Shown here: positions 1 to 64,000 of the stretch, piece by piece
Position numbering within the stretch: the stretch's first letter is position 1
Layout: each line of letters starts with the position of its first letter
DNA from: Halorientalis sp. IM1011
GTDB taxonomy: Archaea > Halobacteriota > Halobacteria > Halobacteriales > Haloarculaceae
Assembly: GCF_001989615.1 (NCBI RefSeq)
Contig: NZ_CP019067.1
Location: forward strand, 1,798,001 to 1,862,000
Length of the DNA stretch: 64,000 nucleotides
Direction of reading: 5' to 3'
Position numbers and translations under genes: made by a program
The notes under the pieces: generated by a model
Databases searched by the model: none
The model's input: the letters and a program-made list of their open reading frames with translations, nothing else
What the model was told of the DNA's origin: nothing

Positions 1-255
1 GCCCGCCACCTGCTCGCGACTATCGCCCGCTTCCCGGCGGTGATCGAGGAGGCCGCCGAAGACCACCACCCACACGTCGTGGCCACCTACACCCGGGAGT
101 TCGCGGAGGCGTTCAACGGCTTCTACCGGGCGTGTCCGGTACTCGACGCAGACGAGGAAGTGCGTGACGCGCGGCTGGCGCTGGTCGCCGCTGCACGTCA
201 CACCGTGGGCAACGCCCTCGGTGTGCTCGGTGTCGCTGCGCCCGAGTCGATGTGA
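1..255 (+). CDS. argS: Arginyl-tRNA synthetase, C-terminal fragment
   Basis: The frame is open from the first base and ends at TGA 253-255, giving the last 84 residues of a protein that begins outside the window. The segment reads as the DALR anticodon-binding domain of class I arginyl-tRNA synthetase: [29 protein letters not shown] and the terminal [14 protein letters not shown] are typical of ArgS ends (family knowledge). The enzyme charges tRNA-Arg in the cytoplasm. The next gene, on the other strand, abuts its stop codon with no gap. Only the C-terminus can be judged, so catalytic residues are not visible. Confidence 0.88.
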
Positions 256-381
256 CTACACCGGGACGAAGAGGGTCGGAAGCACCGATCCCCCGGCGAA
301 CTGTACGGCCGCGAGACCGAGCCCGAGCGTCAACAGCAGGAAGATCAGCACCCAGCTCAGTCGGATGGAGTCGTCTGCCAT
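256..381 (-). CDS. 41-residue single-pass membrane protein
   Basis: Reading the minus strand from ATG at 381 gives 41 residues ending at TAG 258-256, immediately beside the argS stop. The protein starts MADDSIRLSW and continues with a strongly hydrophobic stretch (VLIFLLLTLGLGLAAVQFA), one transmembrane helix, followed by a short hydrophobic tail. I do not recognise a family. The clean start, stop and membrane segment, and its fit in the gap between argS and the MinD-like gene, support a real small gene. It may be co-transcribed with the MinD-like gene upstream on the same strand (84-base gap). Function unknown. Confidence 0.6.
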   Translation of the reverse strand: MADDSIRLSWVLIFLLLTLGLGLAAVQFAGGSVLPTLFVPV

Positions 382-465
382 ACCGAGACGTGGCAGGAGG
401 GACGGTTTAGATGTACCGCTTCGAAAGAAGGGCAGGTCGGTCCTGACGGGAGACCGGTCGAACGA

Positions 466-1308
466 TCAGTTGAACAGGCCGAACACGCCTTCCTCGTCGT
501 CCTCGTCCTCGTCGTCGGTGTCGGCCGCCTCGTCGTCGCTGTCCCCGTCGTCGTCGGTGTCGGGCGTCGCGCTCGGCTCGAACTCCTGTTCGGGTTCGAC
601 GCCGCCCTCGGTGTTTGCCTCGTAAATCTCTTCGAGGGTGGACGCCAGCCGCCGGTAGGCTTCGGCGGCGTAGCTGTCGGGATCGTTGATGAGCAGCGGT
701 TCGTTCCGGGTGGCGTCCTGGTCCTCGGGGACGACGGCCAGCATCTCCATGTCGAGTTTGTCGGCGACTTCGGAGACGTTGGTGTCGTCGTCGGCCCGGG
801 TCAGCACCGCACCGACCACGTCGCCGTCGATCCGTTCGGCCAGCTGGGCTGTCTTGACGGTGTCGCCGATGGCGACCTCGTCGGCGGTGGTGACGAGCAA
901 GACGCCGTCGGCCAGTCCGAGGGGGACGGTCGTCTCGTGGCTCAACCCGGCCCCGGTGTCGATGAGGACGATCTCGTAGGCCGTCGAGAGCGCCTTGACG
1001 ACCTTCCGGAGCTTCGCGGGGTCGGCGTCGGCGAAGGCCTCCAGGTTGCGCTCGCCGGGGACTACCGTGATCCCGCCGGGGCCCTCGATGATCGCGTCGC
1101 TGACGGCCGCCTTGCCGGCGAGCACCTGGTGGAGACTCGGTTCGTGATCTACGTCGAGCATCGCTCCCAGGTTGGCCATCCCCAGATCGGCGTCGACCAC
1201 GACCACGTCGTGGCCGGCGTCCTGGAGCGACACGGCGACGTTGATCGCCGTCGTGGTCTTCCCGACGCCGCCCTTCCCGCCTGCGATTGTGTAGACGTAT
1301 CCCGTCAT
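466..1308 (-). CDS. MinD/ParA-family P-loop ATPase
   Basis: 280 residues from ATG 1308. The N-terminus carries the deviant Walker A motif GGKGGVGKTT (residues ~10-19), then DADLGMANLG and LIDTGAGL, typical of MinD/ParA ATPases that dimerise on ATP and place structures at membranes or poles. Start choice: the frame is open 55 residues further upstream, but a TATA box at 1341-1348 lies 33 bases before this ATG, and family proteins begin close to the P-loop. The last ~50 residues are an Asp/Glu-rich tail ending EEGVFGLFN, a short amphipathic end that could act like a MinD membrane-targeting helix (inference). Haloarchaea have several MinD paralogues; some affect placement of archaella and chemosensory arrays. 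Which paralogue this is cannot be told from the sequence alone. Confidence 0.85.
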   Translation of the reverse strand: MTGYVYTIAGGKGGVGKTTTAINVAVSLQDAGHDVVVVDADLGMANLGAMLDVDHEPSLHQVLAGKAAVSDAIIEGPGGITVVPGERNLEAFADADPAKLRKVVKALSTAYEIVLIDTGAGLSHETTVPLGLADGVLLVTTADEVAIGDTVKTAQLAERIDGDVVGAVLTRADDDTNVSEVADKLDMEMLAVVPEDQDATRNEPLLINDPDSYAAEAYRRLASTLEEIYEANTEGGVEPEQEFEPSATPDTDDDGDSDDEAADTDDEDEDDEEGVFGLFN

Positions 1309-1340
1309 ACTTCCTGTTACCTTGCTACAGACAAGGGAAA

Positions 1341-1348
1341 CATATAAA
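1341..1348 (-). promoter_or_regulatory. TATA box of the MinD-like gene
   Basis: The plus-strand bases CATATAAA read TTTATATG on the minus strand, 33 bases upstream of ATG 1308. This spacing predicts a leader of about 10 bases or less and supports the chosen start over the longer reading frame. Confidence 0.6.
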
Positions 1349-1575
1349 CCCGTGCGTCTGCCGGGTTTTCTCCCCTCGTCCACGCCATCCCTGCCCGGGG
1401 CGACGGACCCGCCGCCACCGACACCCGGACGTCTGCTAGGTGAACACACGCCCGAATGGTTGAAAAGCGCCACGGTCTATTTCAATACGTGATTACGTGA
1501 AGTGATATACGGCGTTCCGTGGTCGGCCCGGCCCGGTCAACAGTTACTTACCTCGCATTCGGCTATACAGGAGTA

Positions 1576-2829
1576 ATGAGTAGCTCCGAGCAGGACCAGA
1601 CGGACAAACAAAAATACGAGTTCCAGAAGGTCATCGAGGACCTCAAAGAGTACGAGGGGTCGGGGACGCAACTCGTCACCATCTACATCCCCGAGGATCG
1701 CCAGATCAGCTCCGTCGTCGAACACGTCACCCAGGAGCACAGCGAGGCCTCCAACATCAAGTCCAAGCAGACCCGCACCGCCGTGCAGGACGCGCTGACC
1801 TCCATCAAGGACCGCCTGCGCTACTACGACGTCTACCCGCCCGACAACGGCATGGTCATCTTCTCGGGTGCCATCGACTCCGGCGGCGGCCGCACCGAGA
1901 TGGTCACCAAGGTGCTCGAATCGCCGCCCCAGTCCATCGAGTCGTTCCGCTACCACTGCGATTCGGACTTCCTCACCGAACCGCTCGAAGAGATGCTCGG
2001 CGACAAGGGCCTGTTCGGCCTGATCGTGCTGGACCGGCGGGAGGCCAACGTCGGCTGGCTCCGGGGCAAACGCGTCGAACCCGTCAAGTCCGCTTCCTCG
2101 CTCGTCCCGGGCAAGCAGCGCAAAGGTGGCCAGTCCGCACAGCGTTTCGCCCGCCTGCGACTGGAGGCCATCGACAACTTCTACCAGGAGGTCGCCGGCA
2201 TGGCCGACGACCTGTTCGTCGACCAGCGCCACGAGATGGACGGCATCCTCGTGGGCGGTCCCTCCCCGACGAAAGACGAGTTCCTCGACGGCGACTACCT
2301 CCACCACGAACTCGGGGACATGGTGCTCGGGAAGTTCGACGTGTCCTACACCGACGAGTCCGGTCTCTACGACCTGGTCGACGCCGCCCAGGACATCCTC
2401 GACGAACACGAGGTGATGCAGGACAAATCGGAGATGGAGGAGTTCTTCAAGGAACTCCACGACGGCGACCTCGCGACCTACGGGTTCGAGGCCACCCGCG
2501 AGAACCTCGTCATGGGCGCGGTCGACCGCCTGCTCATCTCCGAGGACATGCGCCGGGACGTGATCACCTTCGAGTGTCCCAACGGCCACGAGGAACGCGA
2601 GATCGTCGACCGCCGAGAGGACACGCCCGAGCACGACTGTTCGCGCTGTGGCGAGACCGTCGAAGCGGACGAAGACGACCGCGAGGACCTCATCGACCAC
2701 CTCATGAACATCGCCGAACAGCGCGGCACCGAGACGAAGTTCATCTCCACCGACTTCGAGAAGGGCGAACAACTGCTGAACGCCTTCGGTGGCGTCGCCG
2801 GCATCCTCCGGTACGACACCGGCGTCTAA
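1576..2829 (+). CDS. prf1: Peptide chain release factor aRF1
   Basis: 417 residues. This is the archaeal/eukaryal-type class 1 release factor that recognises all three stop codons and releases the peptide. Visible landmarks are the stop-codon recognition motif NIKS (in EASNIKSKQTR, ~residues 58-61), the catalytic GGQ (in KGGQSAQRF, ~residue 180) and a C-terminal zinc-ribbon-like segment with CPNGHEE and CSRCGE. Length fits the family (about 410-420). Start: the frame is open 19 residues further, but ATG 1576 is preceded by AGGAG at 1569-1573, and family proteins begin near this point. Its promoter region is shared with the divergent MinD-like gene. It converges with the next gene with one base between stops. 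Confidence 0.95.
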   Translation: MSSSEQDQTDKQKYEFQKVIEDLKEYEGSGTQLVTIYIPEDRQISSVVEHVTQEHSEASNIKSKQTRTAVQDALTSIKDRLRYYDVYPPDNGMVIFSGAIDSGGGRTEMVTKVLESPPQSIESFRYHCDSDFLTEPLEEMLGDKGLFGLIVLDRREANVGWLRGKRVEPVKSASSLVPGKQRKGGQSAQRFARLRLEAIDNFYQEVAGMADDLFVDQRHEMDGILVGGPSPTKDEFLDGDYLHHELGDMVLGKFDVSYTDESGLYDLVDAAQDILDEHEVMQDKSEMEEFFKELHDGDLATYGFEATRENLVMGAVDRLLISEDMRRDVITFECPNGHEEREIVDRREDTPEHDCSRCGETVEADEDDREDLIDHLMNIAEQRGTETKFISTDFEKGEQLLNAFGGVAGILRYDTGV

Positions 2830-2830
2830 G

Positions 2831-3223
2831 CTAGTCGAGAAGCTGTTCTAGCTGCTGTCGCCGCCCCTGCAGATCGACGCGACTGTCGACACTCCCCGTC
2901 GTCGAGAGCCGATCGAGCACCAGCAGCGGGTCGGTCCCGGCTTCCTCGACGGCCGTGAACAGCTCCGCGATCTCCGCCCGGTTCAAGGCCAGCGAGTCCA
3001 GCAGCCCGAGCGCGATGGCCATCGGGACCGCCGCCGCACCCTCCGGGAACGGCTCACCGATCTCCCCGAAATCCGGGTCCGAAGCCGGCGGATCGGGGTC
3101 GGGTTCCAGCGTGAGACAGGTCGGGCAGATCGCTGCGCCCGGGGAATCCTCGGGGAGGTGTGGTCGCCACTCGTCGGCCACCGGAAATCGCACCAGCGGC
3201 GTCTGGCAGTGTGGACAGTTCAT
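2831..3223 (-). CDS. Haloarchaeal zinc-ribbon protein (DUF6276-like)
   Basis: 130 residues with an N-terminal zinc-ribbon made of MNCPHC and ICPTC about 29 residues apart, a Pro/Asp-rich linker, and a C-terminal helical domain (AIALGLLDSLALNRAEIAEL). I associate the pattern with a conserved haloarchaeal family (DUF6276 in my memory, not verified). It is the last minus-strand gene after atpD and may be read through from the ATP synthase operon, with a 120-base gap. No catalytic residues are recognisable; the ribbon suggests a nucleic-acid or protein-binding role (inference). Confidence 0.75.
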   Translation of the reverse strand: MNCPHCQTPLVRFPVADEWRPHLPEDSPGAAICPTCLTLEPDPDPPASDPDFGEIGEPFPEGAAAVPMAIALGLLDSLALNRAEIAELFTAVEEAGTDPLLVLDRLSTTGSVDSRVDLQGRRQQLEQLLD

Positions 3224-3343
3224 ACCGGAGAAAGGACCGGCCGGCTGAAAAGGCTATCCCGATACACGTCTCCTCATGACACCGCTCGCCCGGCGGACTC
3301 GCTTGAATCGGTATCCCGGTCGCTTCGCTCCCGGCGATCCCGA

Positions 3344-4039
3344 TTAATCGTCGGCCGAGACCTGCGCCGCTTCGCTCTGGGCCTCCTCGGCCGCTTCACG
3401 CGCTTCCTTCTCCTCCTCTTCTTTCTTGGCCTTGATCTTCTTCATCCGGAAGATCTCTTCTCGCTCTTGCTCCTCGAGTTTCTGCTCGATGTACTCCTGG
3501 TTTTCCTTGAGCTCGGGCAGAAGCTTGAACTCCAGGGCGTTGACCCGGCGCTTGGTCGTCTCGATCTCCTCGAGCATCTTCTTCATCGCCGTCTCGACCT
3601 CGGCGGCGAGGATGATCGTCTCTAAGAGTTCCTCGTAGGCCTCGGCGGTCTCGTCGATGCGCGCGCTCGTCCCGAGGACGCCGTAGCCCCGCTCGTCGAG
3701 GCTCTTTTTGACCTTGGAGGACTCGATCTGGGGGACGACCACGCCCATGATGTTCTTCGATTCGGTCGTGAGCTCGGGGTGCTCTTTGAGCGCGGCGGCT
3801 GCCCCTCGCACGGCCACGTCGCCCTCCATCGCGCGGGCCATGTTGATCTTGCGCTGGGCCTGCTCGTAGTTCTCGTTGAGGTCCGAGCGCACGTCCTGGG
3901 CCTGGTCCAGGATGTCCATGAACTCCATGATGAGGCCGTCACGCTTCTTCTCCAAGGTGTCGTGGCCCTGCTCGGAGAGTTCGATCCGGTCCTCGATCGC
4001 CATGAGGTTCTTCCGGGTCGGTTTGACGTCCTTAGCCAT
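3344..4039 (-). CDS. atpD: A-type ATP synthase subunit D
   Basis: 231 residues. This is the central-shaft subunit that couples rotation of the c-ring to the A3B3 head. The N-terminus [19 protein letters not shown] and the long coiled-coil arms at both ends (residues ~5-75 and ~125-205) are typical of V/A-ATPase subunit D. A charged Lys/Glu-rich C-terminus follows ([21 protein letters not shown]). It is separated from atpB by a DUF998 gene. A TATA-like GAGTTAAC on the minus strand near 4063-4070 could give it its own promoter. No subunit G is visible nearby. Confidence 0.93.
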
Positions 4040-4072
4040 TACCGGGGATTACCGACCCAGGCGGTTAACTCT

Positions 4073-4792
4073 TTACAGACCGCTCTCCCCCGCGTTCGCC
4101 GCCGACGCCGACAGGGAACCGAGTCGCTCCAGTGCCGTCCAGACCGTCCACCCCGAGAGGACGACGGCCCCGACCACCTGCGGCGCGAGCGACCCCGGCG
4201 CGTACACCACCGGCCCCTCCAGCCCCGTCGCGAGCAACGCGACCCCCCACAGCGTCCAGACCCCCACGTGGACCGCCGCCAGCCACAGCGTTACTCGCCC
4301 GCGCCGAGGGTCCTCGGTTCTCAGCCCGTAGACGACGAACGCGACCGTGAACGAGACGAAGTACAGTACCCCACCGACGACGTGAAGTCGCTGCCCCTTC
4401 CGGAACAGTCCGACCATATTGAGGCCGTTCATCGACGCCGCGAGGAAGACGACCGCGAGCCGCTCGTATCGGTTCCCGTCGACGAGCAAGGCGACCCCGA
4501 ACGGGAGCGCGGCCAGCCCCGTCCCGATCATCGCGTAGTTGAACACCGTCGCCGCCGGCCCCTGACCCGCCCCGAGATCCGACAGCGTGTGCTGGACGAC
4601 CGAAAACGACGGCGAGAGCGCTATCGCGACCGCGATTCCGCCCAGCGCGATCGTCGGCGCGGCGACGCCGGAGACTCGACCCACGGTTGCCAGCCACCGC
4701 GCGTCCAGTCGCGCAAGTCCGTGTCCCCTGAGGACTTGCGTGCCAGCGGCGAGTGCGAGTACCACGACGGCCCCGGTCACCGGATCCACCAT
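4073..4792 (-). CDS. DUF998-type membrane protein within the atp operon
   Basis: 239 residues with six to seven hydrophobic segments: near the N-terminus, GVAAPTIALGGIAVAIALS, the AMIGTGLAALPFGVALLV region, LHVVGGVLYFVSFTVAFVVYG, and two at the C-terminus. The SFSVVQHTLSDLGAG signature before the middle helices is characteristic of DUF998 integral membrane proteins of unknown function. It lies in the same orientation between atpB (96 bases upstream) and atpD (33 bases downstream), where the canonical operon has no such gene. A role in ATP synthase assembly is possible but unproven; it may be a passenger insertion. Confidence 0.82.
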   Translation of the reverse strand: MVDPVTGAVVVLALAAGTQVLRGHGLARLDARWLATVGRVSGVAAPTIALGGIAVAIALSPSFSVVQHTLSDLGAGQGPAATVFNYAMIGTGLAALPFGVALLVDGNRYERLAVVFLAASMNGLNMVGLFRKGQRLHVVGGVLYFVSFTVAFVVYGLRTEDPRRGRVTLWLAAVHVGVWTLWGVALLATGLEGPVVYAPGSLAPQVVGAVVLSGWTVWTALERLGSLSASAANAGESGL

Positions 4793-4888
4793 CGGTACCC
4801 AGTCACGTGGCCAGGGGCAAACCGTTTCGGGCGTGACGTGGGGTACTCATGACTCGTGACACCGGGACAGCGAAAGGAAAATGCGGTG

Positions 4889-6310
4889 TTACTCCTCGGC
4901 TTCGACGGCTTCGGCCGACTCGCCTTCGACGTAGTGCTCCTCGATGAGTTCCTCGTCGACGCGGTTGAGTTCCTCCTTGGGGAACATCGAGAGCAGTTCC
5001 CAGCCCAGGTCCAGCGTCTCCTCGAGGTCGCGGTTCGTCTCGAAGCCCTGCTGGACGAACTCCTCCTCGAAGCGGTCGGCGAAGTCCAGGTAGAGGTTGT
5101 CCCGCTCGGAGAGGGCCTCGCGGCCGACGATGTTCACGAGGTCGCGCAGGTCCTCACCTTCTGCGTAGGCGGCGTACATCTGGTTCGAGATGTCGCCGTG
5201 GTCCTCGCGGGTCAGGCCCTCGCCGATACCGTCGTCCATCAGCCGCGAGAGGCTGGGCAGGACGTTGACCGGCGGTTCGATACCCTGACTGTTGAGGTCA
5301 CGGTCGACGTAGATCTGCCCCTCCGTGATGTAGCCCGTCAGGTCCGGGATCGGGTGGGTGTCGTCGTCGCCGGGCATCGTCAGGATCGGGATCTGCGTGA
5401 CAGAGCCCTCGTTGCCCTCGATCCGGCCGGCCCGCTCGTAGAGCTGGGCCAGGTCCGTGTACATGTACCCGGGGTAGCCACGGCGGCCCGGGACCTCCTC
5501 CCGTGCGGCACCGATCTCGCGCAGCGCCTCACAGTAGTTGGTCATGTCCGTCAGGATGACGAGGACGTGATACCCCTTGTCGAAGGCCAGATACTCGGCC
5601 GTCGTGAGGGCCAGTCGCGGCGTGACCGTCCGCTCGACTGCGGGGTCGTCCGCGAGGTTCATGAAGACGACCGAGCGTTCCAGCGCGCCGGTGCGCTCGA
5701 AGTCGTCCATGAACTCGTTGGCCTCCTCCTGGGTGATCCCCATCGCGCCGAAGATCACTGCGAACTCCGACCCTTCGTCGTCGTCGCCCTCCTCCTCTTC
5801 CGGCACGGTCGCCTGCCGGGCGATCTGGAGCGCGAGGTCGCTGTGGGGCAGCCCCGACGCCGAGAAGATGGGGAGCTTCTGGCCCCGGACCAGCGTGTTC
5901 ATGCCGTCGATGGCGGAGACGCCGGTCTGGATGAACTCCTCGGGGTACTCCCGGGAGTAGGGGTTGATCGCCTCGCCGACGATCGGTCGTTCCTCGTCCG
6001 GTTCGATCTCGGGGCCGCCGTCGATGGGCTCACCGGTCCCGCTCAGGACGCGCCCGAGCAGGTCCTCGGTGAGCTTCATCTGCATGGTCTCGCCGAGGAA
6101 CCGGACCGACGAGTTCCGGTCGATCCCTTCGGTTCCCTCGAACACCTGGATCGCGACGAACTCGCTCGTCGATTCGAGTACCTGTCCGCGGCGAGTCTCG
6201 CCCTCGGGTGTCTCGATCTCGACGATCTCGTCGTACCCGACGGGTTCGTCGACTTCGGCGAACACCAGCGGACCGCTGATCTCCGTGATGGTCTGGTATT
6301 CTTTCTGCAT
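4889..6310 (-). CDS. atpB: A-type ATP synthase subunit B
   Basis: 473 residues. This is the regulatory, non-catalytic subunit of the A3B3 head. It begins [20 protein letters not shown] and carries the family features ATP-synthase beta-barrel, [19 protein letters not shown], and an ATP-synthase signature region around [14 protein letters not shown]. The canonical Walker A Gly-Lys-Thr is absent, as expected for subunit B. Start: the frame extends 21 residues upstream, but ATG 6310 overlaps the last base of the atpA stop (TAATG), implying coupled translation. Length matches archaeal AtpB. Confidence 0.95.
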
Positions 6311-8070
6311 TAGTAGAGCTCTCTGATCTGGTCTGTGATGTCGTCTTCCAGTTCCTCGATGTAGCTCTCCCACTCTTCCTGCACGCCGATGCGGTTCAGG
6401 CGGGGGAGTGCCTCGACGTCCGTGATCTCCTCGACGGGGACGCCGGCCTCGAGCGCCTCGAAGGCCTCGTCGTTGAACGTCTTGATCGCCCCGAGGATCC
6501 CGTAGGTCTTCTCGGGTTCACAGAAGGTGTCCACGTCGTGGAACGCGTCCTGCTGGAGCCAGGCCTCACGCAGGAACCGCGCGACCTCGAGCGTGAGCTG
6601 CTGGTCCTCGGGCAGGGCGTCCTTCCCGACGAGCTGGACGATCTCCTGCAGTTCCGTCTCCTCGTCGAGGACGTCGATCGCCCACTGGCGCTGTTCGGGC
6701 CAGTCGGCGGCGACGTTGTCCTCGAACCACGGGTCCAGCTGATTCCGATACAGCGAGTAGGACTCGTTCCAGTTGATCGCCGGGAAGTGCCGACGCTCCG
6801 CGAGGTCGGCGTCCAGCGCCCAGAACGTCTTGACGATCCGCAGCGTGTTCTGGGTGACCGGCTCCGAGAAGTCCCCGCCCGGCGGGCTGACCGCTCCGAT
6901 CGCCGAGACCGAGCCCTCGGTGCCGTTGATGTTCTCGAAGTAGCCGGCCCGCTCGTAGAACTCCGCGAGGCGGGCGGCGAGGTAGGCCGGGTAGCCCTCC
7001 TCACCGGGCATCTCCTCCAGCCGCGAGGAGATTTCCCGCATGGCCTCGGCCCACCGCGAGGTGGAGTCGGCCATCAGCGCCACGTCGTAGCCCATGTCAC
7101 GGAAGTACTCCGCGATGGTGATCCCCGTGTAGATACAGGACTCACGGGCCGCGACGGGCATGTTCGAGGTGTTCGCGATGAGGCAGGTCCGGTCCATCAG
7201 CGCGTTCCCGGTGGTCGGGTCTTCCAGTTCCGGGAAGTCCTCGATCACTTCGGTCATCTCGTTGCCACGCTCGCCACAGCCGACGTAGACGACGATGTCC
7301 GCGTCGGCCCACTTGGCGAGCTGGTGCTGGGTGACCGTCTTCCCCGAGCCGAACGGTCCGGGAATCGCGGCCGTCCCGCCCTTCGCGATGGGGAACAGGC
7401 CGTCGAGGATGCGCTGGCCCGAGACCAGCGGGGTCGTCGGGGTCTGCTTCTCGTCGGCGGGGCGCTGGGAGCGGACGGGCCACTCCTGGCGCATCTTGAT
7501 CTCCTCGCCGTTGTCGAGTTCGACGACCGTCTCCTCGACGTTGTAGTCGCCGGACTGCACGTCGACGACTTCGCCGCCCTCGTAGTCGGGCGGGACCATC
7601 ACTTTGTGGTCGATGCTGGGCGTCTCGGGGACGATCCCGACGATGTCGTTGGGCTCGACCTCGTCGCCTTCTTCGACCTCGGGGTTGAACTCCCAGGTCT
7701 TCTCCAGGTCGATCCCCGGTGCGTCGACACCGCGGTCGAGGAACGCCGATCCCATCTTCTCTTCGAGCACGTCGAGCGGGCGCTGGACGCCGTCGTAGAT
7801 GGCGTCGAGCATGCCCGGCCCGAGGTCGACGGAGAGGGGCGCTCCGGTGGACTCGACGGGTTCGCCCGGCGAGACCGCGGAGGTCTCCTCGTAGACCTGG
7901 ATGGTCGTGATATTGCCCTCGATTTCGATGACTTCACCCATCAGTCCCTCGTGACCGACGTAGACCACGTCGTTCATCTTCGCGTCGAGGTCTACAGCCG
8001 TCACGACGGGACCGCTTACGCTCTCGATCTGTCCGTCTTCGCGGACGTCGGATTCTGTCGCTTGACTCAT
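6310..8070 (-). CDS. atpA: A-type ATP synthase catalytic subunit A
   Basis: 586 residues, the catalytic subunit that makes ATP. It has the N-terminal beta-barrel domain, the non-homologous bulge (residues ~110-210) that distinguishes A from F-type beta subunits, the P-loop GPFGSGKT (~residue 230), [23 protein letters not shown], and the signature [17 protein letters not shown]. No intein interrupts the P-loop. It overlaps atpB by one base and follows atpF with a 3-base gap, inside the operon H-I-K-E-C-F-A-B. It acts on the cytoplasmic face of the membrane. Confidence 0.97.
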
Positions 8071-8073
8071 AAT

Positions 8074-8400
8074 CTAATCTTCCTCCATGAGGTCGATACC
8101 GATAGCTCGTTTGATCTGGTCGCGCAGGCCGCCGCTGCCGGCACCCTCGCCGCCGAGGGTGACGAGCACCGGTTCGACGCTGGTTTCGACGTCGTTGCGG
8201 ACACCTCGCGAGAGGTGCTCCAGATCGTCGTCGTGCATCACGAGGATGCCGACCTCGTCGTCCGAAAGCATCTCTTCGACCGCGTCGTCCAGCTCCGCCG
8301 CCTTCTCGTCGTCCGGCACGTCCGCGAACTTGCGGACGCCGGCCAGCCGGAAGCCCGTCGTGAAGTCCGGGCTGCCGATCACCGCGATCTCCTGGCTCAT
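8074..8400 (-). CDS. atpF: A-type ATP synthase subunit F
   Basis: 108 residues. The start MSQEIAVIGSPDFTTGFRLAGVRKF is the classic opening of subunit F, a small Rossmann-like shaft protein bound to subunit D. The middle contains DEVGILVMHDDDLE. Its ATG overlaps the atpC stop by four bases (ATGA), and atpA follows after three bases, so the three genes are translated in series. Confidence 0.95.
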   Translation of the reverse strand: MSQEIAVIGSPDFTTGFRLAGVRKFADVPDDEKAAELDDAVEEMLSDDEVGILVMHDDDLEHLSRGVRNDVETSVEPVLVTLGGEGAGSGGLRDQIKRAIGIDLMEED

Positions 8401-9461
8401 AGTATCACCAGCTCGTTTTCGATCTCCTCCTGTGAGAGGCCACCTTCCCGGCCGCGCGCGATGGCGCGGATGTTGTCGACCTCCCGCTCCTTGGCCAGCA
8501 CGTACGCCAGGACCGGACAGATCGACAGCGGATACCGGCTGGATAGCCGCCGCGAGTACTCCAGTAGCGCCGCGTCGACCGCGCGCTCGAACTCCAGCAG
8601 ACTCCCGGCCTCTTCGAGCGCGTCGAGCCCGTCACGCAACTCCTCGCCGTAGCGGCTCTGTCGGACGTGCTCGACCAGTCGGTCCATGTCGCCGGCCAGC
8701 TGGCGGATCTCGGTGGGGCTGAACAGGTCCCCGCCCTCGATGTAGTACTCCGCGGCCTCCATGTCCGCACCGCTCCGGGCGATCCGGAAGGCGTTCCGGA
8801 GGTTCCGGAAGTCGACTTCGGCGCTGAGGAACTCCACGTAGAGTTCCATCGGCCGACTGGGCTCGGTCGGGAGCCCGGTCAGGAGGTCCTCGTAGAACGA
8901 CCGGTCGAGCGCGTTTTCGAGGGGCACCAGCACGTCGCTTTCCTCGTAGACCTCGTAGGCCTCCTCGAGGGCGTCGCCGTACCGGGTCGATCCGAGTCGC
9001 TCGACGATCCCCTGGATCGAGCCGGCCGCGAGCAGCTCGTCGAGCAGTCCCTCGTCGAACTCGCCGGCCCTGATCAGGTCGGTCTCGATGTTCTCGCGGC
9101 TCTCGCCGGAGTAGTTCCCGCGGATGATCGTCTTGACGTTCCAGACGTCGAACTTCCGCAGGTAGCGGGCGATGTACCCGTACAGTTCACCCTCCGACCA
9201 GCGCAGCAGATCCTCGAAGTGTTTGGCGACGTTGCGGTTCAGCGCGTACTCGATGAGATCGACCCCGGAGTGGCGAGCGCCGAGCGCGTTCATCTCGCTT
9301 TCGTACTCGCTTTCCTCCATGAACCGGGCGATCTCGCCCGGCCCCATTCGGGTCAGCTTCCGGTAGTCGTCGTCGTCGAACAGCGACGCCCGGCGCGAAC
9401 GGACCCGCGCGATCACGTACTCGTAGTTTCCGGGGCCGCTCGTTTTTTCGGTGTCGATCAT
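8397..9461 (-). CDS. atpC: A-type ATP synthase subunit C
   Basis: 354 residues. This is the funnel-shaped subunit (V-ATPase d / archaeal C family) that links the central shaft to the proteolipid ring. The protein is mainly helical and carries YEYVIARVRSRRASLFDDDDYRKL near the N-terminus and PLSICPVLAYVLAKEREVDNIRAIARG near the C-terminus, a conserved family end. Overlaps of four bases (ATGA) on both sides, with atpE and atpF, show tight translational coupling. Length fits the family. Confidence 0.93.
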   Translation of the reverse strand: MIDTEKTSGPGNYEYVIARVRSRRASLFDDDDYRKLTRMGPGEIARFMEESEYESEMNALGARHSGVDLIEYALNRNVAKHFEDLLRWSEGELYGYIARYLRKFDVWNVKTIIRGNYSGESRENIETDLIRAGEFDEGLLDELLAAGSIQGIVERLGSTRYGDALEEAYEVYEESDVLVPLENALDRSFYEDLLTGLPTEPSRPMELYVEFLSAEVDFRNLRNAFRIARSGADMEAAEYYIEGGDLFSPTEIRQLAGDMDRLVEHVRQSRYGEELRDGLDALEEAGSLLEFERAVDAALLEYSRRLSSRYPLSICPVLAYVLAKEREVDNIRAIARGREGGLSQEEIENELVIL

Positions 9462-10042
9462 TGCTCGAACAGTTGGTCGCTGATCTCGCCTAGGTTCTCC
9501 TCCCAGACGTCCTCGAGGATGGCGTCGAAGGTGTTGTTCACCCGAACGCGGGACTGCTCGCTGGTGACGACGACGCCACCGAGACAGTCGTACTCGCCGA
9601 CGTACTCCCCGTCGTAGTCCATCTCCGAAAGCAGCGACTCGATCAGCTCCTCGTCGTCGGCCCGGCCTCGCACTTCCAGCGTCGCGTCGTCGTCGAACTC
9701 CGCGACGGTTCCCTCCAGCAGCGCCGCGGTCAACTCCTCGCGGTCGTCGCCGTCGATGTCGGCGATCTCTTCCTCGGCCGTCTCCCGAACGTCACCGAGG
9801 ACGTCACGGCGGGCCTCGAGACGGGCCTGTTTGGCCTCCAGTTTCGCGCTGGAGAGGCGCTGTTCGCGCTCCTGTTCGATGGTCGATTCCACTTCGGCCT
9901 CGCGCTCGTCACGGATCTCCTCGGCGTCGCGTTCGGCTTCGGCGAGGATCTCCTCGGCTTCGGCTTCCGCCTCTGACCGAATGTCCTCCGCACGCGCGCG
10001 GGCTTTCTCCCGTATGTCCTCTACGACTGTATCAAGGCTCAT
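9458..10042 (-). CDS. atpE: A-type ATP synthase subunit E
   Basis: 194 residues. This is a peripheral-stalk subunit that pairs with subunit H to hold the A3B3 head static. The N-terminal half (residues ~1-100) is a long acidic coiled coil (SEAEAEAEEILAEAERDAEEI). The C-terminal half is a compact domain ending LGEISDQLFEQ and containing YDCLGGVVVTSEQSRVRVNNT, a conserved AtpE segment. It starts at ATG 10042, 22 bases after atpK, and overlaps atpC by four bases. Confidence 0.93.
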   Translation of the reverse strand: MSLDTVVEDIREKARARAEDIRSEAEAEAEEILAEAERDAEEIRDEREAEVESTIEQEREQRLSSAKLEAKQARLEARRDVLGDVRETAEEEIADIDGDDREELTAALLEGTVAEFDDDATLEVRGRADDEELIESLLSEMDYDGEYVGEYDCLGGVVVTSEQSRVRVNNTFDAILEDVWEENLGEISDQLFEQ

Positions 10043-10064
10043 CGTTAGAAATGGGAAGGGCGGT

Positions 10065-10325
10065 TTAGACGAAGACGACGACCAGCGCCAGGATCACGAG
10101 CGTCTCCGGCAGGACTGTCAGGATGAGCCCACGACCGAACATCTCGTCGTTCTCGGCGATGGCCCCGACGGCCGCCGCCCCGATACCTCGCTCCGCGTAG
10201 CCCGCACCGAGGGCCGCCAGACCGACCGCCAGCGCGGCTGCCGCGCCAGTCGGAATCGCAGGCTGCGGGTTGAAATTCTGAAGAAGCGTTACCAGCACCG
10301 TCGTGGCTTCGAGTACTCCGTTCAT
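10065..10325 (-). CDS. atpK: A-type ATP synthase proteolipid (c) subunit
   Basis: 86 residues from ATG 10325. Two transmembrane helices (GAAAALAVGLAALGAGYAERG and LILTVLPETLVILALVVVFV) form the c-ring hairpin. The Glu in LPETLVI is the expected ion-carrying carboxylate in helix 2. This is a two-helix, one-carboxylate c subunit. An alternative ATG at 10355 would add ten residues (MFGEPLEDPT). It lies about 25 bases after a TATA-like box at 10378-10385, so a leaderless longer form cannot be excluded. The gene sits after a 197-base gap that contains a strong hairpin; c subunits are needed in excess, which makes a separate promoter attractive. Confidence 0.9.
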   Translation of the reverse strand: MNGVLEATTVLVTLLQNFNPQPAIPTGAAAALAVGLAALGAGYAERGIGAAAVGAIAENDEMFGRGLILTVLPETLVILALVVVFV

Positions 10326-10377
10326 GGTTGGGTCCTCAAGTGGCTCTCCGAACAACCGGATATGGCCCTAGCGCCCC

Positions 10378-10385
10378 CATAAAAC
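10378..10385 (-). promoter_or_regulatory. Possible internal promoter (TATA) before atpK
   Basis: The minus strand reads GTTTTATG here, 53-60 bases upstream of ATG 10325 and about 25 before ATG 10355. It lies in the only sizeable gap of the operon, between atpI and atpK. Only position and base match support it. Confidence 0.4.
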
Positions 10386-10415
10386 TTCTCAAATACCGTC
10401 GTCAGTACGTGAGAT

Positions 10416-10440
10416 AGCCGTGCGAGACGGTCTCACGGCT
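10416..10440 (-). other. Hairpin in the atpI-atpK gap
   Basis: The sequence AGCCGT...GAGA-cgg-TCTC-ACGGCT forms a 10-bp stem (six plus four pairs around a two-base bulge) with a 3-base loop. It sits between the atpI stop and the candidate atpK promoter. No T-run follows, so RNA processing or mRNA stabilisation is as likely as termination (inference). Confidence 0.5.
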
Positions 10441-10522
10441 CCTCGTTCATCGATAGAATAGGCCGGTACGTTACGATACCGTCAACATTCGCCCCGGCGA
10501 CCGACGGCGGAAACGGGAGGGT

Positions 10523-12769
10523 TCAGTCCTCTGCCGTGTACTCCCGCTCGTGGCCGAACGGCATGTACTTCCGGCCGCCGCCCTCGTAGAACTTCCCGAA
10601 GAACTCGACGTACTCGAGACGCACGCCCTGCAGACCGGCGCTCGTGACACCGAGCGCCAGCACGAGGACGTGCCCGATCACGAGGATCAGGATGCCGGCC
10701 AGGACCCCCGCGATCCCGGAGTGGACGAGCCCGCCGAACATGATGTCGACGACCTCGTAGCCGTGGTAGGTCGTGCCGGCTTCGGGCATCCCGCCGGTCC
10801 CGAAGTGCCACGCCTCACCACCGTGCTCCTGGGTGACGTAGACACCGAACACGAGCAGGTTGACCACGAACGCCATCGCGGCCTTGGCCAGCAGGACCGC
10901 GGCGATCCGGGTGTAGGACAGCACGTTGACCAGCACGTTCAGGAACTCGACGCCCTCGACGGGCTCTGCGTTGACGAGCAACACCAGCCCCACGAAGAAC
11001 ACGGCGAGGCCGGCCAGCCCGACCGTCTCTGGGAGCCCGGCGAAGCCGAGCGGGAGCGGGTTGCCGTTGAAGACGCTGTCGGACCCGTAGAGCAGGTCCG
11101 GTGCGCTGCCGAACGCGCCACCGAAGATCCACGCCCAGATACCGAACAGCATCAGCAGCCACGAACCGCTCTCGCCGATCGCGTCACCGAGGCCGTGGTG
11201 CTGGAAGTTCTGGACGAAGTCCAGAATCCAGCCGATCGCGAGGTGGACCATCCCGGCCAGCAGACTCAGTACGAGCCAGGCCTGGGCCCACGCGCTGTGG
11301 TACGGCTGGAGCCCCTTGTGGATCGGTGCGCTGCCGCCCCACAGGTACTCCGCGATGTAGTGGAAGCCGAAGATCTCGCCGTAGAGGATCCCGAATATCG
11401 CGGTGAAGGCACCGGCCCAGATGCCGACGCCACCGAGACTCCGGAGCATGTCGCTGTCGAAGCTACTGTACAGCCAGTAACCCAGCAGCACGTAGAGGAT
11501 CCCGTACCCCAGGTCCCCGATCATGAACCCGAAGAACGCCGGGAACGTCAGGAAGAGCAGCACGGTCGGGTCGAACTCCGAGTACTTCGGCCGGTTGATG
11601 ACGCCGACCAGCGCCTCGAACGGCTTGGCGGCGCCGGGGTTCTTCTGGACGACGGGCGGCTGATCGTCGCCCATCGTCACGCTTCCGCCGTCTGCGACCG
11701 GCTCTTTCTCCTTTTCCCGTTCGCTTTCGGCGCTCTCTGCGCTCTCGGGCGAGTCGGTGGTCTCCGGGGAGGCGACTTCGGCCCCACCCGAACCGCCCTC
11801 GTTCACGTCTTCGGTGTGGTGGACGTGCCCGTCGGAGTCGTACTCGGCGCGTTCGAGTTCCTCGATCTCGACGCGGTCGCCGACGGCCTCTCGCAGGCCG
11901 GATTCGAGGCGTTCGTACTCGTCGGTCGGGAGCCATCCTTCTGCGACGAAGGCGTTCTCCGTCGTCGCGAAGGACAGCGGTGCCTCGGCCTTCTGGGCCT
12001 CGATGGCCAGCGTCTCCTCTGCGGCCAGCAGGAAGCCGGCCACGTCGAGTCGCAGGTCACCGAGTTCGTCCTCGACCGTATCGAGCTTCGATTCGAGCTG
12101 CTGTTTGCGGTGGTTCAGCTCCGAGATGTACTCCTCGGGGCTGCCCTCGGCGTCGGGGATCTCGTAGGCCTGGAACCGGGCCCCGACCAGGAGATCCTGC
12201 ACGGAGAGGTCGGTGCCGGGTTCGGTCGGCGAGGCCGCCTCGGGGTAGACGAAGACCGCGACGGCGTCACCCTCGGAGAACACCTCGAAGGCCGCGACGC
12301 CCTCGGCTCCGGCGAGTTCGTCCTCGATAGCCTCGGCGTCGCCCTCCCCGACGGCGACGGAAAGCGAGTCGTAGCCAGTCAGCAGGTCCAGATCGATTCC
12401 GAGCGCCGCGAACGGCTCGACGCTGTCGATACGCTCTTCGACCGTCCGGAGCTCGTCCTTCAGTTCATCCCGGCGGTCGTCGAGTTCGTTGACTTCTTCG
12501 CGGATGTCCTCGAGTTCCTCGTCGAGAGCCTCCTCGGTCACAAGTCGCGTCGGGCCGGCGTCGGCCTCGTCGACGCCGAGGATGGACTTCAGCGAGCGGA
12601 CGGTGACGAGCTTCTCGGAGGCCTCGTCGCCGCCTTCGGCTGGCTGTCCGGGCTCGAAGCCCTCCCACGTGCCGTCGTAGTCGCTGAGGTCGACCAGACG
12701 CAGTTCGTGTACGGTCTCGACGACCGGCTCCATGACCTGTTTGGAGCCGGTCACCGAGACCCGACTCAT
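10523..12769 (-). CDS. atpI: A-type ATP synthase membrane subunit a (I)
   Basis: 748 residues. This is the V0/A0 stator subunit that provides the two ion half-channels next to the c-ring. The N-terminal ~390 residues are soluble and coiled-coil rich (EEALDELEDIREEVNELDDRRDELKDE). The C-terminal half contains seven to eight membrane helices (e.g. TVLLFLTFPAFFGFMIGDLGYGILY, and NVLSYTRIAAVLLAKAAMAFVVN, which carries the conserved Arg of the channel). A haloarchaeal acidic insertion (~residues 340-380, rich in Ser, Glu and Asp) precedes the first helix. Start: ATG 12769 lies four bases after the atpH stop; a longer reading from 12787 would overlap atpH. Confidence 0.94.
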   Translation of the reverse strand: MSRVSVTGSKQVMEPVVETVHELRLVDLSDYDGTWEGFEPGQPAEGGDEASEKLVTVRSLKSILGVDEADAGPTRLVTEEALDEELEDIREEVNELDDRRDELKDELRTVEERIDSVEPFAALGIDLDLLTGYDSLSVAVGEGDAEAIEDELAGAEGVAAFEVFSEGDAVAVFVYPEAASPTEPGTDLSVQDLLVGARFQAYEIPDAEGSPEEYISELNHRKQQLESKLDTVEDELGDLRLDVAGFLLAAEETLAIEAQKAEAPLSFATTENAFVAEGWLPTDEYERLESGLREAVGDRVEIEELERAEYDSDGHVHHTEDVNEGGSGGAEVASPETTDSPESAESAESEREKEKEPVADGGSVTMGDDQPPVVQKNPGAAKPFEALVGVINRPKYSEFDPTVLLFLTFPAFFGFMIGDLGYGILYVLLGYWLYSSFDSDMLRSLGGVGIWAGAFTAIFGILYGEIFGFHYIAEYLWGGSAPIHKGLQPYHSAWAQAWLVLSLLAGMVHLAIGWILDFVQNFQHHGLGDAIGESGSWLLMLFGIWAWIFGGAFGSAPDLLYGSDSVFNGNPLPLGFAGLPETVGLAGLAVFFVGLVLLVNAEPVEGVEFLNVLVNVLSYTRIAAVLLAKAAMAFVVNLLVFGVYVTQEHGGEAWHFGTGGMPEAGTTYHGYEVVDIMFGGLVHSGIAGVLAGILILVIGHVLVLALGVTSAGLQGVRLEYVEFFGKFYEGGGRKYMPFGHEREYTAED

Positions 12770-12773
12770 TCGC

Positions 12774-13106
12774 TCAGGTCTGAGCATGCACCGCCTCCTC
12801 GAACAGGTCTGTCACGTGTTCGATCACCTCGTCACGATGCTGGGCGGCCTGTTCTTCGAGTTCCTCGCGTTGTTCGTCGCCCTCCGCGAGGAGCTTCTCG
12901 CGTTCGGCCTCGATCTCCTCCCTGGCGTCCTCGAGGCGCTGTTGGGCCATCTCCTCGGCCTCCTCGCGGGCCTGCTGGCGAATCTCCTCGGCCTCCTCGC
13001 GGGCCGACGAAATCGTCGCGTCGGCCTCCTCCTCGGCCTCGGCGACGATTTCGTCGGCCTCCTCCTCGGTCTCTTTGATCCGATCGAGAACCTCTGGCCT
13101 TGGCAT
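12774..13106 (-). CDS. atpH: A-type ATP synthase subunit H
   Basis: 110 residues from ATG 13106. The protein is almost wholly an acidic coiled coil (KETEEEADEIVAEAEEEADATI), as in archaeal AhaH/AtpH, the partner of subunit E in the peripheral stalk. It is the first gene of the atp operon. A TATA box (13134-13142) ends about 27 bases upstream of this start, which rules against the 20-residue extension that the frame would permit. Confidence 0.9.
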   Translation of the reverse strand: MPRPEVLDRIKETEEEADEIVAEAEEEADATISSAREEAEEIRQQAREEAEEMAQQRLEDAREEIEAEREKLLAEGDEQREELEEQAAQHRDEVIEHVTDLFEEAVHAQT

Positions 13107-13133
13107 TTGAATCACCCGGAGATTACAGAAGCG

Positions 13134-13142
13134 GCTATATGG
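13134..13142 (-). promoter_or_regulatory. TATA box of the ATP synthase operon
   Basis: GCTATATGG on the plus strand reads CCATATAGC on the minus strand, 28-36 bases upstream of the atpH ATG. It predicts a very short leader. Confidence 0.6.
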
Positions 13143-13277
13143 TAGTTGCGAAGTTTGCCGCCACAACCGGCCCGTTCGTTTCTGTGTGACACGTTCACGG
13201 CCGATCGGAGGTACACTGTCCCTGCCGGCGGCCGGAAATCCGGGGAATTATCACTCACAGCACCCAACCGTCGGCCA

Positions 13278-13901
13278 ATGGGAGTCCTCGAAGACAAGTC
13301 CCGGGCCCGGCTCTTCTACAAGTACCTCTCGAAGGTGTACGACCGGATCAACCCCTTCATCTGGAACGAGGAGATGCGGACGGCAGCCATCGACCTGCTC
13401 GACATCGAACGCGACGACAGGGTGCTCGACATCGGCTGTGGCACCGGCTTCGGGACCGAGGGCCTGCTCGAGGAAGTCGACACCGTCTACGGTCTCGACC
13501 AGAGTCCCCACCAGCTCGAGAAGGCCTACGAGAAGTTCGGCAAACGTGACGGCCCCGTGAACTTCCACCTGGGCGACGCCGAACGGCTCCCCTTCAAGGA
13601 CGACGCCTTCGACGTGGTCTGGTCCTCGGGCTCCATCGAGTACTGGCCCAACCCCGTCGAGGCCCTCGAGGAGTGTCGCCGCGTCGCGAAACCCGGCGGC
13701 CAGGTGCTCATCGTCGGCCCCAACTACCCCAACTCCTCGGTGTTCCAGAAACTCGCCGACGCGATCATGCTCTTCTACGACGAGCGCGAGGCAGACCGGA
13801 TGTTCCGCGAGGCCGGTTTCACCGACTTCGAACACCACACGATGGGCCCCGACTACAACCCGGAGATCGCAATTACGACGGTTGCGACGGTGCCGGAGTA
13901 G
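13278..13901 (+). CDS. Class I SAM methyltransferase, probable quinone ring methylase
   Basis: 207 residues. The SAM-binding motif VLDIGCGTGFGTEGLLE (residues ~50-66) is followed by VYGLDQS, the acidic motif II region LGDAERLPFKDDAFDVVWSS, and WPNPVEALEECRRVAKPGG, all class I methyltransferase motifs. The N-terminus RARLFYKYLSKVYDRINPFIWNEEMR closely resembles MPBQ/MSBQ methyltransferases (plant VTE3) and related archaeal proteins thought to methylate menaquinone precursors; substrate assignment is inference. Start: ATG 13278 is preceded by a TATA-like AATTATC near 13244-13250. The frame extends upstream without family similarity. It is divergent from the atp operon. Confidence 0.8.
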   Translation: MGVLEDKSRARLFYKYLSKVYDRINPFIWNEEMRTAAIDLLDIERDDRVLDIGCGTGFGTEGLLEEVDTVYGLDQSPHQLEKAYEKFGKRDGPVNFHLGDAERLPFKDDAFDVVWSSGSIEYWPNPVEALEECRRVAKPGGQVLIVGPNYPNSSVFQKLADAIMLFYDEREADRMFREAGFTDFEHHTMGPDYNPEIAITTVATVPE

Positions 13902-13919
13902 CACAGGTATCCGAGGACG

Positions 13920-14387
13920 CTACGCTATCGCCTCCAGCTCCGCCAGTTTCCGCCCGTCCAGATACAGCTCGACGGTCACCCGTGACCCGTCTTCCAGCGT
14001 GGGCTCGTTCGTCCCGGCCAGCCGGAGGCTCGCGCGTTCGCCGGCCCGCCAGTCGCCGTCGGCGGCGCTGTTGAACGGGCCGGTCGGGCCGGACTCGAAC
14101 CCGGTGGCGGCGAAGAAGGGGACGGGTGGCTGGTGGGCGAGTGAACGGCCGTCGATCCGGACGCGGACCCGGAGCTCGGAGATAGCGACGGTGTCACCGC
14201 CACGGTGGACGATCGTCAGCCGGTCCGCGTCGGCGTCGGCCCGGAGGTCGAAGGCGGCCCGGGTCGGGCCGTCGTCGCCGGTCGGTGCCGCGCCGAGAGC
14301 GGTCGCACCGACGGCGGCGGCTGCGATGACGGCGACGCCGACCAGCAGGACGACGCCGACGACGGAGCCGAGAGCACGGGTCGACAC
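13920..14387 (-). CDS. Type IV pilin-like exported protein
   Basis: 155 residues. A short N-terminal leader MSTRALGS precedes a hydrophobic helix (VVGVVLLVGVAVIAAAAVGATAL), and then a beta-rich extracellular domain. This is the layout of haloarchaeal Pilin_N (DUF1628) proteins, which are cut by a prepilin peptidase and displayed on the surface. The usual SPVIG-like cleavage/helix motif is GSVVG here, so processing may differ. It lies 27 bases downstream of another secreted-protein gene on the same strand and may form an envelope operon with it. Pilus formation versus a solitary anchored protein cannot be told. Confidence 0.72.
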   Translation of the reverse strand: MSTRALGSVVGVVLLVGVAVIAAAAVGATALGAAPTGDDGPTRAAFDLRADADADRLTIVHRGGDTVAISELRVRVRIDGRSLAHQPPVPFFAATGFESGPTGPFNSAADGDWRAGERASLRLAGTNEPTLEDGSRVTVELYLDGRKLAELEAIA

Positions 14388-14414
14388 GCGGGTCGGTGGT
14401 CCCGGCTTCCTACT

Positions 14415-15680
14415 TCAAACTCCGCTCGTGTCGTGGATGACGGAGAACGCCACGCTGCCGTCGTCGGTGCGGGCTTCGACGTCGACCGTCTCGTCGGGCT
14501 GGATCGTCCAGAGTGTGCCGTCGGCACCGGTTTCGCCGACGAACTGACCGTCGACGGTGATCCGGGCGTCGACGGGGTCGTCGGTGGTCGTGTCTCTGAC
14601 TGTGAGTTCCATCGGCCCGGTCTCGTGTGTCAGGTTCGCGTCGACGGTGAGGTCGGCGGTCGCGTTCGTCTCGCTGACCGTGCTGGTGACCGGGAGCCGC
14701 GACAGCCGCTTGTCCTGTACTTCCATGAACACGTCGGCGTTCGATCCGTCGAGGTAGGTCTCCAACTCGCCGTGTTTGTGGGTGATCGAGACCTGGTAGA
14801 TACTCGCGAGCAGCGAGTCGATGTCGTCCTCGGAGCCGCGCTGGTTCCTGTCGGTGCCGGCCCAGGGGTACAGGTCGCTCACGTAATCGAGCGCGGCACC
14901 GAAGTCACCGTCGAACCGGTCGCTCCCGCTTTGCTGGAACCGGTTGTCGATGTACCCTTCGCGCGTGTACGACTGCCGACTACTGTCGGCACCGGCCAGC
15001 ACGAACCCACTGCCGCCGGTCTGGACGAGGTACTGCTTCGTATCCCGCGTCCCGACGAGGGACGCGCGGAGGTTCTCCCGCGGATCGGTGTAGAACAGCC
15101 CCGCACGCTCCCTGGCGTTGGTGAGCTGGTTGTCGATCTCGAACGGGATGGTGTACCGGGGCGTGAACTGGGCGATGCCCTGCAGTCGCAGGGCACTGTC
15201 CTCGATCGTTCGGGCGCGCGAATCGATCATCGCGAGCCGTCTGAACACGACCTCGGCGGGGATGTGTCCGTCGTCGAACTGCTGGATGGTGCGGCGCTGG
15301 TACTGGCGTAGCGCTGCAGTACGATTCCTGATCTCCGCGGACTGGTCCCGGAGGACGGCGGTTTTGGCCGAGGTGTTGGGTGCCGAGCGGAATCGCTCGA
15401 CTCCCGTCTCGATCGCGAACGTCTCCCGGAGTTGCGCGCTGTCGGCGGCGACAGCGGCACCGAGATCGAGCGAGGCGTTGCCGAACTGGCTTCGCGTGGT
15501 CCTGTCCAGTTCGAGGTAGTTACTCGTGTTTCCGGTCGTCGCTATCGGCGCGGCGGCCGAGTCGGGTGTCTCGGAGGCCACCGTGTCCGCCGGTGTCGGA
15601 GAGGAGAGGGCCGGCGTGCCGACGGTCACCGTCGCGGTGACGACGAGCACGGCCACGAGTGCGGGGAATGCGTATCGCAT
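14415..15680 (-). CDS. Exported haloarchaeal surface protein (DUF7096-like)
   Basis: 421 residues from ATG 15680. The first ~27 residues are a signal peptide (MRYAFPALVAVLVVTATVTVGTP). The body has an early helical region (residues ~65-200, with RNRTAALRQYQRRTIQQFDDGHIP) and a C-terminal Ig-like beta domain (residues ~335-421, LTVRDTTTDDPVDARITVDG). No C-terminal membrane anchor is visible. I link it loosely to DUF7096 from memory. It is divergent from a membrane-anchored HTH regulator, a pairing that suggests a signal/effector or assembly relation (inference). Start: an upstream extension of 22 residues lacks a signal-like character. Confidence 0.7.
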   Translation of the reverse strand: MRYAFPALVAVLVVTATVTVGTPALSSPTPADTVASETPDSAAAPIATTGNTSNYLELDRTTRSQFGNASLDLGAAVAADSAQLRETFAIETGVERFRSAPNTSAKTAVLRDQSAEIRNRTAALRQYQRRTIQQFDDGHIPAEVVFRRLAMIDSRARTIEDSALRLQGIAQFTPRYTIPFEIDNQLTNARERAGLFYTDPRENLRASLVGTRDTKQYLVQTGGSGFVLAGADSSRQSYTREGYIDNRFQQSGSDRFDGDFGAALDYVSDLYPWAGTDRNQRGSEDDIDSLLASIYQVSITHKHGELETYLDGSNADVFMEVQDKRLSRLPVTSTVSETNATADLTVDANLTHETGPMELTVRDTTTDDPVDARITVDGQFVGETGADGTLWTIQPDETVDVEARTDDGSVAFSVIHDTSGV

Positions 15681-15866
15681 AGCGGGTACATGTGACATGG
15701 AGACGGGACTACAAAAAACCCGACCGATCCCCACCATTTCCGGCACCTGTAGTCGAGCCTACCTTTCTATCGACGTGTGAGCGGCGCTTAGACCTTTCAC
15801 AGCCACGTCTGACGTTTTCTCACCTGATGGAAAGTGTTTTCCCCGAGGCGCGAGCAGAGAGGATTA

Positions 15867-17069
15867 ATGTTGACGCGGGCACATGCCGCCCTGCTCGCCT
15901 CACTCGCCCTCCTCCTGACCGCAGGTCCGGTGGCTGCCCCGGCGCTCGCCGACGGGGCCGGGACACACCAGCCCGCGGTTTCGAGCGGTGCCGCCCCCCT
16001 CCAGACACAGGACACCGAACTCAACCGGACAGACACGAGGTTCCGGATCGAGGTCCGTTCCGACGGCGATGCGGTGTGGACGATCAGGCGCAACTACACG
16101 CTCGGTACCGAGGCGCGACGAGAGGCGTTCGATTCGGTCGCACAGGAGTTCGAGGACGGCCGCGGCTATCAGACGGTACAGACGGCCCGTGCGGCCAGCG
16201 AACGAGCCAGCACCGTCACCGGCCGGTCGATGGAGATCACCGGCGTGACCCGCCGGAGCGAGGTCGTGGGTTCGACCGGCCAGCTCGTCTTGACGTTCAC
16301 CTGGACCGAGTTCGCTCGCAAATCCGGTACCAGACTGTCCGTCGACGACGTGTTCCGCTTGCCCGGGGGGACGTGGTTCCCGACCCTTGGCTCGAACCAG
16401 ACGCTCACCATCGCCCCGCCGGCGGAGTACGATCTGGTCAGCGCGTCGCCGAGAGGGTATTCGGTGACGAACGGGTCCCTCCGCTGGAGCGGGATCGAGC
16501 CGAACCGCTTCGGTTCCAGTCCGCCCACGGTCGTCTACGAGCACAGCGGTTCCGTCACGTCACCCAACGGGAGCCCCGATTCGCAGTCCGGCGGCGTTCC
16601 CCCGCTCGTGCTCCTGGGCCTCGGGGTACTCGTTCTCGCCGCCGTGATCGCGTACCTGCTCGTGTCGCGGGACGTCGACCTGCCGTCGCCCGCGTCACCG
16701 ACCGGGAACGGCGACGACGGTGGCGACGGTGGCGACGGTGGGGGCGAGGAGCCCCCAGCAGCGACGGCCGGAACTGCCGCATCGACGACGGACGGCGGGA
16801 CGGCGGCGGACGATTCCGGGATCGATCCGGAACTGCTCAGCGACGAGGAACGCATCGAGCGCCTGCTCGAACGCAACGGTGGGCGCATGAAACAGGCCAA
16901 CATCGTCGACGAGACCGACTGGTCGAACGCGAAGGTGTCGCAGTTGCTCTCCGCGATGGACGAGGAGGGCCGGATCGACAAACTCCGGATCGGTCGGGAG
17001 AACCTCATCTCCTTCCCGGACGAGGACATCACTGACACGAACGGCGAGGGGCCGGAAAACGACCAGTAA
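15867..17069 (+). CDS. Membrane-anchored winged-helix regulator with exported sensor domain
   Basis: 400 residues from ATG 15867, preceded by AGAGGA. Layout: signal peptide (~1-29, LTRAHAALLASLALLLTAGP), an extracytoplasmic beta-rich domain (~30-240), one transmembrane helix (~245-268, PLVLLGLGVLVLAAVIAYLL), a low-complexity Gly/Asp linker (GDDGGDGGDGGGEEPP), and a cytoplasmic winged helix (~325-385, RIERLLERNGGRMKQANIVDE then WSNAKVSQLLSAMDEEGRI). This is the haloarchaeal DUF7345/DUF7343 type in my memory. It should sense an envelope signal and regulate nearby genes, possibly the divergent exported protein. Ligand unknown. Confidence 0.78.
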   Translation: MLTRAHAALLASLALLLTAGPVAAPALADGAGTHQPAVSSGAAPLQTQDTELNRTDTRFRIEVRSDGDAVWTIRRNYTLGTEARREAFDSVAQEFEDGRGYQTVQTARAASERASTVTGRSMEITGVTRRSEVVGSTGQLVLTFTWTEFARKSGTRLSVDDVFRLPGGTWFPTLGSNQTLTIAPPAEYDLVSASPRGYSVTNGSLRWSGIEPNRFGSSPPTVVYEHSGSVTSPNGSPDSQSGGVPPLVLLGLGVLVLAAVIAYLLVSRDVDLPSPASPTGNGDDGGDGGDGGGEEPPAATAGTAASTTDGGTAADDSGIDPELLSDEERIERLLERNGGRMKQANIVDETDWSNAKVSQLLSAMDEEGRIDKLRIGRENLISFPDEDITDTNGEGPENDQ

Positions 17070-17178
17070 ACGGCACACGTAGCGGATTTCCCTGGCGTCG
17101 GTCAGGTGATGAACGGTTTTCTGCGGTTCCGCCGTTCGGAAACGTTTAACGGGGAGTAATTCCGACTGTCGGGTGAGC

Positions 17179-17973
17179 ATGAAGATTCTCGTAACGGTAA
17201 AGGAGGTGGCGGAAGTCGAGGACGAGTTCGAGATCTCCGGCGGCGATATCGCCCAGCAGTATCTCGAATACGACCTCAACGAATGGGACGACTACGCCGT
17301 CGAGGAAGCCGTCCAGATCAGCGAGGACGTCGACGACGTGGAGGTCGTCACCGCGACGATCGGTCCGGAGCGCGCAGAGGAGACCATCCGGATGGCGCTG
17401 GCGAAGGGTGCCGACCGCGCGATCCGCGTGTGGGACGACGAGATCGAGAGCGCGGGCAAGCTCGACGTCGACACAAAGGCCGAACTGCTCGCCGGCGTCG
17501 TCGAGGAGGAAGACCCCGACCTCGTCCTGACCGGCGTCCAGGCCGGTGACGAGTCCAACGGCGCGACCGGCGTCACACTGGCCGAGAAGATCGGCTTCGA
17601 GTGGGCCGCCGTCGTCAACCAGCTCGACCTCGACGTCGAGGGCGGCGTCGCCAACGTCCACCGCGAACTGGAGGGCGGTGTCGAGGAACTCACCGAGGTC
17701 GAGAGCCCCGCCGTGCTGACGATCCAGTCCGGGATCAACGAACCCCGCTACGCCAGCCTGCGCGGTATCCGTCAGGCCCAGAGCAAGCCGCTGGACGTCC
17801 AGACCCTCGCCGACGTCGGCCTCGACGCCGGCGATCTCGAGAGTCCGCTGAACCAGACCGACATGTACGAGCCCGAGTCCGAGGGCGACGCGACGGTCTG
17901 GAGCGGTGACGCAGAGGAGACGGCCGGGGAACTGGCTGACTTCCTGCGGGACAAGGGGGTGGTCGAGGGATGA
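17179..17973 (+). CDS. etfB: Electron transfer flavoprotein, beta subunit
   Basis: 264 residues. MKILVTVKEVAEVEDEFEI opens the ETF beta fold. The ADP-binding region is visible in VVTATIGPERAEETIRMALAKGADRAIRV and LTGVQAGDESNGATGVTLAEKIGF. ETF carries electrons from acyl-CoA and related dehydrogenases to the membrane quinone pool. An acyl-CoA dehydrogenase lies far downstream at 59915-61174. A GTG six bases upstream (17173) is an alternative start. TATA-like CGTTTAAC at 17143-17150 supports either. The stop overlaps etfA by four bases (ATGA). Confidence 0.92.
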   Translation: MKILVTVKEVAEVEDEFEISGGDIAQQYLEYDLNEWDDYAVEEAVQISEDVDDVEVVTATIGPERAEETIRMALAKGADRAIRVWDDEIESAGKLDVDTKAELLAGVVEEEDPDLVLTGVQAGDESNGATGVTLAEKIGFEWAAVVNQLDLDVEGGVANVHRELEGGVEELTEVESPAVLTIQSGINEPRYASLRGIRQAQSKPLDVQTLADVGLDAGDLESPLNQTDMYEPESEGDATVWSGDAEETAGELADFLRDKGVVEG

Positions 17974-18941
17974 GCGACGTCCTCGCAGTCACCGAGCACC
18001 GCCGTGGCGAACTGCGCGACGTGAGTCTCGAGATGATCACGGCCGGCCGCGACCTGGCCGACCAGACCGGCGGCGACCTCCACCTCGCCGTCATCAGCGG
18101 CGACGTGGACGACTACGCTTCCCAGGTCAACCGCGAGGGCGTCGACGCCATCCACACCGTCGAGTACGGTGAGGAGTTCAACCACGACGTCTACACGCAG
18201 GCCATCGAGCAGCTCTACGCCGAGGTCGACCCGCAGTACCTGCTGGCACCCAACTCGGTCAACGGGATGGACTACGCCCCGGCCGTCGCCGAGGGCCTCT
18301 CCCTGCCGCTCGTGACCGACGCGGTCGATCTGGAAGCCGACGGTGGCCTCACCGTCACCCGCGAGCAGTACGGTGGCAAGGTCGAGACGACCATCGACGT
18401 CGAGGAGGACCACGCCGCCGTCACGATCCGGCCGGCCGAGTGGCCCGTCGCGGAAGGCGACGGCGACGCCGACGTGTCCGCCTTCGACGCCGACATCGAC
18501 GAGAGCGAGATCAAGTCCACGGTCACCGGCTTCGAGGAGGTCGCCGGCGGCGACGTGGACATCAGCGAGGCGGAGTTCCTCGTCTCGATCGGCCGCGGGA
18601 TCGACGAGGAGGAGAACCTGCCGCTGATCGAGGCGCTGGTCGAGGCGACCGACGCCACGCTGTCCTCGTCCCGTCCGATCGTCGACAACGGCTGGCTGCC
18701 CGCCAACCGGCAGGTCGGCCAGTCCGGGAAGGTCGTCACGCCTGACGTGTACATCGCCATCGGGATCTCCGGGGCGGTCCAGCACGTCGCCGGCATGAAG
18801 GGCAGTGACACCATCGTCGCGATCAACACCGACCCCAACGCGCCCATCTGGGACATCGCCGACTACGGCATCGAAGACGACCTCTTCGAGGTCGTGCCGG
18901 CCCTCATCGAGGAGTTCGGCGGCGAAGCGCCGGACATCTGA
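17970..18941 (+). CDS. etfA: Electron transfer flavoprotein, alpha subunit
   Basis: 323 residues. The C-terminal FAD-binding domain is evident from SSRPIVDNGWLPANRQVGQ, GKVVTPDVYIAIGISGAVQH and NTDPNAPIWDIADYGIEDD, the standard ETF alpha signature. The N-terminal domain makes the dimer with EtfB. Start at ATG 17970 overlaps the etfB stop (ATGA), so expression is coupled. A T-rich stretch at 18958-18963 follows the stop. No ETF:quinone oxidoreductase or FixX gene is adjacent. Confidence 0.93.
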   Translation: MSDVLAVTEHRRGELRDVSLEMITAGRDLADQTGGDLHLAVISGDVDDYASQVNREGVDAIHTVEYGEEFNHDVYTQAIEQLYAEVDPQYLLAPNSVNGMDYAPAVAEGLSLPLVTDAVDLEADGGLTVTREQYGGKVETTIDVEEDHAAVTIRPAEWPVAEGDGDADVSAFDADIDESEIKSTVTGFEEVAGGDVDISEAEFLVSIGRGIDEEENLPLIEALVEATDATLSSSRPIVDNGWLPANRQVGQSGKVVTPDVYIAIGISGAVQHVAGMKGSDTIVAINTDPNAPIWDIADYGIEDDLFEVVPALIEEFGGEAPDI

Positions 18942-18957
18942 TCGGGTAATATCTCCG

Positions 18958-18963
18958 TTTTTT
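18958..18963 (+). terminator. T-run terminator after etfBA
   Basis: Six consecutive T follow the etfA stop by 16 bases in a GC-rich context, the usual form of intrinsic archaeal termination. Confidence 0.45.
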
Positions 18964-18985
18964 CGACGGCCGCGAACGTCGTGAG

Positions 18986-19226
18986 CGGCCGCTTTTTCGC
19001 CCACGTTCACAAGAGCGAAGCTCTTGGGCAGCCCGCCAGAAATCTCTGATTTCTGGGGACGTTTTTGCGCGAGTAGTGCGGGAGCGAAGTCGTTCGAGGG
19101 ACGAAGTCCCTCGTGATGACGAGCGAGCTTCGCTCTCTCGAACCACTCCCGCATACCATGCGAACGGGCACAAAGCGCCCGTGAGCAGACGGTGCCCGGA
19201 GGGCACCCGAGCGGAAAAAGGTGGGG
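18986..19226 (+). repeat. Hairpin-mosaic intergenic element, copy A
   Basis: This 241-base non-coding stretch between etfA and the alcohol dehydrogenase is packed with perfect inverted repeats, most with 3-base loops: 19011-19025 (AAGAGC-gaa-GCTCTT), 19036-19056 (9-bp stem), 19095-19113 (CGAGGGAC-gaa-GTCCCTCG), 19121-19135, 19164-19182 and 19191-19207 (GGTGCCC-gga-GGGCACC). Outer arms GCGGGAG (19078-19084) and CTCCCGC (19146-19152), plus GTTCGAG/CTCGAAC, enclose two of them. Its edges share exact blocks with copy B at 42857-42946: CTTTTTCGCCCACGTT, ACGTTTTTGCGCG and GCGGAAAAAGGTGGG. No protein-coding signal is seen. It could be a structured RNA, a dispersed palindromic element or a regulatory spacer. 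Confidence 0.7.
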
Positions 19227-19387
19227 TGGCGCCGTGCCGGACGTGTAAGTCGGAAACCACGCTTCATTTTTCGCGGATCGCCGTTCACCTGCGACTGCGA
19301 AGCCCTGAGCGGCGGTTTCGGTCCCGCTCGACCGCGGCGCAGAGGTTTCCACCTGACGACAGTTTGGCCGCTCTCGAATCCGGTGTT

Positions 19388-19397
19388 AACCTTTATG
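19388..19397 (+). promoter_or_regulatory. TATA box of the alcohol dehydrogenase gene
   Basis: AACCTTTATG lies 28-37 bases before ATG 19425. The remaining ~160 bases between the hairpin element (ending 19226) and this box hold nothing I recognise beyond a distant GGAAACC/GGTTTCC pair. Confidence 0.6.
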
Positions 19398-19424
19398 CTC
19401 TGATGAGACAACGTATGTTACGTT

Positions 19425-20486
19425 ATGCGCGCAGCAGTCCTCGAGGAACACGGCGAACCGCTCGCGATCAAGGAGGTCGACGCCCCGGACCCGGAGCCAC
19501 ACGGCGTCGTGGTCGAGACGGAGGCCTGCGGGATCTGTCGGAGCGACTGGCACGGCTGGCAGGGCGACTGGGCGTGGCTGGACATCGAGACCGAACAGGG
19601 CCAGATCCTCGGGCACGAGCCCGCGGGACGTGTCGTCTCGGTCGGCGATGAGGTCGAGGGGGTCCGCGAGGGCGATCACGTCGCGATCCCGTTCAACCTC
19701 GGCGACGGGGCCTGTCCGGAGTGTCGGCGCGGCTTCTCGAACACCTGCGAGAACGGCATGCCGCTGGGGTTCGTCAAGCAGGCCCAGGGGGCCTTCGCCG
19801 AAGAGGTCCACGTGCCCTTCGCCGACCACAACGCGGTCGGGCTCCCGGACGGTGTCTCCTCGGTGGACATGGCCGGGCTGGGCTGTCGGTTCATGACCTC
19901 CTTCCACGCGCTGGCCCACCGGGCCGACCTCGCGGCCGGGGACTGGGTGGCCGTTCACGGCTGTGGCGGCGTGGGCCTGTCGGCGGTCCACATCGCCGAC
20001 GCCCTCGGTGGCAACGTCGTGGCCGTCGACCTGAAGGACGAGAAACTGGCCGACGCCGAGGACCTCGGCGCGGTCGAGACGGTCAACGCCGCCGAGACCG
20101 AGGACGTGGCCGGGACCGTGAAGGACATCACCGACGGCGGCGCGGACATCAGCGTCGACGCGCTGGGCGTCGCCGAGACCTGTCGGAACTCCATCCTGAG
20201 CCTGGGGAATCGCGGCCAACACCTCCAGATCGGGTTGACGACCGAGGAGGAGGAGGGGATGGTCGCGGTCCCGACGGACGCGATGGTGATGCAGGAGATC
20301 GAGTTCGTCGGCTCGTTCGGGATGCCGCCGACCCGCTACGACGAGATCTTCCGCATGGTCGCGACGGGGAAACTCGACCCCAGCGCCGTGGTTTCGGAGA
20401 CCGTGGGACTCGAAGACGTCTCGGACAAGCTGGCGGCGATGACGGACTTCGAGACGGACGGGATCCCGGTCGTCGACTCGTTCTGA
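19425..20486 (+). CDS. adh: Zinc-dependent alcohol dehydrogenase (MDR family)
   Basis: 353 residues. The N-terminal catalytic domain has the zinc ligands C-G-I-C-R-S-D (~Cys37) and GHEPAGRVVSVGDEV (~His62). The Rossmann domain carries GCGGVGLSAVHIADALGG (~residues 178-195), binding NAD(P). The structural zinc loop is DGACPECRRGFSNTC: three Cys remain and the first ligand position of the usual four-Cys pattern is Asp. It should oxidise an alcohol or reduce an aldehyde; the substrate is unknown. It is transcribed alone from a clear TATA box, with the hairpin element upstream. Confidence 0.88.
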   Translation: MRAAVLEEHGEPLAIKEVDAPDPEPHGVVVETEACGICRSDWHGWQGDWAWLDIETEQGQILGHEPAGRVVSVGDEVEGVREGDHVAIPFNLGDGACPECRRGFSNTCENGMPLGFVKQAQGAFAEEVHVPFADHNAVGLPDGVSSVDMAGLGCRFMTSFHALAHRADLAAGDWVAVHGCGGVGLSAVHIADALGGNVVAVDLKDEKLADAEDLGAVETVNAAETEDVAGTVKDITDGGADISVDALGVAETCRNSILSLGNRGQHLQIGLTTEEEEGMVAVPTDAMVMQEIEFVGSFGMPPTRYDEIFRMVATGKLDPSAVVSETVGLEDVSDKLAAMTDFETDGIPVVDSF

Positions 20487-20570
20487 GCGGTCGCCACGGT
20501 GGTGAGCGGGCCGTCGCGGGCACGTGCAGGTTCGTCAGCCTCATTGGGCCCTGGTCCTAACGGTCCGCCA

Positions 20571-21413
20571 ATGGAGTATCTGGAGCGCCGACGGGCGCGC
20601 GTCGAGGAGCGGCTGGAGGCGGTCCTCGACGGGGTCGAGCCGGCGGAACTGGCCGACGAACTCGGCCACGTCACGCTCTCGGGGGGCAAGCGCGTCCGGC
20701 CGACGGTGACGGTGCTGGTCTGTGAGTCGCTGGGGGGTGACCCGGCCGACGCGGTCGATTTCGCCGTGGGGGTCGAACTCGTTCACAACGCCTCGCTGGT
20801 GATCGACGACATCATCGACGACTCGGAAGTGCGGCGGGGCGTCCCGAGCGCGTGGGCCGAATACGGCTTCGGCCCGGCGATCATCGCCTCGGACGGCCTG
20901 CTTGGCGAGGCCTTCGCCCTGTTTTCCGGCGACGAGCGGGCGATGCAGGCCGTCTCGGAGTCGCTGGTCGAACTCGGCGAGGGGGAGGCCACGGAACTGG
21001 TCGCCCAGCCGGAAAACGAGGCCGAGTACATGGAACTGGCCCGCCGGAAGACGGGGGCGCTGTTCCGTGCGGCCGCCGAACTGGGCGCGATCGCGGCCGA
21101 CGCCGACGCCTACACGGTCGAGGCGTTCGGGCAGTACGCCGAGCGCGTCGGCATCGCCTTCCAGATGCGCGACGACGTGCTGGACGCGACCGCCGAGGCC
21201 GACGACCTGGGGAAGCCGACGGGCCACGACGCGGAGATGGACCGCCCGTCGCTCGTGCAGGTGACCGACCTCACCCCCGAGGAGGCCAACGAGCGCGCAC
21301 GCGCGATGTCGGACGAGGCACTGGCGTCGCTGTCGACGGTCGACGCCGAGGACTCCGAGGCACTCGCGTATCTGGAGGATCTGGCGGAGTTCGTCGTGGT
21401 CAGAGAGCGATAA
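20571..21413 (+). CDS. idsA: Polyprenyl (geranylgeranyl/farnesyl) diphosphate synthase
   Basis: 280 residues. A trans-prenyl synthase: the first Asp-rich motif is DDIIDD (~residues 77-82, followed by SEVRRG) and the second is FQMRDDVLD (~197-205). GGKRVRP near residue 42 is the isopentenyl diphosphate-binding motif. These enzymes build the C20 chains of archaeal lipids. Start: ATG 20571, since upstream in-frame codons (from 20499) are unlike the family. The length is a little short for the family (about 300-350), with a compact C-terminus. A 45-bp tandem repeat array begins 32 bases after the stop. Confidence 0.88.
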   Translation: MEYLERRRARVEERLEAVLDGVEPAELADELGHVTLSGGKRVRPTVTVLVCESLGGDPADAVDFAVGVELVHNASLVIDDIIDDSEVRRGVPSAWAEYGFGPAIIASDGLLGEAFALFSGDERAMQAVSESLVELGEGEATELVAQPENEAEYMELARRKTGALFRAAAELGAIAADADAYTVEAFGQYAERVGIAFQMRDDVLDATAEADDLGKPTGHDAEMDRPSLVQVTDLTPEEANERARAMSDEALASLSTVDAEDSEALAYLEDLAEFVVVRER

Positions 21414-21445
21414 CGGACGTTCCGTTTCGACCCTCGCTGCTCGCC

Positions 21446-21651
21446 CTCCCCGCTCGCTATTCCGAGGACTCGCTTTCTCACGGGTCGTGCCTCCCCGCTC
21501 GCTATTCCGAGGGCTCGCTTTCTCGCGGGTCGTGCCTCCCCGCTCGCTATTCCGAGGGCTCGCTTTCTCGCGGGTCGTGCCTCCCCGCTCGCTATTCCGA
21601 GGGCTCGCTTTCTCGCGGGTCGTGCCTCCCCGCTCGCTATTCCGAGGACTC
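21446..21651. repeat. 45-bp tandem repeat array (4.6 copies)
   Basis: Four full copies (21446-21490, 21491-21535, 21536-21580, 21581-21625) and a 26-base partial fifth. Copies 2, 3 and 4 look identical; copy 1 and the partial copy differ by single bases (A for G in GAGGACTC; CTCAC for CTCGC in copy 1). The unit starts CTCCCCGCTCGCTATTCCGA. There are no unique spacers, so it is not a CRISPR. Because 45 is divisible by three, the minus strand stays open as a 15-residue repeat (EREKASPRNSERGGT), but I see no start, promoter or coding context for it. It fills the convergent gap between idsA and a HicB-like gene. Confidence 0.9.
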
Positions 21652-21682
21652 ACTGCGTTCGTCCTCGCATCGCTCGCCCTCG

Positions 21683-21931
21683 CTACTGCATGAAATCCGG
21701 AAGGTCCCGCGGATCGGTGACCTCGGCCGGGTTGATTCCGTGGTCTTCGAGGTACGCGACTTCGTCGCCGATCGCCGTGCCGTCGTCGTCGGTGTAGAGC
21801 GCGACGGCTTCGTCGAGGACTTCCAGGGCTTCCTGACGGGTCTCGCCTTGGCTGACGACGCTGGTTTCGACGTCGACCGCGGACCACTCGCCGTCGGCTT
21901 CTTCGATGAGACGGATCTCCCGGCTTGACAT
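21683..21931 (-). CDS. HicB-like protein without adjacent HicA
   Basis: 82 residues: a beta-beta-beta-alpha start (REIRLIEEADGEWSAVDVETSVVSQG) followed by ETRQEALEVLDEAVALYTDDD, the characteristic HicB/UPF0150 fold. In toxin-antitoxin pairs HicB binds and neutralises the small RNase HicA. No HicA-like frame (about 60 residues with a GSH-type motif) is seen on either side. Many haloarchaea carry solitary HicB-like proteins. The C-terminal DNA-binding helix-turn-helix or RHH part is missing; only the partial RNase-H-like fold is present. Confidence 0.72.
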   Translation of the reverse strand: MSSREIRLIEEADGEWSAVDVETSVVSQGETRQEALEVLDEAVALYTDDDGTAIGDEVAYLEDHGINPAEVTDPRDLPDFMQ

Positions 21932-22012
21932 GAGGTGGCATACGACCGGGGGTCGAATAAGCGTTCTGTCGGTATCGGTCGATGACGTCGCCGGGTGGTT
22001 TCGGGCGCCGGC

Positions 22013-23095
22013 TCAGGCCGGGGGCCGATCCGTCTGGACACGGGACTCGACGACGGCGAAGGCGAGCGTGCTGACGAGGCCGAGGATGGTACCGCCGGTG
22101 AGCGTCGCCGCGAGGAAGGAGAGGGAGACCATATCGAGGAAGTAGGCACTCATCCCGTAGAGGACTGCCGAGATGGCGACGACGTAGAACGGGGCGTTGA
22201 GGTAGTGCCACTTGAACTCGCCGGCGAGGAACTCGTCGGTGACGCGGCCGAGACTGGAGGTGATGCCGGCGGCGGCGAACCAGCGGACGGCCCCGTACAC
22301 GAGCGCCGCCGCGACTTCCAGTGCGCCTAACGTCCCGCGGTCGGTCTGGGTGGCCTCCAGCGACTGGACGCCCTCGACGCCGCCGACGAGCAAGAGTGCG
22401 GCGGCGACGACGGAGGTGATAAGCGTCACGCGACCCGCGTAGAACACCGATCGCAGACGGTCGATGGCCGCGTCCAGCGCCCGCTCGACACCCAGCCCGC
22501 GGCCGAGGATGTAGAGCCCGAGCAGCCCGGAGGTCATCCCGAAGACCGCGCCGGGCATCCCGAAGTAGTCGGCGACGATCGCCAGCGGGTAGATCAGAAG
22601 CAGGATGCCGAGGGGGACGAGGATCGTCCCGCGGGTCTCGGGGTCGTCGAGCACCTGCTTGATGGTGTAGTACATCGACTCCAGATCCTGTGCCTGGCGG
22701 ACGACGACGCGCTGGACGCCGTCGATGTAGACTCGCGAGCGGATGACGGGGACGACGCTCTCGTCCTGTGCCCCGTCGGTGACGACGATGGCACGCACGT
22801 CGTCGCTGGCGGAGATGCTCGCGAGCACCGTGTCGACTTCCTCGCCCACCTTGCGATTTGCCGCCACGTCCTTGCCGTCGACGCCGGTCACTGCGGCGAC
22901 TTCGACGTCCTCGTCCTCGATGGAGTTCTGGAGGTGGAGGCCCTCGAAGAGGACGTTCACGTCGGAGTCCTCGGGGTCGGCGGTCGCGAGCGCGACGGCG
23001 GCCTCTTCGACGGCGTCACGGCCGATCACCGGCGTGTCGACGCCGGTCTTGCGTCCGAGGTCGTCGTCGAGGTCCACACACAGGACCAGCAGCAT
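22013..23095 (-). CDS. DUF373 family membrane protein
   Basis: 360 residues. The N-terminal ~150 residues form a soluble domain (LLVLCVDLDDDLGRKTGVDTP, then VRAIVVTDGAQDESVVPVIRSR). The rest has six or so membrane helices (ILVPLGILLLIYPLAIVADYF, ALLLVGGVEG, FYVVAISAVLYGMSAYFL, GTILGLVSTLAFAV). This is the archaeal DUF373 family, conserved across Euryarchaeota with no established function. It is divergent from a radical SAM gene. Start at ATG 23095 agrees with the family opening. Confidence 0.88.
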   Translation of the reverse strand: MLLVLCVDLDDDLGRKTGVDTPVIGRDAVEEAAVALATADPEDSDVNVLFEGLHLQNSIEDEDVEVAAVTGVDGKDVAANRKVGEEVDTVLASISASDDVRAIVVTDGAQDESVVPVIRSRVYIDGVQRVVVRQAQDLESMYYTIKQVLDDPETRGTILVPLGILLLIYPLAIVADYFGMPGAVFGMTSGLLGLYILGRGLGVERALDAAIDRLRSVFYAGRVTLITSVVAAALLLVGGVEGVQSLEATQTDRGTLGALEVAAALVYGAVRWFAAAGITSSLGRVTDEFLAGEFKWHYLNAPFYVVAISAVLYGMSAYFLDMVSLSFLAATLTGGTILGLVSTLAFAVVESRVQTDRPPA

Positions 23096-23200
23096 CAGTG
23101 GCCACTTCGCCGCTGGCGCTTAACAGCTTTTGGGGCCGCGACTCGTCCCGGACGCCTATCGCACGGCTTTTGCCGCTCGACCGGAAAAGGATGGTAACCG

Positions 23201-24193
23201 ATGATCTCGAAGGGCTGTGAACAGTGCGCGGAGGGCGGCAAGCTCGTCCTGTTCGTCTACGGTTACTGCGATCAGCGCGACTGTTTCTACTGCCCGCTCG
23301 GCGAGAACCGCAAGAACGTCACCGACGTGTACGCGAACGAACGCCTCGTCGAGGACGACCAGGACGTGATCGAGGAGGCCGAACGCATGGACGCCCTCGG
23401 TGCGTCCATCACCGGCGGCGAACCACAGGAGGCGATGGAGCGAACGACTCGCTACCTCTCCCTGCTCAAGGAGGAGTACGGCGAGGACTTCCACACCCAC
23501 CTCTACACCGGCATCACGGGCGGCCGCGAGAACATGCGCCGTCTGAGCGAGGCCGGCCTCGACGAGATACGATTCCACCCGCCGTTCGAGCAGTGGGGCG
23601 ACCTCCACGGCACCGAGTGGGAGGACATCCTCTACATCGCCCGGGAGGAAGGCCTCACACCGGCGTTCGAGATTCCCGGCATCCGCCCCGAGACGGAGTT
23701 CCTGGACTTTCTCGACGAGGGCGCAGCCGACTTTTGCAACATCAACGAGTTCGAGATGTCCGACGGCAACTACCGGCGGATGCAGGAAGCAGGCTACGAG
23801 CTGAAAGAGGGCCACATGAGCGCCGTCGAGGACTCCCGCGAGGAGATTCTGGAGGTGATGGGCGACCACGAGAAGGTCTACTTCTGTACCTCCGTCTTCA
23901 AGGACGCCGCCCAGCACCGCCGCCGACTCAAGCGCATGGCCCGGCAGATCCGCCGCTCGTTCGACGAGGTGACCGACGACGGGACGCTCGTCTACGGGAA
24001 GACGTGGGCCGAACCAGAGCGGTTCGAGGCCCTGGGCGTGCCCGAAGAGTTCTACACCGTCAAATCCGACCACGTCGAGGTGGCCTGGTGGCTGTTAGAG
24101 GAGATGATCGAAGACGGCGACCTGGAGAAAGGCGAGATCGTCGAGCAGTACCCGACCTACGACGGGCAGGTCGTCGAGCGGACGCCGGTCTGA
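23201..24193 (+). CDS. Radical SAM protein related to pyruvate formate-lyase activase (COG2108-like)
   Basis: 330 residues. The iron-sulfur cluster motif is YCDQRDCFYCPLG: Cys23-x4-Cys28-x2-Cys31, one residue longer than the classical CxxxCxxC. Two more Cys (Cys6, Cys9 in KGCEQCAEGG) precede it. GGEPQEA matches the SAM-binding GGE motif, and the barrel continues with HTHLYTGITGG and EIRFHPPFEQW. Archaeal proteins of this type (COG2108 in my memory) have no firm function. A TATA is not obvious. The long divergent spacer is shared with DUF373. Confidence 0.85.
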   Translation: MISKGCEQCAEGGKLVLFVYGYCDQRDCFYCPLGENRKNVTDVYANERLVEDDQDVIEEAERMDALGASITGGEPQEAMERTTRYLSLLKEEYGEDFHTHLYTGITGGRENMRRLSEAGLDEIRFHPPFEQWGDLHGTEWEDILYIAREEGLTPAFEIPGIRPETEFLDFLDEGAADFCNINEFEMSDGNYRRMQEAGYELKEGHMSAVEDSREEILEVMGDHEKVYFCTSVFKDAAQHRRRLKRMARQIRRSFDEVTDDGTLVYGKTWAEPERFEALGVPEEFYTVKSDHVEVAWWLLEEMIEDGDLEKGEIVEQYPTYDGQVVERTPV

Positions 24194-24309
24194 CCGGCGC
24201 CCTGCTCACCCGGACGCGAGGCGAAGGCGAGCGTGTGCGCGCCGGCTACCGTGGGCTGCACGGACCCGATCACAGACGATAGCCGTCGGTCTCTTCGGGG
24301 CCGGTCCCC

Positions 24310-26067
24310 TCACACACTCCCGACGGGCGCGGCCTGTCGCGCGGTCTTCGCGGCCGATTTCTCGACGACGAGGTCCTCGAGGACGAGGACGTCCAGCCCC
24401 ATCCCGAAGAAGTCCTTCACCGCCTCGGTCGGCGTCGTGACGATGGGTTCGGCGTGGTCGTTGAACGACGTGTTGAGCAGCACCGGGACCCCGGTGATGT
24501 CGGCGAATTCCGAGATGAGGCGGTGGTATCGGGGATTCTGCCGCTCGTTGACCGTCTGGGGGCGCGTCGTGTCGTCGGCGGGGTGTAAGACCGCCTCGAT
24601 CTCCTCGCGCCTGTCGGGGTCGACGTCGAACGCCGAGATCATGAACGGGGCCGGTTCGCCGTCGACGAGGTAGTCGTCCGCGGCGGCTTCCAGTATCGAG
24701 GGCGCGAAGGGGCGCCACTCCTCGCGGTGTTTCACGAACTGGTTCACGCGGTCGCGGGACTCGGTGGTCCGGGGATCGGCGAGGATACTCCGATTCCCGA
24801 GCGCCCGGGGGCCGAGTTCGAGCCGGCCGTCGAACCACCCGACGAGGTCGCCGTCCGCCAGCCGCTCGGCGACGACGCGCTCGGTGTCCTCGGGTTCGTG
24901 ATACGGGATCTTGTTCGTGTCCAGGCGGTCGCGAATCGCGTCGGTGTCGTACTCCGGGCCGTAGTACACCGTGTCGAGGCGGGGGACGTCTGCGGGGGGT
25001 TGATCGAGCCAGCCCGCGCCCAGGGCGAGGCCGGCGTCGTGTGCCACCGGCTGGATGAAGATGTCGTCGACGGTCTCGGACTCCCGGAGTCGCTTGTTCA
25101 GTTTGCAGTTGAGGGCGACGCCGCCCGCGAGCGCGAGATTGCTGCTCCCCACCGTCCCGGCGTACTCCTCGACGATGTCCAGTACCGTCTCCTCGAGGAG
25201 TTTCTGCGCGGTATAGGCCAGGTCCTTCTCCCACTGGCTGAACGCCTCGGGCGTCTCGACCCGGTCGCGGCCGAATGCAGCCTCCAGGCGACGGACGCCG
25301 TGGCCCGTCCCCCACCGACGGGTGAGTTCTGTGACGTCGTAGTCGACGCCCGGGTCGATCAGCGATCGGAGCGTGCTCTCGATGTCCGGGTTCGCACTCC
25401 CGTAGGGGGCAAGTCCCATCACTTTCCCCTCGCCGTTGAACATGCGATAGCCGAGGTACTCGGTGACGACGGCGAAAAAGAGGCCGAGGCTGTTCGGGTG
25501 TTCGTAGGTCCGGACGCGTTCGAGGCCCCCCGAGTCGCCCTGCCAGACCACTGTCGAGTCGTACTCGCCCTTGGCGTCGACGGTGAGTACGAGCGCATCC
25601 TCGAAGCCCGAGGGGTGGAAGGCGCTGGCCGCGTGACAGGCGTGGTGTGCCCGCGTCTCGATCGGCGGCACCGAATCGCCGAGTGCGGCCAGTCTGGACT
25701 CTATCTCACGCGTCGGGAAGTACCGGCTTTTCACCTGGGTCTTCACGAGGTTCTCGACGGATGCGAGCGTCCGGACTGGGCCGTCCACCCGGACCGCGTC
25801 CCGCACGTAGTGGGGGAGCAGCTTCGACTGGAGAGACGGGTCGTAGGGGAGGAGCACCCGGTCGACGTCCGACAGTGCGAGGTCGCGATGGTCGAGACAC
25901 GCCCGAATCGCCCGTTCCGGGAAGGTGTCGACCGCGTGTTTTTGGCGGGTGAGCCGTTCCTCCTCGATTCCGTAGACGAGACGCCCGTCTTCGAAGAGGG
26001 CGGCGCTCGGGTCGTGCTGTCCGTACAGATCGATCGCCGGCTTGAACGCGAGTACGTAACTGGACAT
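24310..26067 (-). CDS. NodU/CmcH-family carbamoyltransferase
   Basis: 585 residues, the usual length. The N-terminal Kae1-like domain carries IDLYGQHDPSAALFEDG, IEEERLTRQKHA and the metal-binding THAHHACHAASAF-type segment (His cluster at ~residues 140-146, with AHHACHAAS). LALAGGVALNCKLNKRL lies at ~309. The C-terminal YrdC-like domain contains GRLELGPRALGNRSILADPR and REEWRPFAPSIL. These enzymes transfer a carbamoyl group from carbamoyl phosphate, via carbamoyl-adenylate, to a hydroxyl of a sugar or small molecule. It starts two bases after the stop of a Tat lipoprotein gene, so the two are co-translated. Acceptor unknown. Confidence 0.9.
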   Translation of the reverse strand: MSSYVLAFKPAIDLYGQHDPSAALFEDGRLVYGIEEERLTRQKHAVDTFPERAIRACLDHRDLALSDVDRVLLPYDPSLQSKLLPHYVRDAVRVDGPVRTLASVENLVKTQVKSRYFPTREIESRLAALGDSVPPIETRAHHACHAASAFHPSGFEDALVLTVDAKGEYDSTVVWQGDSGGLERVRTYEHPNSLGLFFAVVTEYLGYRMFNGEGKVMGLAPYGSANPDIESTLRSLIDPGVDYDVTELTRRWGTGHGVRRLEAAFGRDRVETPEAFSQWEKDLAYTAQKLLEETVLDIVEEYAGTVGSSNLALAGGVALNCKLNKRLRESETVDDIFIQPVAHDAGLALGAGWLDQPPADVPRLDTVYYGPEYDTDAIRDRLDTNKIPYHEPEDTERVVAERLADGDLVGWFDGRLELGPRALGNRSILADPRTTESRDRVNQFVKHREEWRPFAPSILEAAADDYLVDGEPAPFMISAFDVDPDRREEIEAVLHPADDTTRPQTVNERQNPRYHRLISEFADITGVPVLLNTSFNDHAEPIVTTPTEAVKDFFGMGLDVLVLEDLVVEKSAAKTARQAAPVGSV

Positions 26068-26069
26068 GG

Positions 26070-27062
26070 TCAGTGCTCGTTGTCGGGGGCGTTCGCTGTG
26101 TGGACGTACACCCAGACGACGTCGCCGTCCTGCAGCGTGTACGAGGTGGGATCGACGGGGGTGGTCCGCTCGCGGACGATGATCTGGGTCGCGTCGTCGG
26201 TCTCGTGGTAGGTTCCCGCGTGGTCGCCGCCGGACTCGTAGCTGACCACGTGGCTCCCGTCACGCTGTTCGTACGAGACGTTCGGAACGGTGGCGAGTGC
26301 GTGTTCGAGCGTCACCGGGTCGCCTGCGCTGTACCAGGTGTAGGGCTGGCCGTCGTCCCTGAACTCGAACCGGTCCGAACCCGCCTGCCGCGCGTCCGCG
26401 CCGAAATCGAGCCGACGGTTGTTCACGTCGACGATTAGCTTGCCGCTGCGTTCGTCGGTTCCGGACCCGGACGCCGTCTCGGTCTGGATGCTGATCCAGA
26501 AGTTGTCGTCGTGTTGCACCTCGTACGTCGTCGGGTCGATCCGTTCCGTCCCGCGGTGGATCGAGACGTCCGTTCCGGATCGGGAGCCATCGTACGTCGT
26601 GCCGTCGTAGGTGATCCGGTGAGCGCCGTCGCGTCGTTCGTATCCGATGTCCGGGAGCAGATTCAACGCCCGCTGGAACGTGACGATCCGCTTCTCGTTA
26701 CTCCACTCGTTGGGGCCGTGTGCCCCGTCGTGGAAGTGGAAGTACACCGTCTCCGGACGCTCGTCTTCGATGTTGTCGAGGTAGTATTTCGGCTGGTCGA
26801 AATCGACGAGCGTGCCGTCGATCTCGAAGAAGAGCCGTCCGTGCCAGTGGTACTGCTTGTAACCGGGCCCCTCCTCGGTTTCCGTGTCTGTCTCCGAGGT
26901 CGTCGTCGTGTCCGCAGTGTCCGTCTCCGTCGGAGCGTTCTCCGTCGGTGACGAGCGAGTCGAACTGGCGTTCGAATCGGATAGCTCGGTACAGCCGGCA
27001 AGCCCGAGGAGGGCGCCGGTACCCACCAGCACACGCCGTCGGGACGCACGTCGGTCCGTCAT
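26070..27062 (-). CDS. Tat-exported lipoprotein with a duplicated domain
   Basis: 330 residues from ATG 27062. The start MTDRRASRRRVLVGTGALLGLAGC combines a twin-arginine motif with a lipobox (LAGC, Cys24), followed by a Ser/Thr-rich haloarchaeal spacer (residues ~25-70). The mature part begins YKQYHWHGRLFFEIDG and contains two related ~85-residue units: LLPDIGYERRDGAHRITYDG...DPTTYEVQHDDNFWISI and TVPNVSYEQRDGSHVVSYES...DPTSYTLQDGDVVWVYV. The His-rich YHWHG and FHFHDGAH segments could bind metal (inference). No known family. The long upstream in-frame extension lacks any signal peptide and is rejected. It leads a two-gene operon with the carbamoyltransferase. Confidence 0.78.
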   Translation of the reverse strand: MTDRRASRRRVLVGTGALLGLAGCTELSDSNASSTRSSPTENAPTETDTADTTTTSETDTETEEGPGYKQYHWHGRLFFEIDGTLVDFDQPKYYLDNIEDERPETVYFHFHDGAHGPNEWSNEKRIVTFQRALNLLPDIGYERRDGAHRITYDGTTYDGSRSGTDVSIHRGTERIDPTTYEVQHDDNFWISIQTETASGSGTDERSGKLIVDVNNRRLDFGADARQAGSDRFEFRDDGQPYTWYSAGDPVTLEHALATVPNVSYEQRDGSHVVSYESGGDHAGTYHETDDATQIIVRERTTPVDPTSYTLQDGDVVWVYVHTANAPDNEH

Positions 27063-27433
27063 CGGCCCACCTCCGGGCCGAATGTGGTCGGCTTCCCCTC
27101 GCCCGTGACGCGGTGCGCGTCTCGTCTCCCGCCCGAGTGGGTGTTCGCCACTGTGCCGAGGCGGTTCGATCGGCCGGCCGATCCGCACCCGGCACTCCGT
27201 CGCTCGCTCTGGGTCACAGCAGTCGAGTCGTCGTGTCTGGCGGTCACTGTACCCGGACAGTGGAGCCGTTTCAGAATAAACGCACCAGCGCGTTCGCACT
27301 GGCTGCAAACGCGCCGATCGGTCGCCTTCCCCGCCCGGGTCGGACACGCTCACTCCGCGGCGGTTCCCGGGGATCGCGAGCCGGTTTATCCGCCGAGTAA
27401 GTATATACTCGACAGTCGTAGCCTCGCCATCCC
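27063..27433. other. Divergent intergenic region, 371 bases
   Basis: It separates the lipoprotein gene (minus) from the HTH gene (plus). The only promoter-like signals are CGTTTATTC on the minus strand (27274-27282), which would leave a leader of roughly 185 bases before the lipoprotein, and the TATA box of the HTH gene at 27400-27408. No RNA gene or conserved small frame is apparent. Confidence 0.6.
27400..27408 (+). promoter_or_regulatory. TATA box of the HTH regulator gene
   Basis: AGTATATAC ends 25 bases before GTG 27434, predicting transcription initiation at or next to the start codon and supporting the GTG start. Confidence 0.6.
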
Positions 27434-27793
27434 GTGGCCGAAGCAGAGCGACCGGACGATCGGATCATCGACATGCTCAGTGACGACATCGGCAAACGAA
27501 TTCTCACGGTGACCGACCAGCAGGCGATGTCGGCAAAGCGGCTGGAAGACCACTGTGACGCATCGCTCGCGACGGTCTATCGGCGTATCGAAGACCTGCT
27601 CGAACACGGCTTACTCCGCGAGCGAGTCGAGATCCAGGACGACGGTAACCACTTCAAACGATACGAGTCGAACCTCGACCGTCTCGCCGTCACCCTCGAA
27701 GACGGGACACTCGAGATCGACGTCGACAGGCGCGACGACGCGCCGGACCGGTTCAGCACGATCTGGGACGCGATGCAACTGGGGGCGGAGTGA
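27434..27793 (+). CDS. Small winged-helix transcription regulator
   Basis: 119 residues from GTG 27434. The winged helix covers residues ~12-75: RIIDMLSDDIGKRILTVTDQQ, then MSAKRLEDHCDASLATVYRRIEDLLEHGLL, an ArsR/GntR-like recognition helix. The C-terminal part (FKRYESNLDRLAVTLEDGTLEIDV) is a beta region seen in haloarchaeal one-domain regulators. Its TGA overlaps the ATG of the next membrane protein gene (TGATG), a pairing that I have seen as a conserved haloarchaeal couple. Target genes are unknown; autoregulation and control of the adjoining histidine kinase region are plausible. Confidence 0.8.
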   Translation: MAEAERPDDRIIDMLSDDIGKRILTVTDQQAMSAKRLEDHCDASLATVYRRIEDLLEHGLLRERVEIQDDGNHFKRYESNLDRLAVTLEDGTLEIDVDRRDDAPDRFSTIWDAMQLGAE

Positions 27794-28116
27794 TGTTCGT
27801 CGGACTCCTCCTCGCGAAGGCGGTGATCGTCGTCCTCGGCCTGTTCGTCGCCGTCCAGGGATATCGAGCGTTCAGGCGAGAGCGGAGCCAGCGGATGCTC
27901 ATCGTCGCCGGCGGGTTCGCGTTCCTCAGCATCGGCTCGGTCATCGAAGGCGTCTGTTACAACGTGTTCCACCTGTCGACGCTGCTCTCCGGGGCGATCC
28001 AGACCTGTTTGACCGGGGTCGGAATGGGGCTCATCGCCGTTTCCCTGTTCGTCCCCGGAACGGCCGCTACCGAGAGCGATGAACCACCAGACGGCGTCCC
28101 GGGACAGGTCGACTGA
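27793..28116 (+). CDS. Small membrane protein coupled to the HTH regulator (DUF7521-like)
   Basis: 107 residues from ATG 27793, whose ATG shares two bases with the regulator stop. Three hydrophobic helices are visible: VGLLLAKAVIVVLGLFVAVQGY, MLIVAGGFAFLSIGSVIEGV and IQTCLTGVGMGLIAVSLFV. A short acidic tail follows. The family is conserved next to such regulators in haloarchaea (DUF7521 by memory). It may act as the membrane sensor for the regulator (inference). Confidence 0.78.
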   Translation: MFVGLLLAKAVIVVLGLFVAVQGYRAFRRERSQRMLIVAGGFAFLSIGSVIEGVCYNVFHLSTLLSGAIQTCLTGVGMGLIAVSLFVPGTAATESDEPPDGVPGQVD

Positions 28117-28234
28117 TCGGTCTCCCGTGAACGGCGAACAGACTCTCGACAGCAAACATTTCAGACCGGAACTAGTCTTTCACGTGATTCTTCTATGCAC
28201 GACATGCACCAGCCCGACTTCTTCAGGTCACCTA

Positions 28235-28382
28235 GAGAATCGTTGCTGATATTTTAGGCGGCTAGTTAACCGCTGGCGAAACGAACCTCTATACACGACG
28301 TTCGGCGATCTGGGTTCTTTACGCCACTCGAAGAATCACTGCTGATATTCTGGGGTGGCCAGTTAAACCGCTGGAGAAACGA
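28235..28382 (+). repeat. Pair of ~50-bp imperfect direct repeats upstream of the histidine kinase
   Basis: Copy 1 (28235-28284) and copy 2 (28332-28382) share AGAATC, TGCTGATATT, GCTAGTTAA / GCCAGTTAAA, CCGCTGG and GAAACGA in the same order; they are about 97 bases apart. They lie in the ~300-base gene-free region 28117-28417, otherwise lower in GC than the surroundings. No gene is readable there. They might be regulator-binding segments or remnants of a small mobile repeat. Confidence 0.65.
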
Positions 28383-28417
28383 GTTCAGTTACCGTGATTG
28401 GGCCAGTCCGTACCCGG

Positions 28418-29689
28418 ATGCGGAACCACCTTCCGGAACTGGTTCTGGCGGTCGGGCTCCTGTTTACGTTCCTGCTGTTCGGTGTCTCCTTGGCGTTCCA
28501 GGGGGTCCCGACGACCTCGGAGCAATGGCAACAGTTGCTCCTGAATATCACCACCATCGGCCCGTTCGTCGCGGCGATCCTCTACGGCGGCTACTGGCTC
28601 CGGGGGGATCGACTGCCGAGTCGGCGGTATCCTCGTATCGGGGTCTGGTTCCTGGCCGGGCTAGTGGGCTTTTTGCTTCTCAACGTGCTCATCATGGTGG
28701 TCTGGGACCAGGTTTCACTGTACGAGTACTTCGCGTGGGCGGAGTTCGCCGCGGCCGTGGGAAGTGCCAGCGGGCTCGGTATCGGTATCTTCGAGGCGCG
28801 GGGCATCGACCGCGCGGTCGCGGCCGAACGACACCGGGTCGAGCGACAGGAAGTCGAGCGGCGAAACGACCGACTGGACGAATTCGCCAGCGTCGTCTCA
28901 CACGATATCCGGAACCCGTTGAACGTCGCGCAGATGCGGCTGGAACTGGCCTCCGAGGAATGCGACTGTGAACACGTCGACCACGTCGTGTCGTCGCTGG
29001 AACGGATCGAGGCCATCGTGGACCGGTCGCTCGCGCTCGCACGATCCGGGACGGCGATCGACGAAACCGAACCGATCGACCTGTCGGAGCTGTCCGAACA
29101 GAGCTGGCGGAACGTCGCGACTGCGGACGCCGAGCTCGTGGTGGACGATCCGGGTTCGGTCGAGGGCGACACCGACCGACTCCAGCAACTGTTCGAGAAC
29201 CTCTTCCGGAACAGTGTCGAACACGGTTCGACAAGCCCTCGGTCGCAGGCTCCCGAGGACGCTGTCGAACACGGTTCGACAAGCCCTCGGTCGCAGGCTC
29301 CCGAGGACGCTGTCGAACACGGTTCCACGAGCGGTCCGTCGGAGTCCACCGACACCGACGAACAGGACGGGACGAGCGTCGTCGTCCGGGTCGGGTCGCT
29401 CCCGAACGGGTTCTACGTCGAGGACGACGGTCCGGGTGTTCCCGAAGACGAGCGCGACGCGATACTGAACGCTGGGTACACGACGTCGGACTCCGGGACC
29501 GGGCTCGGGCTAGCCATCGTCGATCGGGTCGCCAGGGCCCACGGCTGGGAACCGCGGATCGTGGCGAGCGACGCGGGCGGTGCCCGGTTCGAGTTCGTCG
29601 GCGCGACCGACGACATCTCCCGGCGTACCGACTCCGGAGCGGACACCGACGTCACCACGCAACCAGCCGATGTATCGACTTCGAGGTAA
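28418..29689 (+). CDS. Membrane histidine kinase
   Basis: 423 residues from ATG 28418; a GTG at 28394 is an alternative start. Four membrane helices occupy residues ~5-125. The phosphorylation site is in ASVVSHDIRNPLNVAQMRLE (His ~161). The N-box begins ENLFRNSVEHG (~258), G1 is VEDDGPGVPEDE and G2 is SGTGLGLAIVDRVARAHGW. A linker between membrane and kinase parts is short, with no PAS domain, so sensing is probably within the membrane domain. Immediately after the N-box the protein contains a 16-residue unit repeated 2.3 times. No response regulator is adjacent, typical for haloarchaea. Confidence 0.88.
   Translation: MRNHLPELVLAVGLLFTFLLFGVSLAFQGVPTTSEQWQQLLLNITTIGPFVAAILYGGYWLRGDRLPSRRYPRIGVWFLAGLVGFLLLNVLIMVVWDQVSLYEYFAWAEFAAAVGSASGLGIGIFEARGIDRAVAAERHRVERQEVERRNDRLDEFASVVSHDIRNPLNVAQMRLELASEECDCEHVDHVVSSLERIEAIVDRSLALARSGTAIDETEPIDLSELSEQSWRNVATADAELVVDDPGSVEGDTDRLQQLFENLFRNSVEHGSTSPRSQAPEDAVEHGSTSPRSQAPEDAVEHGSTSGPSESTDTDEQDGTSVVVRVGSLPNGFYVEDDGPGVPEDERDAILNAGYTTSDSGTGLGLAIVDRVARAHGWEPRIVASDAGGARFEFVGATDDISRRTDSGADTDVTTQPADVSTSR
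29215..29325 (+). repeat. 48-bp in-frame tandem repeat inside the histidine kinase
   Basis: Copies 29215-29262 and 29263-29310 appear identical and a partial third covers 29311-29325. The unit encodes VEHGSTSPRSQAPEDA. At DNA level each copy contains TCGAAC-acg-GTTCGA and CCTCGG...CCGAGG, i.e. two small hairpins. The duplication includes the end of the kinase N-box (VEHG). Confidence 0.9.
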
Positions 29690-29742
29690 CGTGCCCGTCA
29701 CGAGACGGGTTTCGGGCGCTCCCTTCTCAGGGACGGTGTGGC

Positions 29743-30435
29743 TCATCCGTCCGTCCTTCCGTGACCGATCCCGGCGTTCGTGTCTTCGGACAACGCGTCC
29801 TCGAAATCGTCGCGTTCACAGATCATCAACAGGGCGTCTTTCTCGGCCTCCTCGAAGTAGAACTCGTGGTGAGCCTCGAAACCGAACTGCTTCAGCAGGT
29901 GGATGACGACGTCGTTGTCGACGTCGGGTTCGCCCACGATCCGGTTCGTCTCGGGGTGTGAGAACATCATGCGGGCTATAGCGCGGAAGAGCGCCTTCGC
30001 GTAGCCGTTGCCGACGTACTCCGGGGGGCCGACGAGCAGGTGTCCGGCCCGGTCGCCCGGTTCGGCGTCGTAGTACGCATCGAGTTCGTACTCGGCCGGC
30101 CAGTACAGCTCCCAGTAACTCATCGGGACGTGGTCGATGTAGCCCACGTACGGTGTCAGGTGCTCCTCCGCGAGTTTCCCGGCGAGGTGGTCCCGAAACG
30201 CCGGCAACGGGAGATCGAGGTTCCAGAACTCCGCCACGTGGTCGTAGCCGAGCCAGGCGTGCAATCTGCCGAGATCACGGTCCATCGTCGCCGGGCGAAC
30301 GGAGACGGTCCGCTCTATCGCCCGGTCGTACCGCTGGAACGCGTAGTTCGACCTGATCGTCGCGTCCGGGCCGAGAGTGGGCGTCCCCTCGGACCTGGCC
30401 TCCGTCGGGTCCTGTATCTCGTCCGTCGGTGTCAT
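29743..30435 (-). CDS. Stand-alone IucB-like siderophore acyltransferase
   Basis: 230 residues, a GNAT-fold acyltransferase of the AlcB/IucB/RhbD type. VRPATMDRDLGRLHAWLGYDH, FWNLDLPLPAFRDHLAGKLAEEHLTPYVG and the acetyl-CoA-binding LLVGPPEYVGNGYAKALFRA are clear. It is a paralogue of the gene at 36925-37557, which shares YDSRIDRT-type, LPAFRD and DALLMIC segments. A DtxR/IdeR-like palindrome at 30512-30533 lies between its TATA (TTATTATG on the minus strand, 30533-30540) and the expected transcription start, so iron should repress it directly. It may acylate the same N-hydroxy-diamine or give a second acyl variant. Confidence 0.85.
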   Translation of the reverse strand: MTPTDEIQDPTEARSEGTPTLGPDATIRSNYAFQRYDRAIERTVSVRPATMDRDLGRLHAWLGYDHVAEFWNLDLPLPAFRDHLAGKLAEEHLTPYVGYIDHVPMSYWELYWPAEYELDAYYDAEPGDRAGHLLVGPPEYVGNGYAKALFRAIARMMFSHPETNRIVGEPDVDNDVVIHLLKQFGFEAHHEFYFEEAEKDALLMICERDDFEDALSEDTNAGIGHGRTDG

Positions 30436-30511
30436 CTGTCTCCCCCGAGAACGGCCAACGGGGCGGCGATCAGTCGGCCGACCGCCCGATACGTTCGTTC
30501 GGTTGTCATCA

Positions 30512-30533
30512 TGTTTTAGGCCGACCTAAAACA
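30512..30533. promoter_or_regulatory. Iron-box palindrome 1 (DtxR/IdeR type)
   Basis: A 22-bp inverted repeat with one mismatch, core TTTTAGGCCGACCTAAAA. It lies in the divergent region between the IucB-like gene and the amidase, next to ACATAATAAG, which can serve as a TATA on either strand. The half-site TTAGG...CCTAA matches the classical DtxR/IdeR operator half-site (established for bacterial iron repressors; haloarchaeal DtxR homologues are the likely readers). Confidence 0.82.
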
Positions 30534-30671
30534 TAATAAGGGTGTCGTCCCGTGCGTGAATTACCGAATGCCAGTGGGCCCTTCGCAGTACGACGGAACC
30601 GCACTGCCGGACGCATCGACCGATTTCAACGAACGGGCGACCGACGAGGTCGCCACAGCGAAGCCCCAGTC

Positions 30672-32150
30672 ATGGACGTAGCGTACGCGTCCGCGTCGGA
30701 TATCGCGGCGGCGGTTCGTCGCGGGGACCGTTCGCCGGTCGCGGTCGTCGACGCGGTGCTGGACCGGATCGAGCGCCGAAACGACAGGCTGAACGCCTAC
30801 GCCGAGGTCGCGGCCGACGCGGCCCGGGAGCGGGCGGCCGACATCGAGCGAGCGATCGACGACGGCCGTCCGGTCGGTCCGCTCGCCGGGGTTCCCGTGG
30901 CGCTGAAGGAGTCCGCCGCCTCGAAGGCAGGCCTACTGCGAACGATGGGATCGGTCCCCTTTCGTGACACCGTTTCCCGGACAGATTCGACCGTCGTCAC
31001 CCGACTGGAAGCAGCGGGGGCGGTGATCGTGGGGACGACCAACACGCCGGAACTGGATCACAAGGCGACGACCGACAACCCGCTCCGTGGCCCGACCCGG
31101 AACCCGTTCGATCTCTCGCGGAACGCCGGCGGTTCCTCCGGGGGCAGCGCCGCGGCGGTCGCCGACGGACTCGCACCCGTGGCACACGGGAAGGACGCCG
31201 GTGGATCGCTCCGCATCCCCGCGGCGTGGTCCGGCGTGTACGCGTTCAAACCGACGTTTCGACGCGTCCCGGACGTGACGCGACCGGACGGGTTCGCCGA
31301 CGAACTCGGGATCCGGTCCACGCACGGGCCGATCACGCGGAGCGTTCGCGACGCCGCGCTCGTGCTCGACGTGATCGGGGGCCACCATCCCCGGGACCCG
31401 TCGAGCCTGCCGGACGGGCCGGCGTCCTATCGGGCCGCCGTCGAACGCCCGATCGACGATCTCACCGTCGCCTACACCCCGGATTACGGAACCTTTCCGG
31501 TCGACCGCGAACTCCAAGAGACGGTCGAGGACGCCGTCGAGGCGTTCGGTGACGCGGGGGCCACGGTCGAACCGGTCGAGGTTCAGATCGGATACACCCA
31601 CGCGGAACTGACAGACGCCTGGACGACGCTCGTGGGTGCGAATCTCGCGGCGATGAACGAGTGGCTCGCACGACACGACGACGTCGATCTGCTCCGGGAC
31701 CACCGCGAGGAGATGACCGACAGTCTCGTCGCCCTGCTGGAGTCCGGAACGCGCACCACGGCGACGGAGTACCTCCACCACCACGTGGTCCGAACGGCGG
31801 TTCACGACGCTATCGAGGACGTCTTCGAGGAGTACGATTTGCTCGTCTCGCCGACGGTCTGTCATCCCCCCGTCGAGAACGCGACGGAGGGGTCGACGCT
31901 CGGTCCGGCCGAGATCGACGGCGAACCGGTCGACCCGCGAATCGGCTGGTGCCCCACCTTCCTGCTCAACTTCACCGGCCACCCGGCCGCGTCGGTCCCG
32001 GCAGGAACCGTCGGTGAGGGGCTTCCGGTCGGGCTGCAGATCGCCGGTCCCCGGTTCGCGGACACGCAGGTCATCGCCGCCAGCGCCGCGTTCGAGCGCG
32101 TCCGACCGTGGGCCGATCGATATCGCACTGAGACGGCCGCCAGAATTTAG
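30672..32150 (+). CDS. Amidase-signature family hydrolase in the siderophore locus
   Basis: 492 residues from ATG 30672. The Ser-cisSer-Lys triad is visible: Lys in GVPVALKES (~residue 78), the cis-Ser in NAGGSSGGSAA (~155) and the nucleophile in GKDAGGSLRIPAA (~178). Such enzymes hydrolyse amide bonds. The promoter region carries iron-box 1, and iron-box 2 overlaps its stop codon, placing it in the same iron-starvation regulon as the siderophore operon. Possible roles are cleavage of the imported hydroxamate siderophore to free iron or trimming of a precursor (inference). The frame extends upstream to 30552, but that region lies on the leader and lacks similarity. Confidence 0.85.
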   Translation: MDVAYASASDIAAAVRRGDRSPVAVVDAVLDRIERRNDRLNAYAEVAADAARERAADIERAIDDGRPVGPLAGVPVALKESAASKAGLLRTMGSVPFRDTVSRTDSTVVTRLEAAGAVIVGTTNTPELDHKATTDNPLRGPTRNPFDLSRNAGGSSGGSAAAVADGLAPVAHGKDAGGSLRIPAAWSGVYAFKPTFRRVPDVTRPDGFADELGIRSTHGPITRSVRDAALVLDVIGGHHPRDPSSLPDGPASYRAAVERPIDDLTVAYTPDYGTFPVDRELQETVEDAVEAFGDAGATVEPVEVQIGYTHAELTDAWTTLVGANLAAMNEWLARHDDVDLLRDHREEMTDSLVALLESGTRTTATEYLHHHVVRTAVHDAIEDVFEEYDLLVSPTVCHPPVENATEGSTLGPAEIDGEPVDPRIGWCPTFLLNFTGHPAASVPAGTVGEGLPVGLQIAGPRFADTQVIAASAAFERVRPWADRYRTETAARI

Positions 32151-32161
32151 GCCGGCCTAAA
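32146..32161. promoter_or_regulatory. Iron-box palindrome 2
   Basis: TTTAGGCCGGCCTAAA is a perfect 16-bp palindrome overlapping the amidase stop codon (TAG 32148-32150). It ends ten bases before the TATA box of the siderophore operon, where a bound repressor would cover the TFB-recognition (BRE) side. Confidence 0.85.
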
Positions 32162-32170
32162 ACCCGCCAG

Positions 32171-32179
32171 CTTTATGGT
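32171..32179 (+). promoter_or_regulatory. TATA box of the siderophore operon
   Basis: CTTTATGGT sits between iron-boxes 2 and 3. Transcription should begin near 32198-32204, directly after iron-box 3. Confidence 0.65.
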
Positions 32180-32181
32180 GG

Positions 32182-32197
32182 TTTAGGCTAGCCTAAA
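32182..32197. promoter_or_regulatory. Iron-box palindrome 3
   Basis: TTTAGGCTAGCCTAAA is a perfect 16-bp palindrome between the TATA box and the expected transcription start, the classical place for repression by steric block. It differs from box 2 only in the two central pairs. Confidence 0.85.
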
Positions 32198-32203
32198 ATC
32201 CGC

Positions 32204-32272
32204 ATGCAGCTGGAAAAATTAAACCGATCGCGAACAGGTTCGGCGGACGGCGTACGGGGTGGTTCGCCGTGA
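32204..32272 (+). CDS. Possible 22-residue leader peptide before dat
   Basis: ATG 32204, the first ATG after the predicted transcription start, opens a 22-codon frame (MQLEKLNRSRTGSADGVRGG then SP). Its TGA 32270-32272 overlaps the GTG start of dat as GTGA. The geometry mirrors the ATGA/GTGA overlaps between the operon's real genes, so the small frame may deliver ribosomes to the GTG start. No family is known, and it may be chance. Confidence 0.35.
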   Translation: MQLEKLNRSRTGSADGVRGGSP

Positions 32273-33639
32273 CGTATCTGGAGCACGGAAACGGGGCGAT
32301 CCTCTCTCAGCAGGCGCGTCGGGAGTCGAACGCGCGCACGTATCCGCGCTATCTGCCGCTGGCCATCCGCGAGGCGGAGGGGATCACGGTGACCGACATG
32401 GACGGGAACGAGTACTACGACTGTCTCGCGGGGGCGGGAACGCTCGCGCTGGGGCACAATCATCCGCGCGTGGTCGAGGCCATGGAGGATGCGCTGGAGG
32501 CCTCCCGTCCGATACACACGCTCGACATCTCGACGCCCGCGAAAGAGCGGTTCGTCGACTCGCTGTTCGCGAGCCTGCCCGACGAGTTCAGCGACCGGGC
32601 GAAGATACAGTTCTGCAGTCCGGCGGGGACCGACGCCGTCGAAGCCGCGCTCAAACTCGTCAAGACGGCCACCGGGAACCGGAGCATCCTCGGCTTTCAG
32701 GGCGCTTACCACGGCATGACGAGCGGGTCGCTCGCCCTGATGGGTGATACCGAGGCCAAAGCGCCGCTCCCGGGGTTGATGGACGACGTACATCACCTCC
32801 CGTATCCCTACGACTACCGGTGTCCGTTCGGCGTCGGCGGCGAGCGAGGTCACGAGATCGCGAGCGACTACGTCGAGAACCTGCTCGACGACGACGAAGG
32901 GGGGATCACCGAGCCCGCCGGATTGATCCTCGAACCGGTACAGGGCGAAGGCGGGGCGATTCCCGCCCCGGATCCGTGGCTCCGCGAGATCCGCCGGATC
33001 ACGCGCGAGCGCGAGATTCCGTTGATCCTCGACGAGATTCAGGCGGGGCTCGGCCGAACCGGCGAACGCTACGCCTTCGAACACGCCGGGATAACGCCCG
33101 ACGTCCTCACGCTCTCGAAGGCGATCGGCGGTGGGCTCCCGCTGTCGGTCGTCGTCTACGACGAGTCGCTCGACGCCTGGGAGCCGGGTGCCCACGCCGG
33201 AACCTTCCGCGGGAACCAGCTCGCGATGGTGGCCGGCGAGGCGACGATCGACTACGTCCTCGAACACGACCTCGACGACCACGCCGCCGAGGTCGGCGCT
33301 CGGCTGCGCGACCACCTCGACGCGACGGGGGAGCGGATCGACGCCGTGGGCGACGTCCGGGGTCGCGGGCTGATGCTCGGCGTCGAGTTCGTCGATCCCG
33401 ATGCCGACTGGCAGGGGGCCGGGCCACACGCCCCGGACGGCGAGTTCGCCGAGGCCGTCCAGGCCGAGTGTTTCGACCGCGGTCTCATAATCGAACTCGG
33501 CGGACGTGCGAGCGCCACCGCACGGTTCCTGCCCCCGCTGACCGTGACGGCGACCCAGATCGACGAGATCGCCGCGATCTTCGCCGAGGCCGTCGCCGCG
33601 GTCGCCGCCGAGGAGAACCCGACCGAGGTGGCCGCATGA
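32269..33639 (+). CDS. dat: Diaminobutyrate-2-oxoglutarate aminotransferase
   Basis: 456 residues, class III PLP aminotransferase. Evidence: DGNEYYDCLAGAGTLALGHNHP, the cofactor Lys in TLSKAIGGGLPLS (~283), LILDEIQAGLGRTG before it, and GDTEAKAPLPGLMDDVHHLPYP, which is typical of DABA aminotransferases (RhbA/Dat). It converts aspartate-semialdehyde to L-2,4-diaminobutyrate, the precursor of 1,3-diaminopropane. Start at GTG 32269; no ATG in this frame fits. It is first in the six-gene operon and its stop overlaps ddc (ATGA). Confidence 0.92.
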   Translation: MTYLEHGNGAILSQQARRESNARTYPRYLPLAIREAEGITVTDMDGNEYYDCLAGAGTLALGHNHPRVVEAMEDALEASRPIHTLDISTPAKERFVDSLFASLPDEFSDRAKIQFCSPAGTDAVEAALKLVKTATGNRSILGFQGAYHGMTSGSLALMGDTEAKAPLPGLMDDVHHLPYPYDYRCPFGVGGERGHEIASDYVENLLDDDEGGITEPAGLILEPVQGEGGAIPAPDPWLREIRRITREREIPLILDEIQAGLGRTGERYAFEHAGITPDVLTLSKAIGGGLPLSVVVYDESLDAWEPGAHAGTFRGNQLAMVAGEATIDYVLEHDLDDHAAEVGARLRDHLDATGERIDAVGDVRGRGLMLGVEFVDPDADWQGAGPHAPDGEFAEAVQAECFDRGLIIELGGRASATARFLPPLTVTATQIDEIAAIFAEAVAAVAAEENPTEVAA

Positions 33640-35123
33640 GCGCCGACGAGCTGTTCCTTGGCTCGGCCGCCGGGAACGCCACCTACCGGGAGGCACTGGA
33701 CCGTGCGGCCGACGCCGTCGTCGAGCAGTTCGCCGCCGCCGACCGCCCGTACTCCGGCGAACGCCCGGAGGCCCTCGCCGCCCGGCTGGAGCAACCGGTA
33801 CTCCCCGAGTCGGGGATCGGTCTCCGGGCCGCGATCGACGAGGTGGCGTCCGAGATCCTCCCGCACTCGGTCGGTACCTCGAACCCGCGGTGTGCGGCGC
33901 ACCTCCAGTGCCCGCCGATGATCCCGGGACTCGCCGCGGAAGCGCTGCTCACCGCGACGAACCAGTCGCTGGACTCCTTCGATCAGGCACCGGCCGCGAC
34001 CGTCCTCGAAGGGCGGGTCGTCGACGCGCTCTGTGACCTGTTCGGCTATCCCGACGCGGCCGACGGCGTCTTCACGAGCGGCGGCACGCAGTCGAACTTC
34101 CAGGCACTCCTGCTCGCGCGCGACCGCCACTGTCAGGAGACGTTCGGCACGGACGTGCAGGCGAGCGGCCTCCCGGTCGAGGCGGGGTCGCTGCGCGTCC
34201 TCTGCTCGGAGGCCGCCCACTTCACCGCCAAGCAGGCGGCCCACCACCTCGGTCTCGGGGAGGACGCCGTCGTCACCGTGGAGACGGACGACCGCCGCAG
34301 GCTCGATCCGGCCGCACTCGACGCGAGGCTCGACGCACTCGAAGCGGCGGGGGCCGAGCCGTTCGCGCTCGTCGGGACGGCCGGCACCACCGACTTCGGG
34401 AGCATCGATCCGCTCCCCGCGCTCGCGGACCGCGCGGCCGAACACGACCTCTGGTTCCACGTCGACGCGGCCTACGGCGGCGCGCTCGCGCTGACGGACG
34501 ACCACGCGGCCGAACTCGAAGGGGTAGACCGGGCCGACTCGGTGGCCGTCGACTTCCACAAGCTGTTTTACCAGCCGATCAGCTGCGGGGCGCTGTTGCT
34601 CCGTGACGGGGGTGATTTCGAGTGGATGGCGCGCAACGCGGCGTATCTCAACCCGGCGGCCCACGACGAGACCGGCGTGCCGAACCTCGTCTCGAAGTCG
34701 GTCCAGACGACGCGCCGCTTCGACGCGCTGAAACCGTACGTCGCGTTCCGCGCCGTCGGCCGCGACCGACTGGGCGACCTCGTCGCCGGGACGCTCGACC
34801 TCGCGGCCGAGACGGCCGCCCTGCTCGAAGCGGCCGACGACTTCGAGCTAGTGACCGATCCGACGCTGAACGCCGTCGTCTTCCGCTACCGTCCGGAGGG
34901 CGGCATGGCCGACGAGCGCGTGGACGCGCTGAACGCCGCGGTCCGACGGCGGGTCCTCGAAGACGGCCGGGCCGTCGTCGCCCGGACCGAGGTCGACGGC
35001 GTCACCAGCCTGAAGGTCACGCTGTTGAACCCGACCGCCACGCTCGACGACGTGGCCGCCATGCTCGACGTCGTCCGGGACTGCGGGGCGGACCTGCGGG
35101 ACGGACCGGAGGTGTCGGCATGA
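33636..35123 (+). CDS. ddc: L-2,4-diaminobutyrate decarboxylase
   Basis: 495 residues, group II PLP decarboxylase. Landmarks: HLQCPPMIPGLAAEALL, TSGGTQSNFQALLLARD, HFTAKQAAHHLGLG, WFHVDAAYGGALALT and the cofactor Lys in VAVDFHKLFYQP (~309). RhbB-type enzymes decarboxylate 2,4-diaminobutyrate to 1,3-diaminopropane, the backbone amine of schizokinen-type siderophores. The frame is open far upstream inside dat, but ATG 33636 overlapping the dat stop is the natural start. It overlaps the next gene by ATGA. Confidence 0.92.
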   Translation: MSADELFLGSAAGNATYREALDRAADAVVEQFAAADRPYSGERPEALAARLEQPVLPESGIGLRAAIDEVASEILPHSVGTSNPRCAAHLQCPPMIPGLAAEALLTATNQSLDSFDQAPAATVLEGRVVDALCDLFGYPDAADGVFTSGGTQSNFQALLLARDRHCQETFGTDVQASGLPVEAGSLRVLCSEAAHFTAKQAAHHLGLGEDAVVTVETDDRRRLDPAALDARLDALEAAGAEPFALVGTAGTTDFGSIDPLPALADRAAEHDLWFHVDAAYGGALALTDDHAAELEGVDRADSVAVDFHKLFYQPISCGALLLRDGGDFEWMARNAAYLNPAAHDETGVPNLVSKSVQTTRRFDALKPYVAFRAVGRDRLGDLVAGTLDLAAETAALLEAADDFELVTDPTLNAVVFRYRPEGGMADERVDALNAAVRRRVLEDGRAVVARTEVDGVTSLKVTLLNPTATLDDVAAMLDVVRDCGADLRDGPEVSA

Positions 35124-36928
35124 GTCTCGCACCCGAACACCGGTCGTCGAGCGCCGTCGATCCCGCCCAGCGGGCCGACGAGGCGACCCTCCACGCGTTC
35201 CTCAACTGCTATCTCCGGGAGACCGGCGAGTACGAGCGCCACGCGGAGTCGATCTCCGGCGTCGACCCGGGTCCCGACGGCCTCCTCCGGACGCGACTGC
35301 CAGCCCAGGGGATCGCCGTTCTGGCGCCTCTGGAGTACTACTCGCCGACGGAACGGCACCTGTTCGAGACGCCGGTGCGGTATCGGCTCCCCGACGGCCA
35401 GGTTCGGCCGCTCGATGCGGCCACGCTGGCGTCGCTCGTGGTGAAAGACCTCTCGCTCTCGCGGAACGGGCAGTCCGTCCCGGACCGGTTGCTGGAACGC
35501 GTCCTCCGGAGCAAGCACAACGTCGAGTCGTTCGTCGCGGCCCGCGTCGGCGCGGACGCCACGGTCGACGACCGGTCGTTCCGGGCGGCCGAGCAGTCGC
35601 TCGTGTTCGGCCATCACCGCCATCCCACCCCGAAGAGCCGGCGGGGCATCGCCGACAGGGATCGGGCGACCTACGCGCCCGAACTCGGGGGGTCCTTCCC
35701 GCTGCACTACGTCCGCGCGTCGCCGGCCCTCGTCTCGACCGGGTCGGCGCTCGAATCGGACGCCGCGACGTGGATCGGCGACGCGCTCCGTGCCGATCCC
35801 GAGGTACCCACGTCGTTCGTCGACGAGCACGTCGAGAGCGACGACGTGCTGTTGCCGGTCCACCCGTGGCAGGCCGACTACCTCCGGGAGCAGCCCCACG
35901 TCCGGCGACACCTCGACGACGGCATCGAGTTCCTCGGCGCAGTCGGCCGGGAGTTCCACCCGACCACGTCGGTCCGGACGCTCTATTGCCCGGACGCGCC
36001 GTTCATGGTGAAGTCGTCGTTGAACGTCACCATCACCAACTCCGTGCGGACGAACAAACGTCCCGAACTCGAACGGGGCGTGGCCGTCGCGGAACTGCTC
36101 GACACGGCCTTCGGCGACGAACTCGCCGCGGCGTTCCCGGACTTCGACGTGGTTCGGGACCCGGCCTACGTCTCGCTGGACGTGGGCGACGACCCGGAGT
36201 CGGGGCTGGAGACCGTCCTCAGGGCCAACCCGTTCCGCGGGGACCTGGCCGAGCGGTCGACACCGCTGGTCGCGCTCTGTCAGGACGCGATCGAGGGGGA
36301 TTCCCGCCTCGGCCGACTCGTCAGGGAGATCGCCGACCGGGAGGGCCGATCCACCGCGGCCGTCAGCGAGGACTGGTTCGAGCGGTACCTCGAAATCGCG
36401 ATCCGGCCGGTGCTGTGGCTCTACCTCGAACAGGGTGTGGGGGTGGAAGCTCACCAGCAGAACTCGGTCCTCACCCTCGACCCGGACGGCTACCCGGGCG
36501 AGTTCCGCTACCGGGACAATCAGGGGTTTTACTTCCCAGAATCGCAGTACGGCGCCGTCGCCGACTACCTGCCCGGCGTCGGCGAGCGGGCCGAGACCGT
36601 CTGCGCCGACGCCGTCGCCGACGAGCGCCTCCGGTACTACGTCGTCCTGAACAACGCGATCGACCTCGTCAACGCCTTCGGGAGCGCCGGCCTCGTCGAC
36701 GAGCGGCGACTGTTGAGACTGCTGCGGGCGGAACTCGAACGCGCTCGCGACCGCTACGACCGCCCCTCCTCGACGCTGCTCGACCCGCTGCTCGAGTCCA
36801 CGACGGTTCCCTGCAAGGCGAACCTCCTCACGCGCTTTCGCGGACTCGACGAACTGGAGAACGACCTGGAGAACCAGTCCGTCTACACGGACGTGAAGAA
36901 CCCTCTCGTTACCGAACTCGACACATGA
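35120..36928 (+). CDS. iucA: IucA/IucC-family siderophore synthetase (first)
   Basis: 602 residues. NRPS-independent siderophore (NIS) synthetase: LLPVHPWQADYLREQPHVRRH, TSVRTLYCPDAPFMVKSSLN and VTITNSVRTNKRPELERG form the ATP/citrate-binding core. VEAHQQNSVLTLDPDG with RDNQGFYF follow in the C-terminal FhuF-like part. It should adenylate citrate and join it to N-acetyl-N-hydroxy-1,3-diaminopropane. Overlaps at both ends (ATGA) fix the start at 35120. Which half of the citrate it handles cannot be read directly. Confidence 0.92.
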   Translation: MSLAPEHRSSSAVDPAQRADEATLHAFLNCYLRETGEYERHAESISGVDPGPDGLLRTRLPAQGIAVLAPLEYYSPTERHLFETPVRYRLPDGQVRPLDAATLASLVVKDLSLSRNGQSVPDRLLERVLRSKHNVESFVAARVGADATVDDRSFRAAEQSLVFGHHRHPTPKSRRGIADRDRATYAPELGGSFPLHYVRASPALVSTGSALESDAATWIGDALRADPEVPTSFVDEHVESDDVLLPVHPWQADYLREQPHVRRHLDDGIEFLGAVGREFHPTTSVRTLYCPDAPFMVKSSLNVTITNSVRTNKRPELERGVAVAELLDTAFGDELAAAFPDFDVVRDPAYVSLDVGDDPESGLETVLRANPFRGDLAERSTPLVALCQDAIEGDSRLGRLVREIADREGRSTAAVSEDWFERYLEIAIRPVLWLYLEQGVGVEAHQQNSVLTLDPDGYPGEFRYRDNQGFYFPESQYGAVADYLPGVGERAETVCADAVADERLRYYVVLNNAIDLVNAFGSAGLVDERRLLRLLRAELERARDRYDRPSSTLLDPLLESTTVPCKANLLTRFRGLDELENDLENQSVYTDVKNPLVTELDT

Positions 36929-37557
36929 CCGGACCGGACGCTACCATCGCGACCAACTACGACTACCAGACGTACGACAGCCGCATCGACCGGACGATAT
37001 CGCTCCGCCGTGCCACGATGGAGCGCGACCTCGGTCGACTCCATACCTGGCTCGGGAGCGACCACGTCAAGCCGTACTGGCAACTCGACCTCCCGTTGCC
37101 GGCGTTTCGCGACCAGTTCGCCGCGAAACTCGCGGACGAGCACCTGACACCGTACGTCGGCTGTCTGGACCACGTCCCCGCGAGTTACTGGGAGTGCTAC
37201 TGGGCGGCCGAGGACGACGTGGCGAACCACTACGACGCCGACCCTGCCGACCAGGGCCTGCACCTGCTCGTCGGCCCGACGGAGTTCCTCGGACAGGGCT
37301 ACGCCGTCCCGCTGTTGCAGGCCGTCGTCGCCATGCAGTTTCGCCACGCCGACACCGACCGCGTGATCGCGGAACCGGACGCGCGAAACGAGCGCGCCAT
37401 CGGCGTCTTCGAGCAGTGCGGCTTCGAACCGCGCGCGGAGTTCCACTTCCCGGAAGCCGGGAAGGACGCCCTGTTGATGATCTGTGACCGCGACGAGTTC
37501 GAGTCGCCCGCCGACCCGACGGCCGCGGACTCCCCGGAGGTGCCTGGTGATGACTGA
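36925..37557 (+). CDS. iucB: N-hydroxy-diamine acetyltransferase (IucB/RhbD type)
   Basis: 210 residues from ATG 36925. GNAT-fold siderophore acyltransferase: LRRATMERDLGRLHTWLGSDH, LPAFRDQFAAKLADEHLTPYVG, LLVGPTEFLGQGYAVPLLQA and KDALLMICDRDEF. It should acetylate the hydroxylated amine to make the hydroxamate iron ligand. It resembles the separate gene at 29743-30435, implying a duplication. Overlaps: four bases with iucA, eight bases with iucD. Confidence 0.9.
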   Translation: MTGPDATIATNYDYQTYDSRIDRTISLRRATMERDLGRLHTWLGSDHVKPYWQLDLPLPAFRDQFAAKLADEHLTPYVGCLDHVPASYWECYWAAEDDVANHYDADPADQGLHLLVGPTEFLGQGYAVPLLQAVVAMQFRHADTDRVIAEPDARNERAIGVFEQCGFEPRAEFHFPEAGKDALLMICDRDEFESPADPTAADSPEVPGDD

Positions 37558-38926
37558 CGACGAGGTCCACGACGTAGTCGGCGTCGGCCTCGGACCGTTC
37601 AACCTCGGTCTCGCGGCCATGCTGGACGGGGTGGAGGAGGCCGTCGACGCCGTCTTCCTCGAACGCGAACCGGAGTTCAACTGGCACGAGGGAATGTTGC
37701 TGGCGGGAACGACGATGGAGGTCCCCTTCCTGGCCGACCTCGTGACGCTCGCGGATCCCACGAACCCCCACAGCTACCTCAACTACCTGCGAGAGACCGA
37801 CCGGCTCTACGAGTTCTACTTCTACGAGACCTTCCAGCCACCTCGCCGGGAGTACAACGACTACCTCCGGTGGGTCGTCGAGACCCTGGAGACGCCCCGG
37901 TTCGACCGCGAGGTCGTCGCGGTTCGCTGGGACGAGAGCGAGGGGTGTTTCGTCGTCGACGCGCGGCACCCGGAGACCGGTGAGCGGTTTCGGTACCGCG
38001 GAGCCAACCTGGCGCTCGGCGTCGGCTCTCGACCGCAGATCCCCGAGCAGTTGCAGGGGCACCCCGAGGACGACGTCTTCCACACCGCGAACTACCGGTA
38101 CAACCGCGAGCGCGTGCTGGGGGCGGATTCGGTCACCGTCGTCGGGTCCGGGCAGAGCGCCGCCGAGGTGTTTCAGGACCTGCTCCAGCGCCAGTCCGAT
38201 CGGGACTACCGACTGGACTGGCTGACCCGGTCGGACGGGTTCTTCCCCATGGAGTACTCGAAACTCGGCCTCCAGCACTTCACGCCGGAATACGAGCAGT
38301 ACGTCTACGACCTCCCCCAGTCCGTCAAGGACGACCTCATCCCGGACCAGGACCTGCTGTACAAGGGGATCGATCCCGAGACGAGCGCCGAGATCTACGA
38401 CCTGCTCTACCGCCGCTCGGTCGGCGACCGCGACCCCGACGTGGGACTGTTCGCCATGACCGAGGTCCGGGACATCGACGCCGACGACGGGCGCTACACG
38501 CTCGACTGTCACCAGTGGCAGTCCGACGCGTCGTTCGCACACGAGTCCGAGGTCGTCATCCTCGGGACGGGATACGAACGGCCGATTCCGGGCTTTCTCG
38601 AACCGCTCGAAGACGCCATCGACTGGGACGAGCGGGGGCGGTTCGAGGTGACCGAGGACCACCGGCTGGCGATCGACGTACCGGGCGACGTGTTCCTCCA
38701 GAACGCCGAGTTCCACACGCACGGCGTCGGCGTCCCCGATCTCGGTCTCGGCTGCTACCGCAACACGAAGTTCGTCAACCGACTGCTCGGTCGAACGGTC
38801 TACCCCGAGGACAGCGACACCGTCTACCAGAACTTCTCGGTCGAGCAGTTCGTCGAACACGTACCGAACGCGTCCCGCGCAGGGGACGGCGAACCGACCA
38901 CGGAGCCGACTTCCTCCGACGACTGA
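37550..38926 (+). CDS. iucD: FAD-dependent diamine N-hydroxylase (IucD/RhbE type)
   Basis: 458 residues. Flavin N-monooxygenase: FAD motif GVGLGPFNLGLAAML (~11-25), FNWHEGMLLAGTTMEVPFL, LADPTNPHSYLNYLRE (substrate/FAD side), NADPH motif VVGSGQSAAEVFQDLL (~197), and the C-terminal ATG-like ILGTGYERPIP with NAEFHTHGVGVPDLGLG. It hydroxylates the terminal amine of 1,3-diaminopropane. Start at ATG 37550 overlaps the iucB stop by eight bases; the reading further upstream lies inside iucB. Confidence 0.92.
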   Translation: MTDDEVHDVVGVGLGPFNLGLAAMLDGVEEAVDAVFLEREPEFNWHEGMLLAGTTMEVPFLADLVTLADPTNPHSYLNYLRETDRLYEFYFYETFQPPRREYNDYLRWVVETLETPRFDREVVAVRWDESEGCFVVDARHPETGERFRYRGANLALGVGSRPQIPEQLQGHPEDDVFHTANYRYNRERVLGADSVTVVGSGQSAAEVFQDLLQRQSDRDYRLDWLTRSDGFFPMEYSKLGLQHFTPEYEQYVYDLPQSVKDDLIPDQDLLYKGIDPETSAEIYDLLYRRSVGDRDPDVGLFAMTEVRDIDADDGRYTLDCHQWQSDASFAHESEVVILGTGYERPIPGFLEPLEDAIDWDERGRFEVTEDHRLAIDVPGDVFLQNAEFHTHGVGVPDLGLGCYRNTKFVNRLLGRTVYPEDSDTVYQNFSVEQFVEHVPNASRAGDGEPTTEPTSSDD

Positions 38927-38928
38927 CG

Positions 38929-40767
38929 ATGGATCCGAACGATACGACACTACGTGACGCGCTGGACGCAGCGACCTGGGAGACCGTCGAACGCCGTCTC
39001 CTGACGAAGATGCTCGAGGAGTTCACTTACGAGGAGATACTCGCGCCGCGGAAGATAGACGCGGGCGACGACGCCGCGCTCTACCGGTTCGACCTCGGCG
39101 ACGCGAGCTACCGGTTCGAGGCCGAAGAGCGGCTACTGGACAGCCTGCACGTCGACGGCGACACCGTCGAGCGACGCACGGACGGGACGTGGACCGAGTT
39201 CGGCGACCCGCTGACCTTACTGGGGGACCTCGGCGACGCGACGGATCTCGACGGGCTCACCCAGGGGAACCTCGTCCGTGAGTACAAGCGGACGCTGCTC
39301 GCCGACGCACACATCGCGGCCCGCGACCGGGAACGGGAGGAGTTCGACCCGCTGGCGCTCGACTACGCCGAACTCGAAGGCGAGATGGACGGCCACCCCT
39401 GGATCACGTACAACAAGGGCCGTCTCGGGTGGGGCTACGACGACTACCGGCAGTACGCGCCCGAGCGAAAGACGCCGGTCCGGCTCTCGTGGGCGGCCGT
39501 CCGCAAGGAGAGGTCGACGTTCGTCGGGACGGAGGGCGTGAGCCACGACTCCCTCGTCCGGACCGAACTCGGCGACCACTACGGGCGGTTCCGCGATCGA
39601 CTCGACTCTCGGGGGCTGGACCCGGACGCCTACTACTTCCTGCCGGTCCACGACTGGCAGTGGGACAACAGCATCGTCCCGCTGTTCCCCGACCACATCG
39701 CCGCCGACGACATCGTCCCGCTCGGGGCGGGACCGGACGAGTACCTGCCACAGCAATCGGTCCGCACCTTCGTCAACGTCGATTCCGCGGCGAAACACCA
39801 CGTCAAGGTCCCCATGCGGATCCTCAACACTCTCGTCTGGCGCGGCCTCCCCGGTGAGCGAACGGAACTCGCACCGACCGTCACCGAGTACATCAAGGGG
39901 ATCTACGAGGACGACGACTTCCTCCAGGAGCAGGGAGTCGTCCTCCCGGGGGAGATCGCGGGCGTCAACTACGACCACTCGGACTTCACCGACATCGACG
40001 GCTCGCCCTACCAGTACCACGAACTGCTGGGCGCGGTCTGGCGGGAGTCGATACACACCTTCCTGGACGACGACGAGCGCGCGATAACGCTCTCGTCGCT
40101 GATGCACGTCGACGGCGACGGTGTGCCGTTCCTCTCGCGCCTCGTCGAACGGTCGGACCTGGCGCTGGACGAGTGGATCGGTGAGTTCTTCGAGACCGTC
40201 CTCCCGCCTCTGCTGCACTTCCTCTACCGCTACGGAACGGTGTTCTCGCCCCACGGCCAGAACACGATTCTGATCGTCGAAGACGGGGCTCCCGCCCGGG
40301 TTGCGGTCAAGGACTTCGTGGACGACGTGAACGTCAGCGACCAGCCCCTCCCGGAACTGCAGGCCCTCCCCGACGAGATGCACGACGTGCTCCGCAAGGA
40401 ACCGCCGGAGGGGCTCTGCCAGTTCGTCTTCTGTGGACTGTTCGTCTGCGTGCTGCGGTACGTCGCCGACGTGCTCGAAACACACGAGGACTACCCCGAG
40501 ACGACCTTCTGGACCCACGCACGCGAGACGGTGCTTGACTACCAGGCGCAGTTCCCCGAACTGGAGGATCGGTTCGAACTGTTCGACCTGCTCCAGCCGG
40601 AGTTCACGAAACTGAGCCTCAACAGGAACCGCATCTTCGAGTACGGCTACGACGACGCGCCCGGTCGGCCGCACGCGTCCGAGCACGGGACGGTGCCGAA
40701 CCCGCTCCACGAGGTCACCGAGACCGCCGCGAACGGGGCGACGCGGCCACATCTGGCCGACGACTGA
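38929..40767 (+). CDS. iucC: IucA/IucC-family siderophore synthetase (second)
   Basis: 612 residues. NIS synthetase with HPWITYNKGRLGWGYDDYRQ, YFLPVHDWQWDNSI, PQQSVRTFVNVDSAAKHHVKVPMRI and FSPHGQNTILIVED with VKDFVDDVNVS. The HP...KGR and HPxQ-like (HDWQWD) motifs are family hallmarks. As last gene of the operon it is the best candidate for the final condensation on the mono-substituted citrate, giving a dihydroxamate siderophore. It starts two bases after the iucD stop. A small hairpin GCCGC-ttc-GCGGC follows the stop and may aid termination. No exporter or uptake gene is in the operon. Confidence 0.92.
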   Translation: MDPNDTTLRDALDAATWETVERRLLTKMLEEFTYEEILAPRKIDAGDDAALYRFDLGDASYRFEAEERLLDSLHVDGDTVERRTDGTWTEFGDPLTLLGDLGDATDLDGLTQGNLVREYKRTLLADAHIAARDREREEFDPLALDYAELEGEMDGHPWITYNKGRLGWGYDDYRQYAPERKTPVRLSWAAVRKERSTFVGTEGVSHDSLVRTELGDHYGRFRDRLDSRGLDPDAYYFLPVHDWQWDNSIVPLFPDHIAADDIVPLGAGPDEYLPQQSVRTFVNVDSAAKHHVKVPMRILNTLVWRGLPGERTELAPTVTEYIKGIYEDDDFLQEQGVVLPGEIAGVNYDHSDFTDIDGSPYQYHELLGAVWRESIHTFLDDDERAITLSSLMHVDGDGVPFLSRLVERSDLALDEWIGEFFETVLPPLLHFLYRYGTVFSPHGQNTILIVEDGAPARVAVKDFVDDVNVSDQPLPELQALPDEMHDVLRKEPPEGLCQFVFCGLFVCVLRYVADVLETHEDYPETTFWTHARETVLDYQAQFPELEDRFELFDLLQPEFTKLSLNRNRIFEYGYDDAPGRPHASEHGTVPNPLHEVTETAANGATRPHLADD

Positions 40768-40833
40768 CGCGCCGCTTCGCGGCTCGGTCGCGCGATATGC
40801 GGGAGTGCCGCCCCCGACTGCCTCCCGAAAAAC

Positions 40834-41004
40834 TCAGTCGTCTTTCATGTGCTGCAGCTGGTCCACCAGTTCGTCGGTGGACTTGTCGGACTCGAACTCG
40901 ACCTCGCCGGTGTCGTGGTCCTCGTGTACGTTGACCGCTTCGTCCTCGTCGGCCTCGACACTCTGATCCTTCTGCTCGCTTTCGTCGTAGCTACCAAAGC
41001 CCAT
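40834..41004 (-). CDS. DUF5786 family small acidic protein
   Basis: 56 residues from ATG 41004. The opening MGFGSYDESEQKDQSVEADE is the hallmark of the haloarchaeal DUF5786 family; the rest is very acidic, ending LVDQLQHMKDD. A minus-strand TATA-like GTAGTTTTAC (41031-41040) ends about 27 bases upstream of the start, so the longer in-frame reading is rejected. Function unknown. Confidence 0.85.
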   Translation of the reverse strand: MGFGSYDESEQKDQSVEADEDEAVNVHEDHDTGEVEFESDKSTDELVDQLQHMKDD

Positions 41005-41117
41005 TGTATTCCACCACAGAGATTCCCGCAGTAAAACTACCCCGGTCTCGCAGTGCCGTGGCTGTGACTGTCCACCACGCCACCGGGACTTTTGAGCGGG
41101 CCCGCCCAAGCGTAGCT

Positions 41118-41963
41118 ATGCCACGCAGTGACGAATTCGTCACCGTCGACGGGATCGAGATCCACTACTCGGCGTGGGGTGACGCCGCCGATCCCACCGT
41201 ACTGTGCGTCCACGGACTCTCCCGGAACGGGCGGGACTTCGACCCGCTGGCTCGCGAACTACAGGACGAGTACCACGTGGTCTGTCCGGACATGCCGGGG
41301 CGGGGGTTGAGCGAGTGGGCCGACGACCCGGTCGATCGGTACAGCAACGCGGCGATGGTCGAGACGCTGGTGGCCGTCTGTGACGCCCTGGATTTCGCGT
41401 CGATCCGGTACGTGGGCACGTCGATGGGTGGCGGGCTGGGGATGGCGCTGGCGGGCGGGCCGCTGGCGGATCGGATCGACGGACTGGTGATCAACGATAT
41501 GCCGCCGAATCCGGAGACCGATTCCGCGCCGGAGGCGCTCGGGCGGATCATGGAGTACGTGCCCGATCCGCCGACCGTCGAGACCGTCACCGAACTCGAA
41601 GACTACTACCGGGACCTCTACGAGGGCCGGTTCAGCGAGATGACCGACGCCGAGTATCGCCGGCTGACGGTGACCTCGGCCCGGCGGACCGACGCCGGTC
41701 GCGTGACGGCCCACTACGATCCGCGGATCCTCGCGGGCGAGGACGACGACGAGGGGCCGGACCCGTGGGACGTGTGGGCGGCCATCGACGCGCCGATCCT
41801 GATCCTCCGCGGGACAGATTCGGATATTCTCCCCGAGGAACCGTTCGAGCGGATGCAGGATGCCCAGCCGGACGCCGAGGCGGTCGAGATCGACTGCGGG
41901 CACGCCCCGGCGCTGAACACGCTCGAACAGATCGATCCGATCCGAGAGTTATTCGCGGAGTAG
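41118..41963 (+). CDS. Alpha/beta hydrolase
   Basis: 281 residues from ATG 41118. The fold and triad are clear: oxyanion-loop LCVHGLSRNGRDF, nucleophile elbow GTSMGGG (Ser ~100), acid LRGTDSDILPEE, and His in CGHAPAL near the end. It resembles carboxylesterase/haloperoxidase-type hydrolases. The substrate is unknown. A further hydrolase gene follows 71 bases later in the same direction, but the two are not close in sequence. Confidence 0.85.
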   Translation: MPRSDEFVTVDGIEIHYSAWGDAADPTVLCVHGLSRNGRDFDPLARELQDEYHVVCPDMPGRGLSEWADDPVDRYSNAAMVETLVAVCDALDFASIRYVGTSMGGGLGMALAGGPLADRIDGLVINDMPPNPETDSAPEALGRIMEYVPDPPTVETVTELEDYYRDLYEGRFSEMTDAEYRRLTVTSARRTDAGRVTAHYDPRILAGEDDDEGPDPWDVWAAIDAPILILRGTDSDILPEEPFERMQDAQPDAEAVEIDCGHAPALNTLEQIDPIRELFAE

Positions 41964-42034
41964 TTGCGGGCCTGACCGGCCACAGCGGGTAGAGAAGAAT
42001 TATGACTCCCTCCCCGCAACGAGGGGATCCGCTC

Positions 42035-42802
42035 ATGTTCACGGTCGAATCCGAAGACGGTACGGAGATCGCATGCGAACGGACCGGTGAGGGGCAGCCG
42101 CTCGTGCTAGTTCACGGTGGGTCGGGAACGCGACACAGCTGGGACGCGCTGGTACCGCACCTCCGTGAGGAGTTCACTGTCGTCGTTCCAGACCGGCGGG
42201 GTCGAGGCGATAGCGGGGATTCGGACGCGTACAGTCTCGACCGGGAGGTCGACGACGTCCGGGCGGTCGTCGAGGCGGTCGACGGCCACCCGATCCTGTT
42301 CGGCCACTCCTTCGGCGGACTGGTCTCGCTGGAGGTGGCCCGAGGGGGTGGACTCGCCGGAACCATCCTCTACGAACCGGCGATGCTGGTCGGCGAGCAC
42401 CGCGGTGACGATCTGGCGGCGCGGATGGAGACGTTGCTCGCAGATGGCGAGCGTCGAGAGGCCATGGCGACGTTCTTCCGGGAATCGGGTGAGGTCGCCG
42501 ATCCCGAAGGACTCCCGTTCTGGCCGGAGGGAGTCGCCTTCCACCTCGCGGAGACGGTCGTGCGGGAGAACTACGCTATCGAGGACTATCGGCTCCCCGA
42601 GGATATCACACTCCCGCAACCGACCCACCTCCTGATCGGCGAGCACGGGCCGACACACCTTCGGGACGCGACGACGGAACTGGACGCCCGTCTTAGCGAT
42701 GCCGAGTTAGTCGAACTGTCGGGTGTGGGCCACACTGGGATTTTCTCGGATCCCGAGCAGGTCGCCGAGGAAGTCCGGCAGTTTGCGGCGGCGGTGCGGT
42801 AG
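42035..42802 (+). CDS. Alpha/beta hydrolase
   Basis: 255 residues from ATG 42035; ATG 42002 would add eleven residues. Landmarks: LVLVHGGSGTRHSWDAL, nucleophile in FGHSFGGLVS, DRRGRGDSGDSD, acid region IGEHGPTHLRD, and His in GVGHTGIFSDPEQVAEEV. The start is preceded by GAGGGGATCC. AATTATGAC around 42000 could be the TATA, which favours 42035. General hydrolase, substrate unknown. The hairpin element copy B follows the gene. Confidence 0.82.
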   Translation: MFTVESEDGTEIACERTGEGQPLVLVHGGSGTRHSWDALVPHLREEFTVVVPDRRGRGDSGDSDAYSLDREVDDVRAVVEAVDGHPILFGHSFGGLVSLEVARGGGLAGTILYEPAMLVGEHRGDDLAARMETLLADGERREAMATFFRESGEVADPEGLPFWPEGVAFHLAETVVRENYAIEDYRLPEDITLPQPTHLLIGEHGPTHLRDATTELDARLSDAELVELSGVGHTGIFSDPEQVAEEVRQFAAAVR

Positions 42803-42856
42803 CGGGGTGGTGGCGGGGCGGTTACGGTGACGGTGCGGACGGCACCAGCGCAGCAA

Positions 42857-42946
42857 CGGAAGTCGCGCCGACGGCGCGACTTCCGCCTTTTTCGCCCACG
42901 TTTTTGCGCGGGGGGTCGCGCACGACCCCCCGCGGAAAAAGGTGGG
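42857..42946 (+). repeat. Hairpin-mosaic intergenic element, copy B
   Basis: It comprises a perfect 13-bp stem with 3-base loop (42857-42885, CGGAAGTCGCGCC-gac-GGCGCGACTTCCG), then CTTTTTCGCCCACGTT (42887-42902) running into GTTTTTGCGCG, a 12-bp stem with 4-base loop (42907-42934), and GCGGAAAAAGGTGGG (42932-42946). The last three blocks are base-identical to blocks in copy A. The element ends just before the TATA box of the TRAM gene (CGTTTAATT, ~42954-42962). Together with copy A it defines a modular repeat family. Confidence 0.75.
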
Positions 42947-42984
42947 TCGTAAGCGTTTAATTGCCGCTCTGACTACTGTTCTGT

Positions 42985-43455
42985 ATGCCGGATTGTCCAC
43001 TGGCGGACGACTGCCCCAGTTTTAGCGAACGTATCGAAGGCATGGGGTGCCAGCACTACGGGGACCGCGGCGGCGCGGAGTGGTGCAATCACTACAACCA
43101 GCCGATCCGCGATCTGAAAGAACAGCCGGTGCAGCCGGGTGAGGAGGTCGTCGTGACGGTCGAGGACATCCACGAGAGCGGGGCCGGCGTCGGCCGCACC
43201 GAGGACGGGTTCATCGTGATGGTCGACGGCGTGCTGCCGGAGGCCCGCTCGAAGGTCCAGATCACACGCGTACACTCGAATCACGCCAAAGCCGAGGAGA
43301 TCGAGCGGCTGGAACTCGACGACGAGGACGAAGACGAGGGTGCGGCCGAGGTCGAGGCGGCGGTCGATCCCGACGCGGAGGACGAGGCCGACGACGAGGC
43401 GGATCAGGAGGACGACCCGCACCTCGGGAGTCGGGACAACTTCTGGGGCGGGTAG
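42985..43455 (+). CDS. TRAM-domain protein with N-terminal Cys/His cluster
   Basis: 156 residues. An N-terminal segment with five Cys and two nearby His (MPDCPLADDCPSFSERIEG, then GCQHYGDRGGAEWCNHY) suggests a metal site. A TRAM domain follows (residues ~50-105: PGEEVVVTVEDIHESGAGVGRTE, DGFIVMVDGVLPEARSKVQIT), an RNA-binding beta-barrel. The C-terminal third is acidic and ends HLGSRDNFWGG. Archaeal TRAM proteins have been linked to RNA chaperone functions (family knowledge). It starts about 30 bases after a TATA-like box. Confidence 0.85.
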   Translation: MPDCPLADDCPSFSERIEGMGCQHYGDRGGAEWCNHYNQPIRDLKEQPVQPGEEVVVTVEDIHESGAGVGRTEDGFIVMVDGVLPEARSKVQITRVHSNHAKAEEIERLELDDEDEDEGAAEVEAAVDPDAEDEADDEADQEDDPHLGSRDNFWGG

Positions 43456-43570
43456 TCGATATTCCGGCAGGGCTGTGGACAATCCGACCCGCCACCTGCG
43501 GTCGTCGACTACTGGCGGACGGTGGGTTTTTTCGCCCGGGCACTGGTACGGTGGGCAACGGACCTGAGGA

Positions 43571-44044
43571 ATGAGTGACGAGGATATCGACGTCGACGGG
43601 ATTCTCGACCGGGCGGGGTTCGATCCCGCGGAGAACGTTCTGACGCGGCGACAGGCGGAAGTGCTGGCGTTGCGCGAACGCGGGCTGGCACAGGCCGAGA
43701 TCGCCGAGCGACTGGGTACGTCGCGGGCGAACGTCTCCAGCGTGGAGTCCAGTGCCCGGGACAACGTGGCGAAGGCCCGGGAGACGGTGGCGTTCGCGGA
43801 GACGCTGCGCGCGCCGGTCCGGATCACCGTCGAGCCGGGGACGGACCTCTACGACGTGCCGGCGCGGGTGTTCGCGGAGTGCGACGAGGTCGGGGTCAAG
43901 GTCAACCACACGGCGCCGGAGCTCATGAAGCGGGTCAGCGACGAGGCGGGCGACGCGGTGGTCGGGCGCAACGTCGAGCGACGGCTGTTCGTCGGCGTCA
44001 CCAGCGACGGGGCGGTGCGGGTGCGCCAGCGACCCGAGGAGTGA
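43571..44044 (+). CDS. Tfx-family DNA-binding protein
   Basis: 157 residues. The helix-turn-helix LTRRQAEVLALRERGLAQAEIAERLGTSRANVSSVES (residues ~24-60) and the C-terminal domain (VEPGTDLYDVPARVFAECDEVGVKVNHT) match the archaeal Tfx family, first described as a regulator of the molybdenum formylmethanofuran dehydrogenase operon in Methanothermobacter. Haloarchaea lack that operon, so the target here is open. No molybdate genes are adjacent. Confidence 0.85.
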   Translation: MSDEDIDVDGILDRAGFDPAENVLTRRQAEVLALRERGLAQAEIAERLGTSRANVSSVESSARDNVAKARETVAFAETLRAPVRITVEPGTDLYDVPARVFAECDEVGVKVNHTAPELMKRVSDEAGDAVVGRNVERRLFVGVTSDGAVRVRQRPEE

Positions 44045-44076
44045 GCCTTTAGGCGGCGGCCGCCGTCGATCCGGAT

Positions 44077-44862
44077 ATGGATCCCGAACTCGACGGCAAC
44101 GCGGCACTGTTCACGGCAGCCAGCAGCGGCCTCGGGCTGGCCAGCGCCGAGGCGTTCGCCCGCGAGGGCGCGGACGTGGCGATCTGTGGTCGCTCGGCCG
44201 ACCGACTGGAGGAGGCCGAGGCGGACCTGCAGGAACTGGGCGACGGCGACGTGCTCGCCGTCGAGGCCGACATCACCGAGGCCGAGGATATCGAGCAGTT
44301 CGTGGCCGAGACGGTCGACGCGTTCGGCGGGCTGGATCACGTCGTCACGAGCGCGGGCGGCCCGCCGAGCGGTCCCTTCCTCGACATGGACGACGAGGAC
44401 TTCTACTCGGCGTACGACCTGCTGGTGATGAGCGTCGTCCGGACGACCCGCGAGGCGTACCCGCACCTGCAGGACAGCGACGCGGGGACGATCGTCAACA
44501 TCACCTCCCGGTCGGTCCAGGAGGTCATCGACGGACTCGTCCTCTCCAATTCGGTCCGCCGGGCGGTCATCGGGCTGATGAAGACCCAGGCCCGCGAGTT
44601 CGCGCCGGAGGTGCGGGTCAACGCGGTGCTGCCGGGGGCACACGAGACCAGCCGGATCGAGGAGCTGATCGAGCAGAACATCGAGCGCGGCGAGTACGCG
44701 GATTACGACGAGGGGCTGGACGACTGGTCGGACGGCATTCCCCTCGAACGGATCGGCGACCCGGAGGAACTTGGCGAGACCGTGGCGTGGCTCTCCAGTG
44801 AGGCGGCGAGTTACGTCAACGGCGCGGCGGTGCCGGTCGACGGCGGGAGTCTGCGGAGCTAG
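44077..44862 (+). CDS. SDR-family protein lacking the catalytic Tyr/Lys
   Basis: 261 residues with a Rossmann fold: nucleotide motif TAASSGLGLASAEAFA (Thr-Ala-Ala-Ser instead of TGxxxG), DITEAED, TSAGGPP, ITSRSVQE and the C-terminal INGAAVPVDGGS-type end (VNGAAVPVDGG). Where classical SDRs have YxxxK, this protein reads LVLSNSVRRAVIGL: aligning on AVIGL puts Ser at the Tyr and Arg at the Lys position. It resembles the BKR-like SDR group known to deviate from the catalytic tetrad. It may bind NAD(P) or act by another chemistry. Its stop overlaps the convergent manC-like stop in the palindrome CTAG. Confidence 0.85.
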   Translation: MDPELDGNAALFTAASSGLGLASAEAFAREGADVAICGRSADRLEEAEADLQELGDGDVLAVEADITEAEDIEQFVAETVDAFGGLDHVVTSAGGPPSGPFLDMDDEDFYSAYDLLVMSVVRTTREAYPHLQDSDAGTIVNITSRSVQEVIDGLVLSNSVRRAVIGLMKTQAREFAPEVRVNAVLPGAHETSRIEELIEQNIERGEYADYDEGLDDWSDGIPLERIGDPEELGETVAWLSSEAASYVNGAAVPVDGGSLRS

Positions 44863-45857
44863 AACCGGTCATTCTCGCGCAACTGCGCGACCACCTCGCG
44901 CACCTCCTGTGCGCGATCCTTCGGGATCACGAGTGTCCGGTCGCCGTAGCTTGCGACGACGAGGTCGGAGACACCGACCAGACTGACGTGGCCGTCGGTG
45001 GCGACGACGTTGTCGTCGGCGTCCTCAAGCAGGCCGTCGCCGAGGACGACGTTGCCATCCTCGTCGGCCTCCAGCAGTCGCTCGACGGCGTCCCACGAGC
45101 CGAGGTCGTCCCAGTCGAAACTGGCGGGGACGACGTAGGCCTTGTCGGTGCGTTCGAGGACGGCGTAGTCGACGCTGACGGGGTCGACGGCCGCGAAGCC
45201 GCGCTCGGGGTCGCCGTCGTCCATGGCCTCGACGAGCGGCCCCAGCGGGGACTGGCGGGCCTCGCCGAGGAAGGCGTTGGGCGTCCAGGCGAAGATGCCG
45301 GCGTTCCAGTAGCAGCCACTGTCGACGTATTCCTCTGCGGTCTCCCGATCGGGCTTTTCGGTAAACGAGGCCACGGTGTAGTAGCCGTCACGGGCCTCAC
45401 CCGGTTCGATGTATCCATATCCGGTCGCCGGGCGGGTGGGTTCGACGCCGACGGTGACGAGACCACCGGTGTGCTCGGCGACTTCGGCCGCTGTGCGGGC
45501 GGTGCTCGCGAAGTCGCCGTCGACGTGGTGGTCGCTCGGCATGGTGACCGTGACGGCCTCGCCGACCTGTTCGCGGACGCGATGGGCGGCGTAGACGAGG
45601 GCTGGCCCGGTGTCCCGCGGTTCGGGTTCGGTGAGAACGGCGGCCTCGGGAGCGTGTTCGCGCACGTCGTCGGCGAACTCCGGGCGGGTGAGGACGTACA
45701 CCTCGTCGGCGAAGCCGGCCCGGGAAACGGTGGCGGCGAGTAGCGACTGCTCGCCGTCGAACGACTGGAACTGCTTGGGCCGGTGGCTCCGGCTGGCGGG
45801 GTAGAGCCGGGTGCCGGTCCCGCCGGCGAGGACGACGGCGACGAGCGGACGGTCCAT
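44859..45857 (-). CDS. manC: Mannose-1-phosphate guanylyltransferase-like nucleotidyltransferase
   Basis: 332 residues from ATG 45857. The pyrophosphorylase signature LAGGTGTRLYPASRSHRPKQF (~8-28) is followed by EPEPRDTGPALVYAA, the PSDHHVD motif, TGYGYIEPGE, FTEKPDRETAEEYV, CYWNAGIFAW and FDWDDLGSWDAV, which together specify the ManC/GMP group. It makes GDP-mannose for protein glycosylation or exopolysaccharide. It lacks the phosphomannose-isomerase half of bifunctional enzymes. Sugar and nucleotide specificity is inferred from motifs. Confidence 0.87.
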   Translation of the reverse strand: MDRPLVAVVLAGGTGTRLYPASRSHRPKQFQSFDGEQSLLAATVSRAGFADEVYVLTRPEFADDVREHAPEAAVLTEPEPRDTGPALVYAAHRVREQVGEAVTVTMPSDHHVDGDFASTARTAAEVAEHTGGLVTVGVEPTRPATGYGYIEPGEARDGYYTVASFTEKPDRETAEEYVDSGCYWNAGIFAWTPNAFLGEARQSPLGPLVEAMDDGDPERGFAAVDPVSVDYAVLERTDKAYVVPASFDWDDLGSWDAVERLLEADEDGNVVLGDGLLEDADDNVVATDGHVSLVGVSDLVVASYGDRTLVIPKDRAQEVREVVAQLRENDRF

Positions 45858-45888
45858 ACCGGCGTCACGGCCGCTCGTGGGAAAAAGC

Positions 45889-46170
45889 CTACCAGGTCTC
45901 GACGATTCCCTCGCGCACGTCCTCGGCACAGCCTCGACAGTCGGTGTGGTCGGGATCGAAACAGGCGGGGCGGCCCTCGTCGTCGAGCGCGACGGCGCGT
46001 CGCTCGGCGTAGCGGCGACAGACGATCTTCGCGCGGCCCCGGTCGTCCTGCGGGAGGTCCGCCAGCGCCGACCGTTTGGCGTCGCTGTAGGCGCGTTTCG
46101 CCTCGGCGAACTGGTCGCCGGCCGCCCGGAGGTTCTCGACGAACCGGCTCAGTCGCCCGTCGTCGTCCAT
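45889..46170 (-). CDS. Haloarchaeal conserved protein with four Cys (DUF7091-like)
   Basis: 93 residues: MDDDGRLSRFVENLRAAGDQF, a helical AEAKRAYSDAKRSALADLP, then KIVCRRYAERRAVALDDEGRP and a C-terminal CFDPDHTDCRGCAED, which looks like a small metal site. It lies 31 bases upstream of the manC-like gene on the same strand. I recall this as a haloarchaea-only family; no function is known. Confidence 0.75.
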   Translation of the reverse strand: MDDDGRLSRFVENLRAAGDQFAEAKRAYSDAKRSALADLPQDDRGRAKIVCRRYAERRAVALDDEGRPACFDPDHTDCRGCAEDVREGIVETW

Positions 46171-46212
46171 ACCGGCCGTAGGGACTCGGACTACTAAGCG
46201 GCGGCGTTCGGG

Positions 46213-46971
46213 CTACAGGCCCGCGACGCCGACGAGACTGCTCAGGTAGATACTCCCGAACAGCGTCGCGTTGTAGAGCCCGTGGACCAGCGCCGGGACG
46301 GTGAAGTTGTCCGTAATCTCGTAGACCGCGCCGAAGATGAGGCTCGGGACGGTGAGGATGCTGATCGTCACGAGCGCCGCCTGCGGCGTGGCACCGACGA
46401 ACGAGAAGACGTGGATCGGCGCGAACATCAGCGTGGCGAGTACGATGGCTGCGGCGGGACCGAACTCCTCGCGGAACCGACCCTGGATGACGCCGCGGAA
46501 GAGGAACTCCTCGCCCGGTCCGTTGAGCAGGAAGACGAAGGGCAACAGGTAGGGGACGAACTCGGGGTTCTCGGTGACGACCTGCCCGGCCTGGTTCTCC
46601 GCGGCCGTCGTCCCGGTGACCTGGATGATGACACCGGCGATGCTGACGAGGACGAGCGCCCCGATCCAGCCGGCGACGATCACGCCCACCTGGCGGAGGT
46701 TCGGGAGGGCGGTCGGGACGAACTCCCAGACGCGCCGGCCCCGGTACCGGAGGTACGCGTAGCCGGCGACGGGGAACCCGACGCCCTGGACGGCGATCAG
46801 ATTCAGGATCAGGAGGCTCTGACTCGACAGTTCGAGGCCCAGACCGACGATGAGAACGGCCATGAGGGCGACCAGCACGATCAGGCCGAGGACGATGCCG
46901 CCGATTGTGAGCCCCAGTCCCGCCGCGAGCAACCCGAGCCGTCGCCAGGACAGCGCCGTCGATACGTCCAT
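46213..46971 (-). CDS. CPBP-family intramembrane metalloprotease
   Basis: 252 residues from ATG 46971, with six to seven membrane helices. Motif 1 is GPGEEFLFRGVIQGRF (EExxxR, Glu-Glu ~residue 155) and motif 2 includes FAPIHVF; the later ALVHGLYN supplies a further conserved His/Asn. These are the active-site motifs of CAAX/Abi (CPBP) proteases. Haloarchaeal members are membrane proteases of unknown substrate. Start: an upstream in-frame extension of 25 residues lacks hydrophobicity. Confidence 0.86.
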   Translation of the reverse strand: MDVSTALSWRRLGLLAAGLGLTIGGIVLGLIVLVALMAVLIVGLGLELSSQSLLILNLIAVQGVGFPVAGYAYLRYRGRRVWEFVPTALPNLRQVGVIVAGWIGALVLVSIAGVIIQVTGTTAAENQAGQVVTENPEFVPYLLPFVFLLNGPGEEFLFRGVIQGRFREEFGPAAAIVLATLMFAPIHVFSFVGATPQAALVTISILTVPSLIFGAVYEITDNFTVPALVHGLYNATLFGSIYLSSLVGVAGL

Positions 46972-47014
46972 ACCGGGTGTTCGTCCGACCGACCAAAATA
47001 GCGGCGAGTTCACA

Positions 47015-47183
47015 CCGGCTCGCGGGTCGCGGTTCCCTTCGGTCACCGCTCACGGGTCACTCCGTTCCCCGTTCGCAGAAACCGAGGTCTCCCGTTGGTC
47101 GACCTCGCACCGCTCGCTCGTTCGGAGACACTCACTTCGCTCGCGTCCCCCGGCTCGCGGTTCCTGCGTCACCGCTCGCACGG
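47015..47183. repeat. Degenerate direct repeats between CPBP and acr3
   Basis: Segments 47015-47055 and 47150-47183 share CCGGCTCGCGG, GGTTCC and GTCACCGCTC in order. CTCCCGTTGGTCGACC and CTCCCGTCGGTCGAACC at 47089-47105 and 47193-47209 are a second pair. The 243-base region holds no gene; it seems to be decayed tandem-repeat DNA. Confidence 0.5.
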
Positions 47184-47214
47184 TCGGCGGTTCTCCCGTC
47201 GGTCGAACCGCCCG

Positions 47215-48378
47215 TCAGTCGTCTTCCGGGACCGGCTCCGGCCCGCCAGCGTCGGCCGCTCCCGAGGATCGTCCGCTCCAGTCGAACCGGCGCTGGAAGT
47301 ACAGCGCGACGTTGACCAGCGCGAGCAGGACGGGCACCTCGATCAGCGGGCCGACGACGGTCGCGAAGGCGACGCCTGAGCTGACACCGAAGACCGCGAC
47401 CGCGACGGCGATGGCGAGCTCGAAGTTGTTCGAGGCCGCGGTGAAGCCGATGGCCGTCGTCGTGGAGTAGTCCGCGCCGATCCCCCTGCCCATGCCGAAG
47501 CTCACGAGGAACATCACGACGAAGTAGATCGTCAGCGGCACGGCGATCAGGAACACGTCCGCGGGCGCAGCGACGATGCTCTCGCCCTGGGTCGCGAACA
47601 TCACGATCACCGTGAACAGTAGCGCGACCAGCGTCAGCGGGTCGATCTTCGGGACGAACTGCTCGTCGTACCACGCCTCGCTCTTCCACCGTGTGCCGAC
47701 GAACCGGGTGAGGAAGCCGCCGGCGAAGGGGATGCCGAGGAAGATCACGATGGCCTCGAACACCTGCATCGGCGTCACGTCGAACGTCTGGATGCCGGCG
47801 ACGAGCGCGTCCATGCCCAGCAATGGCGGGAGGAACAGGCCGAAAAACCAGACGTAGACGCCGTAGGTGAGGATCTGGAAGAGGCTGTTGAACGCCACGA
47901 GGCCGGTGACGTACTCGGTCGACCCCTCGGCCAGTTCGTTCCAGACAAGCACCATCGCGATACAGCGGGCCATCCCGATGAACACTAGCCCGAGGAAGTA
48001 CTCGGGGCGGGCCGGCAGGCCCGGGACGAGACCGCTGAAGAACACGACGGCGAGCCCGAACATCAGCGTCGGGCCGATGAGCCAGTTCTGGACGAGGCTC
48101 AGGCTCAGCACGCGCCAGTTGCTGAAGACGGCGCGCAACTGCGAGTAGTCGGCCTTCGCCAGCGGCGGGTACATCATCGCGACGAGGCCGATCTCGACGA
48201 GGTGGAAGTCCTGGATCGGACTCGTTACTCCGGGCGCGAGGAAGCCGAGGCCGACGCCGACGGCCATCGCGCCGAAGATCCAGACGGTGAGGTACTTATC
48301 GAGGAAGTCCATCGAGCGCGGATCGCCACAGCTCTCGCAGTCGCAGTCCGGACCGTGGTCGTGGGCGGCGTTACTCAT
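47215..48378 (-). CDS. acr3: Arsenite efflux transporter Acr3
   Basis: 387 residues, ten membrane helices. Conserved Acr3 segments: FHLVEIGLVAMMYPPLAKADY, GMARCIAMVLVWNELA (with the essential Cys) and GFTAASNNFELAIAVAVAVFG. It exports As(III) and Sb(III). The N-terminus carries a Cys/His-rich extension (HDHGPDCDCESCGD) that could bind the metalloid. It is the last gene of arsR-arsC-acr3, overlapping arsC by eight bases. Confidence 0.93.
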   Translation of the reverse strand: MSNAAHDHGPDCDCESCGDPRSMDFLDKYLTVWIFGAMAVGVGLGFLAPGVTSPIQDFHLVEIGLVAMMYPPLAKADYSQLRAVFSNWRVLSLSLVQNWLIGPTLMFGLAVVFFSGLVPGLPARPEYFLGLVFIGMARCIAMVLVWNELAEGSTEYVTGLVAFNSLFQILTYGVYVWFFGLFLPPLLGMDALVAGIQTFDVTPMQVFEAIVIFLGIPFAGGFLTRFVGTRWKSEAWYDEQFVPKIDPLTLVALLFTVIVMFATQGESIVAAPADVFLIAVPLTIYFVVMFLVSFGMGRGIGADYSTTTAIGFTAASNNFELAIAVAVAVFGVSSGVAFATVVGPLIEVPVLLALVNVALYFQRRFDWSGRSSGAADAGGPEPVPEDD

Positions 48379-48820
48379 CGGTCACCTCAGTCGCTCGCTC
48401 CTCCTCGATCGCCCCCTCGACCTCGTCGAAGAGATCGCTCACGCGCCCTTCGATCTCGTCACGAATCTCGCGCACGCGTTCGTGATCCTGTCCGTCGGGG
48501 TCGTCGAGCCCCCAGTCGCGCACGTCCGGCCCCTCGGCGTCGAGGTCGAGCGTCGAACAGCCCATCGTCGCGACGAAGTCACACGCGTTCAGTTCTTCCG
48601 TACTGATCTCGCGTGGCTCCCGATCTGAGAGGTCCAGATCGACCTCGTCCATAACCTCGACGACTTCCTCGTGGACGCTCTCGGCAGGGTGGGTGCCGCC
48701 GGTCAAAATCTCCACGTCGTCGTCCACTCCGCGCTCCGAACGCTCGCGCTCGCCGAAGGCCGTCGACATCTGGGAGCGGCCGGCGTTCTGGACGCAGACG
48801 AAGGCGACGCGAACCGTCAT
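48371..48820 (-). CDS. arsC: Arsenate reductase (low-molecular-weight phosphatase type)
   Basis: 149 residues. The active-site loop FVCVQNAGRSQMS (Cys ~9) is the CxxNxxRS signature of thioredoxin-linked ArsC. CDFVATMGCSTLDL provides further Cys, and DWGLDDPDGQDHERVREIRDEI closes the protein with the family's Asp-Pro motif. It reduces arsenate to arsenite for export by Acr3. ATGA overlap with arsR upstream and an eight-base overlap with acr3 downstream. Confidence 0.92.
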   Translation of the reverse strand: MTVRVAFVCVQNAGRSQMSTAFGERERSERGVDDDVEILTGGTHPAESVHEEVVEVMDEVDLDLSDREPREISTEELNACDFVATMGCSTLDLDAEGPDVRDWGLDDPDGQDHERVREIRDEIEGRVSDLFDEVEGAIEEERATEVTDE

Positions 48821-49209
48821 CGCTCACCCCGCGTGTCGTCCAGCGCGGCGAGCAGCGCCTCGGCGCGCTCGGTCGCCTCGTAGTAGCGCCAGGTGCCGTC
48901 CTTCCGTCGGGTCACCAATCCGGCCTCCCGGAGGTCCGAGAGCGCGTGGCTGATCGCGCTGTCGCTCACGTCGACCACAGGGTCGATCTCACAGACACAG
49001 AGTTCCCGACCGGCCGCCGTCAGGAGCCGGACGATCTCGTAGCGTGTGTCGTCGCCCAGCGTCTTCAGTGCCGCCAGATCGCCCCCGTAGTCGTCGTCGA
49101 CCGACGACCGATACTCTCTGAGTGTGTCCAGCCGGTCCTCCACGTCGGCGGCACAGCACTCGCCCGCCTCCTCGGTGATGAGCCGCTCGATCCGTTCGGC
49201 CTGTTCCAT
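48817..49209 (-). CDS. arsR: ArsR-family metalloregulator
   Basis: 130 residues from ATG 49209. The winged helix spans ~45-115 and includes the metal-sensing ELCVCEIDPVVDVSDSAISHALSDLREAGLV (CxC in the alpha-3 helix). An N-terminal extension has further Cys (EEAGECCAADVEDRLD), a haloarchaeal feature that may add ligands. It should repress the ars operon until As(III) binds. Start: a TATA box at 49232-49240 sits 23-31 bases upstream, overlapping a candidate operator. Confidence 0.92.
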   Translation of the reverse strand: MEQAERIERLITEEAGECCAADVEDRLDTLREYRSSVDDDYGGDLAALKTLGDDTRYEIVRLLTAAGRELCVCEIDPVVDVSDSAISHALSDLREAGLVTRRKDGTWRYYEATERAEALLAALDDTRGER

Positions 49210-49215
49210 ACCTGC

Positions 49216-49237
49216 ATATCTGAGCAAGCGTTCATAT
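49216..49237 (-). promoter_or_regulatory. Candidate ArsR operator overlapping the ars promoter
   Basis: Imperfect inverted repeat ATATCTGA...TTCATAT between TATA (TCATATAGG on the plus strand, 49232-49240) and the arsR start. Repeats of the ATxTGAxxxxxxTCAxAT type are common ArsR/SmtB binding sites. Confidence 0.5.
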
Positions 49238-49338
49238 AGGGCTGTCGGACCGGGCGTCCGGCCACTGCGACGGCCGTCGATTCCCCCGACGATCCGGCTC
49301 CTGTCCGTCGGTTCCACTTTCACTCCGGGTGGGGCGAG

Positions 49339-49347
49339 CCTTTATCA
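49339..49347 (+). promoter_or_regulatory. TATA box of the rpa operon
   Basis: CCTTTATCA lies 61-69 bases before ATG 49408. The in-frame ATG at 49348 would abut the box and fall before the transcription start, which supports the shorter protein with a leader of about 40 bases. Confidence 0.6.
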
Positions 49348-49407
49348 GTGAAGGCGACCAAGCTCTGCGTGCCTCCCATTGAAAACGACGCGGAGGCAGT
49401 GAGAGCA

Positions 49408-50340
49408 ATGACAGATTTGCGTACCCAGGCGGAAGAGATACACGAGCAGTTTTCAGATCAGCTAGAGATCGACGTGGACGACGTCCACGAGCGACTGGAG
49501 ACGCTGGTCGAGGAGTACAAGGTGCCACTCGACGAGGCCCGGCGCAGCGTCACCAGCACGTACCTCGACGAGGCGGGCATGGACCGCGAGGAGTTGTCGG
49601 GCGGTGGCGGCAACGACCAGGTCCAGGTCAGCGACGTGGACGCGGCCGAGCAGTGGGTCGACCTGACGGCCAAGGTCGTCGAACTGTGGGAGCCAAACAG
49701 CGACGCGGTGGCGCAGGTCGGCCTGCTCGGCGACGAGACGGGCACGATCAAGTTCACGAAGTGGTCCAAGTCGGACCTGCCGGAACTCGAAGAAGGCGCG
49801 GTCTACCACCTGCGTAACGTCGTCACCGACGAGTACCAGGGTCGGTTCTCGGTCAAGCTCAACCGGACGACGGTCATCGAGGACGCCGAGGAAGACATCG
49901 AGGTCGGCGACGACGACACGACCGTGGAGGGCGCGCTGGTGGACATCCAGAGCGGGTCGGGACTGATCAAGCGCTGTCCCGAGGAGGACTGTACGCGGGT
50001 CCTCCAGAACGGTCGCTGTTCGGAACACGGCGAGGCCGAAGGCGAGTTCGACCTCCGGATCAAGGGGGTCCTCGACGACGGCGAGGACGTCCACGAGGTG
50101 ATCTTCGACAAGGAGGCCACGGAGGACTTCACCGGGATCACCCTCGAGGAGGCAAAGGAGATGGCCATGGACGCGCTGGACACGACGGTCGTGGCCGACA
50201 AGATGCGAAAGGAGACGCTGGGTCGGTACTACCGGGTGACGGGGCCGACCTTCAGCCGGTACGTCCTGGCCGACGAGGTCGAGGAACTGGACGGGCCGGT
50301 CGATGCGGAAGAGACGCTGATCAAAGCGAGGTCGATCTAA
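49408..50340 (+). CDS. rpa3: Replication protein A (RPA), single-OB/zinc-finger type
   Basis: 310 residues from ATG 49408. The N-terminus is helical (DLRTQAEEIHEQFSDQLEID), followed by an OB-fold (VDLTAKVVELWEPNSDAVAQ, GTIKFTKWSKSDLPELEEG) and a zinc motif (KRCPEEDCTRVLQNGRCSEHG), then a second beta domain. It binds single-stranded DNA in replication and repair. The single OB plus zinc finger and the following RPA-associated gene match the haloarchaeal rpa3-rpap3 pair described in Haloferax. The assignment as rpa3 rather than rpa1 is by length and gene order. Confidence 0.88.
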   Translation: MTDLRTQAEEIHEQFSDQLEIDVDDVHERLETLVEEYKVPLDEARRSVTSTYLDEAGMDREELSGGGGNDQVQVSDVDAAEQWVDLTAKVVELWEPNSDAVAQVGLLGDETGTIKFTKWSKSDLPELEEGAVYHLRNVVTDEYQGRFSVKLNRTTVIEDAEEDIEVGDDDTTVEGALVDIQSGSGLIKRCPEEDCTRVLQNGRCSEHGEAEGEFDLRIKGVLDDGEDVHEVIFDKEATEDFTGITLEEAKEMAMDALDTTVVADKMRKETLGRYYRVTGPTFSRYVLADEVEELDGPVDAEETLIKARSI

Positions 50341-50341
50341 C

Positions 50342-50959
50342 ATGGCGGCAGTTCCATCCCGAGAGGTCGCCCGGCGCGTGTTCGCGAACGAGTTCAACGA
50401 CGCCGGTTACACGTTCAAGGAATCCGACGACGAGCGCGCGCCCGTCTACCTCCTGCTCCCGACTGGCGAGCGGGCCAACCGGATCTTCCTGGTGGGCACG
50501 CTCACCGAGACGGAGGACGTGGGCGAGGACAGCGAGTACTGGCAGGGGCGGGTCGTCGACCCGAACGGCGACACGTTCTTCATGTACGCCGGGCAGTACC
50601 AGCCCGACGCCGCCTCGATGCTCAGAGAGCTGGAACCGCCGGCCTACGTCTCGGTCGTGGGCAAACCCCGCACCTACGAGACCGACGACGGCGAGGTGAA
50701 CGTCTCGGTCAGGCCGGAGTCGATCACGACTGTGGACGAGGCCACCCGTGACCGCTGGGTCGTCGAGACCGCCGAGCGGACCATCGAGCGCATCCAGAAC
50801 TACCAGGGCGCCGACGAGGAAGAAGGTGCCGCAGTCGACGAGTACGTCCAGATGGCTCGCGAGGAGTACGATCTACCGGTCGAGAACTACCGGCGGACGG
50901 CCATCGAGGCGCTGGAGAGTCTGGAGGAGAGCGACGAGCAGGCCGAGGCCTCGCCCTGA
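50342..50959 (+). CDS. rpap3: RPA-associated protein (COG3390)
   Basis: 205 residues, ATG one base after the rpa stop. PSREVARRVFANEFNDAGYTFK and RIFLVGTLTETEDVGEDSEYWQGRV, then MYAGQYQPDAASMLRELEPPAYVSVVGKPRTY, show an OB-like domain shared by archaeal RPA-associated proteins, which form a complex with their own RPA partner. An acidic C-terminal helix region follows. Co-transcription with rpa supports a joint DNA repair role. Confidence 0.88.
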   Translation: MAAVPSREVARRVFANEFNDAGYTFKESDDERAPVYLLLPTGERANRIFLVGTLTETEDVGEDSEYWQGRVVDPNGDTFFMYAGQYQPDAASMLRELEPPAYVSVVGKPRTYETDDGEVNVSVRPESITTVDEATRDRWVVETAERTIERIQNYQGADEEEGAAVDEYVQMAREEYDLPVENYRRTAIEALESLEESDEQAEASP

Positions 50960-51137
50960 GCGGGCGACCGCCGCACCGACCCTCTCGGTAACCAGTTCAC
51001 ACGGATTCGTAACCACCTCGGGACAAAGCACCTCTTTCCCGTCGTCGTACGGACCCACTGATCAGTGTCCCGTCGAGGTTCCCGCCAGGGACTCGGGCCC
51101 AGCGCGATAGTCCCGGAAACCGCCCGCCGTCTCGAGG

Positions 51138-52259
51138 ATGTACGTCCCTGATCGGCCGCGGTTCAGACCGACGTGGCTCGCGTCCGGTCGGTCCACGACC
51201 CCGTCGTGGCTGACCGACGAGCGGTGGCTCCCGGCGGGCAACCGCGAACTGTACGCGCGAGCGAGTGGGGGTCTGTACGCTGCGCTGGGCCGGCTGGACC
51301 CACCATCGGGACCAGCACTGTTGCCGGCGTACGTCCCCCGGGCCGTCGTCCGGGCGTTCCGGAGCCGCGAGTACGAGATAGCGTACTACCCCGTGACCGC
51401 CGATCTCACGCTTCCGGCGGCGGCCGTCGCGGAACGAATCGAGGCCCTCGAGCCCGCCGCGGTCGTGTTCGTCGACTACTTCGGCTTCCGCGACGAGGCC
51501 CTGCCAGCCCTCGCCGAGCGGGCCAGGGCCGTCGGTGCGACAGTCGTCGAGGACTGTGCGCGCGGAGCCTTCAGCCGCGACCCGGACGGGGAGCCCCTGG
51601 GGTCGACCGGGGATCTGGCGATCTACAGCCTCCACAAGACGCTGCCGGTGCCCAACGGCGGCCTCGTCGTCGCCCGGGATATCGATCTCCCGGCCCCGGA
51701 CGGGTCGGTCCCGGAGCGGCGAGACGTACTGACCAGTGGCGTCGACGGAGCGCTCTCCCGACTCGGGATCCCGCCCGCGGCGCTGGTGGGGTGTTCGGGA
51801 CCGGAGCGAGCGGCGGCCACGGTCGGCGGCGGTCCCGATCGGTCCGACGAGCGATTCCGGATCCGAAGGCCGGGGCGGGCGACGATCCGCGGTCTTCACC
51901 GCTGTGACCCGGCCCGGATCCAGTCCCGTCGGCTGGACGCCTACCGCGACCTCCGGCGGCTGGTCGGTCGCGTCGACGGCGTCGACCTTCTCACCCCGAC
52001 CGCACATGAGGGGGCGTGTCCGTTCGGACTCGCAATCAGCGGGCCGGGTCGCGAGTGGCGTGACGCGCTCTACCGGAAACTCCGCCGCGCTGGCGTCCCG
52101 ATCAAGGTCTTCCAGTGGCCGCCGCTGTCCCCGGCGGCGGCGAGCGACGGCGCACAACGGCTCCGGAACTGCGCGTGTGTCGTCCCGACACATCGAGCGT
52201 TCCCGCCGGCGGCACGCCGTCGGCTGACGCGGGCGCTCGAACGGGTCCCGGGTGACTGA
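51138..52259 (+). CDS. DegT/DnrJ/EryC1-family PLP aminotransferase-like protein
   Basis: 373 residues. LLPAYVPRAVVRAFRSREYEI, VDYFGFRDEALPALAERARAVGATVVEDCARGAFS (cofactor-binding Asp ~138 in EDC) and IYSLHKTLPVPNGGLVV (candidate PLP Lys ~170) give the fold. The classical SGGGF region after Lys is VPNGGLV, and an Arg/Pro-rich stretch (~220-265) is unlike family members with known function. Haloarchaeal proteins of this kind are often in sugar or surface-polymer pathways, but no such neighbours are here. Start could differ. Confidence 0.75.
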   Translation: MYVPDRPRFRPTWLASGRSTTPSWLTDERWLPAGNRELYARASGGLYAALGRLDPPSGPALLPAYVPRAVVRAFRSREYEIAYYPVTADLTLPAAAVAERIEALEPAAVVFVDYFGFRDEALPALAERARAVGATVVEDCARGAFSRDPDGEPLGSTGDLAIYSLHKTLPVPNGGLVVARDIDLPAPDGSVPERRDVLTSGVDGALSRLGIPPAALVGCSGPERAAATVGGGPDRSDERFRIRRPGRATIRGLHRCDPARIQSRRLDAYRDLRRLVGRVDGVDLLTPTAHEGACPFGLAISGPGREWRDALYRKLRRAGVPIKVFQWPPLSPAAASDGAQRLRNCACVVPTHRAFPPAARRRLTRALERVPGD

Positions 52260-52389
52260 GACGTTCGCCGCGGGGTTCGGTTGCGGGTGGATTGCCCCTG
52301 GGTCACCACCGCCTTTCTTTCAGCGTCGCGGCGAACGTGCGAGCGTCTGACAAAGTTTCAAGTAGGTGTAGTGATGAGTTGAGCGTACG

Positions 52390-52833
52390 ATGGGCAACAA
52401 AAACAAGACGATCTCATTTCGCGTGAGCCAGGAGAAGTTCGAGACGCTCCGCGAGATCGCCGAGGAGCGAGATCTCTCGCTCTCGGCCGTCTTCCGCGAC
52501 TACGTGGACCTGCTCGTTGCCCACGACGGCCAGGTCGAGGTCGTCCCGGAACACGAGATTACGGATAGTACCGACACGAGCGGGACGAGTTTCCCGCCGA
52601 AGGTCGAAGTCCCCAAGAGCTTCGTCCGCGAACACGAGCGGCTGGAACTGGAGGCCGAACACCTCCGTGAACAGCTCGAAGAGCACAAACGCTACGTGAC
52701 GAAACTCCGGCAGGAACTCGACGAACACGAGGACGGCGAGGAGGTCATTCAGCTCGAAGACCTCGACGGCGACGAGGACGAGGAGGAAGACCCCTCGTAT
52801 CGGATCGGCAGCAGCTTCGACGAGTCGCTCTGA
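52390..52833 (+). CDS. Ribbon-helix-helix protein with coiled coil
   Basis: 147 residues. The N-terminal RHH/CopG-like domain (KTISFRVSQEKFETLREIAE, ERDLSLSAVFRDYVDLLVAH) is joined to a linker, then a coiled coil (residues ~80-115, HERLELEAEHLREQLEEHKR) and an acidic tail ending YRIGSSFDESL. RHH dimers bind DNA through a beta-ribbon. It resembles the long RHH regulators of haloarchaeal cell division (CdrL-like), but ftsZ2 and cdrS are not adjacent, so the identification is tentative. It converges with the Bat-like gene, two bases between stops. Confidence 0.78.
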   Translation: MGNKNKTISFRVSQEKFETLREIAEERDLSLSAVFRDYVDLLVAHDGQVEVVPEHEITDSTDTSGTSFPPKVEVPKSFVREHERLELEAEHLREQLEEHKRYVTKLRQELDEHEDGEEVIQLEDLDGDEDEEEDPSYRIGSSFDESL

Positions 52834-52835
52834 CT

Positions 52836-55800
52836 CTAGGTCTCTGCTCTCTCACCGGTCGAGAACAACTGTTCCATGAGCCGTTGCTGTGCGAGTCTGA
52901 GGTGTCGGTTGACGGTCGGCTGTGAGACACCGAGCATCTCGGCCAGCTCCTCGCCAGTAGTCTCGCGGGGCTGTTCGAAGAAGCCCGCGAGGTAGGCGGT
53001 TTCGAGGACCTCGCGCTGGCGGTCGGTGAGCGAATCGAACAGCGTCGTGACGAGTTCCCGTCTGGTCTGGGTCGGCCGCTCGACGTGTCGTCGAGCCGTG
53101 AGTTCGACGCTTGGGTTGTCCTCGCGCAGCATCTCGACGAACTCGCGCACGTCGGTGCTCGTCGGGAGGTCGACGACGACGTCCATCCCCGTGGGGTCGG
53201 CGGTGATGGACTGGGGGCGGCCGCCGTGGCTGACGAGTTTCGCGGCGACGAGGGGGGCGGCGGTCGTCACCTCGAACAGGAGTCCGTCCGCGTCGCTGAC
53301 CAGTCGGGTGTCGGTGACGGAGACGAGGTCGGCGAGGACCGCACGGACGGTGTCGGGGTCGGTGTCGCGGGCGAGGAAGAAGACCCGGTCGTCGTCGTCG
53401 GGGACGGTGGCCAGCCCTTCGTACTCGACCCGGCAGTCGGCCTCGCGGGCGATGCGGGCCAGGAGGTCGTCGGCATCGGTGAGTGCCAGTTCCAGTTCGA
53501 GCAGCGTCTCGGCGTGGAGCGCCTGACGGGTCTTGGCGGCGGTGATCGAGTTGGCGATGGACTCGCCGAGTTCGGTGAACACGGAGCGTTCCAGGTCGCC
53601 GAACGCGTCGGGTTCGGTGGCGTAGACCGCGAGGACGCCGTAGGAGTACTCGTCGAACACGAGGGGGACGGCGACGACGGAGTGGAAGTTCTGGGCGAGC
53701 GCGGGCTTGCGCCACCCCTCCTGCTGCAGGTCGTCGACGACGTTCTCGACGACGACGGGGGATTCGGTCCGGGCGGCCTGCCAGGCCGGCTCCGGGGTGG
53801 TGGCGGAGCCGTCGGCGGAGATGGCGTCGAGGTAGCGCTCGCCGTCGCCGGCCCACTCGCGGGCGGTGACCGACTCGCCGTCGGGGCCGAGCGCCCCGAT
53901 CCATGCGAAGCCGATGGTGTCGTCGGCGACCAGTCGCTCACAGACGTCCCGTTCGATCTCCTCGTGGGTGGCCGCACCGATCAGCGACTGATCGATCGAG
54001 CGGATGATCTCGGTGATCTGCATCTGCCGGCGGAGCCGCTCGTTCCGGGCTTCGAGTTCGGCGTCGCGTTCCCGGAGCGTCGCCTGGCTCGTCAGCCGGT
54101 CGAGGGCGGCCTCGGTCGTGGCGACGAGTGTCTCGACGAGCTGGCGGGTGGTGGCGTCGATCCGCTCCGCCGGGGAGAGCGCGACGAACACGCCGTGGTC
54201 GCCGACGGGGACGAGGACCCCGTTCCGGACGCCGTCGAACAGCCCGGTATCGTCGGTCACGTCGCCGTTCTCGACGACGGTCCGGGTCTCGGTGACGAAC
54301 GTGTTCCAGATCAGCGAGTCGGCGTCGCCGACCGCCACCGACGGTGCCTCGTCCCACCGGTCGGCGAAGGCGTCCGTAACCGCCGTCGGTTCGAGCGTGT
54401 TCGTCTCGCTGTTCAACAGGTAGAGCCCGACGGCGTCGGTGTCGACCACTTCCGTCGCCACGTCGACGACCAGGTCCGCCACGTCGGCCTCCGTCTCGGT
54501 GCCGAGCAGTTGTCGGGCCGCGTCGTGGAGCGACCGGAGGGCCAGTTCGCGACGCTTCTGGTCGGTGATATCCTGGACCGACCCGTGAATCTCGACGGTC
54601 ACGCCGTCCTCGCTGATCGCTTCGCCGATGGTCCTGACCCACCGCTTTGCTCCCTCGGCGGTGACGATCCGAAGCTCCTCGTCCCAGCCCTGGCCGGTTT
54701 CGACCGCCCGCTCGACGACTCGCCGCCCTCGCTCGCGGTCGTCGGGGTGGTAGAACTCGTAGACGTCTTCGACGGTGAGGTCCCGGTCGGGCGAGACCTC
54801 GAAGATCTCGTAGAGTTGAGCGGTCCACTCGGGGGTGTAGGGTGGGTCGCCGGACAGATCGACCGACCAGCCGCCGATGGTCGCCATCCCGCCGGCGAGG
54901 GCGAGCAGGTCCTTCGCCCGTTCGAGTTCCCGCTGGCGCTCCTTGCGGTCGGTGACGTCCATGATGACGCCTTCGAGCGCCTCCGGATCGCCCGCGTCGT
55001 CGTAGACGCCGCGGCCCTGTTCCCAGAGCCACCGCCGCTCCCCGTCGGCGTCCTCGATCAGATAGGTGACCTGGAAGGGATCGCCGGTCTCGATGGCCCG
55101 CTGGACGGCGGTCCAGAGCTCCTCGTTGTCGCCGGCGATGACGTCGTCGCTCCAGCTCACTGCCCCGGACTCGATGGTTTCGGGGTCGTAACCGGTCACG
55201 GCCCGACAGCCCTCACTGACGAACTCGAAGGGCCAGTTCGGTTCGTTCGTACAGCGATACACCATCCCGGGGATGTTGCCCATCAACGTCGAGAGTTCGC
55301 GTTCGCGCTCCCGGAGTTTTCGCTCGCGTTCCTTGCGTTCGGTGATGTCTCTGCTGATCCCGATGACACCGACGATCTCGCCGTCCTCGTCGCGGTAGGG
55401 ATACTTGTTGTCGAGGAAGACGACGTCCTCCCCGTCGATACGTCGAGTCCGCTCGACGACGATGGATTCGCCGGTTTCGAGGACCTCTCGGTCGTCTTCG
55501 ATCGCGACCGTTCCCTCCTCATCGAACAGGTCCCGGTCGGTCTTGCCGATCACCTCGTCCCGGTCGAGGTCGAGGAACGCCGCGCCGGCCTCGTTGACGA
55601 ACTGATACCGCCCCTCTCGGTCTTTGATGTAGATCGGATCGAGCGTGTTCTCGACGATCGCTCGCAGTCGCCGCTCGTGTTCCCGGCGCTCGGTGATGTC
55701 GCGTGCGATCGCGACGATGCCGTCGAACTCGCCGTCGACCGTCAGCCGCGTCATTCGATACTCGACGACCGCGTAGCCGGCTTCGGGGTACGTCGCTGCG

Positions 55801-56771
55801 TACTCCCCGCAGAGCTCGTCCCGGTTCCCCTCGACGAGTTCCCGGTAGGGGTCGCCCTCGCTCTCCGCCCGGAGTCGCTCGACGAGATAACTGCGTCTCC
55901 CTTTCAGTTCCTCGGGCGTCGTCTCGTAGAAGTTGGCGAGCGCGCGGTTCGCCACCTCGATCCGGCCGTCCTCGTCGTAGATGCAGGCCGAGTCCCGCAT
56001 CGCGTTCACGAGGGTCCGGTACCGTTCGAGGTCGCGTTTCTGCTCCTCGCGTTCGGTCACGTCGCGGGCCGAGACGACCAGCGACACCACCTCGCCCTCC
56101 TCGGTGACGGGGCGAACGGTCCCCTCCCTGTAGAATCGATCACCCGACCCGTCGGTGAGATCCGCCTCGTAGCTGACGTACTCGCCGGCTGCTGCCCGTT
56201 CGATCGTCTCCCGAATCATCCGCTGAGCCTCGTCGTGGGCTTCCCACCACGGCGTCTCCCAGAAGGGGACGCCGTCGACCTCGTCCCGGTCGGCGTCGAT
56301 ATACGACATCGCCGTCTCGTTGCTGTGTCGGTGGGTCCCGTCGGGATCCAGCAGACCGACGAGCATCCCCGGGTCCTCGAAGACCGCCTCGAACCGCTTC
56401 TCGTCGTCCGATCGCGACCGCTCGTCGGCGGCCAGCGACGCGGCCAGGTCGTCGAGTTCGGTCGCGAGTTGGCCGAGCCCGTCCTCGCGGTCGGTCGGCA
56501 GGTCGAGATCGTACTCGCCGGCCTCGAGCCGCCGGACCTGCTCGATCAGTCGGCGGATGGCACCGTCGGCATCGTGCCCGACCGCGAGTCCGGCGACGAG
56601 CGGGAAAACGCCGTCACCACTCGCTGTCCCGACGAGTTCCTGGGCCCACGGTCCCCCGGTGACCGTTACCCAGACCGTGCCGACGGCCACGAGCGCGACC
56701 GCCAGCGACCAGTGCCGCCGTTCGCCCGGTCGCTCCCTCTCGACCGGTCGGCGACGGACGCGAGCGCACAC
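52836..56771 (-). CDS. Membrane-linked PAS/GAF sensor with Bat domain and HTH_10 output
   Basis: 1311 residues if started at GTG 56771. Order: a basic N-terminus, membrane helix WSLAVALVAVGTVWVTV (~21-37), a second weak hydrophobic stretch, a HAMP-like linker (~72-127, RRLEAGEYDLDLPTDREDGLGQL), five PAS domains (~130-745; tags such as VTEREE, ITERRE, ITERKER, VTDRKE, ITDQKR mark PAC ends), two GAF domains (~750-1070), a bacterio-opsin-activator domain (~1080-1225) and HTH_10 (~1245-1305, LTDRQREVLETAYLAGFFEQ and GVSQPTVNRHLRLAQQRLM). A one-component regulator. The TATA at 56796-56806 is 25-35 bases upstream of this GTG, rejecting the longer reading. It is unusual for Bat-type proteins to carry membrane/HAMP parts. 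Confidence 0.85.
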   Translation of the reverse strand: MCARVRRRPVERERPGERRHWSLAVALVAVGTVWVTVTGGPWAQELVGTASGDGVFPLVAGLAVGHDADGAIRRLIEQVRRLEAGEYDLDLPTDREDGLGQLATELDDLAASLAADERSRSDDEKRFEAVFEDPGMLVGLLDPDGTHRHSNETAMSYIDADRDEVDGVPFWETPWWEAHDEAQRMIRETIERAAAGEYVSYEADLTDGSGDRFYREGTVRPVTEEGEVVSLVVSARDVTEREEQKRDLERYRTLVNAMRDSACIYDEDGRIEVANRALANFYETTPEELKGRRSYLVERLRAESEGDPYRELVEGNRDELCGEYAATYPEAGYAVVEYRMTRLTVDGEFDGIVAIARDITERREHERRLRAIVENTLDPIYIKDREGRYQFVNEAGAAFLDLDRDEVIGKTDRDLFDEEGTVAIEDDREVLETGESIVVERTRRIDGEDVVFLDNKYPYRDEDGEIVGVIGISRDITERKERERKLRERERELSTLMGNIPGMVYRCTNEPNWPFEFVSEGCRAVTGYDPETIESGAVSWSDDVIAGDNEELWTAVQRAIETGDPFQVTYLIEDADGERRWLWEQGRGVYDDAGDPEALEGVIMDVTDRKERQRELERAKDLLALAGGMATIGGWSVDLSGDPPYTPEWTAQLYEIFEVSPDRDLTVEDVYEFYHPDDRERGRRVVERAVETGQGWDEELRIVTAEGAKRWVRTIGEAISEDGVTVEIHGSVQDITDQKRRELALRSLHDAARQLLGTETEADVADLVVDVATEVVDTDAVGLYLLNSETNTLEPTAVTDAFADRWDEAPSVAVGDADSLIWNTFVTETRTVVENGDVTDDTGLFDGVRNGVLVPVGDHGVFVALSPAERIDATTRQLVETLVATTEAALDRLTSQATLRERDAELEARNERLRRQMQITEIIRSIDQSLIGAATHEEIERDVCERLVADDTIGFAWIGALGPDGESVTAREWAGDGERYLDAISADGSATTPEPAWQAARTESPVVVENVVDDLQQEGWRKPALAQNFHSVVAVPLVFDEYSYGVLAVYATEPDAFGDLERSVFTELGESIANSITAAKTRQALHAETLLELELALTDADDLLARIAREADCRVEYEGLATVPDDDDRVFFLARDTDPDTVRAVLADLVSVTDTRLVSDADGLLFEVTTAAPLVAAKLVSHGGRPQSITADPTGMDVVVDLPTSTDVREFVEMLREDNPSVELTARRHVERPTQTRRELVTTLFDSLTDRQREVLETAYLAGFFEQPRETTGEELAEMLGVSQPTVNRHLRLAQQRLMEQLFSTGERAET

Positions 56772-56795
56772 TCGCCATTCTACGGACAGCAGGTT

Positions 56796-56806
56796 GAAAA
56801 ATATAC
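56796..56806 (-). promoter_or_regulatory. TATA box of the Bat-like regulator
   Basis: The minus strand reads GTATATTTTTC, 25-35 bases before GTG 56771. The first ATG after it is out of frame and leads only to a short stop-bounded frame, so a leaderless GTG start is the best reading. Confidence 0.55.
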
Positions 56807-57019
56807 ACGTCGCCGATTCCACTCGGCACGGAACTGACGACCGATCGCGGGCACATACCGACCGCGAGAACCCGACTCCGACCAGCGGGCCGGCTCGGCG
56901 ACGACCGGCTCCCGTCCCGTGGTCTCGGCCGCCGGGGCTATACATATAGCGTCCGGAACACGGTGTCCGTTCGGCATATGCCGAGCAGGTGGATACCGCT
57001 GACCGCTCTTGGAACGAGT

Positions 57020-57271
57020 ATGGAAGCACACGCACCGGCCAAGCCTGTCGAGCGAATCAGTACCCGCGTAATCGAATCGATCGCGGACGCACGCGGTGTC
57101 GACCCGACCGAACTCGACGTCCCGCTGTACTGGGAGATCGACCTCGAAGCGCTGGACAAACTCTGTGCCAGTGACTCCGACGACCTCGCGGTCACGTTCA
57201 CCTACGACGGGACCACGGTGACCGTACAGAGCGACGGTCACGTCGATGTCGGCGGGTCGGCCGAGGCCTGA
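57020..57271 (+). CDS. HalOD1 output-domain protein
   Basis: 83 residues from ATG 57020. RVIESIADARGVDPTELDVPLYWEIDLEALDKLC and VTFTYDGTTVTVQSDG fit the HalOD1 fold (haloarchaeal output domain 1), often the C-terminal output of haloarchaeal response regulators and also a stand-alone protein. It is first of a three-gene operon ending in a receiver-like/PAS protein. CATATG at 56975-56980 inside CGGCATATGCCG may be promoter-related. Confidence 0.82.
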   Translation: MEAHAPAKPVERISTRVIESIADARGVDPTELDVPLYWEIDLEALDKLCASDSDDLAVTFTYDGTTVTVQSDGHVDVGGSAEA

Positions 57272-57275
57272 TACC

Positions 57276-57416
57276 ATGAACGACGACCACGGACGGCGCA
57301 TCGGGGATACGTACGAGGAGTACGACATCGGCTCGACCACCGTCGCGATGATCGCAGACAGCGAGAACGAACACGCCTGGATCCAGTCGGACGTCACCAG
57401 TCCGGTCGAACCATGA
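57276..57416 (+). CDS. 46-residue conserved haloarchaeal protein (DUF7331-like)
   Basis: ATG 57276, four bases after the HalOD1 gene, gives 46 residues: MNDDHGRRIGDTYEEYDIGS, then TTVAMIADSENEHAWIQSDV and TSPVEP. The VAMI(A/Q)D-N-AWIQSD pattern is recurrent in haloarchaea next to HalOD1 genes in my memory (DUF7331). The stop overlaps the next start (ATGA). Function unknown. Confidence 0.72.
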   Translation: MNDDHGRRIGDTYEEYDIGSTTVAMIADSENEHAWIQSDVTSPVEP

Positions 57417-58216
57417 GTGGGGACCAGTACGAAGTCCCGGCGACCGGCCCGGAATGGCTCGGCCAGCTGTCAGGGACGGGCGTCGCCGACCCGATCGACC
57501 CGATCCGTGTCGTCTACGCCGACGACAACACGGAGTTCGCCACGATGGCCGAGTCGACGCTCGACGCCGAGGGGCCGTTCGAGGTCATCACGGTCGAGTC
57601 CGCCGAGGCGGCGATTGAACACCTCGACGCTGCCGACTGCATCGTCAGCAACCTGGACGGCTCCGCCCGCACCGACGACGACCTGCTCTCGGCCGTCCGG
57701 GAGCGCGACCCCACGCTCCCGTTCGTGCTCTTTACCGTCAGGTCGCTCCGCGACGTTTCCGAGCGGACGCTCGACGGGTTCTGGACCGACTACCTCGAAA
57801 AGGACGGCCTCCGGTCGCTGGAACTGCTGGGCAAGCGGATCCGCCGACTCGTCGCCCACCGGGACACCAGGGCCACGGCGCGCCGGAGTCTGGCGGCGGC
57901 CGAGGCCACACAGGAGGGCGTCGTCATCGTCGATCCCGACGGCACCGTCCGGTTCGCCAACCACGTCTACGCGATGCGACTTGGGTACGACCCAGGTGAG
58001 ATCGAGGGACGGCCGTGGCAGGACTGTTACACCGACGACGAGGCCGACCGCCTCGCCTCGACCGTCCTCCCGACGGTCGAGGACGACTGGCGCTGGACCG
58101 GCGAGTGCGTCGCACGTCGTTGGGACGGCAGCACGGTCGCCGTCCAGGCCAGTATCGTCCGTCTCGACGACGACAGCCTCGTGATCGTCCACGACGGCGA
58201 CGCGGACGCAGCCTGA
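57413..58216 (+). CDS. Receiver-like plus PAS protein with an altered phosphoacceptor
   Basis: 267 residues. A CheY-like domain (~30-140) opens IRVVYADDNTEFATMAEST; the acidic pair (DD), the Thr (LFT) and Lys (EKDG) of receivers are kept, but the phosphoacceptor position reads CIVSNLDGS with Asn where Asp is expected. A PAS domain follows (~160-260; TQEGVVIVDPDGTVRFANHVY). No kinase output domain is present. It ends the HalOD1 operon, suggesting phosphorylation-independent signalling or protein-binding (inference). Confidence 0.8.
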   Translation: MSGDQYEVPATGPEWLGQLSGTGVADPIDPIRVVYADDNTEFATMAESTLDAEGPFEVITVESAEAAIEHLDAADCIVSNLDGSARTDDDLLSAVRERDPTLPFVLFTVRSLRDVSERTLDGFWTDYLEKDGLRSLELLGKRIRRLVAHRDTRATARRSLAAAEATQEGVVIVDPDGTVRFANHVYAMRLGYDPGEIEGRPWQDCYTDDEADRLASTVLPTVEDDWRWTGECVARRWDGSTVAVQASIVRLDDDSLVIVHDGDADAA

Positions 58217-58259
58217 ACCGACCGGGTTATACCGCCCGCTCGGCGAGGACTACGTACCG

Positions 58260-58466
58260 ATGTCAGACGACCAACCCACCGTGCCGGTCTTCTGTGACGA
58301 CTGCGGGACCACGACGCGAGTCCCGCTGGACGACGTGGGCGAGGCCATCGAGCGCCACAACGACCAGCTCCACGACGGCGAGGAGGTCGCACAGGTCGAC
58401 CCCGACATCGCCGACCACCTCGCCGATCTGGTCGCCGACGACATGGGACTTCTCGAGGAGGACTAA
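58260..58466 (+). CDS. Small acidic protein with CxxC
   Basis: 68 residues: MSDDQPTVPVFCDDCGTTTR then VPLDDVGEAIERHNDQLHDG and an acidic end. One CDDCG knuckle may bind zinc as a dimer. The TATA-like GGTTATACCG (58225-58234) ends about 26 bases upstream. It resembles other short haloarchaeal zinc-binding proteins; no function is known. It converges with the next gene without a gap. Confidence 0.75.
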   Translation: MSDDQPTVPVFCDDCGTTTRVPLDDVGEAIERHNDQLHDGEEVAQVDPDIADHLADLVADDMGLLEED

Positions 58467-58922
58467 CTACCGGACCAGATCCTGCCGAAGCCGCCGCGCC
58501 TGATCGGCCATCTCCGACGCGTCGTCCACGTCGGCCAGCGCCTCGACGGCCTCCAGTGTCCGGACCGAATTGTCGAGGAAAGAGAGGATGTCGCCCGGAT
58601 AGGCGTAGAGCATGTAGTCGTCCCCCATCACGTCGACGATGGCGTCCGGGCCGAGTCCCTGCGCGCGCAACTCGAGCAGGTAGTCGACGAACTTCTCCTC
58701 GGGGTGGCCACAGTGGGGGTTCGCCTCGCAGTCACAGTCCAGAAAGTCCTCGGCGAACTCAAGCACCCGGTCGCGGGTGGCGTCGTCGAGTTTCGCCAGC
58801 CCGTCGCCCTGATAGAGGATGTCCAGCGTCGCCCCCGAGAACGCCCCCTTCGGGATGGAGGTCTCTAGCTGGGAGGCGATCTGCCGGTGGTTCTTCACGT
58901 AGATCTTGTCCGTGATGGCCAC
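58467..58922 (-). CDS. Haloarchaeal DUF5814-like protein
   Basis: 151 residues from GTG 58922. The start (M)AITDKIYVKNHRQIASQLE and SIPKGAFSGATLDILYQGDG, then a metal-like cluster DCDCEANPHCGHPEEKFVDY, agree with what I recall as DUF5814. The same module can occur at the end of a haloarchaeal DEAD/DEAH helicase; here it is stand-alone. The frame is open for 30 further codons, but family proteins begin at this point, so GTG is chosen. Function unknown. Confidence 0.78.
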   Translation of the reverse strand: MAITDKIYVKNHRQIASQLETSIPKGAFSGATLDILYQGDGLAKLDDATRDRVLEFAEDFLDCDCEANPHCGHPEEKFVDYLLELRAQGLGPDAIVDVMGDDYMLYAYPGDILSFLDNSVRTLEAVEALADVDDASEMADQARRLRQDLVR

Positions 58923-59033
58923 GCGTACCCCGTCGTTGGCGGCTGACGCGCAAAAGTGTCTCGGAACTCGGGAGCGACCGGCGGCGAGCCCCGTCGCCAG
59001 GCTTTTCCGCACGGCGTCGTCGGGACCAACCGC

Positions 59034-59144
59034 ATGCCCGACGCACCGATCCAGTGTCCCGTGTGCGGGTGGACCGGACAGCCGACCGATCTCGCCGCCG
59101 ATTCGTCGGCCTGCCCGGTCTGTGGGGAATCGCTCGACACCTGA
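59034..59144 (+). CDS. 36-residue zinc-ribbon microprotein
   Basis: ATG 59034 to TGA 59144 gives MPDAPIQCPVCGWTGQPTDL followed by AADSSACPVCGESLDT. Two CPxCG knuckles are the hallmark of the haloarchaeal zinc-finger microproteins studied in Haloferax. A TATA-like GCTTTTCCGC lies about 30 bases upstream. It lies convergent to the SDR gene, with their stops adjacent. Confidence 0.72.
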   Translation: MPDAPIQCPVCGWTGQPTDLAADSSACPVCGESLDT

Positions 59145-59918
59145 CTACGTCGTCGTCCAGCCGCCGTCGACGGTCATCACGCTGCCAGTGCAGTAGGCGG
59201 AGGCCTCGCTGGCGAGAAACAGGGCGATTCCCTTCAGATCGTCCGGGTCGCCCAGCCGACCCATGATCGTCTCCTCCTCCATCCGTTCGTGGAGGTGGTC
59301 CATACCGGAGTCCTTCCGGAAGGCACCGCCGCCGATGCCGGTGTGGACCCACCCCGGCGCGATGGCGTTGACCCGGATGCCCTCCGGGCCGAGGTCGGCG
59401 GCGGCCTGTTTCGTCAACTGGGCGACCCCGCCCTTCGAGGCGACGTAGGCCGCGACGCCGGGGAAGTCCGACGCGATCTGACTTAGGACCGACGCGGTGG
59501 TGACGATTCGGCCGCCCTCCGCCATCACCGCAGCGGCCTCCCGGATCGTGTAGAACACGCCGTCTAAGTTCACGTCCATCACCTGGTGCCACTGCTCGAT
59601 GTCGTACTCGTCGACGGTCGCACCGAGGCGGCCGATGCCGGCGTTGGCGAAGGTCACGTCGAGTCCGCCGAACTCCTCGGTGGTCTCCTCGACCATCGCG
59701 ACGACCTCCTCGTGGACGGAGACGTCCGCCGGGATCGCCAGTGTCTCGGCGTCGAGGTCGTCGGCGACCGCCTCGACACCCTCGACGTCCTTGTCGGCCA
59801 GCGCGAGCAGCGCGCCCGCGTCCGCGCAGGCCTCGGCGATGGCCTTCCCGATGCCCGAGGCCGCGCCCGTCACGAGGACGACCTCGTCGTCCAGTCGGAA
59901 TCGGTCGAGCGTGCTCAT
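59145..59918 (-). CDS. Short-chain dehydrogenase/reductase
   Basis: 257 residues from ATG 59918. Complete SDR signature: TGAASGIGKAIAEACADAG (~15-33), DVSVHEE, NAGIGRLG, Ser in TTASVLSQ and the catalytic YVASKGG (Tyr ~157, Lys ~161), then PGWVHTGIGGGAF and VDGGW at the end. It probably oxidises a hydroxyacyl-CoA or reduces a ketoacyl-CoA. Its ATG overlaps the acyl-CoA dehydrogenase stop (ATGA), so the two are co-translated. See the acyl-CoA dehydrogenase and kinase entries for the combined pathway idea. Confidence 0.9.
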   Translation of the reverse strand: MSTLDRFRLDDEVVLVTGAASGIGKAIAEACADAGALLALADKDVEGVEAVADDLDAETLAIPADVSVHEEVVAMVEETTEEFGGLDVTFANAGIGRLGATVDEYDIEQWHQVMDVNLDGVFYTIREAAAVMAEGGRIVTTASVLSQIASDFPGVAAYVASKGGVAQLTKQAAADLGPEGIRVNAIAPGWVHTGIGGGAFRKDSGMDHLHERMEEETIMGRLGDPDDLKGIALFLASEASAYCTGSVMTVDGGWTTT

Positions 59919-61174
59919 CCCTGTGGCTCTCCGAAGCGGGTGACGTACTCCAGTTCCGCCGGCTCGATCTCCTCGTCGTCGAAGGCCCCCTTGGCGATGG
60001 AGCGCATGTGTGCCTCGTCGGCCCCGTCGACGATGCGGAACGCGCGGACGTTCTCGTAGAAGTCCGCCAGCGGGAGGTCCTTGCCGATACCGTTGCCGCC
60101 ACACACCTGTACGCAGGTGTCGACGATGTCCTGGACGGTTTCGGCGGCGAAGACCTTCGACATCGAGACCTCGGTGTCTGCCTGCCCCTCCTCTTGAATC
60201 GTTCGAGCGGCGTGGCGTACCATCGTCCGCGCGGCGTGCAGGCGCATCTCGGCGTCGGCGATATCGAACCGGAGCGCCTGCTTCTCGCTGAGTTTGTCGC
60301 CGTAGGCCGAGCGCTCGTCCATGTAGGCCTTGGCGATGTCGAGCGACCGGTCGGCCATCCCCATGAAGCGCATACAGTGGGTCAGGCGGGCCTTGCCGAG
60401 GCGCTGCTGTGCGATGGCGAGGCCGCCGTCTTTTGGGCCGAGCACGTTCTCCTCGGGGACCCGAACGCCGTCGTAGACGATCTCGGCGTGGCCCATGCCG
60501 GACTCGCCCATGTGTGGGATGTCGCGGACGAACTCGACGCCGTCGGCGTCGGCGTCGACGATAAAGGCCGAGGTGCCCACGTAGGGGTGGGCGTCCTCGT
60601 TGGTCCGGGCGACGACGATCAGGAACTCCGGGCGCTCGTGTCCGAAACTCGTCCACCACTTGTGGCCGTCGATCACCCACTCGTCGCCGTCCTTCGTTGC
60701 TGTCGTCTTGATCTGTTTGGCGTCGGAGCCGGCCCCGTCCATCGGCTCGGTCATCGAGAAGCCAGAACTGATCTCGCCGTTCACCAGCGGCCGGAGGTAC
60801 TCCTCTTTCTGTTCCTCGGTGCCCGCTTCTTCGAGAATCTCCATGTTGCCCTCGTCGGGGGCGGCGACGTGCATCGCCCCCATCGCGAAGATGGAGCGGC
60901 CGGCCTGTTCGAAGACCGGTAGCAGGTCCGCAAACGCCATGCCCAGACCCCCGTACTCCTCGGGGATCTGCGGGCCGAACACGTCGCGTTCGCGGGCGAT
61001 TTCGCGAAGTTCCTCCATCAGCTCCCGCCCTTCCTCCTGTCGGTCGGCGTCGCTCCCGGCGTCGCGTTGCCCCAGTAGCTCTCGCTCCCGAGGCAGCACT
61101 TCCTCGTCGACGAACGCGCGGGTCCGCTCTGCGACCTCGCGCGCCCGTTCGGAATCCTGGTAGGTGAGATCCAT
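59915..61174 (-). CDS. Acyl-CoA dehydrogenase, ACAD10/11-like
   Basis: 419 residues. Flavin-dependent dehydrogenase: FSMTEPMDGAGSDAKQIKTTA (FAD/substrate loop), ADGVEFVRDIPHMGESGMGH, VQDIVDTCVQVCGGNGIGKDL and the end AFRIVDGADEAHMRSIAKG. The DG(A/P)DE-H pattern is typical of the ACAD10/11 branch rather than short-chain beta-oxidation enzymes (family recollection). Electrons would pass to EtfAB (17179-18941). It shares a divergent promoter region with an APH-like kinase, the partner domain to which ACAD10/11 is fused in animals. Confidence 0.88.
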   Translation of the reverse strand: MDLTYQDSERAREVAERTRAFVDEEVLPRERELLGQRDAGSDADRQEEGRELMEELREIARERDVFGPQIPEEYGGLGMAFADLLPVFEQAGRSIFAMGAMHVAAPDEGNMEILEEAGTEEQKEEYLRPLVNGEISSGFSMTEPMDGAGSDAKQIKTTATKDGDEWVIDGHKWWTSFGHERPEFLIVVARTNEDAHPYVGTSAFIVDADADGVEFVRDIPHMGESGMGHAEIVYDGVRVPEENVLGPKDGGLAIAQQRLGKARLTHCMRFMGMADRSLDIAKAYMDERSAYGDKLSEKQALRFDIADAEMRLHAARTMVRHAARTIQEEGQADTEVSMSKVFAAETVQDIVDTCVQVCGGNGIGKDLPLADFYENVRAFRIVDGADEAHMRSIAKGAFDDEEIEPAELEYVTRFGEPQG

Positions 61175-61297
61175 ACCCTACCAGTGCGAAACTCGTCGGT
61201 TAGGTGTACTGCCCCGCATGGGAGGATTATTTAACCCTCTCTCGTCTTGCCGCAGGGATGACAACTCCTTTACTACAGACCATGCAACTCGGTGGCA

Positions 61298-62356
61298 ATG
61301 CCAGACGAAGCCGATCTCGTCGACCGTGAGCGCTTGCGGGAGTTCCTCGCTGAGCGACTCGGCGAGACCGACCAGTTCGACGTCGAACGACACGATCAGG
61401 GGTTCTCGAACGAGACGCTGTTCGTCACCTGGGGCGACCGCGATCTCGTGATCCGCAGGCCGCCGCCGGGCGAGACCGCCGACACCGCCCACGACGTGCT
61501 CCGGGAGTACGAAGTCGTCCACGCCCTGCAGGACACCGACGTGCCCGTCCCGACGACCGTCGCCCAGAGCGAGGACACCGACGTGATGGGCTGTCCGTTC
61601 TACGTCATGGATCGACTGAACGGCGACGTGATGCGGTTCGTCGAACTCGACCGCTTCGGTGACGCCGACTCCCGTCGGCAGGTGGGCGAGGAGATGGTCG
61701 ACACGCTCGCGGCCATCCACACCGTCGACGTCGAAACTGTGGGCCTCGACGACTTCGGCACTCCCGAGGGGTTCGCTCAGCGCCAGGTCGACCGCTGGAC
61801 CGAGCAGTTCGAGTGGGCCTTCGAGGAGACGACGGCGGAGCGGGAAGTTCCCGAGATCCACCGCATCGGTGACTGGCTCGACGACAACGTCCCCGAATCC
61901 TCCGCCCACGCGCTGGTCCACGGCGACTACAAACTCGACAACGTCATCTTCCAGCCCGGCACCCCGCCCGAGATCGGCGGCGTCCTCGACTGGGAGATGA
62001 GCACTCTCGGGGACCCGCTCTGTGACCTGGGCTGGCTGCTCTTCTTCTGGCCCGACCCCGAGGACGACCTGACGCCGCTGATGCAGACGATGGCACCCTC
62101 CTTCACCGCTGACGAGGACTATCTGACACGGGGCGAACTCGTCGAGCGCTACGAAGAGAAAACGGGCGTCGCCGTCGAGAACCAGCGGTTCTACCGCGTG
62201 CTGGCGGTGTACAAGATGGCCGCGCTGGGCGAGATGTTCTTCGCACGGTACCTGATGGGCAACTCGGACAACACGCTCTACCAGATGATGGAGGACGGCG
62301 TGCCGACGATGGCCGACCACGCGGTCGAGATCATCGAGGGCGAGCGCCCCCTGTAG
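61298..62356 (+). CDS. APH-family phosphotransferase, ACAD-associated type
   Basis: 352 residues from ATG 61298 (GTG 61292 is an alternative). Kinase-like fold: DLVIRRPPPGETADTAHD, CPFYVMDRLNGDVM, the catalytic loop ALVHGDYKLDNVIF (Asp ~211) and the metal-binding VLDWEMSTLGDPLCDLGW. These features match the kinase domains of ACAD10/11 and bacterial LvaA, which phosphorylate 4-hydroxyacyl-CoA. A TATA-like TTTACTAC near 61269-61276 suits this start. Its stop is directly followed by the comB-like ATG. Confidence 0.87.
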   Translation: MPDEADLVDRERLREFLAERLGETDQFDVERHDQGFSNETLFVTWGDRDLVIRRPPPGETADTAHDVLREYEVVHALQDTDVPVPTTVAQSEDTDVMGCPFYVMDRLNGDVMRFVELDRFGDADSRRQVGEEMVDTLAAIHTVDVETVGLDDFGTPEGFAQRQVDRWTEQFEWAFEETTAEREVPEIHRIGDWLDDNVPESSAHALVHGDYKLDNVIFQPGTPPEIGGVLDWEMSTLGDPLCDLGWLLFFWPDPEDDLTPLMQTMAPSFTADEDYLTRGELVERYEEKTGVAVENQRFYRVLAVYKMAALGEMFFARYLMGNSDNTLYQMMEDGVPTMADHAVEIIEGERPL

Positions 62357-63022
62357 ATGTCCGTCCACACCGTCGATCGACTGGAGGACGTGCCAGAGCC
62401 CGCGCCCGAGGCGACCTTCGTCGTCGTGGACGTGATCATCTCCTCGACCAGCGTCGTTCGCCTGCTGGAGGCTGGGGCTCGCTACGTCCGCCCGTTCGCC
62501 GATGTCGACGCCGCCCGCGCGTTCAAGGCAGACACCGAGAACGCGCTCCTCGTGGGCGAGCAGGGCGGCCAGCCCGTCGACGGCTTCGACTGCTCGCCGC
62601 TGCCCTCGCTGATCGCCGAGCGGGACTTCGACGACCGCCCGGTGGGCATCCTCACCTCCAACGGGACCCGCGCGGTCCACCGGATCGGTGACGACGCCGA
62701 CGTGCTGATCGGCAGCACCGTCAACGCCGCCGCCGTCGCCGATCACCTGTGCGAGCGCGACGGGGACGTGTGGCTGGTCGCCGCCGGCCGACAGGGCGAC
62801 CGCACGCCCGAGGACTCCGCGGGCGTCGAGCTGATCCGCCGACACTACGCCGACGAAACTGCCGCGTTCACGTCCGACGACCTGGCGGCACAGGTCCGCG
62901 AGAGCGGCACCGCCGAGTGGTTGCAGGGCCTTGGCTTCGAGAACGAGGTCGAGGATCTCTGTGCGTTCGACACCAGCGACGTGGTGCCGCGACTGCGCGA
63001 TGGGCGGTTCGTCCGGGAGTGA
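62357..63022 (+). CDS. ComB-like phosphatase with altered signature
   Basis: 221 residues beginning directly after the kinase stop. The overall fold fits 2-phosphosulfolactate phosphatase (ComB): FVVVDVIISSTSVVRLLEAGARYV, GEQGGQPVDGFDCSPLPSLI, RPVGILTSNGTRAVHRIG and LVAAGRQGDRTPEDSAGVELI. Yet the usual DV(L/F)RAT Arg is Ile, and GER/FD-GNSP are changed to GEQ and FDCSPLP. Haloarchaea do not make coenzyme M by the methanogen route, so another phosphate ester is likely the substrate. The stop-start junction indicates co-expression with the kinase. Confidence 0.8.
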   Translation: MSVHTVDRLEDVPEPAPEATFVVVDVIISSTSVVRLLEAGARYVRPFADVDAARAFKADTENALLVGEQGGQPVDGFDCSPLPSLIAERDFDDRPVGILTSNGTRAVHRIGDDADVLIGSTVNAAAVADHLCERDGDVWLVAAGRQGDRTPEDSAGVELIRRHYADETAAFTSDDLAAQVRESGTAEWLQGLGFENEVEDLCAFDTSDVVPRLRDGRFVRE

Positions 63023-63119
63023 CGCGTTTGGCAGCTGGCGAGTGCCCTGTCACACCGTTGCAGGGCGTTCCGGGAGTCGTAACGTATTTCAGGTGCAGAT
63101 GGCTTACGTTGAATTGCGT

Positions 63120-63191
63120 GTCCGGGCTGGGGTAGTGGTATCCTGTATCCCTGTGGCGGATACGACGTGGGTTCAATTCCCGCGCCCGGAC
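63120..63191 (+). tRNA. trnH: tRNA-His (anticodon GTG)
   Basis: The strand folds into a full cloverleaf: 8-bp acceptor stem GTCCGGGC/GCCCGGAC including the genome-encoded G-1 opposite C73, as expected for tRNA-His; D arm with GG; anticodon stem TATCC/GGATA with loop CTGTGGC (anticodon GTG); T stem GTGGG/CCCGC with loop TTCAATT. CCA is not encoded (CCT follows). No intron. Promoter-like GTATTTCA lies around 63083-63090. Confidence 0.93.
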
Positions 63192-63298
63192 CTACATTAT
63201 AATTCATTACAAACACTCGCCGAATAACTCCGTTCTTCACTTTCACTTTCACCGTGGGTGGCGCGGAATGAAGTGTTGTCTTTGTAAAAGAACAGACC

Positions 63299-64000
63299 AT
63301 GCCGGAAGAGGAATGTCCGACGTGCGGGGAGGGGTTCGACAGTCGCCGTGGACTCGCTGTCCATCATAGCCACGCACACGACGAGAAGCTACCGAACCGT
63401 GAGTGTGACGAGTGTGGCGTTCGGTTCTACTCGGAGTGGGAACGCAAGTACTGCTCGGATGCCTGCCGGTACGAGAACCGAGATAACGCAGGCGAGAACA
63501 ATCCGAATTACAGCGGCGGTAAGACGACGACCGAGTGTGACATCTGCGGCACGGCGTTCGAGTACTATCCATCCGACAAGGAGGGGCTGTACTGCGCGGA
63601 CTGTGTCGAAGACGAAGACTGGCGTGATCCACCGAAAATCACGGGCTCGGACCATTACCGCTGGAGGGGTGGCAAGCGCGAACTCGACTGTGAGACGTGT
63701 GGCAAAACAGTTGAGCGTCACCCATGGAACATCACCGGCGAGGCCACGTTCTGTAGCGACGAGTGCCAATACGAGTGGCTCTCCGAATCGTTCACCGGCG
63801 AGGGTCACCCCAACTGGGAAGGCGGCGACACGGGCAACTACGGGAAGGGCTGGAACCGAATCAGGAAACTCGCACTGGAGCGGGACGGCTACGAATGTAC
63901 CCACTGCGGCAAGACGAAAGCAGAGATCGGGCGGAATCCCGACGTGCATCACATCGTCCCGGTGCGCGTGTTCGCGGCGGCGCGTGGTTTCACGAAGGAA
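63299..64000 (+). CDS. Zinc-finger HNH endonuclease, incomplete at window end
   Basis: 234 codons are open from ATG 63299 to the last base with no stop. A C2H2-like finger starts the protein (ECPTCGEGFDSRRGLAVHHSH), followed by repeated Cys knuckles (ECDECG, YCSDAC, ECDICG, YCADC, DCETCG, FCSDEC) and then an HNH region: KLALERDGYECTHCGKTKAE followed by PDVHHIVPVRVF. Such Cys-rich HNH proteins are common in haloarchaeal viruses, plasmids and integrated elements. Base composition is visibly lower in GC than upstream. It starts 107 bases after tRNA-His. DNA cleavage is inferred from the HNH motif. Confidence 0.82.
   Translation, partial: MPEEECPTCGEGFDSRRGLAVHHSHAHDEKLPNRECDECGVRFYSEWERKYCSDACRYENRDNAGENNPNYSGGKTTTECDICGTAFEYYPSDKEGLYCADCVEDEDWRDPPKITGSDHYRWRGGKRELDCETCGKTVERHPWNITGEATFCSDECQYEWLSESFTGEGHPNWEGGDTGNYGKGWNRIRKLALERDGYECTHCGKTKAEIGRNPDVHHIVPVRVFAAARGFTKE

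Follow-up and report, generated by a model that had tools for sequence, protein, structure and literature searches.

The locus examined here carries a siderophore operon whose promoter is bracketed by palindromic boxes, with a further box before a nearby acetyltransferase gene, and raises the question of what controls these genes. We consider it probable (about 0.75) that the boxes are operators of the haloarchaeal DtxR-family (TroR-like) iron regulon, at which a repressor would occlude the promoter and behind which a short leader ORF would be coupled to dat, the first siderophore gene. The window, meaning the whole 64-kb stretch of DNA that was analyzed, encodes the complete gene set of a schizokinen-type hydroxamate/citrate NIS cluster as judged by Pfam and NCBIfam (dat, decarboxylase, IucD-like, IucB-like, and two IucA/IucC proteins), and the genes of the operon are mostly joined by start-stop overlaps (Table 1). 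The stand-alone iucB-like gene is absent from every other genome of the genus at E≤1e-30. The amidase gene was considered as a member of the siderophore operon and rejected, as its stop codon (TAG, 32148–32150) falls within box 2, an overlap that the first-pass annotation of this DNA did not mention. A 37-codon ORF (from 30568) overlaps the start of the amidase gene.

Table 1. Positions of boxes, promoter elements, genes, and candidate regulators. Plain ranges joined by two dots are window coordinates; the remaining positions are those of contigs or of individual loci (L numbers).
Feature	Position	Strand	Remark
Box 1, 22-bp near-palindrome TGTTTTAGGCCGACCTAAAACA	30512..30533		core 30515-30530; between TATA and leader ORF of iucB-like gene
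Box 2, perfect 16-bp palindrome TTTAGGCCGGCCTAAA	32146..32161		upstream of dat-operon TATA
Box 3, perfect 16-bp palindrome TTTAGGCTAGCCTAAA	32182..32197		between TATA and first start codon
TATA-like TTTATG, dat operon	32172..32177	+	between boxes 2 and 3; from sequence
TATA-like CATAATAA on + (TTATTATG on -), iucB-like transcript	30532..30539	-	inferred position; from sequence
Leader ORF 1, peptide MMTTERTYRAVGRLIAAPLAVLGGDR then stop	30432..30512	-	ATG 2 nt past box 1; stop overlaps ATGA start of iucB-like gene; single genome
Leader ORF 2, peptide MQLEKLNRSRTGSADGVRGGSP then stop	32204..32272	+	ATG 6 nt past box 3; stop TGA overlaps GTGA start of dat
Stand-alone IucB-like GNAT acetyltransferase (Acetyltransf_8)	29743..30435	-	59% identity to IucB of operon
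Amidase gene (signature-family amidase)	30672..32150	+	candidate link to regulon
dat, diaminobutyrate--2-oxoglutarate aminotransferase	32269..33639	+	NF005393 and TIGR00709 above cut-off
PLP-dependent (diaminobutyrate) decarboxylase, RhbB-like	33636..35123	+	under NCBIfam equivalog cut-off
IucA/IucC-family NIS synthetase (IucA-type)	35120..36928	+	Pfam/NCBIfam
IucB-like acetyltransferase	36925..37557	+	Pfam/NCBIfam
IucD-like N-monooxygenase	37550..38926	+	Pfam/NCBIfam
Second IucA/IucC-family NIS synthetase (IucC)	38929..40767	+	Pfam/NCBIfam
Box before Fe3+-type ABC binding protein	C1:3337005		≤1 mismatch
Box before FecCD permease	C1:3342092		≤1 mismatch
Box before siderophore-type binding protein	C1:3343247		≤1 mismatch
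Box before ABC ATPase adjoining FecCD permease/binding-protein genes	C1:3341121		2 mismatches
Box before DUF7551/7552 gene	689959		≤1 mismatch
Box before Amphi-Trp gene	1544689		≤1 mismatch
Box before 56-aa small ORF	3348645		≤1 mismatch
Box ~115 nt ahead of DUF7553-like gene	2737465		≤1 mismatch
Weaker motif copy before ZIP transporter	1574203
Weaker motif copy before sufC	637290
suf-linked DtxR-family candidate repressor	C1:631470-631907		~1.7 kb from sufD, downstream of small acidic ORF
Canonical DtxR/MntR/SirR-like protein (L024)	contig C3, 62469		beside GDT1-type divalent-cation antiporter
~55-aa NTDGWIA.D protein	L017:3669-3839	+	also L116, L138, L240
Amphi-Trp gene with own perfect box	L018 ~4690-5014
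DUF7551/7552 gene	L019:4960		also L129, L131
DpsA-like gene	L017 ~4520	-

The three palindromes reported by the first-pass annotation are all present, and its placement of the TATA-like elements relative to them is correct and conserved across related genomes. Box 1 is palindromic at 20 of its 22 positions and lies immediately downstream of the TATA-like element of the minus-strand iucB-like gene, while boxes 2 and 3 flank TTTATG, with 36 bp from the start of one box to that of the other. DtxR/IdeR operators consist of TTAGG and CCTAA half-sites separated by 4 bp, and the boxes have this very arrangement (TTAGG-n4-CCTAA), as had been proposed. That annotation had one iron repressor closing three promoters; there are three boxes, but two promoters, those of the iucB-like gene and the dat operon, and a single repressor for both is putative. 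Within the window, no site other than these three boxes comes within one mismatch of TTTAGGCNNGCCTAAA, and 0.19 matches would be expected by chance even when three mismatches are allowed.

The motif was located across the 3.78-Mb genome (three contigs) by pattern searches, with the reversed pattern as a control. At most one mismatch from TTTAGGCNNGCCTAAA, ten sites were found as compared to none for the control. All ten are positioned in front of genes, and three are the boxes of the window, serving siderophore biosynthesis at two promoters. Clear iron-uptake or siderophore targets account for six of the ten, or seven sites when the two-mismatch site before an ABC ATPase gene is included. The first-pass annotation had treated its boxes as a single motif and called for a genome-wide scan, in which absence of the motif from other iron-related promoters would have counted against it; the scan placed the motif before iron ABC transport genes, and it marks iron-uptake promoters throughout the genome. 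Among 58 genomes searched, this one included, 55 contain the motif, with control counts of 0–1. At most regulon targets the box lies between the TATA element and the first codon, the latter being 0–16 nt past the box, and this position around the TATA and transcription start region is maintained in related genomes. Several boxes precede genes without a known role in iron metabolism (DUF7551/7552, Amphi-Trp, and the DUF7553-like gene), as might be expected if the palindromes were chance occurrences or sites of an unrelated regulator, but the genome-wide counts against the control, the promoter position, and the iron-related targets make such an origin extremely improbable.

Some of these targets have features of their own. 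A small protein of ~55 amino acids with a conserved NTDGWIA.D sequence is box-controlled as judged by position, has no match in Pfam, and in three relatives has a stop codon that abuts or overlaps an Amphi-Trp gene; in the present genome, the Amphi-Trp gene bears its own perfect box. The start codon of the DUF7551/7552 gene abuts the box or is 1 nt away from it in this genome and two relatives, and the gene is a possible member of the iron regulon. Close to the iron-transport island, a diverged palindrome, TTTCGGCTTGCCGAAA, precedes a gene that by eye is DpsA-like.

We compared 52 dat loci, namely 22 haloarchaeal loci (L032–L053), 29 further ones, and the window; these include the near-duplicate pairs L037/L195 and L049/L215. 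A box precedes dat in 44 of them (43 and the window) and is lacking in eight. The arrangement of two boxes with the TATA element in between is found in many haloarchaeal genera, with a spacing of 34–37 bp in most boxed loci and a 53-bp spacing or a single box in a minority. This double-box pattern occurs once in the present genome. In Natronococcus jeotgali, genes for a FecCD-type permease and a binding protein adjoin the siderophore operon in divergent orientation, each behind a box of its own.

Two full DtxR-family proteins are encoded in the genome, and the one linked to the suf genes is most likely the regulator of the boxes, as judged from sequence. It has PF01325 (N-terminal DNA-binding) and PF02742 (metal-binding/dimerization) matches above cut-off. 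A search of 146 genomes of the order (E≤1e-25) detected it in 138, a count that takes in a few matches to a paralogous subfamily (43–52% identity). Its linkage to suf suggests that it is the orthologue of TroR. However, most of the canonical DtxR/MntR metal ligands are missing from this protein: in the alignment, H76, H95, E99, and H103 (ScaR numbering), which we take to be metal ligands, are replaced by Y, R, K, and P. The term DtxR/IdeR-type iron repressor thus describes family and site resemblance rather than mechanism. Four cysteines, at 77, 121, 124, and 132, do not vary among the 31 closest sequences in the comparison, and the last of the four is missing from a distant sequence (L191). 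The paralogous subfamily (L175–L187), which is not found in the present genome at E≤1e-25, has canonical-looking metal ligands together with the cysteines (CPxC...C motif). Inspection of the weaker PF01325 matches (L026–L031) showed Lrp/AsnC-like, CTP-riboflavin-kinase-like, or other HTH proteins, and these were set aside.

The second DtxR-family protein, on contig C3, could bind the same operators in response to Mn or Fe, and belongs to the same family as the suf-linked protein. It possesses N-terminal, metal-binding, and FeoA domains, matches IdeR and MntR structures strongly, and has canonical-looking ligands. Its gene, however, adjoins that of a GDT1-type antiporter, suggesting control of Mn, whereas the suf-linked cysteine-type protein is near-universal, like the motif. 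Boxes are also less numerous in genomes without the suf-linked protein (Mann-Whitney p 1e-4), a difference that genome size and completeness confound. We thus regard the contig C3 protein as a rather unlikely binder, and favor the suf-linked one.

Both promoters of the window are followed by leader ORFs, which the first-pass annotation overlooked. In all 44 boxed dat loci, a start codon occurs 4–8 nt past the promoter-proximal box. The ORF that begins there reaches the dat start in 42 of the 44, overlapping it in 38 and ending 2 nt short of it in four, and is fused in frame to dat in the other two. These numbers comprise 34 loci in which an ATG-initiated ORF runs over a start codon in frame with dat, and eight that were added once GTG starts and a CTG start of dat were allowed (four overlapping, and four ending two bases before the ATG of dat); homology served to assign the dat start. 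The leader ORFs are 16–35 codons in length, and those that start with ATG come in nine different lengths while keeping their frame relation to dat. The overlap of stop and start in an NTGA sequence is that of a termination-reinitiation coupled pair. The encoded peptides differ between genera and are mostly basic, and their low GC3 (0.55) makes them unlike normal haloarchaeal proteins.

Such an ORF could be a by-product, with leaderless initiation favoring a 5'-terminal ATG and with chance or weak start calls accounting for the overlap with dat. The lack of conservation of the peptides between genera, their low GC3, and the dependence of the dat start on homology are in keeping with this. Chance would, however, have to produce a single frame relation from nine lengths along with the near-constant contact with the dat start. 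A dinucleotide-shuffle null gives a rough ~0.2 per locus, and its product over 20 representatives is ~3e-15, likewise rough and ignoring shared ancestry. The layout is also rare elsewhere in the regulon. Among 39 classifiable other boxes in the order, 35 lead straight into a gene and four into a short ORF, which in three cases is the conserved 55-amino acid small protein; other regulon boxes usually stand directly before a leaderless gene. A by-product is, in our estimation, distinctly unlikely, and a leader that is functionally joined to dat is preferred.

We found no description of a leader ORF before dat in the literature searched, which does not in itself prove novelty; the siderophore leader gene is apparently undescribed so far. 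Termination-reinitiation is known in haloarchaea (PMC6728339). A survey of uORFs in Haloferax volcanii covered 5'-UTR leaders of 150–250 nt only (PMC4983044), and so the siderophore leader ORF would have escaped it. The uORFs of that survey are likewise short (15–31 amino acids) and located ahead of normal-sized genes, but they encode acidic peptides within those 150–250-nt leaders, whereas the siderophore leader is shorter, encodes mostly basic peptides, and overlaps the start of the gene.

We propose the following mechanism, in which the identity of the repressor, the response to iron, the transcription start site, and the translation and coupling of the leader are all predicted from sequence. 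With sufficient iron, a repressor dimer would occupy the box between the TATA element and the first start codon, covering the transcription start site, and at the dat operon a second dimer would bind on the far side of the TATA element. Dimers so placed around the TATA element would block TBP, TFB, and RNA polymerase. When iron is short, the repressor would leave and the siderophore genes would be transcribed. The dat transcript would most likely begin at the leader ORF as a leaderless mRNA, and ribosomes terminating at the leader stop, which abuts or overlaps the start of dat, would then reinitiate on that gene, rendering siderophore synthesis translationally coupled to the leader. A fuller form of two-level control, in which the DtxR-family repressor senses iron or Fe-S status through a four-cysteine site and the leaderless micro-ORF is obligatory and a possible control point, is conceivable but tentative.

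The described haloarchaeal DtxR-family regulons (Idr1 and Idr2 in Halobacterium salinarum; Idr, SirR, and TroR in H. volcanii) likewise combine regulators of this family, iron-uptake targets, and a conserved upstream motif. In the TroR study, the motif is reportedly ~100 nt upstream of the start codons of iron genes; the likeness of the TroR regulon to the boxes here is one of general description. Bacterial DtxR/IdeR systems share the half-sites, the 4-bp spacer, and the DtxR-family fold, but the box here is a 16-bp palindrome with TTTAGGC arms, as compared to the 19-bp IdeR box, and the candidate repressor differs in its replaced ligands. According to two reports, the orthologous six-gene cluster of H. 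volcanii is iron-regulated and transcribed as one hexacistronic mRNA with internal coupling through 4-nt overlaps (PMC7407949, PMC11349517). That schizokinen cluster (dat-bdb-iucABDC) has the same six kinds of genes, and the part of its description available mentions neither an operator nor a leader ORF (PMC7407949). The dat loci of Haloferax have one box, whereas the window has two. Simple co-regulation is not always seen, as in the H. volcanii proteome IucC went down and IucA up under iron starvation (PMC11349517).

The siderophore promoters of this locus thus appear to add one more case to the haloarchaeal DtxR/TroR iron regulon already known, with a conserved leader ORF and an unusual candidate repressor as predicted additions. 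An archaeal siderophore operon is thereby linked to an iron operator that recurs across the genome and whose promoter geometry can be tested. The conserved cysteines of a near-universal haloarchaeal DtxR-family protein suggest a sensing chemistry other than that of DtxR and IdeR, and the conserved leaderless leader ORF may offer a simple system for translation coupling in archaea.

Follow-up and report, generated by a model that had tools for sequence, protein, structure and literature searches.

A predicted split ACAD10/11-type reaction pair in haloarchaea and a ComB-fold protein encoded beside its kinase

The window analysed here, a stretch of 64,000 nucleotides from Halorientalis sp. IM1011, contains four adjacent genes, arranged in two divergent pairs around one intergenic region.

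59145-59918, minus strand: SDR oxidoreductase, 257 aa (PF13561, E=1.1e-65)
59915-61174, minus strand: ACAD10/11-LvaC-type acyl-CoA dehydrogenase (ACAD), 419 aa (PF02771, PF02770, PF00441)
61175-61297, no strand: intergenic region between the divergent ACAD and kinase genes, with the start sites of both; likely a shared control region
61298-62356, plus strand: APH-type (LvaA/ACAD11-kinase-like) small-molecule kinase (PF01636, E=1.3e-47)
62357-63022, plus strand: ComB-fold protein (PF04029, '2-phosphosulpholactate phosphatase', E=1.9e-43)

The SDR start overlaps the ACAD stop by 4 nt as ATGA, and the ATG of the ComB-fold gene directly follows the TAG stop codon of the kinase, with zero gap. ACAD and kinase start on opposite strands with about 120 bp between them, the kinase at the ATG at 61298, with a GTG at 61292 as the alternative start. 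Coordinates and Pfam matches agree with an earlier note on this DNA, which described a co-translated SDR and ACAD and a divergent kinase; all three genes are real and located as described. Its broader picture of three activities side by side holds for a two-gene core composed of ACAD and kinase, whereas the SDR is lineage-specific and the ComB-family gene was not named.

All Pfam ACAD domains (PF02771 at the N-terminus, PF02770 in the middle and PF00441 at the C-terminus) score over the cut-off in the ACAD. The segment RLGKARLTHCMR provides the equivalents of R626/R631/H634/C/M/R637 (the HCMR motif, in mouse ACAD11 numbering), and the stretch VDGADE has an Asp where Glu is usual. The importance of R626, H634, R637 and D753 in mouse ACAD11 was shown by mutation, according to PMC12440821. 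Equivalents of these four residues are each present in 43/43 haloarchaeal and 16/16 bacterial/mouse rows of our alignment; in the ordinary ACADs of the same alignment they occur in 0/8, 0/8, 2/8 and 1/8, respectively. The best PDB relatives of the ACAD are 4hr3 and ACAD11 (8v3u, 2wbi). In the tree, the HCMR-type ACADs form a single clade (support 100/99) that includes mouse ACAD11 and lies apart from ordinary ACADs. Active-site residues and tree thus support the ACAD as a member of the ACAD10/11-LvaC kind, in line with the earlier assignment, and the phylogeny gave no placement among ordinary beta-oxidation ACADs, which the note had set as one half of its refuting outcome. Inside the shared clade, the haloarchaeal ACAD, which is 34.8% identical to ACAD11, belongs to a subclade sister to that of ACAD11, both well supported. 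To our knowledge, no bacterial member of this sister subfamily (from Thermus, Acinetobacter, Paraburkholderia and other genera) is characterised, which leaves room for another substrate or another position of the hydroxyl. The enzyme is predicted to be a 4-phosphoacyl-CoA phosphate eliminase that works without an external electron acceptor.

The kinase harbors the motifs VHGDYKLDN, which contains the catalytic HGD....N of the APH fold, and DWEMST. Its best PDB relatives are 9o56 and the ACAD11 kinase domain (E 1.9e-48), whereas antibiotic kinases match far more weakly (E 2e-4 or worse). In the kinase tree, long branches among the bacteria prevent the resolution of ACAD11 from the bacterial kinases. 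Motifs and structural relatives suggest a function as a 4-hydroxyacyl-CoA kinase, which is our prediction for this protein.

ACAD (E<=1e-80) and kinase (E<=1e-60) are found in the identical 202 of 391 haloarchaeal genomes, with neither in 189 and one alone in 0, although 202/202 does not represent 202 independent events because the genomes are related. This co-inheritance agrees with the earlier proposal that the kinase is the partner of the ACAD. As a control, the general beta-oxidation family 3HCDH is present in 223/227 genomes, of which 115 also have this ACAD and 108 lack it; this control rules out that the co-occurrence is a mere beta-oxidation marker. Among 80 named loci surrounding related ACADs in haloarchaea, 48 include a kinase (42 divergent, 6 convergent, 0 tandem), and the fetched DNA of the other 32 contains no kinase; these counts indicate that the divergent arrangement is more than chance. 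The neighborhood comparison covers 55 loci, approximately every second of the 74 named L072-L145 together with 18 others. The count of 18 leaves out two bacterial loci, L148, where no kinase is annotated, and L150, an unannotated record. Genes for acyl-CoA synthetase, 3HCDH-ECH and MaoC are found in the ACAD neighborhoods. The Halorientalis genome encodes acyl-CoA synthetases and 3HCDH, with the synthetases away from the cluster, as well as three ACADs and two kinases of the present types; ACADs outnumber kinases in many genomes.

The observed gene order, residues, clade and co-inheritance point to a likely archaeal counterpart, split into separate genes, of the ACAD10/11 (LvaA + LvaC) reaction pair, for which we infer the catalysis, position 4 and the chain length. 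The kinase would use ATP to phosphorylate the hydroxyl group of a hydroxyacyl-CoA, with carbon 4 as the most likely position. The ACAD-fold enzyme would then deprotonate C2 through its Asp, make transient use of FAD and expel the phosphate bound in its R/H/R cluster, leaving a 2-enoyl-CoA for beta-oxidation. This sequence of phosphorylation and elimination is well supported by the ACAD residues, the ACAD11 clade and the presence of ACAD and kinase in the same 202 genomes. Mammalian ACAD10/ACAD11, which give 4-hydroxy fatty acids access to fatty-acid breakdown, likewise combine kinase and ACAD halves, with R626/R631/H634/R637 and the catalytic Asp conserved; their halves reside on one chain, whereas the haloarchaeon has separate divergent genes. 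The lva operon of Pseudomonas putida (LvaA, LvaB, LvaC, LvaD, LvaE) resembles the cluster in its separate kinase and ACAD and in the SDR alongside, but the haloarchaeal cluster has no lvaE-like gene, and its SDR is only a candidate LvaD. The identity of LvaC to ACAD11/ACAD10 (56-62%) is taken from PMC11342911.

An ordinary beta-oxidation ACAD placed by accident next to an unrelated APH kinase would be conceivable given the size of both families (the Halorientalis genome has 19 PF00441 matches), but the ACAD residues, the tree and the 202/202 co-occurrence make this extremely improbable, and we discarded it. The haloarchaeal ACAD belongs to a subfamily sister to ACAD11/LvaC, so the same two-step chemistry might act on another hydroxyacyl-CoA, such as that of a 5-hydroxy acid or of a branched or terpenoid one. 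The two well-supported subclades are in line with this, with subclade B 30-36% identical to ACAD11 against 48-57% inside subclade A, as is the presence of up to five ACAD paralogues per haloarchaeal genome. However, every substrate-phosphate and base residue is unchanged, and cells with ACAD10 gave no phospho product from 5- or 6-hydroxyhexanoate (PMC11342911); we regard a different substrate as unlikely.

Still less probable is a full lva-type pathway, in which the SDR would be the levulinyl-CoA reductase LvaD and the cells would grow on levulinate or gamma-valerolactone. The 4-nt overlap of SDR and ACAD would fit such a pathway, and SDRs also adjoin HCMR-type ACADs in several bacterial operons. 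Yet among the loci read, just two genera have a close relative of the SDR beside the ACAD, namely Halorientalis and another one with two such genomes (one of them Halocatena), and in the SDR tree, which was built without the LvaD sequence, these SDRs form a four-row branch apart from other ACAD-adjacent SDRs. By these comparisons the SDR is a lineage-specific accessory gene and not part of the core, and the earlier note's reading of it as LvaD finds no support. Levulinate, also suggested there, is disfavored as substrate by the sister position of the ACAD and its 35% identity to ACAD11, compared with 56% for LvaC in PMC11342911, as well as by the lack of an LvaE-type acyl-CoA synthetase among the genes read adjoining the cluster. 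As for LvaB, which might be a DUF6285 protein, a DUF6285 gene adjoins the kinase in Thermus but was found in 0/146 genomes of the family to which the haloarchaeon belongs. A DUF6285 partner is therefore absent here, which likewise counts against the full pathway. In the preferred two-step pathway, the SDR would be an optional, lineage-specific feeder, possibly a 4-oxoacyl-CoA reductase.

The ComB-fold gene was found in 22 genomes. It adjoins the kinase in 17 of them, spanning two haloarchaeal families, with a spacing of -1 to 44 bases. The AlphaFold model of the protein (mean pLDDT 87.8) matches 2z0j, 1vr0 and 2yyv over the whole fold (VIA Z 27-30), and the ComB core residues D25, N102, G103, N123, G144 and D153 are kept in 22/22. 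The protein differs from ComB (PF04029) in its genomic link to a kinase, in P-L-P replacing the invariant N-S-P (N to P in 21/22, S to L in 20/22) and in its scores, which reach none of the NCBIfam 2-phosphosulfolactate phosphatase equivalog cut-offs (best 104.5 of 235 bits; TIGR00298 75.9 of 175.05). The missing Arg in the VLRAT stretch was dropped as a telling sign, as other haloarchaeal ComBs lack it too. Our literature search found no open structural paper on the ComB active site.

We tentatively propose that haloarchaea recruited the ComB-fold protein as a dedicated partner of the 4-hydroxyacyl-CoA kinase. Made together with the kinase, it would act as a repair phosphatase that hydrolyses dead-end phosphorylated hydroxy acids, or as a regulator that restrains the kinase, the most likely roles in our view, though proposed with less confidence than the core pair. 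It may instead be a dead pseudo-enzyme, but most ComB-invariant residues are kept. A functionally unrelated, merely co-transcribed sulfolactate or phospholactate phosphatase is a somewhat doubtful alternative. In its favor, the gene is unlinked to the kinase in 4/22 genomes, and one genome (G096) has it with neither kinase nor ACAD at the same top6B-gyrB locus where another (G098) has both kinase and ComB-fold gene. On the other hand, the adjacency persists in two families despite rearranged flanking genes and ACAD, with the close spacing given above, and the ComB-linked kinases form one clade (100/99) in the kinase tree. Moreover, the unlinked gene of a further genome (G101) follows an acyl-CoA synthetase gene, and both the low NCBIfam scores and the lost N-S-P argue against an ordinary ComB.

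A phosphatase-fold partner seems to recur with this kind of kinase. In some bacteria a histidine phosphatase gene adjoins the kinase, at Deinococcus, Streptomyces and Thermus loci and, according to PMC6692424, in the lva cluster of Pseudomonas citronellolis LA18T, whereas the haloarchaeal partner has the unrelated ComB fold; ACAD10 contains a HAD domain and ACAD11 has none. If this pattern is true, three unrelated phosphatase folds were drawn to the same kinase, and control of the phosphorylated intermediate would be a general need from archaea to mammals. The mammalian work left open the reason for the phosphatase-fold domain next to this kinase (HAD in ACAD10), a question that can now be tested. 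If the ComB-fold protein plays such a role in archaea, the shared reason would probably be that 4-phospho-hydroxy acids are toxic or act as a drain.

A search of open-licence PMC papers found no earlier report of the ACAD/kinase module in archaea. A reaction pair known from mammals and a number of bacteria is here extended to roughly half of the sampled haloarchaea, and the perfect co-occurrence of ACAD and kinase offers a direct route to test it in halophile genetics. New here is the ComB-fold protein linked to the kinase, which would probably repair or restrain. The alignment of the intergenic region gave no clear operator; the region is alignable in seven Halorientalis sequences and has a TTTAA-rich core.

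The stretch contains four genes, one more than the three named earlier:

59145-59918, minus strand, oxidoreductase (SDR), downstream of the acyl-CoA dehydrogenase gene
59915-61174, minus strand, acyl-CoA dehydrogenase (ACAD)
ending at 62356, plus strand, APH-type kinase (PF01636), about 120 bp from the ACAD gene on the opposite strand
62357-63022, plus strand, PF04029 (ComB-family) gene, its ATG directly after the kinase stop codon

The earlier note's picture of an SDR and an ACAD divergent from a kinase holds for the gene order, but the PF04029 gene was left unnamed. SDR start and ACAD stop overlap as ATGA. The set is flanked by a DUF5814 gene and tRNA-His, and near relatives bear the names Halorientalis regularis, H. 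persicus and H. pallida. The DUF5814 protein (58467-58922, minus strand), which adjoins the SDR, is also present in related Halorientalis loci. A very long PAS/GAF/BAT/HTH_10 regulator (52836-57035, minus strand; up to 1399 aa, start uncertain) and, on the opposite strand, a small PAS protein (57413-58216) are further encoded in the window.

According to PMC12440821, mutations in ACAD10/11 show that R626, H634, R637 and D753 of mouse ACAD11 matter, which makes these residues the hallmark of enzymes able to expel phosphate from 4-phosphoacyl-CoA. Equivalents of all four are present in the window ACAD. In the alignment, each residue is found in 43/43 haloarchaeal and 16/16 bacterial or mouse sequences; among eight ordinary ACADs, R626 and H634 occur in none, R637 in two and D753 in one. 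A motif scan of the locus ACADs found 36 with the motif and 8 without. Motif-bearing ACADs, including mouse ACAD11, form one clade (100/99; IQ-TREE, 67 rows), dividing into subclades A and B. Subclade A comprises ACAD11 and 4hr3 plus nine bacterial genes carried on plasmids, and B comprises Thermus, Acinetobacter, Paraburkholderia, Pseudosulfitobacter and Chelatococcus together with all 43 haloarchaeal rows, which form a single group within it (100/100). Identity to ACAD11 is 48-57% in A, 30-36% in B and 34.8% for the window ACAD. Pseudomonas putida LvaC probably belongs to A, given its reported identity of 56-62% to ACAD11/ACAD10 (PMC11342911). Judged from the shared residues, the subclade split and the 34.8% identity, the window ACAD has an active site of the same kind as ACAD11 and belongs to a sister subfamily, whose substrate may differ. 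The proposed ACAD10/11 kinship is thus borne out, albeit at the level of a sister subclade.

Among solved structures, the kinase is closest to 9o56 (E 5.7e-60), followed by the ACAD11 kinase (E 1.9e-48); matches to antibiotic kinases begin at E 2e-4. Of 391 sampled haloarchaeal genomes, 202 have the ACAD at E<=1e-80, and the kinase, at E<=1e-60, is found in precisely these 202, a count (202/202) exceeding the independent events because the genomes are related. In the family Haloarculaceae (146 genomes, E<=1e-80), the ACAD is found in 77 and the kinase in 78, the lists by eye being equal apart from G110, an 81% complete genome with a kinase and no ACAD match. 3HCDH is found in 223/227 genomes, 115 with this ACAD and 108 without; the latter rule out co-occurrence as a mere sign of beta-oxidation. 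Of 80 named loci, the best of 348 related stretches, 48 contain the kinase (42 divergent, 6 convergent, 0 tandem), and 32 have no kinase inside the fetched DNA. Across 55 loci, acyl-CoA synthetases are recurrent neighbours in 11 and fused 3HCDH-ECH in 9; MaoC hydratases and branched-chain-type ABC transporters also recur. It is likely that the two proteins act as a split ACAD10/11-type pair, in which the predicted kinase phosphorylates 4-hydroxyacyl-CoA and the predicted eliminase expels the phosphate to give 2-enoyl-CoA. No prior report of the module in archaea was found among open-licence papers. The same genome has a second divergent ACAD-kinase pair (L031, G000:C1:196546-199025; 60% and 62% to those of the window), adjoined by neither ComB nor SDR, and a third ACAD with the R626/H634/R637 motif (L032, G000:C1:1653944-1655152), with an AMP-binding gene close and no kinase nearby.

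The AlphaFold model of the PF04029 product (8 sequences, pLDDT 87.8, pTM 0.87) strongly matches ComB structures only (2z0j, Z 30.0; 1vr0, Z 29.2; 2yyv, Z 27.1; rmsd 2.1-2.4 over 209-219 residues), and the protein reaches none of the ComB equivalog cut-offs. Asp25, Asn102-Gly103, Asn123, Gly144 and Asp153 are kept in 22/22 ComB-fold relatives. The N-S-P that 19 other family members share without exception is P-L-P-like in these relatives. The structural matches, the changed tripeptide and the cut-offs together argue for a ComB-fold protein with a predicted altered pocket region.

These relatives, at least 50% identical, come from 19/146 family genomes and from three more in the class-wide sample of 391. 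The kinase adjoins the ComB-fold gene in 17/22, in two families (Haloarculaceae and Halorutilaceae), with a spacing of -1 to 44 bases, the G109 kinase being a fragment at a contig end; it lies 2.9 kb away in G374 and is unlinked in G048, G096, G101 and G130. Four of the 17 pairs, those of G098, G102, G109 and G111 (two on short contigs), have no adjoining ACAD, which is located elsewhere in the genome. ComB-linked kinases and the G101 kinase form one clade in the kinase tree (20 rows, 100/99), as do ACADs from genomes with linked kinase-ComB in the ACAD tree (10 rows, 99/99). In one genus the pair sits between top6B and gyrB (L183, L184), and a relative there has ComB only. G096 seems to have lost the kinase and kept ComB, since its lone ComB gene occupies the top6B-gyrB locus where G098 has both; this counts against strict dependence of ComB on the kinase. 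The lone ComB gene of G101 follows an acyl-CoA synthetase gene.

ComB substrates are 2-hydroxy acid phosphate esters (PMC3087415). PMC11342911 describes 4-phosphohexanoate arising in mammalian cells, likely via CoA ester hydrolysis, and an ACAD10 HAD domain that reduces the output of the kinase while showing negligible phosphatase activity. In P. citronellolis, a histidine phosphatase gene adjoins that of the LvaA homologue (PMC6692424), and 4/18 annotated bacterial plasmid loci with a kinase of this type have one adjoining or one gene on (Thermus L146; Deinococcus L153 and L205; Streptomyces L208), whereas the window has a ComB-fold gene. The other 14/18 have no histidine phosphatase at the kinase; in one of them, Rhodococcus L155, a tyrosine-protein phosphatase gene lies a few genes off. 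The pattern is suggestive of a phosphatase-fold partner that would either clear dead-end phospho acids or restrain the kinase. We propose only tentatively that the ComB-fold protein is such a putative functional partner.

Close relatives of the SDR (78-93%) adjoin the ACAD in Halorientalis and, in a second genus, in two genomes, one being Halocatena salina; none was found, among the loci read, in the other genera that share ACAD, kinase and ComB. The window SDR groups solely with these relatives (100/100), and SDRs adjoining bacterial motif-bearing ACADs are set apart on several branches. This restricted distribution and the separate branches indicate, at the sequence level, repeated and lineage-specific SDR recruitment. 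The window SDR is possibly a 4-oxoacyl-CoA reductase. Levulinate use, which the earlier note had suggested, finds nothing in this analysis to support growth on it, and a levulinate pathway is very improbable. In Halocatena salina (L147), the entire four-gene set is carried by a plasmid of 365 kb, close to transposase genes, and may therefore be mobile.
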